Positions 1 through 42,490 of a stretch of DNA of 42,490 nt are shown here, in pieces. The notes beneath the pieces were generated by a model. The model had not been told where the DNA came from. It was given only the letters and a program-made list of their open reading frames with translations, and did not search any database. Position numbers and translations under genes: made by a program. Numbering within the stretch: position 1 is the first letter of the stretch; each line of letters starts with the position of its first letter. Origin of the DNA: Rhodospirillales bacterium RIFCSPLOWO2_02_FULL_58_16 (lineage in GTDB: Bacteria; Pseudomonadota; Alphaproteobacteria; Rhodospirillales; 2-02-FULL-58-16); contig MIAA01000001.1 in the NCBI GenBank assembly GCA_001830425.1, positions 1 to 42,490 of the forward strand, in the 5' to 3' direction.

Positions 1-80
1 AAAAATACGATTTCTTGCAAATCCGACTACGTCAAATCGCTAAAACCGCCCGGCAAATCAAGGGCGTTCGGAGTTTTTAA

Positions 81-356
81 CAGGGGACTAATTTGCGTGA
101 AGCCCATGAGTGGCTCGTAACCGAGAATCCGATATACGCGGCAAAGTGGCTCGCGGGTATTCGCGAAGCGATCATCGGCCTGGAAGTCATGCCGGAATCT
201 CGCGCCCTTGCGCCGGAAAGCGAGGCATTCGATTGTGATATCCGCCAAGCCCTGTTCGGGCGCGGGACTCCGTGGCGCATATTCTTCACCATCAAGGGCG
301 AGACCGTGCAGATACTTCACGTCCGGCATGGCAACCGTGATTACTGGAAACCATGA
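81..356 (+). pseudogene. ParE/RelE-family toxin, N-terminally truncated or degenerate
   Basis: The readable frame matches the body of ParE/RelE-type toxins: an early LREAHEWL helix, a central region ending in FGRGTPWRIFF, and a C-terminal strand QILHVRHGNRDYW. In this family the product is a ribosome-dependent RNase or gyrase poison, neutralised by an antitoxin usually encoded just upstream. The only start in frame is a TTG at 93, and an in-frame TAA lies at 78-80. The usual first beta strand, about ten residues, is therefore missing. No antitoxin gene is visible in the 80 bases before it. I read this as a decayed or orphan toxin. The alternative is an intact toxin starting at TTG with its antitoxin outside the window. 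Confidence 0.55.
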
Positions 357-364
357 TCTCGGCG

Positions 365-1804
365 TCAGGCGGCGGTGCCGCCGACGGTAAGGCGGTCTAT
401 CTTCAAGGTCGGCAGGCCGACGCCGACCGGCGCTCCCTGTCCATCTTTCCCGCAAGTGCCGATGCCGGGGTCCATCTCCAGGTCGTTGCCGATCATCGAC
501 ACTTTTTTCAGCACTTCGGGACCGCTGCCGATAAGGGTCGCCCCCTTGACCGGGGCGCCCACCTTGCCGTTTTCAATGAGATAGGCTTCGGTGCAGGTAA
601 AGACGAACTTGCCGGAGGTGATGTCCACCTGCCCGCCGCCGAAGGTGACGGCGTACAGCCCCCGATCAACGGAGGCGATGATTTCGCCCGGATCATCCGC
701 TCCCGCCAGCATGAAGGTATTGGTCATTCGCGGAATGGGAGCGTGGGCGTAGCTCTGCCTTCGCCCGTTGCCGGTAGAGACGGTCCCCATCAGGCGGGCG
801 TTCAGCCGGTCATGCAGGTAGCCGGTAAGAATGCCGTCCTCGATCAGCGTGGTGCGCCGGCTTTGGGTTCCTTCGTCGTCGATGGAGATCGAGCCTCGGC
901 GGTCGGGCATGGTTCCGTCATCAATGACGGTAACCCCCGGCGCCGCCACCCGCTCGCCCATAAGCCCCGAAAAGGCCGAGGTCTTCTTGCGGTTGAAGTC
1001 TCCCTCCAGACCATGGCCGACGGCTTCATGGAGCAGGATGCCGGGCCAGCCCGGCCCCAGCACCACCGCCATCTCGCCGGCCGGCGCCGGAACCGAGTCC
1101 AGATTAACCAGCGCCTGGCGCAGCGCCTCGTCGGCAACCGCCTTCCAGGTTTCCGGCAACAGGTAATGTTCATAGGCGACGCGCCCGCCGGTCCCATAGC
1201 CGCCGCTTTCCATGCGGTCGCCGTCCGCCGCCACCACCGCCACGTTGAGGCGCACCAGAGGGCGGATATCGGCGATGCTGCGCCCGTCGATGCGTATGAT
1301 CCGCACCGCCTGCCATTCGCCGCTGAGGGCGGCCGTCGCCTGCATCACCCTGGAGTCCTTGCCCCGCAGGTAAGCGTCGATATCCGACAACAGTTTCACC
1401 TTGACGGCAAAGTCCACCATTCCCAGCGGATTGTCGTCCGCATAAAGCGCCCGGTTTGTGCCGACAGGATGCTCCGCCGATATGCCCGAGCCGCTTGAGC
1501 GCACCGCCTTGACGGTCGATGCCGCCCGCCGCAAGGCGTCTTCCGACAACTCCGAGGCGTGGGAATAGCCGGTGGCCTCGCCGCAGACGGCGCGCAGCCC
1601 GAACCCCAGGCTGGTGTCGAAGGAGGCGCTTTTCAGTTTACCGTCATCGAAGGCCAGCGCTTCCGACTGACGGTATTCGAGGAACAGTTCGCCGTCATCG
1701 GCGCCGTGAAGGGCGTCGTTGACGACGGCTTCCACCTTGCCGGGGTCAAGCCCGGCCCGTCGGAAAAACAGGTCATGAGTTGTGACAAGAGCGCTCATAA
1801 TCAT
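365..1804 (-). CDS. tldD: Metalloprotease TldD
   Basis: A full-length, 479-residue member of the TldD/PmbA family. TldD and TldE/PmbA form a heterodimeric zinc protease that acts on unfolded or modified peptides and is known from microcin B17 and CcdA processing. The zinc motif HEAVGH begins at about residue 259, and the C-terminal half has the typical GIGTCGKDGQ segment near the end. No tldE/pmbA partner is in the window, which is common because the two are often unlinked. The start overlaps the stop of the upstream membrane methyltransferase-like gene by four bases (ATGA), so the two are probably translationally coupled. A cytoplasmic role is inferred from the lack of a signal peptide. Confidence 0.95.
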   Translation of the reverse strand: MIMSALVTTHDLFFRRAGLDPGKVEAVVNDALHGADDGELFLEYRQSEALAFDDGKLKSASFDTSLGFGLRAVCGEATGYSHASELSEDALRRAASTVKAVRSSGSGISAEHPVGTNRALYADDNPLGMVDFAVKVKLLSDIDAYLRGKDSRVMQATAALSGEWQAVRIIRIDGRSIADIRPLVRLNVAVVAADGDRMESGGYGTGGRVAYEHYLLPETWKAVADEALRQALVNLDSVPAPAGEMAVVLGPGWPGILLHEAVGHGLEGDFNRKKTSAFSGLMGERVAAPGVTVIDDGTMPDRRGSISIDDEGTQSRRTTLIEDGILTGYLHDRLNARLMGTVSTGNGRRQSYAHAPIPRMTNTFMLAGADDPGEIIASVDRGLYAVTFGGGQVDITSGKFVFTCTEAYLIENGKVGAPVKGATLIGSGPEVLKKVSMIGNDLEMDPGIGTCGKDGQGAPVGVGLPTLKIDRLTVGGTAA

Positions 1805-2541
1805 TCAGCCAGAAGGTTGGCCTTTTTCAGGGTCCGCACGAACAGCGCCAGAATGATTATCGCCGCCGCCCACAAGGCGGCGCCCTTGATGTCCGCCGCG
1901 CCCCGCCACGCCCAACCTTCATAGGCATGCGTCAACACCGCCGCGACAAACCATCCGCCGACAGTGGAATAATCCTTGGCGAGCACCCGCTTCCAGTGGA
2001 AGGTCATATCTTGCGAGGCCCGGCGGTACAGACGGAAATCCGGCAGGAAGCGCGGCACTTCACGGCAGTAGCGTTGATAATCCTCGCCGAATTTGTCGGC
2101 GAGAAAAGTTTCCTCGGCGCGCACGATGCACCAATAATAAAAACCGAAAGCGAGACACCCCAGAACATACACCCAGACGCCGTTATGAAGGATGAACAGG
2201 CCCAGATAGGCCAACATGTTGCCGACATAAAGCGGGTTGCGGCAAACGCCGAACATGCCCTGCGTCACCAGGGTCGCGGCGTGGACGCGCTTGTTCAGGC
2301 CGCCGCGCTTGATATAGGCGAGTCCGATCACCCACCCGCGAAACGACATGCCGGCTACCGCCGTGGCTATCCCTATGAGATTAAGCCAAAAATCGGCGGC
2401 GGGGTCGCCGTTGAAAGGCGCCGGACGAAAGGCGGCGAACAGGGTCACGACCGTCAACGGAAAGACCCAGTTACGGGTCCTGAACAACCAGTTGCCGACG
2501 GTAACGGTGAACGGCGTGTTTTGCGTGGATGCGAGGGCCAT
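1801..2541 (-). CDS. Isoprenylcysteine carboxyl methyltransferase-like integral membrane protein
   Basis: 246 residues with several hydrophobic segments (about 28-45, 53-75, 113-140 and 190-235). The central block RNPLYVGNMLAYLG, followed by an EETFLADKFGEDYQRY...VPRFLP segment, is the S-adenosylmethionine-binding signature of the ICMT/PEMT-like membrane methyltransferase superfamily. The substrate in bacteria is usually unknown; lipids or small molecules are possible and prenylcysteine is unlikely. It is 10 bp from cmoA on the upstream side and overlaps tldD by 4 bp on the downstream side, so the three probably form one transcript. The name reflects the fold family only. Confidence 0.75.
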   Translation of the reverse strand: MALASTQNTPFTVTVGNWLFRTRNWVFPLTVVTLFAAFRPAPFNGDPAADFWLNLIGIATAVAGMSFRGWVIGLAYIKRGGLNKRVHAATLVTQGMFGVCRNPLYVGNMLAYLGLFILHNGVWVYVLGCLAFGFYYWCIVRAEETFLADKFGEDYQRYCREVPRFLPDFRLYRRASQDMTFHWKRVLAKDYSTVGGWFVAAVLTHAYEGWAWRGAADIKGAALWAAAIIILALFVRTLKKANLLAE

Positions 2542-2551
2542 CGGTAAAAAC

Positions 2552-3313
2552 TTATTTCAACGCCAGGATGCCGCAGAAATTATACCAGCGGAAAAATACC
2601 TCGACCGAACGGAAGCCCGCCTGATGAAGCAGTTCGACATTCTCGTCAAGGCGATAGGGGATCAGGATGTTTTCCAGGGCTTCGCGCTTCTGGGTAATTT
2701 CCGTTTCTGAATAGCCGTTGCGCTTTTTCATGTTGTAATAATAGTTGATAAACAGGCGGTTGAGCCGCGAGTCGTTTTGCGTCAGCTTTTCGACCAGAAT
2801 CAGGCAGCCTTGTTCATGCAGGCTGCGCGCAATCTGTTCCATGATTCGTCCACGATGAAGCGGGCGCACGAATTGCAACGTCAGAAGCATGATAACCATC
2901 GATGAATTATTCAGTTCCGGCATGGCGTGGAGATCGGACTGCACCAGTTCGATCTTGCGCCCGGTTCCCAGGGAATCCAGCTTGGCGCGGGCGGTCGCCA
3001 GCATTTCCGGCGAGTTGTCGATGCCGATGAAAGAGACTTCAGGGTCAACCGTCTGGTCAAGAAGCGACAGGGTCGTGCCGGTGGCGCAGCCGAGGTCATA
3101 CAACTGCGTGCCGGGGACGGCGAAATCTCCCGCCATCTCCGCGACCATGCGCTGAATCTCAGCGTAGTAAGGCACGGATCGCCCGACCATGTCATCGAAA
3201 ACCTGAACGGTCTCCTTGCCGAATTTGAAATCCCTGGCCAGGGCCGTCGGCGCCTCGAACAGGCGATCCTCTCCACCCAGCGGTTTCGGAAAAGTTAAAT
3301 CTTTTTTGGCCAT
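2552..3313 (-). CDS. cmoA: Carboxy-S-adenosyl-L-methionine synthase CmoA
   Basis: CmoA converts SAM and prephenate to carboxy-SAM, the donor used by CmoB to make 5-carboxymethoxyuridine/uridine-5-oxyacetic acid at tRNA wobble U34. The 253-residue protein has VFDDMVGRSVPYY near the N terminus, the SAM motif YDLGCATGTT, IGIDNSPEML, the LTLQFV block, and NGYSETEITQKREALEN, whose Arg belongs to the carboxy-SAM/prephenate site known in the family. Its last residues, FCGILALK, also match the family ending. No cmoB lies beside it, unlike in enterobacteria. It heads the leftward group cmoA, membrane methyltransferase-like gene, tldD. Confidence 0.93.
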   Translation of the reverse strand: MAKKDLTFPKPLGGEDRLFEAPTALARDFKFGKETVQVFDDMVGRSVPYYAEIQRMVAEMAGDFAVPGTQLYDLGCATGTTLSLLDQTVDPEVSFIGIDNSPEMLATARAKLDSLGTGRKIELVQSDLHAMPELNNSSMVIMLLTLQFVRPLHRGRIMEQIARSLHEQGCLILVEKLTQNDSRLNRLFINYYYNMKKRNGYSETEITQKREALENILIPYRLDENVELLHQAGFRSVEVFFRWYNFCGILALK

Positions 3314-3332
3314 CGTGATCCTTGCCCTGATA

Positions 3333-4640
3333 TCAACGCTTGTTCATCGGCTTGTACTCCCGCAGCACGGAACCCCTGTAGAGCTGGCGGGGGCGGCCGA
3401 TGCTGGTGGTCGGGTCCTGGATCATCTCGTTCCATTGGGCGACCCAGCCGGCGGTGCGCGCCATGGCGAACATCACCGTGAACATGGATACGGGAATGCC
3501 CATGGCCCGGTAGATGATTCCGGAATAGAAATCGACGTTAGGGAACAGCTTTTTGGAAACGAAATATTCGTCTTCCAGGGCGATGCGCTCCAGCTCCATG
3601 GCCAGTTCCAGCAGGGGATCGTTCCTGATGCCCAATTCGTTCAACACATCGTGGCAGCTTTCCTTCAGCACCCTGGCGCGCGGGTCGTAGTTCTTGTAGA
3701 CGCGGTGGCCGAAGCCCATCAGGCGGAAGGGGTCTTCCTTGTCCTTGGCCCGTTTGATGTATTCGGGAATCCTTTTCTTCGAGCCGATCTCCGTAAGCAT
3801 GTTCAGCACCGCTTCGTTGGCGCCGCCGTGGGCCGGTCCCCACAGCGAGGCAATGCCGGCGGCGATGCAGGCAAAGGGGTTGGCGCCGCTGGAGGAAGCC
3901 AGCCTCACCGACGACGAGGAGGCATTCTGTTCGTGATCGGCATGGAGAATGAAAAGCCGGTCCAAGGCCCTGGCCAGCACCGGATTGATTTTGTATTCCT
4001 CGCACGGCGTCGCGTACATCATGTGCAGGAAATTTTCGGCGAAGCTCAGGTCGTTGCGCGGATAAACAAAGGGCTGGCCGATGGAGTACTTGTAGGAGAC
4101 GGTGGCGATGGTCGGCATCTTGGCGAGCAACCTGTAAGACGCTATCTTGCGGCAGCTTGCGTCGCTGATGTCGGTGCTGTCGTGATAGAAGGCCGACAAC
4201 GCGCCGGCGGCGCCGCACATAATCGCCATCGGATGGGAATCGCGCCTGAACCCCTTGAAGAAGTTATACATCTGCTCGTGCAGCATGGTGTGGTAGGTGA
4301 TGTGTTTGTTAAATTCCTTTTCCTGCTCCGCCGTCGGCAGCTCGCCGTTAAGCAGCAGATAGCTGACTTCCATGAAGTTTGATTTTTCGGCAAGTTCCTC
4401 GATGGAATAGCCGCGATGGCGCAGGATTCCCTTTTCGCCGTCAATGAAGGTAATGGCCGAATCGCAGCTTGCCGTCGATTTGAACCCCGGATCGTAAGTA
4501 AACATCCCGGTTTGGGAATATAACTTGCGCACGTCGATAACGTCGGGGCCTGTGCTTCCCTTGAGAATGGGGAACTCAAATTCGCGCCCGTCCCGGTTAT
4601 CGATAAGGGTAACCGTATCCTTGCCGCTCTTGCCGTTCAT
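3333..4640 (-). CDS. gltA: Citrate synthase, type II
   Basis: Condenses oxaloacetate and acetyl-CoA at TCA entry. The 435 residues are the usual length for hexameric, NADH-sensitive Gram-negative citrate synthases. The catalytic set is visible: His271 in GPAHGGANE, His312 in [13 protein letters not shown] and Asp370 in NVDFYSG. The N-terminal small beta domain (residues about 10-60) typical of type II enzymes is present. It lies 53 bp downstream of gltX on the same strand, a frequent alphaproteobacterial pairing, so co-transcription is possible. Confidence 0.97.
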
Positions 4641-4693
4641 GATGCCCTCCCGCCGACTTTAAGTTATCCGGTTGCTCGCCGGTTTAACTATAG

Positions 4694-6094
4694 TTATGGA
4701 TTCTTCCCATTGAAAGCGTCCTCGATTCGCCCCAGCGATTCATCCTGGCCCAGCGCCTCCATTACCTCGAAGATGCCCGGCGAGGCGTTGGAGCCGGTCA
4801 GCGCCGCCCGCAAGGGCTGGGCGATCATTCCAAGGGAGAAAGAAGAATCTTTCACCGCTTTCTCCGTGGAAGCGGCGGACCATTCCGCTAATTCCGCCAG
4901 AACAGGGTAGACGTCTTTAAGGCGGGCGCGGCCGTCATCGTCCAGGATACTGATTGCCTTGGGGTTCAAGGAGAGCGGTCTTTCCTTAACGTAAAATGCC
5001 GCGCTTCCGGCGAGTTCGACGATTGTCTTGGCTCGTTCTTTCAGGGCGGTCATGCCCTTTTTAAGGCGATCTTCGGCTTCCCCGGAAAGGGGGCGTCCCA
5101 CCATTTCAGCAAGCAGGGGAAGGATCAGGGCGATCAACCTGTCATTGTCGGCGGCGCGAAGGTAATGACCGTTCAGGTTGGTCAGTTTGGCCATGTCGAA
5201 ACGGGCGGCGGCGCGGCCCACGTCGCCGATGTCAAACCATCGGATCGCCTGTTCGGTGGAGATGATTTCATCGTCGCCATGTCCCCACCCCAGACGCAGC
5301 AGATAATTGCGCATGGCCTCGGGAAGGAAACCCATGTCCCGGTAGGCGTCAACGCCGAGCGCCCCGTGGCGTTTGGACAGCTTGGCCCCGTCGGCGCCAT
5401 GAATCAGCGGAATATGGGCGAAGTGCGGAGTTTCCCACTCCAGCGCCCTGAACAGTTGGGTCTGGCGGAAGGCATTGGTCAGATGGTCGTCGCCGCGAAT
5501 CACATGGGTGATCCCCATGTCGTGGTCATCAACCACCACCGCCAGCATATAGGTCGGCGCGCCGTCGGCGCGCAGCAGCACCATGTCGTCTAACTGGTCA
5601 TTGGCGATAGTGACCTCGCCCTGCACCTGATCATTGATGACGGTTACGCCGTCCTGCGGCGCCTTGAAGCGGATTACCGGGTTCACGCCCTCGGGCGCCT
5701 CCGAGGGGTCGCGGTCGCGCCATTTCCCGTTATAACGCATTGAACGGCCTTCTTTTTTCGCCGCATCGCGCATTTCAGTCAGTTCTTCCGGCGAGCAATA
5801 GCAGCGATAGGCTTTGCCGTTCGCCAGCAGTCGCCTTGCGGCCTCGGCGTGGGCGTCGGCTCGGGGGAACTGGAAAACAACGTCGCCGTCCCAATCAAGG
5901 CCCAGCCATTTCAGCCCCTGATAGATGGCCTCCACCGCCTCGTCGGAAGAGCGCTTGCGGTCGGTATCCTCGATGCGCAACAGGAAGCGACCGCCATGAC
6001 GCTTGGCGTAAAGCCAATTATAAAGAGCCGTGCGCGCTCCTCCGATATGGAGGAAGCCGGTGGGCGAAGGGGCGAAGCGGGTGACTACGGTCAT
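4694..6094 (-). CDS. gltX: Glutamyl-tRNA synthetase
   Basis: Class I aminoacyl-tRNA synthetase that charges tRNA with glutamate. The 466 residues show the HIGH-type motif HIGG at 16-19 within [15 protein letters not shown] and the KMSKS-type motif KLSKR at 238-242, followed by the alpha-helical anticodon-binding region. Cys98 and Cys100 (YRCYC) resemble the cysteines of the zinc-binding insertion of bacterial GluRS. Alphaproteobacteria often carry two GluRS paralogues and use the non-discriminating form with GatCAB; which one this is cannot be told here. It is divergent from the histidine kinase gene, with 130 bp between them. Confidence 0.96.
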
Positions 6095-6224
6095 GGCGGA
6101 CAGATATTCTTTCTCGATTTTGTTTTCTTAGAGCATATCCTGTCGGCCTAAAGAAGTATGTTATGCGTTTTATTATTTATGTTAGTTTTGGGGCAATGTC
6201 GTTATGAAGCGGAGCGTATTGTAA

Positions 6225-8015
6225 GTGTTCAACCTTCTTCGTTTTTTTTCTCTTGTCAGCGCGATTGTGGTGATTGCCGTCACCACCGCCATGGTCATTC
6301 TCTATAACCGGCATGAAATGAACCGGCTTATCGAGTTCGGCGAAATGGAGAATGTTGCGTTGACGCGCTCTTTCGCCAATTCCATCTGGCCGCAATATTC
6401 ATCTTACATAACATCGGTTCAGGAAACGGGCGGCGACGCCTTGCGCTCCCGCGAGGAAACCGTCGAAATCAGCGATAACCTCAAAGTCCTCGCCGCCGGG
6501 CTACCCGTGCTCAAGGTTAAAATTTATAACCGGCGGGGAGTCACCGTTTTCTCGTCCGATCCAAGGCAGATCGGCGATGACAGAAGCGGCAATCCGAACT
6601 TTATTCGGGCGCTTAACGGCTCTCCCGCCAGCGACCTGATCTATCGGGATGACGGCGCGGCCGACAGCCGCGACATGATTTCCAGTTATGTGCCTGTGCA
6701 TACCAGCGACGGTAATGTGGCGGGAGTTTTTGAACTCTATACGGATGTAACCGCCCTTCTGGACAAGGTCAAGCGCACCACGACCAGAGTCACGGTCGGC
6801 CTGTTCACTGTCTCAGGCATGTTGTTCGTCCTGTTTCTGCTGATCACCCGGTACGCCGACCGCATTCTCAGACGCCAGCACGGCGACATCATGGCCGCCG
6901 AGAAACGTTTCCGCGATATCGCCGAGTCGACGGCCGACTGGTTCTGGGAAATGGGTCCTGACCTGCGCGTCAGCTTTATTTCAGACCGCTTCCTTTCCGA
7001 TACCGGCCTCAGCCGCGATGATATTATCGGCAAGACGTACCAGGAATTTATCGGATCGGAAATAATGCATGAAGAACCCGAAAAATGGCGCCAGTATGAA
7101 GAAACCCTGAAAGCCCGTCGTCCGTTCAGGGACTTTGAATATTCGGTGAATGACCAGAAGGGACGCCGGCGCTATATCAGGGTAAGCGGCAATCCGGTTT
7201 TCGGCGCTGACGGGGATTTCCAGGGGTATCGGGGAGCGGCGACGAACACCACCTTGCGCCGGCTGGCCCAGCAGGCCATGCACGACGCCATGGAAGAAGC
7301 CAAGCACGCCAACATGGTCAAGTCGGAGTTTCTCGCCAACATGAGCCATGAGTTACGCACCCCGCTGAACGCCATCATCGGATTTTCCGACGCCATCATA
7401 ACGGAAATCTTCGGGCCGATGACGGGCAGTGAAAAGTACAAGGAATACATTAAAAACATTCATGGTTCGGGCAAGCATCTTCATAATCTGATCAACGATA
7501 TCCTGGACGTATCGGTGATCGAAGCCGGCAAGCTGGAGCTATCCGATGACGAGGTGGAGTTTGCCGCCCTGGCCGAAGAGTGCATGAATCAGGTGAAAAC
7601 GCGCACCGACAAGAACGGAGTGCGCCTTTATTGCGAGATCGAACCGGGCTTCCCCAAACTTATCGCCGATGAACGCAGGTTAAAGCAGATATTGATCAAT
7701 CTGCTGTCCAATTCGGCGAAGTTCACGCCCAGGGGCGGCGTGATTTGCCTTGCCGTCCGCCTTGACGCCGACGGCTCGCCGGTTTTCTCCGTCGCCGATA
7801 CCGGAATCGGCATGTCGCCGGAGGACATCCCCAAGGCTATGGCGGCTTTCGGGCAGGTCGGAGACGACAGGTTGCGAAAACAGGAGGGCACGGGATTGGG
7901 GCTTCATCTGTGCCGCAGCCTGATCGAAATGCATGGCGGGACCATGACTGTTGAAAGCGAAAAGGGAAAGGGGACCACGGTAACCGTTCGTTTCCCCAAA
8001 GAGCGTTCGGCGTGA
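6225..8015 (+). CDS. Membrane PAS-domain sensor histidine kinase
   Basis: 596 residues starting at GTG. Domain order: TM helix 1 (about 7-27), an extracytoplasmic sensor of about 160 residues, TM helix 2 (about 190-212), a PAS domain (about 225-345), a HisKA dimerisation domain with the phosphoacceptor His375 in NMSHELRTPLN, and a HATPase domain with N box (NLLSNSAKF), G1 (DTGIGM) and G2 (GTGLGL). All catalytic boxes are present, so it should be an active kinase. No response regulator is adjacent. Its stop overlaps the comEC start by four bases, so the two genes are probably translationally coupled. The stimulus is unknown. Confidence 0.92.
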   Translation: MFNLLRFFSLVSAIVVIAVTTAMVILYNRHEMNRLIEFGEMENVALTRSFANSIWPQYSSYITSVQETGGDALRSREETVEISDNLKVLAAGLPVLKVKIYNRRGVTVFSSDPRQIGDDRSGNPNFIRALNGSPASDLIYRDDGAADSRDMISSYVPVHTSDGNVAGVFELYTDVTALLDKVKRTTTRVTVGLFTVSGMLFVLFLLITRYADRILRRQHGDIMAAEKRFRDIAESTADWFWEMGPDLRVSFISDRFLSDTGLSRDDIIGKTYQEFIGSEIMHEEPEKWRQYEETLKARRPFRDFEYSVNDQKGRRRYIRVSGNPVFGADGDFQGYRGAATNTTLRRLAQQAMHDAMEEAKHANMVKSEFLANMSHELRTPLNAIIGFSDAIITEIFGPMTGSEKYKEYIKNIHGSGKHLHNLINDILDVSVIEAGKLELSDDEVEFAALAEECMNQVKTRTDKNGVRLYCEIEPGFPKLIADERRLKQILINLLSNSAKFTPRGGVICLAVRLDADGSPVFSVADTGIGMSPEDIPKAMAAFGQVGDDRLRKQEGTGLGLHLCRSLIEMHGGTMTVESEKGKGTTVTVRFPKERSA

Positions 8016-10138
8016 GCGTTCTTGTCCGGCGCCTTGAAGCGGTGCTGGAACAAGAGCGGGAACGCTGGGTTTTGTGGCTGCCGATAGGCCTGGGCCTGGG
8101 CATATCCGTTTATTTCTCGTTGCCGGTCGAGCCGCCCTTGTGGCTGGGGCTGGGGTTGGCGGCGGCAACTCTGATTCTGGGCCTTGCCGGACGCAGTCGG
8201 CAGGCGGCGCTGATGACGTTGATCGGACTGGGAGCCGTTTCCCTGGGATTTGCCGCCGCCCAATGGCGGACGGCGCTGGCGGCGGCGCCGGTATTGACGG
8301 AGCGCATGGGGCCGACCGGGGTCAGCGGACGAGTCGTTCTGGTCGAGAACTACCCCGACGGCGACCGCATAACCCTTGATCTCCTGCGCATAACCGGGCT
8401 TGGTCCGGATCGCACGCCGGACATGGTGAGGCTGGGCCTGCGCGGCAACCAACCTCATCTCTCTCCGGGAGATTGGATCAGGGTAAGAGGCATGTTGTCG
8501 CCGCCGTCGCCTCCCGCCGCGCCCGGAGCTTTCGATTTCCAGCGCCAGTCATATTTTCAGCGTCTGGGCGGCGTCGGCTTCGCCATGGGGCGGGCGGAAT
8601 TGATCGCCAAGGCCCCTGAGAATGGTCTTGACGGCGCATGGCTGATCATAGAGAGGCTTCGCCAACACATCTCTGACAAGGTCATCGCGGCGTTGCCGGG
8701 GTCCAGGGGAGCCGTCGCCCTGTCATTAATGAACGGAGACCGCAGCGCCATTTCCCTCAGCCTGATGGAAGATGTGCGCGATTCCGGTCTGGCCCATTTA
8801 TTGTCGATCTCCGGACTGCATATCGGGCTGGTGGCGGGGATTCTGTTCGGCGTCGTTCGCGGGGGATTGGCTTTGGCGCCGTTCATCGCCCTGCGCTATC
8901 CCATCAAGAAGTGGGCGGCCGGCGTCGCCGTCATCGGGGCGCTGGCTTATTCCCTAGTCGCCGGGGCCACGGTGCCGACCATGAGATCATTCCTGATGAT
9001 CAGCATTGTCATGATGGCGGTTATGCTGGACCGGCGCGGAATATCCATGCGTGTGGTCGCCTGGGCCGCCGTCGTCATCATGCTGATTCAGCCGGAAACC
9101 ATGCTGGGCGCCGGCTTTCAGATGTCGTTCGCCGCCGTCGTCGCTCTCATCGCCTTCTATGAGTTTGTAATAGATCGCCGTCGCGGCCGGGAACAGCCGC
9201 CGCCTGTCTGGTGGCGCTATCCTCTCCTCGGCATCGGCGGCATCGCCATAACCACCTTGATCGCCGGCGCGGCGACGGCCCCGTTCGCTCTCTATCATTT
9301 CAATTATTTCCAGGCTTACGGTCTGGCGGCCAATCTGATTGCGGTGCCGGCGACATCGGTATGGGTCATGCCGTGGGCGATAGTCGCCTTTGTCTTGATG
9401 CCGCTGGGCCTGGAAAGTCTGGCCTTGACGCCGATGGGGTGGGGCGTGGAGGTGATTATTCAGGTCGCCTCCGGCGTTTCCTCCTGGCCGGGAGCGGTCA
9501 GCGTCCTGCCTTCCATGCCGTCTTACGGATTGGCGGCGGTCGTCCTCGGCGGGGCATGGCTGTGCATATGGCGTCTTAAATGGCGACTGTGGGGCTGCCT
9601 CGGCGTCGTCGCCGGGGTGGCGACCATATTCTTCGTCCGTCCGCCGGACATCATGATCGATGAACGGGGAAAATTGCTGGCGGTGCGCGCGGCAAAGGGC
9701 GGCCTCGCCTTGTCATCGACGAAGGCGGGAGGCATCATCCGCCAAACCTGGCTGCGCCGGGCAGGACAGGTCGAGACTTCTTTTCCGTGGCCGCGCTCGG
9801 GGGTCGGCGTCGATGGCCGCCTGTCGTGTGATTTCATGGGATGTATCTATCGCAAGGGAAAGCATGTGGTCGCCCTGGTAGCGCACGCCGGCGCCCTTAC
9901 CGAGGATTGCCGCGTCGCCGATGTGGTCGTCAGCGCCGAGCCGGTGAGGATTTCCTGCCCGTCCGCCCATACGGTAATCGACCGCTTTGACCTGTGGCGC
10001 AACGGCGGTTATGCGCTGTGGCTGGATGAGGACGGCGTGCGTTTTCAAAGCGTCAACGGAGTTCGGGGAAAGCGTCCCTGGGTAGTGAGGCCGGAAAAGA
10101 AAAAGAAAGAAGAAAAGGAGAAAGAGGGGGGACTGTGA
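8012..10138 (+). CDS. comEC: ComEC/Rec2-family DNA uptake channel protein
   Basis: 708 residues in the inner membrane. ComEC forms the channel that carries single-stranded DNA into the cytoplasm during natural transformation. Order: two or three TM helices, an extracytoplasmic OB-like region (about 95-195), then the multi-TM competence domain with the conserved segment LSISGLHIGLVAG. The C-terminal part is short and soluble, with no HxHxDH metallo-beta-lactamase motif, as in many alphaproteobacterial ComEC proteins. The protein ends in a Lys/Glu-rich tail (residues about 695-706). The GTG start lies within the histidine kinase stop (GTGA). It converges on vsr with 2 bp between them. Confidence 0.9.
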   Translation: MSVLVRRLEAVLEQERERWVLWLPIGLGLGISVYFSLPVEPPLWLGLGLAAATLILGLAGRSRQAALMTLIGLGAVSLGFAAAQWRTALAAAPVLTERMGPTGVSGRVVLVENYPDGDRITLDLLRITGLGPDRTPDMVRLGLRGNQPHLSPGDWIRVRGMLSPPSPPAAPGAFDFQRQSYFQRLGGVGFAMGRAELIAKAPENGLDGAWLIIERLRQHISDKVIAALPGSRGAVALSLMNGDRSAISLSLMEDVRDSGLAHLLSISGLHIGLVAGILFGVVRGGLALAPFIALRYPIKKWAAGVAVIGALAYSLVAGATVPTMRSFLMISIVMMAVMLDRRGISMRVVAWAAVVIMLIQPETMLGAGFQMSFAAVVALIAFYEFVIDRRRGREQPPPVWWRYPLLGIGGIAITTLIAGAATAPFALYHFNYFQAYGLAANLIAVPATSVWVMPWAIVAFVLMPLGLESLALTPMGWGVEVIIQVASGVSSWPGAVSVLPSMPSYGLAAVVLGGAWLCIWRLKWRLWGCLGVVAGVATIFFVRPPDIMIDERGKLLAVRAAKGGLALSSTKAGGIIRQTWLRRAGQVETSFPWPRSGVGVDGRLSCDFMGCIYRKGKHVVALVAHAGALTEDCRVADVVVSAEPVRISCPSAHTVIDRFDLWRNGGYALWLDEDGVRFQSVNGVRGKRPWVVRPEKKKKEEKEKEGGL

Positions 10139-10140
10139 GC

Positions 10141-10548
10141 TTACCCCAAAAAACGCCTCAATCGCGTGCGCAACTCGTCATTATTCTTGATCTCGCACTC
10201 CCAGATAACCAGCACGCGCCATCCTTTCTTTTTGAGCGCCTTAAGCTGCTCCGCGTCCCTGGCCGCGTTGCCGTCGAGTTTCACCGTCCAAAAGCCGGCA
10301 TTTGATTGAGGCTTGCCCGCTCTTCGGCAGCCCTTGTGCTGATGCCAAAAGCAGCCGTGGACGAATATCGCCTTCCGTCGCGAGCGGAAAACGAGGTCGG
10401 GACTTCCCGGCAATTCTTTGCAATGAAGCCTGTAACGGTAGCCCATGCCGTGGACAAGACGCCGCACGATCATTTCCGACTTGGTGTCTTTTCCCCGTAC
10501 TGCGCTCATGTTGGCGCTTCGGCGTATTTGCGACAGCCTATCGGTCAT
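10141..10548 (-). CDS. vsr: Very short patch repair endonuclease Vsr
   Basis: Nicks DNA next to T:G mismatches that arise when 5-methylcytosine deaminates, starting short-patch repair. At 135 residues it has the normal length. It shows the N-terminal MSAVRGKDTKSE motif, the catalytic stretch GSPDLVF with its metal-binding Asp, and the family signature FVHGCFWHQH with a further Cys for the structural zinc. Its start overlaps the end of the neighbouring cytosine methyltransferase by 11 bp, the classic dcm-vsr arrangement. Vsr appears intact although the methyltransferase is frameshifted. Confidence 0.95.
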   Translation of the reverse strand: MTDRLSQIRRSANMSAVRGKDTKSEMIVRRLVHGMGYRYRLHCKELPGSPDLVFRSRRKAIFVHGCFWHQHKGCRRAGKPQSNAGFWTVKLDGNAARDAEQLKALKKKGWRVLVIWECEIKNNDELRTRLRRFLG

Positions 10549-11334
10549 TCCCGCAAAACTTCATCGGTTCTTGCCCCGCATAGAATAAATAGCGCAACAA
10601 TTCTTCACCGATAAACCTGGTATAGGCCGGCGGGATAGATTCGTTAATTTCGTTCTTCGTCATCCAGTCGATACCCATGGCGTGTCGTGCGGCGGCCAGA
10701 GTGCAGTTGCCGCCGCCGGTGACCTGAACAAAATCCTCCCATTCATTCGTTTTTCCGAAATGGGACTTGCGGCGGTCAAAGGTATGAACCTTCGGGTGTT
10801 TTTTGTGAGGCGGCGGCGTTATTTCAAAATTCGCCTCGAACAGCCGATGACGAAGCACGCGCAGACCGGAAAACATCGTGCCGCACAGGACAACCGGATT
10901 AAGCAGAGGAGGCCCTCGACATTTTCGATGACATAAGGAAGCCCGGATCGAACAAGCATATCCCGAACCGGCTCAATGAGGCGCGGCCATTCATCCGCAT
11001 TGCCGTTCCGCTTGGCCAGGTCGGAATAAGACTGGCAAGGCGGCGAAGCGTGGATGGCGTCAAACGACGCAATAAATTCAGGATCAAGCGCGAGCGCGTC
11101 GGTCTGAATGAATGAAAGCGGGTAGTTCGGCTGGGGCTTTATATCCACTCCGACAACTTCAAACCCGGCTTGGGAGTAGCCTATCGCGGCGCCGCCGGCG
11201 CAGCAGAACAGGTCAAGAATCCTGAGTTTGCGCGGCGGCGGCTTGAGCGCTTTTTCGTTCCGCTTTCCGCCGGCCGGCGGATATTTCAGTATTTTGCCGG
11301 CGGCGGCGTCAAATGCGGCAATGCTCTCACTCAT
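10538..11334 (-). pseudogene. DNA (cytosine-5) methyltransferase, interrupted by a -1 frameshift
   Basis: A small phage-type C5 methyltransferase split over two frames. The first frame (11334 down to about 10912) has motif I DLFCCAGGAAIGY, motif IV SPPCQSYS with the catalytic Cys, and motif VI ENVEG. After ENVEG that frame turns to unrelated sequence. Re-reading one base at about 10912 gives PPLLNPVVLCGTMFSGLRVLRHRLFE, which is motif VIII, and continues to MGIDWMTKNE...IPPAYTRFIGEELL, motifs IX-X. Combined length is about 265 residues. The rest reads cleanly, so the change is recent, a sequencing error, or recoded; the site GAGGGCCTCC is not an obvious slippery heptamer. It pairs with vsr. 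Confidence 0.85.
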
Positions 11335-11370
11335 ATCGTCAACTCTCTGTAGGGACCATGTTGGAACGGA

Positions 11371-12081
11371 TCAATACTTGCGGATCAGGCCGATCAGTTG
11401 ACCCTGAACCCTCACCCGGTCGGGACCGAAGATACGGGTTTCGTAATTCTTGTTGGCGGGTTCCAGGGCGATGGAATGGCCCTTGCGGCGGAACTGCTTG
11501 AGCGTCACTTCGTTATCGTCGACCAGGGCGACGACGATGGAGCCGTTGTCGGCCGTCTCGCAACGCTGGATGATAACCGTGTCGCCGTCGAGGATGCCGG
11601 CCTCGATCATCGAATCGCCGTCCACGCTGAGGGCGAAATGGTCGCCGATTCCCAGCATGTCGATCGGCACGCTGACCAGGGTTGATTGATCGCGAAGGGC
11701 CTCGATGGGGGTGCCGGCGGCGATGCGTCCGTAGAGGGGCAGTTCAATGGACTCGCTGTCGCGCGACGAAATGGCGGCGCCCGACAGCTTGAAGTCGCCG
11801 TGGATAACGTTAGGCTCGAAGCCGGCGTTTGACGTCTTTTGCTTTTTCTTCGGCTGCTCCGCGAAGTTTTCCGGCAGGCGCAAAACTTCCAGGGCGCGGG
11901 CGCGGTGGGGAAGGCGGCGGATGAAGCCCCGCTCCTCAAGCCCGGTGATCAGGCGGTGAATCCCCGATTTGGAGCGAAGGCCGAGCGCGTCCTTCATTTC
12001 ATCGAAAGAAGGCGATACCCCCATCTCACGCAATTGACCGTCGATATAAACCAAAAGCTCGTACTGTTTTCTGGTCAGCAT
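11371..12081 (-). CDS. lexA: SOS repressor LexA
   Basis: Represses SOS genes and cleaves itself when RecA is activated. I start at ATG 12081 because GGAGG lies six bases upstream; a GTG two codons earlier is possible. Of 236 residues, the first 65 or so are the winged helix DNA-binding domain with [24 protein letters not shown] Lys-rich linker follows. The S24 peptidase domain has the Ala122-Gly123 cleavage bond (RIAAGTPIE), Ser157 in DGDSM and Lys195 in VTLKQF. A GTTC-N7-GTTC box lies about 78 bp upstream, so the gene should be autoregulated. Downstream on the same strand, 36 bp away, lies the methyltransferase-vsr pair. Confidence 0.97.
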
Positions 12082-12133
12082 ATGCACCCTCCACCCGGTT
12101 GCCGCCCGCTTGCGCTACGGACGCAACACAAAA

Positions 12134-12163
12134 AGAACAAAAGAAAAACCGTCCTTTTGTTCT
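12134..12163. promoter_or_regulatory. Perfect 10-bp inverted repeat in the lexA leader
   Basis: AGAACAAAAG (12134-12143) and CTTTTGTTCT (12154-12163) are exact reverse complements around a 10-base spacer. The right arm overlaps the first half of the SOS box. The left arm starts a poor second box (GAAC-N7-AAAC). It could extend the LexA operator, bind another regulator, or form a leader RNA hairpin. No poly-U run follows on the lexA strand. Confidence 0.5.
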
Positions 12164-12173
12164 ACTTAGGTTC
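12159..12173 (-). promoter_or_regulatory. LexA operator (alphaproteobacterial SOS box)
   Basis: The sequence GTTC-TACTTAG-GTTC is a perfect GTTC-N7-GTTC direct repeat, the SOS box established for alphaproteobacterial LexA. It lies in front of lexA, as expected for autoregulation. The same GTTC on the lexA-proximal side also forms one end of a 10-bp inverted repeat. Confidence 0.85.
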
Positions 12174-12217
12174 TGCTGCGTGGTCAAGCGATTTTTCGAA
12201 TCGACTATGAAACTTGC

Positions 12218-12331
12218 CGTCATTGCGAGGAGCGTCATAGCGCGACGTGAATTTTGTCCGCAGATTGCGCAGATTTTCGCAGATTTTCTTTAGGCGTTCT
12301 TAATCGGCGTTCATCTGTGTAATCTGTGGAT
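12218..12331. repeat. Intergenic dispersed-repeat fragments between lexA and fba
   Basis: The 287-bp lexA-fba gap holds no gene. It contains CGTCATTGCGAGG (12218-12230), one arm of the hairpin family seen whole at 22026 and 27185. It also contains a tract of degenerate CGCAGATT/ATCTGTG units (about 12257-12331), which shares GGCGTTCATC with a second tract near 17694 (there as GATGAACGCC). Both resemble dispersed non-coding repeats common in environmental bacteria. Confidence 0.65.
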
Positions 12332-12345
12332 AACTTTCTTAAGCG

Positions 12346-12361
12346 AACCCCTCCCGGGGTT
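12346..12361 (-). terminator. Possible terminator hairpin downstream of fba
   Basis: AACCCC and GGGGTT pair around a four-base loop, starting 14 bp after the fba stop. No U-run follows on the fba strand, so intrinsic termination is only suggested. Confidence 0.3.
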
Positions 12362-12374
12362 GCTTGCGTAACGG

Positions 12375-13439
12375 CTACTTTATGCGTGGGTCCAGACTGC
12401 CTGCGGCGTAGCGTTCGAACATGGCTTCAAGGGATATCACCTTGATCCTGGAGGCCCGACCGGCGGCGCCGAAGGCTTCGTAGCGGGACTTGCAGATTTC
12501 GCTCATGCCGTCCTGGGCGACCTTGAGATACTTGCGCGGATCGAAGTCGGAGGGATTCTTCGCCATGTGGCGGCGAATCGAGCCGGTGGAGGCCATGCGC
12601 AGATCGGTGTCAATATTGACCTTGCGTACGCCGTGCTTGATGCCCTCGACCACTTCGCTTACAGGCACGCCGTAGGTTTGGCCCATCTCGCCGCCGAAAT
12701 CATTGATGATTTTCAGCCACTCCTGAGGCACGGCGGAAGAGCCGTGCATCACCAGATGGGTATCGGGAATGCGGGCGTGGATTTCCTTGACCCGACTGAT
12801 CGCCAGAATGTCGCCGGTGGGAGGCCGGGTGAATTTATAGGCGCCGTGGCTGGTGCCGATGGCGATGGCCAGGGCGTCAACTTTGGTTTTCTTGACGAAA
12901 TCGGCGGCTTCGTCAGGGTCGGTGAGAAGCTGGGAGTGTTCCAGCTTGCCTTCGGCGCCGTGGCCGTCTTCCTTGCCCGCCTTTCCTGATTCCAGCGAAC
13001 CGAGGCATCCCAGTTCGCCCTCCACCGAGACGCCGCAATCATGGGCCATGGCCACCACTCTGGAAGAGACCTCGACATTGTACTCGTATGAAGAAGGGGT
13101 CTTGCCGTCTTCACGCAGCGAACCGTCCATCATCACCGACGAAAACCCGGACTGAATGGAGCGTTGGCACACCGCCGGCGAGGTTCCGTGATCCTGGTGC
13201 ATGCAGACCGGAATGTGGGGATAGGCCTCGATGGCGGCCAGGATCAAGTGACGCAGGAAGGTTTCGCCGGCGTACTTGCGCGCCCCCGCCGAGCCTTGAA
13301 GAATCACCGGACTGTCGGTGGCGTCGGCGGCGATCATGATCGCCTTGACCTGTTCCATGTTGTTGACGTTGAAGGCGGGAAGGCCGTAGCCGTTCTCCGC
13401 CGCGTGGTCGAGAAGCTGACGCATTGATACCAGTGCCAT
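12375..13439 (-). CDS. fba: Fructose-bisphosphate aldolase, class II
   Basis: Zinc-dependent aldolase interconverting fructose 1,6-bisphosphate with DHAP and glyceraldehyde 3-phosphate; family members also serve the Calvin cycle as CbbA. The 354-residue length and motifs fit the class IIB subgroup: HQDHG with a zinc-binding His near residue 80, the VEGELG segment, a second zinc-ligand region [11 protein letters not shown], and the phosphate-binding HGSSAVP and NIDTDLR segments. It lies 12 bp after the transketolase stop on the same strand, so the two are almost certainly one operon. No RuBisCO or phosphoribulokinase gene is in view, so a Calvin-cycle role cannot be inferred. Confidence 0.95.
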
Positions 13440-13451
13440 TGCCGTTCCTCC

Positions 13452-15431
13452 CTACAGTTTTTCTTTGGCGGCGGCGACGATGTTTGCCGTGGTTATGCCG
13501 AAATGCTCGTAAAGCCGCTCGGCCGGAGCCGAAGCGCCGAATCCCTTCATGCCGATGAAGACTCCATTATCCCCCAGATAGCGATCCCAACCAAGGGAAA
13601 TAGCCGCCTCGACGCCGACGCGCACGGCGCCGGAAGGGCCGAGGACCATGCTGCGATAGGCGGCGTCCTGGGCGTCAAACAACTCCCAGCAAGGCATGGA
13701 GACCACGGCGGCGGGAATGCCGTCGGCCTGGAGGCGATCACGGGCCTCCATGGCCAGGCTGACCTCCGAGCCGGTAGCCAGCAGGGTGACCTTGCGCTTG
13801 CCGCCTTCCGCCTCGGCCAGGACATAAGCGCCGCGAGCGCAGCGGTTTTGGTCGGTATGCTCGGCGCGCAGCGTCGGCAGACCCTGGCGGGTCAGCACCA
13901 TGGCTGACGGGGTATCCGCAGCGGCCAGGGCCAAGGCCCAGCACTCGGCGGTTTCCACCGCGTCGGCGGGGCGGAAGACATTGAAATTAGGCATCGCCCG
14001 CAGGCCGGCCAGAGTCTCCACAGGCTGGTGAGTGGGGCCGTCCTCGCCGAGGCCGATGGAATCATGGGTCAGCACATAGATTACCCGCTGCCCCATCAGG
14101 GCCGACATGCGGATGGCGCCGCGCATATAGTCGGCAAACACCAGAAAGGTGCCGCCGTAAGGAATAAATCCGCCGTGCAGGGCCATGCCGTTCATCACCG
14201 CCGCCATGGCGTGTTCGCGTACGCCGTAGTGGATGTAGCGGCCCGAGAAATCGGCGGCGGTAACGGGCTTGGTGCTGGGCGTCTTGGTGTTGACCGAGCC
14301 GGTGAGGTCGGCGGAGCCGCCGATCAGGCCGGGAATAGCGGCGGTCAGCGCCTCAAGAACCTTGCCGGAGGCCTGACGGGTGGCCGGCTTCGGCCTCTCC
14401 TTGGCGAAGTTACGCTTGAGATCATTGATAATATCCGGCCAGTTTTCGGGCAAACCGCCCGCTATCATGCGGTTGAATTCCTCTTTGTTGTCCGCCGCCG
14501 CCAGGCGTTTCTCCCAGGCGGCGCGTTCGGCGACGCCGCGCTTCCCCGCTTGCCGCCAGGAAGAGAGCACGGCGTCGGGAACCTCAAAGGGGCCATGATC
14601 CCAGCCCAGCTTTTTACGGGCGGCAGCTATTTCGTCATTTCCCAGCGGCGACCCGTGAGTGGCCGAGGTTCCCTGCTTGTTGGGAGCGCCGTAGCCGATG
14701 ATGGTCCTGCATCCGATCAATGACGGCTTATCAGAGGCGCGGGCTTTTTCGATGGCGGCGGCAACAGCCTTCGCATCGTGACCGTCGACGGATTGAACGT
14801 TCCATCTGCTTGCCGCAAAGCGGGCAAGCTGGTCGTCAGACAGGGTGGCGGAGGTAGCGCCGTCAATGCAGATGGAATTGTCGTCCCACAGCACGATCAG
14901 CTTGGTCAGGCAAAGGTGTCCGGCCATCGAGATGGCCTCCTGGCTGATGCCCTCCATCAGGCAGCCGTCGCCGGCGACGGCATAGGTATAGTGATCGACT
15001 ATATCGTCGCCGAAGCGGGCGTTCAGCATCCTCTCGGAAAGAGCCATGCCCACCGCCATGGCGATGCCCTGTCCCAACGGCCCGGCGGTGGCTTCAATGC
15101 CGGCGGCATGACCGTATTCCGGGTGGCCGCAGGTTCTGGCGCCGAGTTGGCGGAAGTTCTTGATCTCATCCAGCGTCATATCCTCGTAGCCGGTAAGATA
15201 GAGCAGCGCGTAAAGCAGCATGGAGCCATGCCCGGCTGAAAGCACGAAGCGGTCCCGATCCGGCCATTTCGGCGCCGTCGGATCGAACTTGAGAAACCGG
15301 GAGAACAGCACCGTGGCTACATCCGCCATACCCATCGGCATTCCCGGATGCCCGGAATTAGCCGCCTGCACGGCATCCGCTGAAAGAAAGCGAATGACAT
15401 CGGCCATATCCCGGTGCGAGCTGGTCGTCAT
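13452..15431 (-). CDS. tkt: Transketolase
   Basis: Thiamine-diphosphate enzyme that moves two-carbon units between sugar phosphates in the pentose phosphate or Calvin pathway. The 659 residues are full length: N-terminal pyrophosphate domain with [12 protein letters not shown] and the ThDP-binding GDGCLMEG...DDNSICIDG, central pyrimidine domain with [13 protein letters not shown] and [16 protein letters not shown], and the C-terminal transketolase domain. A purine-rich GGGGAG lies about 9 bases before the ATG. It is followed directly by fba and preceded, 61 bp upstream on the same strand, by a LuxR-type regulator gene. Confidence 0.97.
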
Positions 15432-15492
15432 CGATTTGATCTCCCCTGTTTATTTTAAAAGGAGATGTGGCCAATTTAACATGGAATGTCCA

Positions 15493-16140
15493 TTAGATTC
15501 CTGCGGAAGATTTCATCCCGCCGTGAGATTTCAGGTAGCAGGAGACGGCCTGCGCCCGATTTTTCACCGTCAGCTTACTGTAAAGGTTTTTCAGGTGGAA
15601 TTTGACGGTGTTGAGGGATATTTCCAGTTCTCCGGCGATCTGGTCATTGGTGCTGCCTTTGGACAGGGCCGCCAGCAACTCCTGTTCGCGGGCGGTAAGG
15701 GTGCCGAACGGGTCGGATCCGGCCCGGTTGATATCCATGAAGGGAAACACCATGCGCCCTTCCGAAACGGCGATGACGGTCTCCAGCAGGGTACTCAAGG
15801 CTTCACTTTTGGAACAGAACCCGGCGCCGCCCAACTGCATGGCCTGACGGGGGATATTCAGCGCCGCATTGCCGGTATAGATGACGATGCGCGGCGGATT
15901 TTGACGCTTGCGAAGGGCCTGTAGTATTTCCTGGCCGTTGCGATCAGGCATGTCCCAGCCGATAACGCCGACGGCGAACTCCGTCCGCTCGACGATTTCC
16001 ATGAAAGCCTCGCCGCCGGCGACGGCAGCCAGCAGATTGAACCGACCGTCGTTCTCGAAGAAACCGGACAGACCGGCCCTGACCAGCGGCGACTTGTCCG
16101 CGACAACGATCCTGATGCTTTCGTTGATTGCCTCACTCAT
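15493..16140 (-). CDS. LuxR/NarL-type regulator with a receiver lacking the phosphoacceptor Asp
   Basis: 215 residues: a receiver-like domain (about 8-125) and a C-terminal LuxR helix-turn-helix (about 145-210) with LTAREQELLAALSKGSTNDQIAGELEIS and NTVKFHLKNLYSKL. The receiver keeps the conserved Lys (CSKSE) and a Thr (YTG). At the phosphoacceptor position three residues before the MP motif it has Gly61 (VIGWDMP), and one of the paired acidic residues is Lys16. Phosphorylation in the usual way is therefore unlikely; Asp63 could at best be a substitute. It lies upstream of transketolase on the same strand and could regulate that operon, which is inference from position only. Confidence 0.85.
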   Translation of the reverse strand: MSEAINESIRIVVADKSPLVRAGLSGFFENDGRFNLLAAVAGGEAFMEIVERTEFAVGVIGWDMPDRNGQEILQALRKRQNPPRIVIYTGNAALNIPRQAMQLGGAGFCSKSEALSTLLETVIAVSEGRMVFPFMDINRAGSDPFGTLTAREQELLAALSKGSTNDQIAGELEISLNTVKFHLKNLYSKLTVKNRAQAVSCYLKSHGGMKSSAGI

Positions 16141-16268
16141 CCGCCCGCGCCCTCCCTGAAAGGGTAGCTATCCTACCCGGCGTCGCAAGTAAAGAAACAT
16201 CTTTATCGTAAGGGCATAAATTTGCCGTCCGGAGTGTATACTGATTCTTGATTTTAGGGTGCTGACCA

Positions 16269-16934
16269 ATGAACTTCGGCAGGTTGCGTCGTTTGCTTTT
16301 CCTGGGAACGCTGACATTTTCCCTGCTTGCCGCAGAGCGGGCGGGGGCCGAGGAAACGCGCCCCAGCTTCTTCAACAGCACGGAGACCATCTCGACGAAT
16401 CTGAAACCATTTAACAAATGGACCGACGCCGTAGCGCGCTTTTCCAAAGAACAGGCGGAAAAGATAAAAGGCGACTGCAAATCCACCAAGCTCAACAAGT
16501 GCCATTACAAGGAATGGATGGAGTTTCTCGAAAGCCTCAAGGACAAGGACGAAATGACCCGCGTCAACGAAGTCAACCGGGTTATGAACAAGGCCGCCTA
16601 CATCATCGACAAAGCCAACTGGGGGGTGGAGGACTACTGGGCGACGCCCAACGAGTTTCTGGAGCGTTTCGGCGACTGCGAGGACTACGCCATCGCCAAG
16701 TACATATCGCTGAAACATCTGGGGTTCAAGGCGGAGCAAATGCGCGTGGTGGCGGTCAAGGACCTGAACCTGAAAGTCGGCCACGCCGTCCTTGTCGTTT
16801 ACCTTAACTCAAGGATTTATCTTCTTGATAATCAAATAAAACAGGTGGTGGAGGCAAACAGCGTCTACCACTACTCGCCGGTCTATTCGATCAACGAAAA
16901 CAACTGGTGGCGTCATAACCCCTTAACGAAGTGA
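16269..16934 (+). CDS. LapG-like bacterial transglutaminase-like cysteine peptidase (C93/BTLCP)
   Basis: 221 residues with an N-terminal signal peptide (hydrophobic about 8-22, then AERAGA), so probably periplasmic. The catalytic triad of the family is visible: Cys137 in RFGDCEDYA, His172 in VGHAVL and Asp187 in LLDNQ. LapG of this family cleaves large surface adhesins at the cell envelope and is controlled by the c-di-GMP receptor LapD. No lapD or adhesin gene is in the window, so the substrate is unknown. AGGGT lies nine bases before the ATG. The last 179 bp, from residue 163 on and including His and Asp but not Cys, occur again at 18110-18288 with one mismatch. Confidence 0.88.
   Translation: MNFGRLRRLLFLGTLTFSLLAAERAGAEETRPSFFNSTETISTNLKPFNKWTDAVARFSKEQAEKIKGDCKSTKLNKCHYKEWMEFLESLKDKDEMTRVNEVNRVMNKAAYIIDKANWGVEDYWATPNEFLERFGDCEDYAIAKYISLKHLGFKAEQMRVVAVKDLNLKVGHAVLVVYLNSRIYLLDNQIKQVVEANSVYHYSPVYSINENNWWRHNPLTK
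16756..16934. repeat. 179-bp direct repeat, copy 1 (3' end of the LapG-like gene)
   Basis: Matches 18110-18288 at an offset of 1,354 bp with one difference (T at 16916, C at 18270). It ends exactly at the stop codon of the LapG-like gene. The DNA between the copies is less GC-rich and unlike its surroundings. Confidence 0.95.
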
Positions 16935-17033
16935 AATTGCAAAACCTTCCCCCGGATTTTTGAGATATTTTTCTATCCTCAAAGGCAATAATTAGAATAT
17001 GCTCTCGAAATATTTGTATTAAAGGAGATGAAA

Positions 17034-17564
17034 ATGCCTAAGGTAAGAGTGTGGGCGGTTTTGGGCGATTCAGATGCCGGGAAATCTACGACTATCGGGC
17101 ATCTCACTTCACGGTTAAATCAAGGACCGGTAGGAATAGTTAAGGTACTTTTGCGCGGAGGAGGCTACCTGCACATCTATGGGAAAAAGATGGCGTTACA
17201 AGAAGCAGAAGTGTATCCGGATGATGAGACTACGCCAGCTATAGACCAGAAGGGCTTTATGACAAATATAAATGATAGGGCGGCGGAACTTCAACACAAT
17301 CCCACCATTAGCGCCGGATACTTTAACATTTTGATTGCTCTGCGATTTAACCAAGTAAATAATTATCCATGTGGCTTGGATTATCTTTCATCTTTCGTCG
17401 AAAAAGGCTGGTCGATTGAATCGCTCGTCCTCCTGTCGCCTACCCCTGAACAGCAAGAAGAGTATGGCCGATTCGGCGCACCAACCTTATCTGTTGATAA
17501 TTCTAGGAATATCGAAATTAACCATATGGTTGGACAAGTTCGCAACCACTTTGGCTGGGCCTAG
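17034..17564 (+). CDS. Unrecognised P-loop NTPase-like protein
   Basis: 176 residues, starting at ATG 17034 because AAGGAG lies six bases upstream; the ATG at 17028 abuts that site. The N terminus is a beta strand followed by a Walker A motif, GDSDAGKST, preceded by VRVWAVL. A later hydrophobic strand, FNILIALRF (about 103-111), could carry a Walker B-like element but has no clear acidic residue. No NKxD motif marks it as a GTPase. I cannot assign a family. Base composition is visibly lower in GC than flanking genes, and it sits in the insert between the 179-bp repeats, so it was probably acquired by transfer. Confidence 0.7.
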   Translation: MPKVRVWAVLGDSDAGKSTTIGHLTSRLNQGPVGIVKVLLRGGGYLHIYGKKMALQEAEVYPDDETTPAIDQKGFMTNINDRAAELQHNPTISAGYFNILIALRFNQVNNYPCGLDYLSSFVEKGWSIESLVLLSPTPEQQEEYGRFGAPTLSVDNSRNIEINHMVGQVRNHFGWA

Positions 17565-17580
17565 TGGAGTGACGCCTAAA

Positions 17581-17663
17581 GATATGGGGACAACGCATAT
17601 GAGGACACAATACTTAATTGCTCACGTTTTTCAGGGCTGAATTAAATATTATGTCCCCATATC
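17581..17663. repeat. Inverted-repeat element with 12-bp GATATGGGGACA ends
   Basis: GATATGGGGACA (17581-17592) and TGTCCCCATATC (17652-17663) are perfect inverted repeats around 59 bp. The segment also has a half-similar GAGGACACAATACTTAATT. From memory, such sequences accompany REP-associated Y1 transposase genes, but none is present here. It could be a non-autonomous relic. Confidence 0.6.
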
Positions 17664-17693
17664 TCCCCGTGACTAATAACCAAAATGAAAAAA

Positions 17694-17720
17694 CCACGGA
17701 TGAACGCCAATTAACGCGGA
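17694..17720. repeat. Dispersed GGATGAACGCC repeat tract
   Basis: CCACGGATGAACGCCAATTA followed by a GCGGAT motif matches, in inverted orientation, part of the 12.3-kb intergenic tract, which shares the core GATGAACGCC. The rest of 17721-17844 holds no gene I can support. Confidence 0.5.
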
Positions 17721-18109
17721 TAGCAATTCAAAAACGGCATTTCTGGGTTTTATGATTTGCGAAACAAGTAATGAGTCCCCGGAACGGGTCCAAAATGGGA
17801 GCAGACGGCAGGCGGTATGCAGATGGCGGCAGTTTGGAAGCGTTTCATGCGATAGTTGTCCCACCGCACACGGAAATGATTGTGTTCACCATTTTCTTAA
17901 GCTCCGTGCATTGATTGATCGCGACAGATAGGTCATTCTTGCGAAGAATCCGCCCGGCGTCGCGCGGCTTGACATAGCTGTCCCGACACTGCCCTTTCTC
18001 AAAGATTTCCCTAATATGATAAGCGGGCGGCTTGTTATGATTCACCGTCTCGGGATGCCCGGCAGGAACTGTACTGTTGTGGCCCGCCAACTTCTGGATC
18101 GTCAGCCAA

Positions 18110-18288
18110 TCAAGGACCTGAACCTGAAAGTCGGCCACGCCGTCCTTGTCGTTTACCTTAACTCAAGGATTTATCTTCTTGATAATCAAATAAAACAGGT
18201 GGTGGAGGCAAACAGCGTCTACCACTACTCGCCGGTCTATTCGATCAACGAAAACAACTGGTGGCGTCACAACCCCTTAACGAAGTGA
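18110..18288 (+). pseudogene. Duplicated 3' fragment of the LapG-like gene (copy 2)
   Basis: Encodes the same C-terminal 59 residues and stop as 16756-16934, without the catalytic Cys or signal peptide. A frame joining it to the insert opens at 18016, but this would be a 90-residue chimera with no secretion signal, so it is not expected to be active. The last codons of ampG (from the opposite side) lie within this copy, which suggests it marks the original junction of the LapG-like gene with ampG. Confidence 0.85.
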
Positions 18289-19607
18289 GCTTGAGCGGTC
18301 GGTCGCCGCCGTCCCAGCCACCACAGCACCAGCAGTCCCGGAACGGCGAGGGCGGCGCTGAAAATGAAAAAGCCGAACCAGCCCATCGTCTCCGCCGCCC
18401 ATCCCGACGACGACGACAGCATGTCGCGGGCGAAGGCCATCAGGGAACTCAACAAGGCATACTGGGTGGCGGTGTAGGCCTTGGTGCACAGCGAGGACAA
18501 ATAGGCGACAAAGGCGGTGGTGGCCATGCCGGCGGTGACGTTTTCAGCGGTAATGGTCGCCATCAGCATCAAAACGTCGTGGCCGACCACGGCCTGAACG
18601 CAAAACATCAGGATGCCGGCGATCTGTAGAATTCCACATATCATCAGGCTTGGCATAATGCCGTAGCGGCTGACCGCGATGCCGCCGATCAGGGCGCCGA
18701 CCAGCGTGGCCCCCAGGCCGAAAACTTTGCTGACGGCGGCGATTTCGGTCATCGAAAATCCCATCTCCACATAGAAGGGATTGGCCATCACCCCTTGGTA
18801 GGCCTCGCCCAGCTTGTAAAGCATGATGAACAAAAGAATGGCGACCCAGCCGGGACGCCGCATAAAATCGTTGAACGGCGCGATAACGGCTTCGTAAAGC
18901 CAGGCCAGCCCCCGCGCCGACCACAGGGGAAGCCCGGCGGCCAGATGGTCGGCGATGCGCTTTTCCTCGTTATCGGCCAAAGTCAGGGAAACATCCGGCC
19001 GAGGCTCCCCGGCGCATAGAACGGTGATCATGCCGACTGCGCCCAGCGCCGCCATGACCATATAAACCTGGGGCCACGTCAAAACCGAGGCCAGCCACAA
19101 GGCCCCGGCCCCGGCGCTCAACATGCCGACCCGGTAACCGAGAACGATGGTCCCGGCGCCCGCGCCTTGTTGGTCTTCGTCCAGGGATTCCACCCGATAG
19201 GCGTCGATTACAATGTCCTGACTGGCCGAGCAAAACGCCACCAAAAGGGCGAACAAGGCGGTGGCCGCAGGATTGACGCCGGGGCCGGTCATGGACATGG
19301 CGAAGATCGCCGCCATCAGCGCCGCCTGGGTAACCAGCGCCCATCCGCGCCGACGTCCCAGCATCTTACTCAACACCGGCAACGGCAAGCGGTCGATCAA
19401 CGGCGCCCACAGGAACTTGAGGGCGTAGGGGGTGCGGACCAGGGAAAACAGCCCGATGGCGGTCAGCGACACGCCCTCCACCTTGAGCCACACCGACATG
19501 GTGGAAAAAACCAGCAACAGGGGCAGGCCGCTGGAGAACCCAAGGAAAAAAATGACGACAACCCGGCGATCAAAATAGACCCTGGCGGCGTCATGCCAGC
19601 TTTTCAT
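18267..19607 (-). CDS. ampG: Muropeptide permease AmpG (MFS)
   Basis: 446 residues, 12-14 predicted TM helices, inner membrane. AmpG imports anhydromuropeptides for peptidoglycan recycling and in many bacteria feeds the AmpR/AmpC induction signal. Family features include FSSGLPLLLVFSTMSVWLK near the N terminus, the LKFLWAPLIDR segment between helices 2 and 3, and SQDIVIDAYRVE in helix 5 region. Its start overlaps the stop of the upstream GT9 gene by four bases, which points to one operon of two glycosyltransferases and ampG. Its last six codons (HFVKGL) fall within the duplicated 179-bp sequence. Confidence 0.9.
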   Translation of the reverse strand: MKSWHDAARVYFDRRVVVIFFLGFSSGLPLLLVFSTMSVWLKVEGVSLTAIGLFSLVRTPYALKFLWAPLIDRLPLPVLSKMLGRRRGWALVTQAALMAAIFAMSMTGPGVNPAATALFALLVAFCSASQDIVIDAYRVESLDEDQQGAGAGTIVLGYRVGMLSAGAGALWLASVLTWPQVYMVMAALGAVGMITVLCAGEPRPDVSLTLADNEEKRIADHLAAGLPLWSARGLAWLYEAVIAPFNDFMRRPGWVAILLFIMLYKLGEAYQGVMANPFYVEMGFSMTEIAAVSKVFGLGATLVGALIGGIAVSRYGIMPSLMICGILQIAGILMFCVQAVVGHDVLMLMATITAENVTAGMATTAFVAYLSSLCTKAYTATQYALLSSLMAFARDMLSSSSGWAAETMGWFGFFIFSAALAVPGLLVLWWLGRRRPTAQAHFVKGL

Positions 19608-20728
19608 GCCGCCCCGCCTTTTTTCAGAAGCTTCAAGACCGCCGCCGTCACCTTATCGGGATCAAGGCGGGCGACGCACGGATAGACGCCGTTCTCCGGG
19701 GGATGAATACACTCGCCGAGGCAGCCCCGACACTCCATGTCGTGATAAAGGAAGACGACATTATCCGGAGTCATACGGATATCGTAAGGAATGCTGTCAA
19801 CGACATGGGCGGCCCCGGCCAGACATAGAGTGGGAACGCCGATTCCCGCCGCCAAATGCATCACCGAGGTATCCACCGACGCCACCAGACTCGCCGCGCC
19901 CAGCAATGCCGCCTTGGCCTCAAGCCCCTCCTCGTTGACGATGACGCCGGCAAGCTCCGAATATTCAGGATTGCGCGCAAGGTCGCCCGGTCCCGCCGAC
20001 AGGATCACATCAAAATCCGCCTTCACGGCGTCGATAATCCGCCGGTATTGCCTGATGGGATGTTGGCGCAGGGCGACGGCGGAAAACGGATGCAGGACGA
20101 CAAACGGCCGCTCGCGCTTGGCCGGATTAGGCACCCTTTCCGGCGCGAAGCGAACCATGGGCGGCGGATCATCGCGAGCGGTCAAGGCATTGGCCAGTTC
20201 CGTCCACCGCACCGCACGATGAGCCATGCCGCTTTTGACCTTGACCCAGCGGTCATACCAACAACGGTTGGCTAAAAGCTGCTTGTCGTGCTTGGGCCAG
20301 GAGCGCGGCTCCATGGCTATGGAGTATTCGGCGTTACAGGCCATGACGATGACATCATCCACCGTCGGCAAACGCAAATGATCGGCGCTTACGACCAGCC
20401 GGTAGCCGGCGTTATTGAAATCCAGGCAGACGCCCAGACGATAGACGGGATTGCGCAGAAAGCGGCGGTAATCCATCCCGATCAACCGGACATCGGGAGG
20501 AAACAGGAAGGCGACGGCCTGCGACTTGGTCTGGACCAGCACATGAATCGGCTCGCCGTCCATGGCCAACGCCCTGAAGCGGGGAATCATCAGCGAGAAC
20601 AAGATAGTGTCGCCCAGTCCGCCGCTGGAAATCAGCAGCACGCCGCGCCGCCGCCGGCTTCGGCCCTGCCGCCGCCTTCTCAGCATCACATAGCGGTCAA
20701 CCAGAGCGGAAAGTTTCAGGCGCGACAC
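19604..20728 (-). CDS. Glycosyltransferase family 9 (heptosyltransferase-like), second of a pair
   Basis: 374 residues with two Rossmann-like halves, GT-B fold. The N-terminal motif SSGGLGDTILF and the C-terminal nucleotide-sugar site VDTSVMHLAAGIGVPT are typical of GT9 ADP-heptosyltransferase relatives; HPFSA corresponds to the mid-protein phosphate-binding motif. A Cys-rich tail, MECRGCLGEC...CV, follows. GT9 enzymes act at the cytoplasmic face on LPS core or related glycans; donor and acceptor cannot be told. It follows a second GT9 gene with one base between them and overlaps ampG by four. Confidence 0.85.
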   Translation of the reverse strand: MSRLKLSALVDRYVMLRRRRQGRSRRRRGVLLISSGGLGDTILFSLMIPRFRALAMDGEPIHVLVQTKSQAVAFLFPPDVRLIGMDYRRFLRNPVYRLGVCLDFNNAGYRLVVSADHLRLPTVDDVIVMACNAEYSIAMEPRSWPKHDKQLLANRCWYDRWVKVKSGMAHRAVRWTELANALTARDDPPPMVRFAPERVPNPAKRERPFVVLHPFSAVALRQHPIRQYRRIIDAVKADFDVILSAGPGDLARNPEYSELAGVIVNEEGLEAKAALLGAASLVASVDTSVMHLAAGIGVPTLCLAGAAHVVDSIPYDIRMTPDNVVFLYHDMECRGCLGECIHPPENGVYPCVARLDPDKVTAAVLKLLKKGGAA

Positions 20729-20729
20729 G

Positions 20730-21959
20730 TCAGGCCGCCCCGCCGCTTTTCAGCAGCCCTTCTATTTCATCCCACACCCGGTCCTCGCCGATGGCGCTGA
20801 TGCAGGGGAAAACATCGAACTTGGTCGGTCGTTTGTGACATCGCCAGAAACAGTGATAGCACTCCATCTCATGGAAGACGAAACGGGCATTGGCGGGGGT
20901 TACGCTTTCAGGATAGGGAACAAAGCTGCCGAAATGTCCGCCGCCGACGATGACCAGGGTCGGCGTCCCGAGGGCGATGCCGAGGTGGGCCGGCCCGGTA
21001 TCATTGCTGATCATGCCCGCCGCATGGTTGATGATATCCAGTAAAACAGGCAGGCCGGTCAATCCGATGAGGTCGATAACGCCGGCTTCCCTGCCGATTT
21101 CGCTCATCCGCTCCTCGCCGGTTTTTTCTTCCTGGGCGCCGACGAAAACCACGCGATAGCCTTCCTTGAGCAGCCGGCGGGCGATGTTCAGATAACAGGC
21201 CAAAGGCCAGCGGCGGCCCGGCTCGTTGCTGCCGGGATTGAGAACCACATAGGGCGCTCCGTCCTCAATCGGCGGCGCATCGCTGCGCCAGGCAATTTTC
21301 GGCGGCGTCGGCGTGATTTCCGAACCGGCGACGGCCGAGACAAAGCGAAAATGGCGGATCACCTCGTGGGTGGGGTAGTCGCCGGTCGTGATAATATCGT
21401 CAACCTGACTCAGATAGTACAAGAACTCAGGCCGCGTCGGCTCATTGATATAGGGCAGGGAAACGACGGTCCTCGGCGCTCCTGAAACCCAGGTCAGGCT
21501 GTCGGCCATCATCGCCCGCCGCAGAAATGAATCACAGACGGTGACCGCAGGCGCCAGGTTGCGCACCCAAAGCGAAACCTTGAACCGATAAAGCGGACGA
21601 CGCGCATAGGCGTGTTCGTCGATAGTGTAAACGCGGTAGCCGGCGAAAATCACATCGGCGATGACGGCCCAACTGGCGCAGCCGAGCACCGTAATATCTT
21701 CGCGCGCGATGCCGAAAACCTCGGAATAATGATCCAGAGCGCCGCGAAACAGCACCATATCGCCGATGCCGTCCATGCGCACCACCAGCAGACCGCGACG
21801 GGGCTTGAACACCGGCCAGAAGCGGGCAATCAAATCCGGCGCCCGAAACATCCACCAGCGCCGCCGCATGCCCGCCGGCAGGGAGCGCCAGAACCATGAC
21901 GTTTCAAACCGATGACCGGGGATCGCCGGAAGCCGCCTGTTATTGTCCGAACCGACCAT
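20730..21959 (-). CDS. Glycosyltransferase family 9 (heptosyltransferase-like), first of a pair
   Basis: 409 residues. GT-B architecture with RMDGIGDMVLFRGAL in the N-terminal half and NPGSNEPGRRWPL plus SNDTGPAHLGIALGTPT in the C-terminal half, the classical GT9 nucleotide-sugar-binding region. As in its neighbour the protein ends with a Cys-rich motif, here HEMECYHCFWRC. It is a paralogue rather than a recent copy, since only the motifs agree. An envelope or LPS role is likely from family and from ampG in the same operon, but is inferred. Confidence 0.87.
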   Translation of the reverse strand: MVGSDNNRRLPAIPGHRFETSWFWRSLPAGMRRRWWMFRAPDLIARFWPVFKPRRGLLVVRMDGIGDMVLFRGALDHYSEVFGIAREDITVLGCASWAVIADVIFAGYRVYTIDEHAYARRPLYRFKVSLWVRNLAPAVTVCDSFLRRAMMADSLTWVSGAPRTVVSLPYINEPTRPEFLYYLSQVDDIITTGDYPTHEVIRHFRFVSAVAGSEITPTPPKIAWRSDAPPIEDGAPYVVLNPGSNEPGRRWPLACYLNIARRLLKEGYRVVFVGAQEEKTGEERMSEIGREAGVIDLIGLTGLPVLLDIINHAAGMISNDTGPAHLGIALGTPTLVIVGGGHFGSFVPYPESVTPANARFVFHEMECYHCFWRCHKRPTKFDVFPCISAIGEDRVWDEIEGLLKSGGAA

Positions 21960-22025
21960 GGGTCAAGTACTAGAGCATTTAAAGATTGATTGGAACACTC
22001 AAGACCGTTGTGGGCCATGCCTTAT

Positions 22026-22142
22026 CGTCTTTGCGAGGATTGCGAGAAGCGGAGCGACGAAGCAAGACGAAGCAATCCAGAGAGCGCCACCGGCCACTGG
22101 ATTGCTTCCCGTGTCGCTGACGCTCTCACGGTCGCAATGACG
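22026..22142. repeat. CGTCATTGCGAG / AGCAATCCAG hairpin repeat, copy 1
   Basis: AGCAATCCAG (22071-22080) and CTGGATTGCT (22097-22106) pair exactly, and outer arms CGTCTTTGCGAG and TCGCAATGACG extend the fold. It fills most of the gap between aroC and the GT9 gene. The same family recurs at 27185-27296 and, as one arm, at 12218. Confidence 0.85.
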
Positions 22143-22193
22143 CCAAGGCGCAACGCGGGTGATCCTGATCAATCCTGATGCGCCGGCTTCTTC

Positions 22194-23267
22194 TCACTTC
22201 CCGCATTGGGCCTTGTGGCGCAGCAGGTGATCGGCCAGGACCAGGGCGATCATGGCCTCGGCCACCGGCGCGGCGCGGATGCCGATACAGGGATCATGGC
22301 GGCCCTTGGTGATGATCTCGGTGTCTTCGCCGAGGGCGGTAACGGTCTTGCGGGGGATCAAGACGGAACTGGTCGGCTTGACGGCGATCCGGGCGATTAT
22401 GTCCTGACCGCTGGAAATGCCGCCCAGAATGCCGCCGGCGTTATTGGAAAGGAATGCCGGGCGTTCGCCGTCCATGCGCATTTCGTCGGCGTTCTCGGGG
22501 CCGGTGAGTTCGGCGGAAGCGAATCCGGCGCCGATCTCGACGCCTTTGACGGCGGGGATGCTCATCAGGGCCTTGGCGATATCGGCGTCCAGCCGGTCAA
22601 AGACCGGAGCGCCGAGGCCCGCCGGAACGCCCGAGGCCACAATTTCAACCACGGCGCCGATGGAAGAGCCGTCCTTACGAATGGCGCCCAGGTAATTTTC
22701 CCAAACTCCCGCCATCGCCTTGTCGGGGCACCAAAATGGATTATTTCCGGTCTCGGCCCAATCCCAGGCCTGACGGTCGATACGGTGCGTTCCCATTTGC
22801 ACCAAAGCGCCGCGAATATTCACCTTAGGCCCAAGCACTTTGCGGGCGACGGCGCCGGCGGCGACCCGCATCGCCGTTTCCCGGGCGCTGGAGCGGCCTC
22901 CGCCGCGATAGTCGCGGATGCCGTATTTTTGCTGATAGGTAAAGTCGGCATGGCCGGGACGGAACTTGTCCTTGATCTCGGCATAGTCCCTGGAGCGCGC
23001 ATCCTCGTTGATGATCAGCAATCCTATGGGGGCGCCGGTGGTCAGTCCCTCAAAGACGCCGGAAAGGATTTCGACCCGATCCGGCTCTTGGCGTTGAGTG
23101 GTAAATTCGGATTGACCGGGGCGACGCTTGTCCAGGTAGGGCTGGATATCCTCTTCGCCAAGCTCGATCATGGACGGAACGCCGTCGATAACACAGCCGA
23201 TGGCGGGACCGTGACTCTCGCCGAAGGAGGTGACGCGGAACAAGTGGCCGAAGGTGTTGCCGGACAT
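22194..23267 (-). CDS. aroC: Chorismate synthase
   Basis: Makes chorismate from EPSP in the last shikimate step, using reduced FMN. The 357 residues carry the family signatures [14 protein letters not shown] (start), [17 protein letters not shown] (FMN and substrate site) and [18 protein letters not shown] (end). It begins 7 bp after the fabI stop on the same strand, so the two are very probably co-transcribed. Confidence 0.97.
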
Positions 23268-23274
23268 GGAAGAC

Positions 23275-24114
23275 CTATACGGTTGAAATGTCAGGCGCGT
23301 CCACCGCCTTCATGCCGACCACATGGTAACCGCAATCAACGTGATGTATCTCGCCGGTTACGCCGCTGGACATGTCGCTCAAAAGATATAGGCCGGCGCC
23401 GCCGATGTCTTCAAGGGTGACATTGCGCCTGAGCGGTGAATTGTATTCGTTCCACTTGAGGATATAGCGGAAATCGCCGATACCCGACGACGCCAGGGTC
23501 TTCATCGGACCGGCGGAAATGGCGTTGACGCGGATGTTGCGCGATCCCAAATCCTCAGCCAGATAACGGACGCTGGCTTCGAGCGCCGCCTTGGCGACCC
23601 CCATGACGTTATAATGGGGCGTAACCCTTTCGGCGCCGAGATAGCTGAGGGTCAACAAGCTGCCGCCATTGGTCATAAGCGGCGCCGCAAGCCGGCACAG
23701 GGCGGTGAAGGAGTAGCACGAGATATTCATGGTCCGGGTGAAATTATCAAGCGAGGTGTCGATGTATTGGCCCTTCAGTTCCTCTTTGTCCGAATAAGCG
23801 ACGGCATGGACCACGAAATCCAGCTTTCCCCAGCGTTTGGCGATAACGGCGAAGACCGCGTCCATGCTTGCCGCATCGGTAACGTCGCAAGGAAGCAGCA
23901 AATTGGACCGGATCGATTCGGCCAACGGCGTCACGCGCTTCTGCAAGGCCTCGCCCTGGTAGGTGAACGCCAGTTCGGCGCCTTGGGCGCTGGCCGCACG
24001 GGCGATGCCCCAGGCGATCGAACGGTCGTTGGCGACGCCCATGATCAGGCCTCGCTTTCCGGCCAGGAGCGGCATAGGGGCCGTCATCGTTTCATGGCTT
24101 ATTGGGTCCAGCAA
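23275..24114 (-). CDS. fabI: Enoyl-[acyl-carrier-protein] reductase FabI
   Basis: NADH-dependent last step of each fatty-acid elongation cycle; short-chain dehydrogenase fold. Signatures: [19 protein letters not shown] (nucleotide site), [20 protein letters not shown], and the catalytic pair in [20 protein letters not shown] with Tyr and Lys spaced as in FabI. The TTG start at 24114 has AAAGGGGGG four bases upstream. An ATG at 24087, giving [13 protein letters not shown], fits homologues' N termini from memory but has no visible ribosome-binding site. The start is therefore uncertain by nine codons. Forms an operon with aroC. Confidence 0.95.
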
Positions 24115-24355
24115 TTTTCCCCCCTTTGAGGAGATACGAATAAGCCCGTATAGAGATGGTGTCCATTACTCTAATCACCCTTGGCAATATATGGTATAGC
24201 GGGGAACCGTCAATCGCTTGTAGTGCCCGGCGTGATCACAATGCTGCAATGGAATGAAACATTTGCCGGGAAAATAATTTGTCCGCAAGCGGGACGCCGT
24301 GCATGATAAAGTTAATCCTGATTTGTCGGCGATCATCGTTATAGAGTGATGGAAC

Positions 24356-25144
24356 ATGGCTGAGAAAAAGAAACCCGAAGAACCTAAAAAAGAAGCCCCT
24401 AAAAAGGAAGACCCTAAAAAGGAAGCGCCCAAGAAAAAGGAAAGCTTCTGGCGCTCCAAGGCCGCCAAGCGGGCCATTTTGGTGTTCGGATTGCCGATCA
24501 TCGGGATACTGGGATGGTATGCCTACACGGTGACCTACGAACTCAACAAGCCGACCATGAAGAAGTTCGAAGAGGAAATGGTCAGTAAAGCCAAAAGCAT
24601 GGCCGAGAAGGCGATCAAAGAAGGATTCGCGGTCAAGGATGTCGATGCCTGCCAAAAAATGATTGACGAATACACCACGCCGAAAGGATGGACCTACACG
24701 GACGCAACACTCTATGAGCTTGTCGGCCTGCCGAAGACGACCTCCAGGGAAAAAATGGAGGAACGCTGTATCTTCTACGCCAAGACGGTAGTCGAGATGG
24801 AGAAGTTGTCCCACCACACCCGGCATGTTTTTGTCTGTGGAGAGTCGCGCTTTGAGGCGGGAAAAAGCGGTCACCACTATATCACGGCCGATCCGGGCGG
24901 ACGGGGAGCAATCGAGCATGTCGGCGCCAAGGAGACTCTGGTCCCCATCCCCGTCGGGAAATCAAAAGTCCATACGCTATGGCAGTTCTACAACGTCGGG
25001 GACGGCTGCATCATCGTCGGCTTGTCAAAGAGCGAAGCTTTCAGCATGTCGGGGCATGTAACCCACGCCAAGGAGGATATGAAAGAGGAACCGAAAAAGG
25101 AGGCGAAAGAGGAGCCGAAAAAAGCTCCGCCAAGCGGGCATTAA
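24356..25144 (+). CDS. Single-pass membrane protein with Lys/Glu/Pro-rich termini, unknown function
   Basis: 262 residues. Residues 4-29 are repeated K/E/P units (KKEAPKKEDPKKEAPKK), then a TM helix (about 40-58), then about 180 residues likely outside the cytoplasm, and a second K/E/P-rich tail (about 242-258). Four cysteines (99, 138, 161, 218) in the extracytoplasmic part could form two disulfides. The segment DGCIIVGLSKSEAF may be a terminal beta strand of the folded part. I recognise no family. It stands alone: rightward, ending 4 bp from the convergent transporter gene. The 241-bp gap before it holds no other gene I can support. Confidence 0.75.
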   Translation: MAEKKKPEEPKKEAPKKEDPKKEAPKKKESFWRSKAAKRAILVFGLPIIGILGWYAYTVTYELNKPTMKKFEEEMVSKAKSMAEKAIKEGFAVKDVDACQKMIDEYTTPKGWTYTDATLYELVGLPKTTSREKMEERCIFYAKTVVEMEKLSHHTRHVFVCGESRFEAGKSGHHYITADPGGRGAIEHVGAKETLVPIPVGKSKVHTLWQFYNVGDGCIIVGLSKSEAFSMSGHVTHAKEDMKEEPKKEAKEEPKKAPPSGH

Positions 25145-25148
25145 TACT

Positions 25149-27005
25149 CTAAAGCCCGTAGTACCATGGGACAAACATGGTGAAGACGGTCCACATTACG
25201 ATGGCCAGGGGGATGCCGACGCGGGCATAGTCAGTGAACTTGTAATGACCGGGGGCCATCACCAGCAAATTGGTCTGATACCCTATCGGCGAGAAGGAGC
25301 AACTGGCGCCGATAATCACGGCGACGGCGAACGGTTCATGGGGGAGACTCATCGCCTGGGCCAGATTAACGGCAATGGGCGTAAGCAGGACGGCGACGGC
25401 GTTATTGGCGAGCACGTTGGTGAACCCCACCACCATCAGGAAAAAAAGCGACAGGATTACGGTCGGCCCGAAGCCTTCAAAGGCCTTCACAAAGGCATTG
25501 GCCAGATAGGCCGCCCCTCCGGTCCCGTGCAGAGCGGCGCCCATAGCCATGGAGGCCAGGATCATGGAAACGAGCATCGGATCAATGGCGCGGGCCGCCT
25601 GGCGGACATTGAGGACGCCTAAAGCCACCATGGCGGTGGCCCCCGTCAATGTCGCCGCCACCACCGGAAGCAGCTCCGAAGCGGACAACAAGATGGTTAT
25701 CAAAAAAATCAGGCTGGCCCGCTTGGCGTGGTCCAGCGTCGGCAGTTCCTCCGTTGACCATTCGATCAGCACTACGTCGCCTTGCCTTTTCAGGGCGCTG
25801 ATGTTCTTGGGCTGGCCCTGAACCAACAGCATGTCCCCCGCCCGTAGCTGGATATCGGCGAGGCGAGAGCGAATCATCCGCGAGCGGCGCTGGATGCCGA
25901 GTACGATGCATTGCGTCTTGTAGTGAAATCCGATCTGGGGAAGGGTCTGGCCGATAAACCGCGAGGCCGGAGCCACCATCACCTCGGCCAGCATCCGCTG
26001 GCTGTTTCGCTGCGAACGCTCGCCATCGGGGATACGATCATCGTCAATATCCGGGTCCAGCAGGCCCGGATCATGGGACAACGCCATGGTCAGCACCTTG
26101 CGGGTGGCCGCCACCACCAGCACGTCGCCGGCTTGGGCCTGATAGTTTTCGAAGGGAGGAAGGATGCCTTCTTCGCCCCGCTGAACCATGCGCACCGTCA
26201 TGTCGGGCAAACTGGCGAAGTGGCCGCCGGCCGCCTCCTTGCCCACCAGTTGCGAACCCTCGGTGATGATGATCTGGGCGATGAACTGCTTGCCGCCGCC
26301 TTCGAACATGGTATTGACCAGCGAGGTTCTATCCGGCAGCAGACGCGACGCGAACAGCAAAATAAAGAGCAGCCCGGCCCCGCCCACCGCCAGACTGGGA
26401 ATCGTAAAATCAAAGAAGCCGAAGGGCCGAACCGACATCTGGATCAGCGCACTGTTGACCAACAAGTTGGTGCTGGTGCCGACCAGCGTCGTCATGCCGC
26501 CCAGCAGGGCGACATAGCTGAGGGGGAGCATTATCCTGCTCGCCGAGAAGCCCAGGCGCGTCGCCAGCGCCTGCATAATGGGAATAAACATGATAACGAC
26601 AGGAGTATCATTGATGAAGGCGCTGATCGCGAACACCATGATCAGGGAAACGGTTATGGACACTCCCGCATGGTGACCGCAGATACGCATCAACAGCCGG
26701 GCGCTGCGATCCATCACGCCGGTGCGGACCATGCCCTGACCCATCACCAGCAGCGACAGCATCGCAATCAGCGCCGGATTGGCGACCCCCTCAAGAAGAT
26801 CGGCGGGGCCAAGCAGGTTGCCGCCCTTCCCGTCGGCCACAGGAAACACGGAGAAAAACAGCAGCAATGCGCAGATAACGCCGAAAGACGACACCTCCAT
26901 AGGCAGCCGCTCGCTTATATAAAGCGCCAGCGCCCCCAGAATGACGGCAAACACCGCCCACATCTGAAAATCAGTAGCCGCCGCCGCTTGTGTTATCTCA
27001 TGCAT
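25149..27005 (-). CDS. SLC13/DASS-type transporter with two RCK_C (TrkA_C) domains
   Basis: I start at ATG 27005; the frame stays open to a TTG at 27071 without a convincing site. Of 618 residues, both ends are multi-TM halves of an ion/anion symporter of the CitT/SLC13 superfamily (for example SFINDTPVVIMFIPIM and the mirrored TNVLANNAVAVLLTPIA). Between them lie two RCK_C modules, about residues 235-315 and 330-415, with GSQLVGKEA and ASRFIGQTL openings. Family members move sulfate, dicarboxylates or other anions; RCK_C may bind a regulatory ligand. The substrate cannot be assigned. It converges on the K/E-rich membrane protein gene. Confidence 0.85.
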   Translation of the reverse strand: MHEITQAAAATDFQMWAVFAVILGALALYISERLPMEVSSFGVICALLLFFSVFPVADGKGGNLLGPADLLEGVANPALIAMLSLLVMGQGMVRTGVMDRSARLLMRICGHHAGVSITVSLIMVFAISAFINDTPVVIMFIPIMQALATRLGFSASRIMLPLSYVALLGGMTTLVGTSTNLLVNSALIQMSVRPFGFFDFTIPSLAVGGAGLLFILLFASRLLPDRTSLVNTMFEGGGKQFIAQIIITEGSQLVGKEAAGGHFASLPDMTVRMVQRGEEGILPPFENYQAQAGDVLVVAATRKVLTMALSHDPGLLDPDIDDDRIPDGERSQRNSQRMLAEVMVAPASRFIGQTLPQIGFHYKTQCIVLGIQRRSRMIRSRLADIQLRAGDMLLVQGQPKNISALKRQGDVVLIEWSTEELPTLDHAKRASLIFLITILLSASELLPVVAATLTGATAMVALGVLNVRQAARAIDPMLVSMILASMAMGAALHGTGGAAYLANAFVKAFEGFGPTVILSLFFLMVVGFTNVLANNAVAVLLTPIAVNLAQAMSLPHEPFAVAVIIGASCSFSPIGYQTNLLVMAPGHYKFTDYARVGIPLAIVMWTVFTMFVPWYYGL

Positions 27006-27184
27006 TTGGTCGGATAACGCTCTAATGATTGGGAATAGACAAGGACCGGCGGCGGGTGAACCGATTGTCAAGGCTACCCCTTCGGGAAAGAATGGTCAAC
27101 CATCCCCGGACAGGACTGTCCCCGGACAGGATCTTCCCCAAAAATTTCAGCAAAAAAGTTGAGGATAAGCTGCGGTCGCCTTGC

Positions 27185-27296
27185 CGTCATTGCGACCGCG
27201 CCCCGAGCGTAGCGAAGGGGGCAGCGACGCGGGAAGCAATCCAGATGGCGGTTTTGCTGACTGGATTGCTTCGTCGCTCCGCTCCTCGCAAAGACG
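27185..27296. repeat. CGTCATTGCGAG / AGCAATCCAG hairpin repeat, copy 2
   Basis: AGCAATCCAG (27235-27244) and CTGGATTGCT (27261-27270) pair exactly; outer arms CGTCATTGCGA and CTCGCAAAGACG match those of copy 1. It lies upstream of the transporter gene. Confidence 0.85.
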
Positions 27297-27342
27297 GTGA
27301 GGCTCGGCCCGGCGCGGACTTGACGGCGGCCAAAATAACTTG

Positions 27343-27398
27343 GCGTCTTAGCGTCTTCGCGTGAACAGACCATGTTTCACGCGAAGACGCTAAGACGC
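27343..27398. repeat. Perfect 23-bp palindromic hairpin
   Basis: The arms 27343-27365 and 27376-27398 are exact reverse complements around a 10-base loop. The arm contains GCGTCTTAGCGTCTTCGCG, itself built from a repeated GCGTCTT unit. There is no T-run after it, so it is more like a dispersed palindrome than a terminator. Confidence 0.85.
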
Positions 27399-27513
27399 GA
27401 AAGCATGATGAAAGGTAAGCCGTTTCATTACCGTCATGCACGGCCAAGAAAGGCTGTTGTGAACAACTTTTTGTTATTATGGAGACATTCAATAGATTGC
27501 CCTGCGAGATATA

Positions 27514-27630
27514 TTAATAGGCCTTGCGGTCGGGAAGAACCAGAGAAACAAAAGCCGAGCACAAAAACGTGAAGCCGATGAAGATGGTTCCAAAGACGGT
27601 AGTAGCCAGAAGAGCATACAGGGTATCCAT
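27514..27630 (-). CDS. 38-residue single-pass membrane peptide
   Basis: The frame begins MDTLYALLATTVFGTIFIGF and continues with a hydrophobic run through FLCSAFVSLVL to LPDRKAY. Residues about 5-33 form one long TM helix, and the tail is short and charged. GGGAGGT sits five bases before the ATG, the best ribosome-binding site in this gap. It stands alone on the leftward strand. Such peptides are often small subunits or modulators of membrane complexes such as oxidases or transporters; I recognise no family. The case rests on the RBS and composition only. Confidence 0.6.
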   Translation of the reverse strand: MDTLYALLATTVFGTIFIGFTFLCSAFVSLVLPDRKAY

Positions 27631-27744
27631 GACGGACCTCCCATGGTTTGACGTTAAGCTGAGCGAATTATCGCACTGACGCCCTTAACCAGGGCTGATC
27701 ATGCCGTTAATCCGGCATTCATAAAAAACATTCGGTGGTTATCA

Positions 27745-27772
27745 ATAACTTTATAAACAAATAACTTTATAA
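27745..27772. promoter_or_regulatory. Direct repeat ATAACTTTATAA x2 upstream of the 125-residue hypothetical gene
   Basis: Two exact 12-bp copies (27745-27756, 27761-27772) with a 16-bp period lie in an AT-rich region, 36 bp before the next gene start. They could be a promoter with an operator. The regulator is unknown. Confidence 0.45.
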
Positions 27773-27808
27773 CTGTTAGCATTACAGAATAACTACGCAG
27801 GATCAGGC

Positions 27809-28186
27809 ATGGCGCGGAGCAAAACCGGCAGGAAGGGCATCCTAAGCAGTCGTAGGAAGCTTCGGATATCAATGGCTTTCAAGAAAGCCGTTGCCGCCGC
27901 CGCCATGACCAAGCTGCTGGAAGGGGCCTATAGCAAGGATTATGCGGCCTTCTATGTCATCACTCAACTCGGAGATATGGTTTTCCCCTCCGAAATTACC
28001 AGGGAGGCGGCGGAGGCGCTTAAGGAGTTCCACGGCAAGATACTGGCTATAAAGGCCGTCAAGGGAAAGGAAGAGAGCGTCGCTCGTTTTCATTACCATG
28101 AATGCCTGAAGCAAATTAACGGCTACCGGTTTGATCCGAAATTTTCCGCCGATACTCTGATCAAGACACTGCGCTTAGGTCAGTAA
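27809..28186 (+). CDS. Hypothetical protein, 125 residues
   Basis: Basic N terminus (RSKTGRKGILSSRRKLR), then mainly amphipathic helices: AFKKAVAAAAMTKLLEGAY, REAAEALKEFHGKILAIKAVKGKEE and HYHECLKQINGYRF. There is no signal peptide, TM helix or recognised motif, so it is probably a small soluble, perhaps nucleic-acid- or protein-binding, product. AGGA lies seven bases before the ATG. Its stop is 16 bp before the CbiX-type gene on the same strand, so a shared transcript is likely. I cannot name the family. Confidence 0.65.
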   Translation: MARSKTGRKGILSSRRKLRISMAFKKAVAAAAMTKLLEGAYSKDYAAFYVITQLGDMVFPSEITREAAEALKEFHGKILAIKAVKGKEESVARFHYHECLKQINGYRFDPKFSADTLIKTLRLGQ

Positions 28187-28202
28187 AAAAAAGGGAAAAG
28201 GA

Positions 28203-29138
28203 ATGAGCGCGAAGACCGGAGTAATGATCTGCGGTCATGGAAGCCGCGATAAACAGGCCGTCAATGAATTCAATGAGTTTGCCGGAATCCTGCGCCGGCG
28301 ACTGTCGGGCCGGGAGATAGAAAGCGGTTTTCTCCAGTACTCGCTCCCCACCATCAGACATGGCCTGGAGACACTGAAAGCGCGCGGCGCCGAACATATC
28401 ATTTGCCTGCCGTGTATGTTGTTTTCCGCCGGGCATGTGAAAAATGACATTCCTTCCGCAATCAACGCCTTCACCGATGCCGCCCCCGGCGTTCGGGTGA
28501 TGACGGCCCGCGAGTTGGGCGTTGACGCCAAATTGCTGACGCTGGCGGCGAAACGCATCGCCGAGGCGGAGGATGCCTCATCATCCGCCGGGGCCGCCCG
28601 CAAGGACAGTCTGCTCCTGGTGGTGGGGCGCGGGAGCAGCGATTCCGGCGCCAACTCCGATATCTCAAAAATCACGCGCATGTTGTGGGAAGGAATGGGC
28701 TTCGGCTGGGCCGAAACGGCGTTCAGCGGCGTCAGCGCCCCCGGCGTCGGCGAGGCGCTGGACCGTGCGGCGATGTCGGGCTACAGGCAGGTCGTCGCGC
28801 TGCCCTATTTCCTGTTCACCGGCGTCCGGGTCAAGGGGGTGCAGGCCGAGGTCAAGCAAGCGGCGTCACGATGGCCGAACATCAAAATGCTGACGGCCGG
28901 TCACCTGGGGCCGCACCCGCTACTGGTGGAATGCTTTGTCGAACGCCTGGAGGAAATGATTTCAGGCGTTGCCGACATGAACTGCCGGGACTGCGCCGCC
29001 AGAAAGCGGGCGTTATTACCGGCGGTCGTAAAAAATGACTCTGAAAATTCTCCCCCTTGCTTCAAGGGGGAGTTAGAGAGGGTCGTTGCAACAACCTCCC
29101 CTGACCCCTCCTTGGTAAGGAGGGGAAAGAATGATTAA
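28203..29138 (+). CDS. cbiX: CbiX-type sirohydrochlorin chelatase with a repeat-encoded tail
   Basis: Class II chelatase with two homologous halves that inserts Co2+ (cobalamin route) or Fe2+ (siroheme) into sirohydrochlorin. Metal-site His12 (ICGHGSRD) and His78 (LFSAGHVKND) are seen in the N half; the C half has VVGRGSSD in place of the first His. MNCRDC (259-264) resembles the terminal Cys motif seen in some CbiX proteins. The family-like part ends at Pro273. The last 38 residues, from AVVKND on, are encoded by an inserted hairpin repeat. Without it the frame would read ALLP then TGA at 29159-29161. No other cobalamin genes are nearby, so the metal is undecided. Confidence 0.88.
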   Translation: MSAKTGVMICGHGSRDKQAVNEFNEFAGILRRRLSGREIESGFLQYSLPTIRHGLETLKARGAEHIICLPCMLFSAGHVKNDIPSAINAFTDAAPGVRVMTARELGVDAKLLTLAAKRIAEAEDASSSAGAARKDSLLLVVGRGSSDSGANSDISKITRMLWEGMGFGWAETAFSGVSAPGVGEALDRAAMSGYRQVVALPYFLFTGVRVKGVQAEVKQAASRWPNIKMLTAGHLGPHPLLVECFVERLEEMISGVADMNCRDCAARKRALLPAVVKNDSENSPPCFKGELERVVATTSPDPSLVRRGKND

Positions 29139-29158
29139 GGCCGCGGGCGTTATTACCG
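29006..29158. repeat. Two-hairpin repeat element (copy A) flanked by a 16-bp direct repeat
   Basis: GCGGGCGTTATTACCG occurs at 29006-29021 and again at 29143-29158. Between them, from about 29037 to 29130, lie two hairpins: CTCCCCCTTG/CAAGGGGGAG with a 3-base loop and CCCCTCCTT/AAGGAGGGG with a 3-base loop. The element begins GACTCTGAAAA. Related outer arms occur at 30617-30812 and 37369-37623. The flanking duplication looks like a target-site duplication. Confidence 0.8.
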
Positions 29159-30151
29159 TGATTTGGCGACGGCGGCTTCTCCGGCCAGACAGACGGCGAC
29201 ATCCACCCGCGTCTTCAGGTCGGCGATATGGGCTTCGAGTTCCTTTCCTTGCAGCAAGGCGCCGTCCTTGGTCTTGGCGGTCCCGTCCCGGGATAAAATG
29301 TCTTTCATCAAAACAAGTTGCTGTTCCCACTTGGCGATGTAGGGCGCCCAGTCTCCGGCATGTCTTTGATTGACGTATTCAACCATGTTTTTGTGGGTCA
29401 GCGTCCCCCACCACGATACCTTGGGGATAGCCCCGCAACTTGTGTTCTTTACCCAATCCACAGATGAAGCGCGGCCCGGCGAATCGGGCTTGGCCGGGAT
29501 GTACGACCTGGATTGCGGGGCGTCCGGCGGCGCGGGAGAATCCTTGAAGTATTTTCCATAGCCGATGCCGGCAAAAAGCAAAAGCGCGGCTACGGCGGCA
29601 ATCTTGCCTGTCTGCCGGGACAGCAGTCTGTTTTTCAAAGAACTGCGGTCGTTTTTCCCGGCTCTGCGGCATCCGCCCTCCACGGCCCTGCGACCGTTAC
29701 CCTCGGCCTTGCGGGGAGCATCTGCGCCCCTGCGGCGACTGTCGGCACTACCATTAACGGTCGAGGCGGGCAAGTGAGCAAGCAGACTCTTCACCTTTGC
29801 CGCGATGATCGGCAAATTGAAGGGCTTGGTGACGTAATCTACCGCGCCCAGTTCAAAGCCCCGGGTTTGGTCATGGCCGTCATCTTCGGCGGCGATAAAA
29901 ATTACCGGAATGCTTTTGGTCTGCGGGTCATTTTTCAGCTTGCCGCAAACCGCAAAACCGTCCATTCCCGGCATCGCAACGTCCAACAGGATCAAGTCGG
30001 GTTTGTTGGCCTTGGCGATCATCATGGCGTCCTCGCCGCTGGTGGCCAAGGTTACGCTTGCCTCCTCGCGCAATAAACTGCCGAGGGTCTGGATGATCCT
30101 CGTATCGTCATCGACGATAAGAACCTTACGCATCGGGAGTCGCGCCAACAT
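29153..30151 (-). CDS. Receiver domain fused through a TM helix to an extracytoplasmic domain
   Basis: 332 residues from the first ATG; an ATG six codons later (MRKVLIVDDD) may be the real start. Residues 8-125 are a complete response-regulator receiver with acidic residues 14-16, phosphoacceptor Asp57 (LLDVAMPGMDG) and Lys109 (VTKPF). A basic Arg/Gly/Ala-rich linker (about 130-180) leads to one TM helix (184-202). After a Pro-rich stretch comes a C-terminal domain (about 235-325) with WWGTLTHKNMVEYVNQRH and GDWAPYIAKWEQQL. Its two cysteines, 239 and 321, could form a disulfide. I do not recognise the domain by name. The gene stands alone, convergent with cbiX. Confidence 0.8.
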   Translation of the reverse strand: MLARLPMRKVLIVDDDTRIIQTLGSLLREEASVTLATSGEDAMMIAKANKPDLILLDVAMPGMDGFAVCGKLKNDPQTKSIPVIFIAAEDDGHDQTRGFELGAVDYVTKPFNLPIIAAKVKSLLAHLPASTVNGSADSRRRGADAPRKAEGNGRRAVEGGCRRAGKNDRSSLKNRLLSRQTGKIAAVAALLLFAGIGYGKYFKDSPAPPDAPQSRSYIPAKPDSPGRASSVDWVKNTSCGAIPKVSWWGTLTHKNMVEYVNQRHAGDWAPYIAKWEQQLVLMKDILSRDGTAKTKDGALLQGKELEAHIADLKTRVDVAVCLAGEAAVAKSR

Positions 30152-30616
30152 TTTTAAACCATATCCTCAAAAAGTTGTTTTATGTTCGAGTATGGCAATA
30201 TCAACCGATTCGGATGACCTTAGCCTAAACACTTCCCGGAGCCTGTGATGGCCGTCACACCCTCCTTTACGCCGGTGGCGATCCCTCGGCAAGGAAAAGG
30301 CGCGCAAGAACATATCATGACCATTAATTATACACATAAATTATATGGTCTTTAGGCGTATTTTATACAAAAGCCAGTTGTCAGGCCGTTGTCAGGAAGG
30401 GCGACCGTATTTTTATAATCCTGATATAATTTATAATTGGTATAACTAGGCGCGTTCATATTGTCAGTAGGATTTTTTTCTGCTACCGGAAACAGCGGCT
30501 CCCGCAGCAACGACGAGGCTCCGCCGCGAAGCAATTGCTTACAGCCGATGATTGATTGTTCTTTGACGGTATTGAAGGATTTATTGTGGGTTATAATGCC
30601 GGTGGCCGTAAAGAGT
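30152..30616. other. AT-rich gene-free stretch
   Basis: No gene is firmly supported. The tract 30320-30450 is very AT-rich (ATTAATTATACACATAAATT and similar). A 35-codon frame at 30248-30355 has GGAG six bases before its ATG, but its product (MAVTPSFTPVAIPRQGKG...) has no recognisable feature. Confidence 0.5.
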
Positions 30617-30812
30617 GACTCTGAAAAATCCTCCCCTTCTTACAAAGAGGGAATTATCAGTCTGTGTGCTTTGAACACAGAGGCGCAGAGGCGCAGAGAA
30701 GATCAAGCGAAGTTTTCTTCCTGCTTTTTATTTATCTTCTCTATCCTCCTCTGTGTCTCTGAGCCTCTGTGTTTCATAAAACAGTATCGGCTCCTTGGCA
30801 AGGAGGGGAAAG
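30617..30812. repeat. Composite repeat, copy B
   Basis: Outer parts match copy A: GACTCTGAAAAATCCTCCCC on the left and CTCCTTGGCAAGGAGGGGAAA on the right. Inserted between them is a module (about 30662-30784) starting CTGTGTGCTTTGAACACAGA, with tandem GGCGCAGA units, and ending CCTCTGTGTTTCATAAAACA. The module has long imperfect inverted ends (GAACACAGAGGC and GCCTCTGTGTTTC). Copy C carries the same module in the opposite orientation. Confidence 0.85.
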
Positions 30813-30867
30813 CGCGAAAGGCCGCATCCTTTCCCAAACGCCCGGAAATTTGTGCTATTGCTGCGTC

Positions 30868-31881
30868 ATGAAGATGCGGTTGTTTTATTCTTTGGTCGTT
30901 TTTTTGCTCTTGAGTCCGGCGGCGGCGGATGAGGGGCGTCTCAGGCTTGGCCTTCCCCTTGATTGCGTTCCCGGCGCGACCTGCTGGATTGCCAATTACG
31001 TCGATCTCAAACCGGGCAAGGGGGTATTGGATTATAATTGCGGCGTCGCCACTTATGACGCGCCGCCGGACGACCGGCACAAGGGAACCGATTTCGCCGT
31101 CCGCGACATGGCGGAGGTGCGCCGGGGCGTCGCCGTGACGGCGGCGGCGCCGGGGGTCGTCATCGGCGTGCGCGACAGCATGCAGGATGTCGATTTCAGG
31201 AGCCTGCCCCAAGGCCGCCTGGACAACAAGGAATGCGGCAACGGCGTCAGAATCAAGCATGACAACGAACTGATAACCCAGTACTGCCACCTGCGCCGGA
31301 ACAGCGTCATCGTCAGGGAGGGGGAACGGGTGGGGCGCGGCAAACCGCTCGGCATGGTCGGCCTCTCGGGCATGACCATGTTCCCCCATCTTCATTTTCA
31401 GGTGGAGAAAGCTAAAAAAATCCTTGATCCCTTCTCCGGCGCCGATGAGATGATCCGTTGCGGACCCGGCGAACAGCCGCTTTGGGACGACGCGGCGCTG
31501 GCGGCCCTTCCTTACCGCCCCACGGCTATCTATAACTCAGGCTTTGCCCCCCTGGTTCCGAAAGATGAAGATGCCCGCGAGGGACTTTATCGGGAGGCGA
31601 AGTTCCCTATGGATACGCTTCACATCGCCTTGTGGGCCGATATTTTCAATGTGCAGGACGGAGACGAGGCGACTCTCGCCATCACCGGCCCCAAGGGCGA
31701 GAAGGTTATGGAAAAAACCAACAAGATCAAGAAAACCCAGGCGCGGCGCTATTTCTTCATCGCCAAGCGCCGCGACGGATCAATCTGGACGCCGGGAATC
31801 TACCGGGGAGAGGCGAAGCTGGTTCGCAAAAACGGCGACCCCAAGGAGTATTCCGTCAGGCAGGAGATAACTGTGCGCTGA
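30868..31881 (+). CDS. M23-family (LytM-type) metallopeptidase, secreted
   Basis: 337 residues, starting at ATG 30868 because a signal peptide follows at once ([20 protein letters not shown]). M23 enzymes cut peptidoglycan cross-links or act as inactive activators. The zinc set appears complete: His and Asp in HKGTDFAV and the HLHF motif late in the domain. The M23 fold spans about residues 65-200. A C-terminal beta-rich domain (about 225-337) follows, perhaps a binding module. The gene begins 55 bp after composite repeat B, so its promoter may be in or next to the repeat. It converges on bioB with a 26-bp overlap of the ends. Confidence 0.9.
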
Positions 31882-32791
31882 TGCCAAGCTCTGCGAACAA
31901 TTCTCGATCCTCGTCAAGATCACGGTTGTCGGCGGTCAGCAGCTTGTCGCCGTAAAAGATGGAATTGGCGCCGGCGAAGAAGCACAAGGCCTGGGTCTCC
32001 GCCGTCATCCCCTTGCGTCCCGCCGACAGGCGCACATAGGAGCGGGGCATGAGAATGCGGGCCGCCGCCACCATACGCACCATCTCCAGCGGACTCAGCG
32101 GCGGAACGCCCGCAAGCGGCGTCCCCGGCATCGCCACCAGCATGTTGATGGGGACGCTGTCGGGGTGAGGGTTCATGTTGGCCAGGGTCTCCAGCATCCC
32201 GGCCCTGTCGTCGCGGCTCTCGCCCATGCCGATGATGCCGCCGGTGCACACCTTGATCCCCGCCTTGCGCACCGATCCCAGCGTCGCCAGCCGGTCATGG
32301 TAATCATGGGTGGTGACCACCTTGCCGTAGTACTCCGGCGAGGTGTCGATATTGTGGTTGTAGTAGTCCAGACCGATTTCCTTTAACGCCGTCGCCTGGG
32401 CGTCGGTCACCATGCCCAGCGTCATGCAGGTTTCCATGCCCAGCGCCTTCACTGCCCGGATCATCTCGACGGCGGCGGCGAGATCACGGTCCTTGAGTCC
32501 GCGCCAGGCGGCGCCCATGCAAAAGCGGGTGGCGCCCGCCGCCTGGGCCTTTTTCGCCGCCGCGACCACTTCGCCGACGGGCGCCATCGAAGTGACCTCG
32601 GAGCCGGTGTCAAAATGGGCGCTTTGCGTGCAGTAGGCGCAATCTTCGGCGCAGCCGCCGGTCTTGATGGATATCAATGAGCTTAGTTGCACCGTGTTGG
32701 GGTCGAAGTTCTCACGATGCGTCTGATGGGCTTGCCAGAGAAGATCGTTGAACGGCAGTTGAAAGAGGGAAAGTATCTCCGCCCGCGTCAT
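31856..32791 (-). CDS. bioB: Biotin synthase
   Basis: Radical-SAM enzyme inserting sulfur into dethiobiotin, the last step of biotin synthesis. The 311 residues have the [4Fe-4S] motif Cys47-x3-Cys51-x2-Cys54 in [13 protein letters not shown], and [13 protein letters not shown] and the late RLSAGR with the [2Fe-2S] Arg ligand. The start overlaps the bioA stop by four bases (ATGA). It is the last gene of bioFHCDAB. Confidence 0.97.
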
Positions 32792-34107
32792 TTGATCACC
32801 TCAACGACGGCGGCGGCTATGGCGTCATAGGCTCTGTGAAGCTGATCTTCGCTGACGCAGTACGGAGGCAGCAGATAAATCACGTTGCCCAGCGGGCGAA
32901 TCAACAATCCCCGGTCCATGAAAAATTCCCTGAGTATCGGCCCCACTTCCGCCGCATAGCCGGCGTCTCGGCATTCTACATCAACGGCGGCGATTGTTCC
33001 CATAACGCGGTGACGAGCCAGCCTGGGACTTTCCGGTAATGAAAACAGGCGCCGATGGTGAACGGCCTCGATCATCTTTATGCGCTCTTTGGTTTCGTCT
33101 TTCTCCAGCAGATCAAGGGACGCCAGCGCCGCCGCGCAACCCGACGGGTTGGCGGTAAACGAATGGCCATGAGCGAAGGCCTTGCTCAAGGCATCCCCCA
33201 CAAAGGCGTCATAAACGGCGTCGGCGGCGACAGTTACCGACATCGGCAGAAAACCTCCGGTCAATCCCTTGGACAGGCAGATGATGTCCGGCGTCACCTC
33301 GGCCTTAAGGCAGGCGAACATGTCGCCGGTGCGTCCGAATCCGGTCATCACCTCGTCCAGGATGAGTAATATTCCGGCGTCTTTGATCCGCCCGGCGACG
33401 GCGCGTAAAAACTCCGGCCGGCACATGCGCATGCCGCCGGCGCCCTGCACCAGCGGCTCGACGATAAGGGCGGCGGTCTCGCCGCTCATTTCGTCGAGAC
33501 AGGCATCCAGCACATGCAGGCTCAGGGCTTCCTTTTCTTCCACGTTCAGGTCGCCCTCCCAGGTGGCCGGAAAGGGAAGGGCGGTCACCTTGAACATCAA
33601 ATCCTGCCAGTGGTCGAACAGCCCCGACTTGCTTCCCGCCGACATCGCTCCCACCGTATCGCCATGGTAGCCGCCCTCGAAGGAGAGATAGCGCCGCCGT
33701 TCGGGATTTCCTGTATTGCGCCAATACTGATGGGCCAGCTTGAGCGCCACCTCCACCGCCGTCGAGCCGTCGTCGGAGAAGAATACGCGGTTGAGGTCGC
33801 CGGGCAGCAACGTCGCCAGTCGCTTCGCCAGACGAACGGCGGGAGCATGGGTAAAGCCGGCGAAGATAACCTGTTCCAGCCGCGCCGCCTGATCGGCCAC
33901 GGCCTCGGCGATGGCCGGATGGGCGTGGCCGTGCAGGGTGACCCACCACGACGAGATCATATCCAGGAACTCGCGCCCGTCCTCGGCGTACAGCACCGCG
34001 CCCCTGGCCTCGCGCACCACCACCGGATCGGGCGATGTCCCGGCTTGGGTAAACGGGTGCCAGACGTGGCGACGGTCCAGGCCCGACAGTTCCCCGGCGC
34101 GGCTCAT
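32788..34107 (-). CDS. bioA: Adenosylmethionine-8-amino-7-oxononanoate aminotransferase
   Basis: PLP enzyme that converts KAPA to DAPA with SAM as amino donor. 439 residues, fold type I. Seen motifs: HVWHPFTQ at the N terminus (as in BioA), [27 protein letters not shown] with the PLP-ring Asp, and the Schiff-base Lys in [12 protein letters not shown]. It overlaps bioD by four bases upstream and bioB by four bases downstream. Confidence 0.97.
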
Positions 34108-34724
34108 CCCGGTATTCCTGACAAACTCTCCGCCGCCCGCTTTACCGCCGCGCCGTCGAGAGGGACCAGCTCCGGCATCTCGAAGATAACCCGGACCCGG
34201 CCATAATGCCGAATGGCCTCGACATTGCCCGGATTCGATGGTCCGTTGACGATGACCCCGATAACGGAAACGGCGCGGGCGTTCAACGCTTCCAGACTCA
34301 ACAGGGTATGGTTGATGGCGCCGAGACCGCTGCGCGTCACCAGCGCCACCGGCAGGCCGAGGCGGATGATCAAATCAATCATGGTATGCGTATCATTTAA
34401 TGGAACCAGCAACCCTCCGGCGCCTTCCACCACCAGCGGGCGGCTGGTCCGGGGCAGTTGAAAGCGCTCCATGTCGATGGCGACGCCCTCCAGCAGCGCC
34501 GCCTGATGAGGGGACAGGGGGTTTGTGAATTCATAGGCGGGAGGATGCAGACGATCACCGGACAGGCCCGTCAACCGGGCCACCGTCGCCGTATCCGCGT
34601 CGTCGCCAAGTCCTGATTGCACAGGCTTCCAGTAGTCGCCGTCCATCGCCTTGACCAGACAGGCGGCGACGACGGTCTTGCCGACACTGGTATCAGTGCC
34701 GGCGACGAACAGACCGCCGGTCAT
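34104..34724 (-). CDS. bioD: Dethiobiotin synthetase
   Basis: ATP-dependent closure of the ureido ring, DAPA plus CO2 to dethiobiotin. 206 residues with the P loop GTDTSVGKT at 9-17, substrate-site residues WKPVQSG (31-37) and the LVVEGAGGLLVPLN segment (family GAGG motif). The start overlaps bioC by four bases, the end overlaps bioA by four. Confidence 0.96.
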   Translation of the reverse strand: MTGGLFVAGTDTSVGKTVVAACLVKAMDGDYWKPVQSGLGDDADTATVARLTGLSGDRLHPPAYEFTNPLSPHQAALLEGVAIDMERFQLPRTSRPLVVEGAGGLLVPLNDTHTMIDLIIRLGLPVALVTRSGLGAINHTLLSLEALNARAVSVIGVIVNGPSNPGNVEAIRHYGRVRVIFEMPELVPLDGAAVKRAAESLSGIPG

Positions 34725-35482
34725 CGCCTGCCCTCGGTATAGATGCCGTAAGCCACCCTGTAGGTGATAGCGGTGGCGGCGTTGCCGTCCAACTGACGCA
34801 GTACGCGGCGAAAAGTCCCGGCGGACAGGGGCCGCTTGCCCGGCGCCGGGGTGTGAGCGCCGATGGCCTTGAGGGCGGCGACGAAGGCGTGCGCCGATTC
34901 ATAGGTCTGAACGATTTCCTCTTCCTCCACCGCTACGCCCTTGAGAATCGAGGTAAAGACGCCGATATCAGGATAGGCGGGCGTGGCCGGAGACAGCCCC
35001 AGCGCCAGATGAGCCAGCCGCCATTCCTCCAGCGTCCCCGCCGTCAGGGTGGAAAAAGCGAGGCGCCCGCCCGGCCCCAGCAATCCCGCCATCTTGCGAA
35101 TGCCGGATTCCAGGTCGCCAAACCACTGGAAAACGAGGTTGGCGCAAACCAGATCGAACCCGCCCGCCAGCGCCGGCCGCTCGGCGTCCATGGCGAGGAA
35201 AAGAATGTCTTCCGGCGCCCCCAATTCACGGCGACAATTAGCCACCATCGGCGGGGCGATGTCGCTGACCACCCATCGACCGTCCGCTACGTCCTGACGC
35301 AGAGCCTTGGTAAGAAACCCGGTTCCGCAGCCGACTTCCAGCACCCTCGGCCTCGGGGGCAAGCCGGTGATGCGCCCGGCGAGCCGCCCGGCGACAAGAC
35401 GCTGAAGCCCGGCGGCGCCGGCGTATCCGTCAGACACCGCGCCGAATGAGCCGGCGATACGCGCCTTGTGCTCGGAATTCAT
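34721..35482 (-). CDS. bioC: Malonyl-ACP O-methyltransferase BioC
   Basis: Methylates the malonyl carboxyl so that fatty-acid enzymes can build the pimeloyl chain. I start at ATG 35482, where ATGA overlaps the stop of the hydrolase gene by four bases, the spacing used throughout this operon; the frame is open further to 35518. 253 residues give MNSEHKARIAGSFGAVSDGYAGAA, then SAM motif I VLEVGCGTGFLTKAL, ERPALAGGFDLVCANLVFQW and a later LRRFR-like end region. The next step would use the BioH-like hydrolase encoded just upstream. Confidence 0.92.
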   Translation of the reverse strand: MNSEHKARIAGSFGAVSDGYAGAAGLQRLVAGRLAGRITGLPPRPRVLEVGCGTGFLTKALRQDVADGRWVVSDIAPPMVANCRRELGAPEDILFLAMDAERPALAGGFDLVCANLVFQWFGDLESGIRKMAGLLGPGGRLAFSTLTAGTLEEWRLAHLALGLSPATPAYPDIGVFTSILKGVAVEEEEIVQTYESAHAFVAALKAIGAHTPAPGKRPLSAGTFRRVLRQLDGNAATAITYRVAYGIYTEGRR

Positions 35483-36132
35483 AGCCGTTCCAGGCATTCC
35501 CTGATCCTTTCGGCGCACCGGTCAGGCGCGGTGCGCGGCAGCAAGTGGCCGCCGTCATGCCAGCGCAGGACGACATTGGCAAGGCCTTTGAAGGCGGCTT
35601 CGCTCATCGCCGGCGGCACGATGGGGTCAAAGCGTCCGGCCAGCGCCAGCACGGGCGTCCTCTCGCTTTCCAGCGCCGCCCGCCGGTCCCAGTCTCTCAG
35701 CCACTCAAGTCCCCGGCGCAGCCGTTCCTTGTCCAAGCCGTCAGGCGGTTTGTCGCCGCCGCAACGAGTCATGAAATCGGCAACGGTTTTTTCCGGCGAG
35801 CGCTCCAGTCCGGCGCTCATCCTTTCAAGCGTCTTCGGCTCCACCGCCGGTGTGAAACCGTCGCCTTCGGTAAAACGGGGAAAGCCGTTGATCGACACCA
35901 TTGCCCGCCAGGGAAACGGTTTTTCGTGTAATAACCAGAGGAATCCCAGCGAGTGGCCGACGGCGACCAGCGGACCCGGCGGGATTTCACCGGACCATGC
36001 CTTGCCGCCGCAAAAACCGAGTTCAATGGTTACCGAGGGAAATTCCGGCAAGGCCGCCCGCAGGGGGTCCCAGAAACCCGCATCGAATCCCCAGCCGTGG
36101 ACCAGCGCCAGCGTCGGAGTCTTGATAGTCAT
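35479..36132 (-). CDS. bioH: Alpha/beta hydrolase, likely pimeloyl-ACP methyl ester esterase (BioH-type)
   Basis: 217 residues, alpha/beta hydrolase fold. LVHGWGFDAGFW supplies the oxyanion-hole region, VGHSLGF the nucleophile Ser, LAGRFDPIVPP the acid Asp, and DGGHLLPR the catalytic His. In biotin synthesis BioH frees pimeloyl-ACP from its methyl ester after chain building. Placement between bioF and bioC, with 4-bp overlaps on both sides, strongly supports this role. Several non-homologous or divergent families (BioG, BioV, BioK, BioJ) can fill the same step, so the symbol is by role and context. Confidence 0.82.
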   Translation of the reverse strand: MTIKTPTLALVHGWGFDAGFWDPLRAALPEFPSVTIELGFCGGKAWSGEIPPGPLVAVGHSLGFLWLLHEKPFPWRAMVSINGFPRFTEGDGFTPAVEPKTLERMSAGLERSPEKTVADFMTRCGGDKPPDGLDKERLRRGLEWLRDWDRRAALESERTPVLALAGRFDPIVPPAMSEAAFKGLANVVLRWHDGGHLLPRTAPDRCAERIRECLERL

Positions 36133-37301
36133 CGGCGCAACCCGGCGAGGCGGGGAAGGATGCCGATCAGCAAGTCCATGTCCTCGTCGGTATGATCGGC
36201 GGTGACGGCAAAGCGGATGCGACTGCTTCCCCTGGGGACGGTAGGCGGACGAATGGCGATGCCGAGTACACCCTCGTCTTCCAGGATGCGGGAGGCCTCC
36301 ACAGCCGCCGCCTCGCCGCCGATTACGGCGGGGACGATCTGGGTGGTCGAGCCGGCGCCGGCGATTCCGGCCATAGCCAGCGCCCGGCGCAGTTTATCGG
36401 CGTTGGCGTGCAGGCGTCGACGTTCGGCGTTCATGCCGGGGGCGATATCCAGCGCCGCGTCCATGGCCCCGAGAACGCCGGGAGGCAACGCCGTCGAGTA
36501 AATGAACCCCGAACAACGGTTGATCAGGTAGTCCTTCATCGGCTTGGAACAGGTGGCATAGGCGCCGAAACAACCGAGCGCCTTGCTGAAAGTGCCGATT
36601 GCCAGATCGGCGCCGTCGGCAAGCCCCATGCCGTTCGGGCCGAGCACCCCGGTGGCGTGGGCATCGTCAACGTAGAGGAAGGCGTTGAAGCGTTCGGCAA
36701 GACCGGCCAGCGCCTCAAGGTCGGCAACGTCGCCATCCATGCTGAATACGGATTCGGTGAGAATAAACCGTTGTCCCGGCTTTCCTTCGTTCTTGGCGAG
36801 AAGGGATTCCAGATGACCGAGATCGTTATGGCGGTATCTGATTTGGCGCGTTCCGGCGCTTTGACAGCCGTGGTGGATGCTGGCGTGCGCCAGCCGATCA
36901 CTGAATACCAGGGCTTTTGCCCCCGGCAGATCGCCGTCCAGCAGCGCCGGCAGTATAGAACTGTTGGCCTGATAGCCGGAGTTAAAGATAAGGGCGGCCT
37001 CGGCGCCCTTGAGACGCGCCAGCTTGTCTTCCACCGCCTGATGTATTTCATAGGTTCCGGTGACCAGCCGCGAAGCTCCGGCGCCGGCGCCCCATTTTCG
37101 CGTCCACTCGTCGGCGCGTTCTATCAGCGCCGGGTGTTGGGCCAGGCCCAGGTAGTTGTTGGATGAAAAATTGACCAGGCGCCGCCCGTCCCGCCACAAC
37201 GCCGCCGCGCCGTCGGGGCGACCGGCCTTGAGCGTACGGAAGCCGTCGCGCCGCCGCAATTCCTTCAGGAAAGGTTTTAATCGATCATCCAGCCGAGCCA
37301 T
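36129..37301 (-). CDS. bioF: 8-amino-7-oxononanoate synthase
   Basis: PLP alpha-oxoamine synthase condensing pimeloyl-ACP with alanine. I start at ATG 37301 because AAGAAGG is nine bases upstream; the ATG at 37310 directly abuts that site. 390 residues include NNYLGLAQHP, the GYQAN segment, VDDAHATGVLGPNGMG and the Schiff-base Lys in IGTFSKALG. It is the first gene of bioFHCDAB, all joined by 4-bp overlaps. Composite repeat C lies in its leader. No BioR-type palindrome was seen upstream. Confidence 0.96.
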   Translation of the reverse strand: MARLDDRLKPFLKELRRRDGFRTLKAGRPDGAAALWRDGRRLVNFSSNNYLGLAQHPALIERADEWTRKWGAGAGASRLVTGTYEIHQAVEDKLARLKGAEAALIFNSGYQANSSILPALLDGDLPGAKALVFSDRLAHASIHHGCQSAGTRQIRYRHNDLGHLESLLAKNEGKPGQRFILTESVFSMDGDVADLEALAGLAERFNAFLYVDDAHATGVLGPNGMGLADGADLAIGTFSKALGCFGAYATCSKPMKDYLINRCSGFIYSTALPPGVLGAMDAALDIAPGMNAERRRLHANADKLRRALAMAGIAGAGSTTQIVPAVIGGEAAAVEASRILEDEGVLGIAIRPPTVPRGSSRIRFAVTADHTDEDMDLLIGILPRLAGLRR

Positions 37302-37368
37302 TTCGCCCATCCTTCTTTATCAACAAATATGATGGTAATATCATCGGCCTTAATCATTTGCTCCCGTG

Positions 37369-37623
37369 TTTTCCCCTCCTTACCAAGGAGGGGGCAGGGG
37401 GAGGTTGCCGCCGATATCCCCTAACGCCCGGCGCGTTGACCGGAATAAGCGCTATTTTATGAAACACAGAGGCTCAGAGACACAGAGGAGAATAGAAAAA
37501 AAGAAAAAGTAGGAGAAAAAACTTCGCTTAATCTTCTCTGCGCCTCTGTGCCTCTGCGCCTCTGTGTTCAAAGCACACAGGCTGACAACTCCCCCTTCTA
37601 AAGGGGGAGGATTTTTCAGAGTC
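37369..37623. repeat. Composite repeat, copy C (inverted relative to B)
   Basis: Read on the minus strand it begins GACTCTGAAAAATCCTCCCC, a CTTT/AAAG hairpin, the same AACACAGAGGCGCAGAGGC module (about 37456-37582), an extra 50-odd bp including CGCGCCGGGCGTTAGGGG, and ends CCCTCCTTGGTAAGGAGGGG. It fills the 362 bp upstream of bioF, and no gene is seen there. Confidence 0.85.
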
Positions 37624-37663
37624 GTTCGTTAAGGCCATTTAGTATAATACGACTCGCGATGAT

Positions 37664-38089
37664 TCAGAAGCGGCGCGAGACCAGCTTCGGCGTCGAGCGC
37701 AATATGCGCACGGCGCGTTTCGCGCCGACTTTTCGATCCGGTCGAAGCGGCTTCAGGGGTGCGGCTTCGTCCTCAACCTTGTTCCTCATCAAAAAATCTT
37801 CCGGCCTGAACAGGTCCGAGCGGGAGGCCTTGGAGCGTAATCTCGCCTCGATCATGCGCAGGGTGCGCGCCACCATCGGATGGCGATCCGGGCTTTTGAG
37901 GCAATTGAGCAGATGCGCCCTGGCGATGGCTTTTATGGAAAGGTCGATGTCGGGAGAACGCAGGCTGCGCTCGCACCATCTGAGATACGCCGATATGGTC
38001 CACGGATGGGAAGGCAAGGGCTTAAGTCCCCGCGTCCGGCACCAACGGACATACTCTCTCCACATCTTGTCATGAACCCGTTTCCTCAT
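37664..38089 (-). CDS. Lone integrase-type core-binding domain protein
   Basis: 141 residues. Residues about 9-88 (MWREYVRWCRTRGLKPLPSHPWTI..., YLRWCERS, IKAIARAHLL, HPMVARTLRMIEARLR) resemble the N-terminal SAM-like core-binding domain of tyrosine recombinases. The catalytic domain with the R-H-R-Y set is absent: a basic tail of about 50 residues ends the protein. It lies 3 bp after the TusA-like gene on the same strand, so it is probably co-transcribed. It may be a DNA-binding protein in its own right or a truncated recombinase. A frame on the opposite strand over the same DNA shows no family features. Confidence 0.65.
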   Translation of the reverse strand: MRKRVHDKMWREYVRWCRTRGLKPLPSHPWTISAYLRWCERSLRSPDIDLSIKAIARAHLLNCLKSPDRHPMVARTLRMIEARLRSKASRSDLFRPEDFLMRNKVEDEAAPLKPLRPDRKVGAKRAVRILRSTPKLVSRRF

Positions 38090-38092
38090 TGA

Positions 38093-38374
38093 TCATTCCG
38101 CTTCCTTGCGGATGAGCAGGCGGTAAACCGATACGTCTCCCAATGAAATATTTTCGGCCTCCAGCCGGAGCACGGTATGTCCGCTGTCACGCACTGACCG
38201 GGGTACGTTTTCCAGGGGTTCGGCCCCTTTAAGACGCACTTCGACTACTTGGCCGGGGGTCATTCTTTCGATCAATAGTTTGGTCTTGACGAACGTTAGT
38301 GGACAAATTTCAGAAGTTATGTCGAGAAACCAATCAATATCGACTTTCATATTGTCCATTGTTGAGTTTTTCAT
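38093..38374 (-). CDS. TusA/SirA-family sulfurtransferase-like protein
   Basis: 93 residues. The family Cys is in ITSEICPLTFVKTKL, the CPxxxxK signature near the start, and the protein follows the small beta-alpha-beta fold to the end. TusA proteins relay persulfide sulfur to tRNA thiolation, molybdopterin or sulfur oxidation systems. An ATG nearer the motif (MDNMKVDID) may be the true start. It is divergent from the MucR gene and 3 bp from the core-binding-domain gene downstream. Which sulfur pathway it serves is unknown. Confidence 0.85.
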   Translation of the reverse strand: MKNSTMDNMKVDIDWFLDITSEICPLTFVKTKLLIERMTPGQVVEVRLKGAEPLENVPRSVRDSGHTVLRLEAENISLGDVSVYRLLIRKEAE

Positions 38375-38447
38375 GAGAAGTTCTTGCGTATTCTGGAAAT
38401 GTAAATTATATGTAAGTCACTTTAATGGGAGTTGGGAAGTTTTTTAA

Positions 38448-38870
38448 ATGTCAGAAAAATCAAGCGCAAATGAATTATTGGAGTTAACGACGGAGATCGT
38501 CGCTTCTTATGTAAGCAATAATTCCGTGGCGGTCGGTGAAATCCCTCAGTTAATTCACGACGTTTACAGGTCTCTGGGGTCGGTGGGAGGCGCCGTGGTC
38601 GCGCCTGATCGGCCCAAGCCCGCCGTTCCGATAAAGAAATCCGTATTTCCTGATTATGTTATTTGTCTTGAAGACGGCAAGAAGTTGAAGATGCTTAAGC
38701 GGCATCTCAAAACCGCCTATAACATGCTGCCTTCCGAGTACAGGGAACGTTGGGGGCTGGCTTCGGACTATCCGATGGTGGCGCCGAACTACGCCAGGCA
38801 TCGCAGCGCCCTGGCCAAGAAGATCGGACTCGGCACCAAGCCCCGCATGGCCCGTCGCAAGGCCGGTTGA
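38448..38870 (+). CDS. MucR/Ros-family transcriptional regulator
   Basis: 140 residues. Ros/MucR proteins bind AT-rich DNA and control exopolysaccharide, motility and virulence genes in alphaproteobacteria. The DNA-binding region has ICLEDGKKLKMLKRHLKTAYNMLPSEYRERWGL, then DYPMVAPNYA and LAKKIGLG. In Ros the zinc is held by two Cys and two His; here the second Cys is Asp, and the second His position has AYN. Zinc-free or altered folding is therefore likely, as described for some Ros homologues. The upstream gap is AT-rich (repeated ATGTAA words) and could hold an autoregulatory site. Confidence 0.9.
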   Translation: MSEKSSANELLELTTEIVASYVSNNSVAVGEIPQLIHDVYRSLGSVGGAVVAPDRPKPAVPIKKSVFPDYVICLEDGKKLKMLKRHLKTAYNMLPSEYRERWGLASDYPMVAPNYARHRSALAKKIGLGTKPRMARRKAG

Positions 38871-41156
38871 TCACTTGTTTGCGCCGATCATATAGGCGAA
38901 TTCCCCTGCCGACACCGGCTTGCTGTACAGATAGCCTTGGCCGATATCGCAGCCGAGGGCGTGAAGGAATACCTCCTGGCCCTTGGTTTCCACGCCTTCG
39001 GCGATGATGTTGAGCCTCAGGTTCTTGGCCATGCTGACGATGGCCTTGGCGATGGCCACCGCGTCCCGATCATCGGGCAGGCCGGCAACAAAAGAACGGT
39101 CGATCTTAAGGGCATAGATGGGAAAGCGGGTAAGATAGCTCAGCGAGGAATATCCGGTTCCGAAGTCGTCAATGGAAAGGCGCAGGCCCATGTCTTTCAA
39201 CGCGCTGAAAACACGGATGGTTTCATCGGCGCCTTCCATTAACATGCTTTCCGTCATTTCCAGTTCCAGGTTATCGGTGCTCATCCCCGTTTCAGCCAGG
39301 ATTTCTGAAATCCGGTCGGTCAGGTTATTTTGCCTGAATTGATGCGCGGAAATATTCACCGCCACATTAACGGCCGGCAACCCTTCGTTGATCCATGACG
39401 CGACTTGGGCGCAGGCTTCGCGCAACACCCATTCTCCGATGGAAATGATCAGTCCGATTTCTTCGGCCACCGGAATGAATTCCGTCGGCGAGATCAGGCC
39501 CAGGTCTCTGCTGTGCCAGCGCAGAAGCGCCTCGGCGCCGACGACGGCGCCGGTTTCCAGATCGACCTTGGCCTGATAAAGAAGTTTGAACTCATCGCGC
39601 TCCAGGGCGCGCCTAAGCCCGCTTTCGATTTCCACGCGGCGCAAAACCTTGGCGCTTAGTTCTTCCGTGTAGAACTGGAGGGTATTGCGGCCGATCCTTT
39701 TGGCGTGGTGGATGGTCGTGTCCATATGCTTCAACAGGTCGGAGATATTGTCGGCGTCGTCGGGATAAAAAACTATGCCGATGCCGGCCGAGGCGCAGAT
39801 TTCCTTGCCCTCCAGGGAGAACGGCGCGGACAGTCTATCCAGTATCCGGCGGGCGATTACCTCGGCTTCGTCCTTATTGGTGTTATCCAGGATAATGGTG
39901 AATTCGTCACCGCCGAAGTGGGCGACCATATCGCCATCCTTTACGCATTCAGCGATTCTTTCCCCGGCCGCCTTCAGGACTAAATCTCCCATGAAATGGC
40001 CGAAAGCGTCGTTAATGTTCTTGAAATTATCGATATCGACGAACATGACGGTGGTCAGATGACTATTAACGGCGGCGGCAGCGATGGCGCTCTCCAGACG
40101 CTCGCGGAACAGGGTGCGATTGGGCAAGCCGGTCAGGGGATCGCGGGTGGCCATATGGCGCAGGCGTTCCTCGTTCTGTTTGCGCTCGGTGATATCCCTG
40201 ACGACGCCGATGAAACGACGCACTACGCCATGATGTTCGGAAATGGAAATTTCGATAGGGATCAGCTTGCCCGTTTTGCTTATGCCCGTGACATCGCGTC
40301 CCTTGCCGATAACCTTGGCGACATGCGTGCGAAGATAATCGGCAAGATAGCCGTCATGCCGGGAGGCGTGGGGTTCGGGCATCAGCAGGTTGATATTGCT
40401 GCCGATAATTTCTTCCGACGAATAGCCGAAGATTCTTTCCGCCGCCGGGTTAAATGTTTCGATGACGCCGGCCTCATCAATGGTGATGATGCCGTCGGCC
40501 ACCGTTTCCAGGATATTGCGCAGCCGTTTTTCGCGGGCGGCCAACTTTCTGGTCGAGCGGTTGCGCTCGGTGACATCGCGGGCGATCAGCATCTCGGCGT
40601 CGTCCTCGCCTTCTTCATGATAAGACAGGGCGGCTATTTCCACCTCGATCTCGCGACCGGAGGAGGACACCAGTTTTATTGACACCCGTTGCCGTTCGCC
40701 CACCAGACTGTCGAGGCCGCCGTCGAAGATGTCGCGGTAATCAGGATGCACAAAGTCAACGAAAGCGCGCCCGACAAGCATGTCCGCCGGCCAGACGCCG
40801 ACCATGGCGGCGCCCGCCTGGTTCATCATAACGATCACGCCTTTACGGCATATGCAGATAAGGTCGGGAGCCAGTTCGATAATATGGCGGTAGTCTTTTC
40901 CCGCCTTACTGACGATCTCGAATCGCTTGCGATCCAGCATATCATTAAGATTGGCGAGCATGCCTTGGCCCGATTTGCAAATATGTTCGGCGTATTCCTT
41001 ATACTTGGGGTTGGACATCGGCCCCAGCATCTCGCCGCGCATCATGTCGGAAAAGCCGATGATGGTGTTGAGCGGGGTGCGCATTTCATAGCTGATCGCC
41101 GCCAGGATATCCACGTCGTCGTCATCGGCGTCCTTCGCCATTTCCTTGGTCTCCAT
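38871..41156 (-). CDS. Diguanylate cyclase/phosphodiesterase with pseudo-HisKA and PAS domains
   Basis: 761 residues from ATG 41156, chosen for GAGGGA about seven bases upstream. Order: a HisKA-like helical hairpin (about 10-70) with ISYEMRTPLNTIIGFSDMM, two PAS domains (about 75-190 and 205-320), GGDEF domain with the intact GGDEF at 415-419, and EAL domain with EAL at 542-544. Both active motifs are conserved, so it may make or break c-di-GMP. The HisKA-like part has Tyr23 where the phospho-His should be and no HATPase domain follows. No signal peptide or TM helix. It ends one base after the MucR stop, converging on that gene. Confidence 0.92.
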   Translation of the reverse strand: METKEMAKDADDDDVDILAAISYEMRTPLNTIIGFSDMMRGEMLGPMSNPKYKEYAEHICKSGQGMLANLNDMLDRKRFEIVSKAGKDYRHIIELAPDLICICRKGVIVMMNQAGAAMVGVWPADMLVGRAFVDFVHPDYRDIFDGGLDSLVGERQRVSIKLVSSSGREIEVEIAALSYHEEGEDDAEMLIARDVTERNRSTRKLAAREKRLRNILETVADGIITIDEAGVIETFNPAAERIFGYSSEEIIGSNINLLMPEPHASRHDGYLADYLRTHVAKVIGKGRDVTGISKTGKLIPIEISISEHHGVVRRFIGVVRDITERKQNEERLRHMATRDPLTGLPNRTLFRERLESAIAAAAVNSHLTTVMFVDIDNFKNINDAFGHFMGDLVLKAAGERIAECVKDGDMVAHFGGDEFTIILDNTNKDEAEVIARRILDRLSAPFSLEGKEICASAGIGIVFYPDDADNISDLLKHMDTTIHHAKRIGRNTLQFYTEELSAKVLRRVEIESGLRRALERDEFKLLYQAKVDLETGAVVGAEALLRWHSRDLGLISPTEFIPVAEEIGLIISIGEWVLREACAQVASWINEGLPAVNVAVNISAHQFRQNNLTDRISEILAETGMSTDNLELEMTESMLMEGADETIRVFSALKDMGLRLSIDDFGTGYSSLSYLTRFPIYALKIDRSFVAGLPDDRDAVAIAKAIVSMAKNLRLNIIAEGVETKGQEVFLHALGCDIGQGYLYSKPVSAGEFAYMIGANK

Positions 41157-41251
41157 GGCGCATTCCCTCTTGTCTTGGCGTCCAGAGTTGCATAGCTTCC
41201 GGGCGGCGACAAGAGGCCCCGTAAACAAAAAATAATTGGGTATGTTCTGAT

Positions 41252-42490
41252 ATGCGATTTAAGATAATTGTGCCGAATTTGGTTATATTTTTTATAACAG
41301 GCCTTTTTATATCGTTATTTTTACTTAACCTGTTCAACTATGAATTTTATACGGATTCTTTATTTGATATTTTTATTTGCCTTGTCGTTCCCGTTCTTCT
41401 GGCGGCGTTGTCGCTTTTCGCCTTCCGGCTTTCAGAAGACGGGCGTCTGGCGCTGGCTAACGCCTTCTTTGCCTTTGTAGTCGCCGTTTACGGCGCGGAA
41501 TTATTCCTGACCGTCACTCTGAAAAAATCCGAGACCATCAAAGGAAGTAAATTAGGGATCATTCATGACCTGCGCGGCGAAGGAATCGACGCCTATCCGG
41601 CGATGCGGGCATTATCGCTGCTGGCGGAAGATAAAAACGGCGAGGTTGTTTCCGACCTGAAAGACGGCGATGCCCAGCTTTTGCCCCTCGGCGGCCTTCC
41701 CGACAAGACCACAGTCGCCTGCAACGAGAGCGGCCAATGGATGATTTACAAAAGCGACAAGTACGGTTTCAACAACCCACCGGAAGCCTGGGATGACCGG
41801 CCTTTGAAGATCGGCATGGTCGGCGATTCCTTCACCCACGGCAATTGCGTTAAACAGTACAAGAACATGGCCGCCGTCCTGAGCGAAAAGTTCGGTCGCG
41901 TCGTCAACACGGGAATCAGCGGCAACGGGCCGCTGCTGGAGCTGGCGGCGCTTAGGGAATATCTGGCGCCGCTGACTCCAGAAACCGTTATTTGGAGTTT
42001 TTATGAAGGCAACGACATCACGGAAAACATGCCTTTTGAAAGGAAGTCAAGACTTCTCCGGTCCTATGTGGATGACGATAGCTTCAGCCAGGGCCTGATG
42101 GCGCGTAATGACGAAATCGCCGACCACCTCAAGCAATATCTCGATAAACAGATGGCCGAGGTGATCTATCGAATGAACGAGATCGAACCATACAAAGATT
42201 TTCTGCAAATCAATTCCCTGCGCGGGCGGCTGGGATTGGGCGTCGTGTCAATCGGCGTGTTCGAGGGCGGCAAGGACGAGGATTACAAGATGTTACGCGC
42301 CGTGCTTTTAAAGGCAAAAACGCTGGTGGAATCCTGGGGAGGACGGTTCTATTTCGTTTACCTGCCCGAATCCGACCGCTATTTCGGCGGCTTTTCCCGC
42401 AACAGAATTCGTGAGAAAATTCACAGCCGCACGCTGGAAACAGTTTCAGAGCTGGGGATTGAGGCGATTGATATCAGCAAGACTTTCGCG
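41252..42490 (+). CDS. Membrane-anchored SGNH/GDSL-type hydrolase-like protein, partial
   Basis: 413 codons are readable and the frame is still open at the window edge. Three hydrophobic segments (about 6-28, 38-58, 66-88) are followed by a soluble domain. It has GDSF at 191-194 (block I), SGNG with Gly224-Asn225 (block II) and EGND with Asn254-Asp255 (block III) of the SGNH fold. The block V Asp-His pair, if present, lies beyond the edge. SGNH proteins of this kind act on acyl or acetyl groups of polysaccharides at the envelope. The upstream gap to the GGDEF-EAL gene is 95 bp and the genes diverge. Confidence 0.72.
   Translation, partial: MRFKIIVPNLVIFFITGLFISLFLLNLFNYEFYTDSLFDIFICLVVPVLLAALSLFAFRLSEDGRLALANAFFAFVVAVYGAELFLTVTLKKSETIKGSKLGIIHDLRGEGIDAYPAMRALSLLAEDKNGEVVSDLKDGDAQLLPLGGLPDKTTVACNESGQWMIYKSDKYGFNNPPEAWDDRPLKIGMVGDSFTHGNCVKQYKNMAAVLSEKFGRVVNTGISGNGPLLELAALREYLAPLTPETVIWSFYEGNDITENMPFERKSRLLRSYVDDDSFSQGLMARNDEIADHLKQYLDKQMAEVIYRMNEIEPYKDFLQINSLRGRLGLGVVSIGVFEGGKDEDYKMLRAVLLKAKTLVESWGGRFYFVYLPESDRYFGGFSRNRIREKIHSRTLETVSELGIEAIDISKTFA

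Follow-up and report, generated by a model that had tools for sequence, protein, structure and literature searches.

The cbiX locus and the exact 16-bp repeat

In the window, by which we mean the whole stretch of 42,490 nt that was analysed, the gene for the predicted cobalt chelatase CbiX converges with a response-regulator gene, and where the two meet lies a two-hairpin stretch flanked by an exact 16-bp direct repeat, GCGGGCGTTATTACCG. The positions of these features are listed in Table 1. The two copies of the repeat are spaced 137 bp apart and constitute the longest exact direct repeat in the window at spacings of up to 400 bp; the number of exact 16-mers expected from base composition at spacings of 17-400 bp is about 0.004 for the whole window. 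Across the genome, allowing 0 or 1 mismatch, the 16-mer has no further occurrence. The hairpins are reflected in the predicted folding of positions 29000-29170 as RNA (z -4.2, with none of 200 shuffles equally stable) and in a DNA fold (z -3.5).

Table 1. Features at the cbiX end and related element copies in the window.
Feature	Position	Strand	Basis
cbiX (311 aa now, 273 aa without the element)	28203..29138	+	ORF; Pfam CbiX PF01903, E 3.1e-51
16-bp repeat GCGGGCGTTATTACCG, left copy	29006..29021	+	Exact match to right copy
TTA, likely left copy of target duplication (3-bp TNA)	29013..29015	+	Place relative to left tip; family rule
Putative mobile element as bounded here, 134 bp, short family variant	29016..29149	+	Alignment to 15 further copies
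Left terminal inverted repeat (T)TACCGGCGGTCGTAA	29016..29031	+	Family consensus TRCCRNYGGYCGTAA
38 added codons, AVVKNDSENSPPCFKGELERVVATTSPDPSLVRRGKND	29022..29135	+	ORF; absent from orthologues; no Pfam match
Hairpin 1, CTCCCCCTTGCTTCAAGGGGGAG	29050..29072	+	Sequence, fold, alignment with family copies
Hairpin 2, CCCCTCCTTGGTAAGGAGGGG	29105..29125	+	Sequence, fold, alignment with family copies
Element-supplied stop codon TAA	29136..29138	+	ORF reading
Right terminal inverted repeat GGCCGCGGGCG	29139..29149	+	Compare GGCCGCCGGCA in copy L034, GGTCGATGGCG in copy L033
16-bp repeat, right copy	29143..29158	+	Exact match to left copy
TTA, likely right copy of target duplication	29150..29152	+	Family rule; alignment of copies
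Convergent response-regulator gene	29153..30151	-	ORF; Pfam Response_reg E 1.5e-26
Inferred original cbiX stop TGA	29159..29161	+	Flanks joined; orthologue length
Further element copy, split by second repeat; worn on the right, end position approximate	30597..30824	+	
Further element copy, split by same second repeat, TAA/TAA flanks on plus strand	37339..37644	-	

When the flanks are joined at the 16-mer they read AAG CGG GCG TTA TTA CCG TGA, encoding KRALLP followed by a stop, and the TAA stop of the convergent gene, which falls inside the right-hand 16-mer, is retained. An earlier note on this DNA had described the exact repeat around a two-hairpin element, the restoration of ALLP-TGA upon joining and the preservation of the convergent stop in the right-hand copy, and all of these are confirmed here. 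It had also proposed looking for a shorter CbiX in relatives, and the closest orthologue, which is 61% identical and has the same upstream gene, does lack the 38-residue tail with its peptide VVATTSPDPSLVR. That orthologue has 8 residues after the MNCRDC motif as against 9 in the joined form, and its C-terminal end, MNCRDCDAHEQIIS, is near the joined form's MNCRDCAARKRALLP; its contig ends at the stop codon, such that the comparison covers the gene and not the empty site. Elsewhere in the order the CbiX tail is mostly longer, often His-rich, and unlike the 38-residue tail. A second CbiX-like gene, 53% identical, is present in the same genome (G000:C1:119650-120447). Homologues of the convergent protein have their C-terminus near the same residue as here; these homologues are present in other genomes but not beside cbiX, and in no other genome were the two genes seen as neighbours.

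A dispersed family of short elements and its target duplication

The hairpin stretch is one member of a family dispersed through this genome, a draft of 53 contigs. Searches returned 45 matches with the inner part as query and 56 with the full-length consensus, these being match counts that include pieces of copies interrupted by a second repeat; the elements themselves number roughly 40. The consensus runs from TRCCRNYGGCCGTAAAGAATGACTC through hairpin 1 and hairpin 2 to a right end of ...GATTAAGGCCGATGGTA, with imperfect terminal inverted repeats, TRCCRNYGG, at both ends, and unsplit copies are 126-183 bp long, too short for a transposase. No family members were found in 59 relatives at E 0.001, nor any relatives on plasmids, and in a survey of the phylum beyond this genome only 2 of 397 genomes gave matches, each over only 33-40 bases around hairpin 2.

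The family is modular: in five copies (L049, L053, L056, L059 and L060) these hairpins are combined with another left half, either TACCAGCGGCTTTAAAGAGTGACTCATCGTCAG... or ...GGCCATTGACGATAACTCG. Other repeats are also found in the window. The second repeat, likewise dispersed and bearing inverted ends (CACAGAGGCGCAGAGG...), is nested in two of the other element copies, at 30651-30784 and 37452-37597; a third repeat family (GCGACGAAGCAATCCAG...) is represented at 21999-22119 and 27222-27323 in inverted orientation, with similar sequence also beside element copies elsewhere in the genome (L052 and L057); and at 16756-16939 and 18110-18293, 1354 bp apart, a 184-bp sequence is directly repeated with 98% identity. 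At L035:1494-1560, too, the end of an ORF runs through a copy of the element in the same frame (...IIPVAVKNDSKKSSPFLRGS). A crude ORF survey found a few element copies that end ORFs, and a preference for doing so was not seen.

In 24 copies both ends could be placed, by visual comparison with the family consensus, and the flanks of these follow a simple rule: an exact 3-bp duplication is present in 14 of the 24, none has a duplication longer than 3 bp, and the flanking trinucleotide is TNA on the left in 23 and on the right in 21. The initial survey in which this rule appeared had itself selected for TNA, which the 24-copy survey did not, though its list was compiled with the rule in mind. Six copies have TNA on either side but with differing middle bases, which would fit recombination between copies. 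The 16-mer apart, the longest flanking repeat at any of the family's core places examined measures 9 bp.

The window copy can be read against this rule, though its 16-bp identity obscures the register. Its right tip, GGCCGCGGGCG, needs no gaps to align with that of copy L034, GGCCGCCGGCA, and is directly followed by TTA. On the left side TTAT is followed by TACCGGCGG; the tip reads TTACCG as compared with the family's TACCG, and because one extra T stands between TTA and the tip the register is not clean at this junction. Within the 16-mers, TACCG of the left copy stands at the element's left-tip position and GCGGGCG of the right copy at its right-tip position; put another way, each outer flank is identical to the tip at the far end of the element, over 7 and 5-6 bases. 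The repeat described in the earlier note therefore comprises tip positions together with the likely TTA duplication, and the borders given there for the element fall short of its likely ends by 6-7 bp. The accompanying proposal that the 16 bp are a target duplication does not find support, since sister copies duplicate 3 bp of TNA form and none exceeds 3 bp.

Probable insertion at the cbiX end and the origin of the 16-bp identity

That the hairpin stretch arrived by insertion is well supported by comparison of sequences, although the empty site itself is unseen in relatives, and the dispersed copies and the tail-less closest orthologue uphold the earlier view that an inserted element would have added 38 residues to CbiX. 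Its classification as a MITE-like element that inserted in the TNA manner is very probably correct. The element, which carries two hairpins between imperfect terminal inverted repeats (TRCCRNYGG...), would have inserted at a TTA where the ends of cbiX and the response-regulator gene converge, presumably duplicating this TTA, as the 3-bp duplications observed in sister copies suggest. One frame through the element is open, and CbiX is therefore predicted to have gained the 38-residue tail and a new stop. The 16-mer would then consist of the TTA plus bases on each side at tip positions that equal the host flanks. Alternatively, the stretch could belong natively to the cbiX end, as a terminator or a conserved RNA, with no insertion at all, and stable hairpins between convergent genes are what might be expected of one; but there are dozens of dispersed copies, the 38-residue tail is absent from orthologues, the hairpins have no T-run terminator and the stretch has no Rfam match, and we give this explanation almost no credence.

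It is less straightforward to account for the identity between tips and flanks. We favour, tentatively and at somewhat under even odds, a later homogenisation of the tips with the flanks, for instance through repair against an empty-site chromosome or strand slippage between look-alike junctions; this is the weakest step of the proposed sequence of events. The additional T of the left tip is consistent with copying from the right flank without being proof of it. The view of the earlier note, a genuine 16-bp target duplication by an element that lacks the outermost 5-7 bases and used an unusual insertion route, agrees with the exactness of the repeat and with the natural ends that both genes acquire when the flanks are joined, but it needs the host to have had by chance both TACCG at the left-tip place and a near match to GNYGGYR-TNA at the right-tip place, and with other copies never above 3 bp we regard it as unlikely. 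Slightly less probable still is an ordinary duplication of 3 or 4 bp (TTA or TTAT) in a site whose 7 left-flank and 5-6 right-flank bases happened to match the tips. The junction anatomy would then obey the family rule, and a TTAT duplication would also remove the extra left T; against this, simple counting places such a coincidence at about 4^-12 to 4^-13 per copy, and other target sites are unlike the tips, their mean flank-to-tip identity of 1.9/7 and 1.6/6 lying near the permuted values of 1.7 and 1.5. The ranking of later homogenisation above a true 16-bp duplication, and of that above chance, is a matter of judgement with guessed priors.

Two further origins for the 16-mer were considered and dismissed. 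A target preference for tip-like sites is not seen in the 24 copies, and a tandem or circle-junction origin (right tip, TTA, left tip), which the 16-mer's resemblance to such a junction had suggested, was discounted on the grounds that joining the flanks gives each gene a natural length. It is also very improbable that the family has a second mode of insertion with long (16-bp) duplications, or that rewriting of its tips to match look-alike flanks is a regular occurrence. The family is MITE-like and non-autonomous and the insertion event is of an ordinary kind; the 16-bp repeat is a peculiarity of this single site rather than a novel type of insertion.

Relationship to known elements and significance

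Bacterial MITEs are short, lack a transposase, have inverted-repeat ends, a short target duplication, many copies and internal hairpins, and form ORF fusions (PMC10969869); the element described here shares these attributes, its duplication being 3 bp. It differs in the 16-bp repeat flanking the window copy, and in that an autonomous partner was not found, no gene of the four Pfam families searched (DDE_Tnp_1, DUF4096, DDE_Tnp_1_2 and DDE_Tnp_4) being detected in the draft genome. The 3-bp TNA target duplication is shared with the IS1031 subgroup of the IS5 family (PMC12016507), but the terminal repeats differ, GAACCTGTCTAGTATCT against TACCAGYGGCC in the one subgroup example compared. MITE-protein fusions are already known, especially in Rickettsia, whose palindromic elements are likewise palindromic repeats of about 150 bp that add peptide to host proteins (PMC10969869); the addition in the window differs in forming the very C-terminal end of the protein, where the element itself provides the stop.

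The 16-bp identity serves mainly as a caution, in that a long flanking repeat may mislead as to the target duplication when the tips match the flanks. The copies define a family with a clear TNA target rule, found so far only in this genome, and the window copy, as read from its sequence, provides a clear example of a MITE-like element altering the C-terminus of a metabolic enzyme, the cobalt chelatase CbiX.
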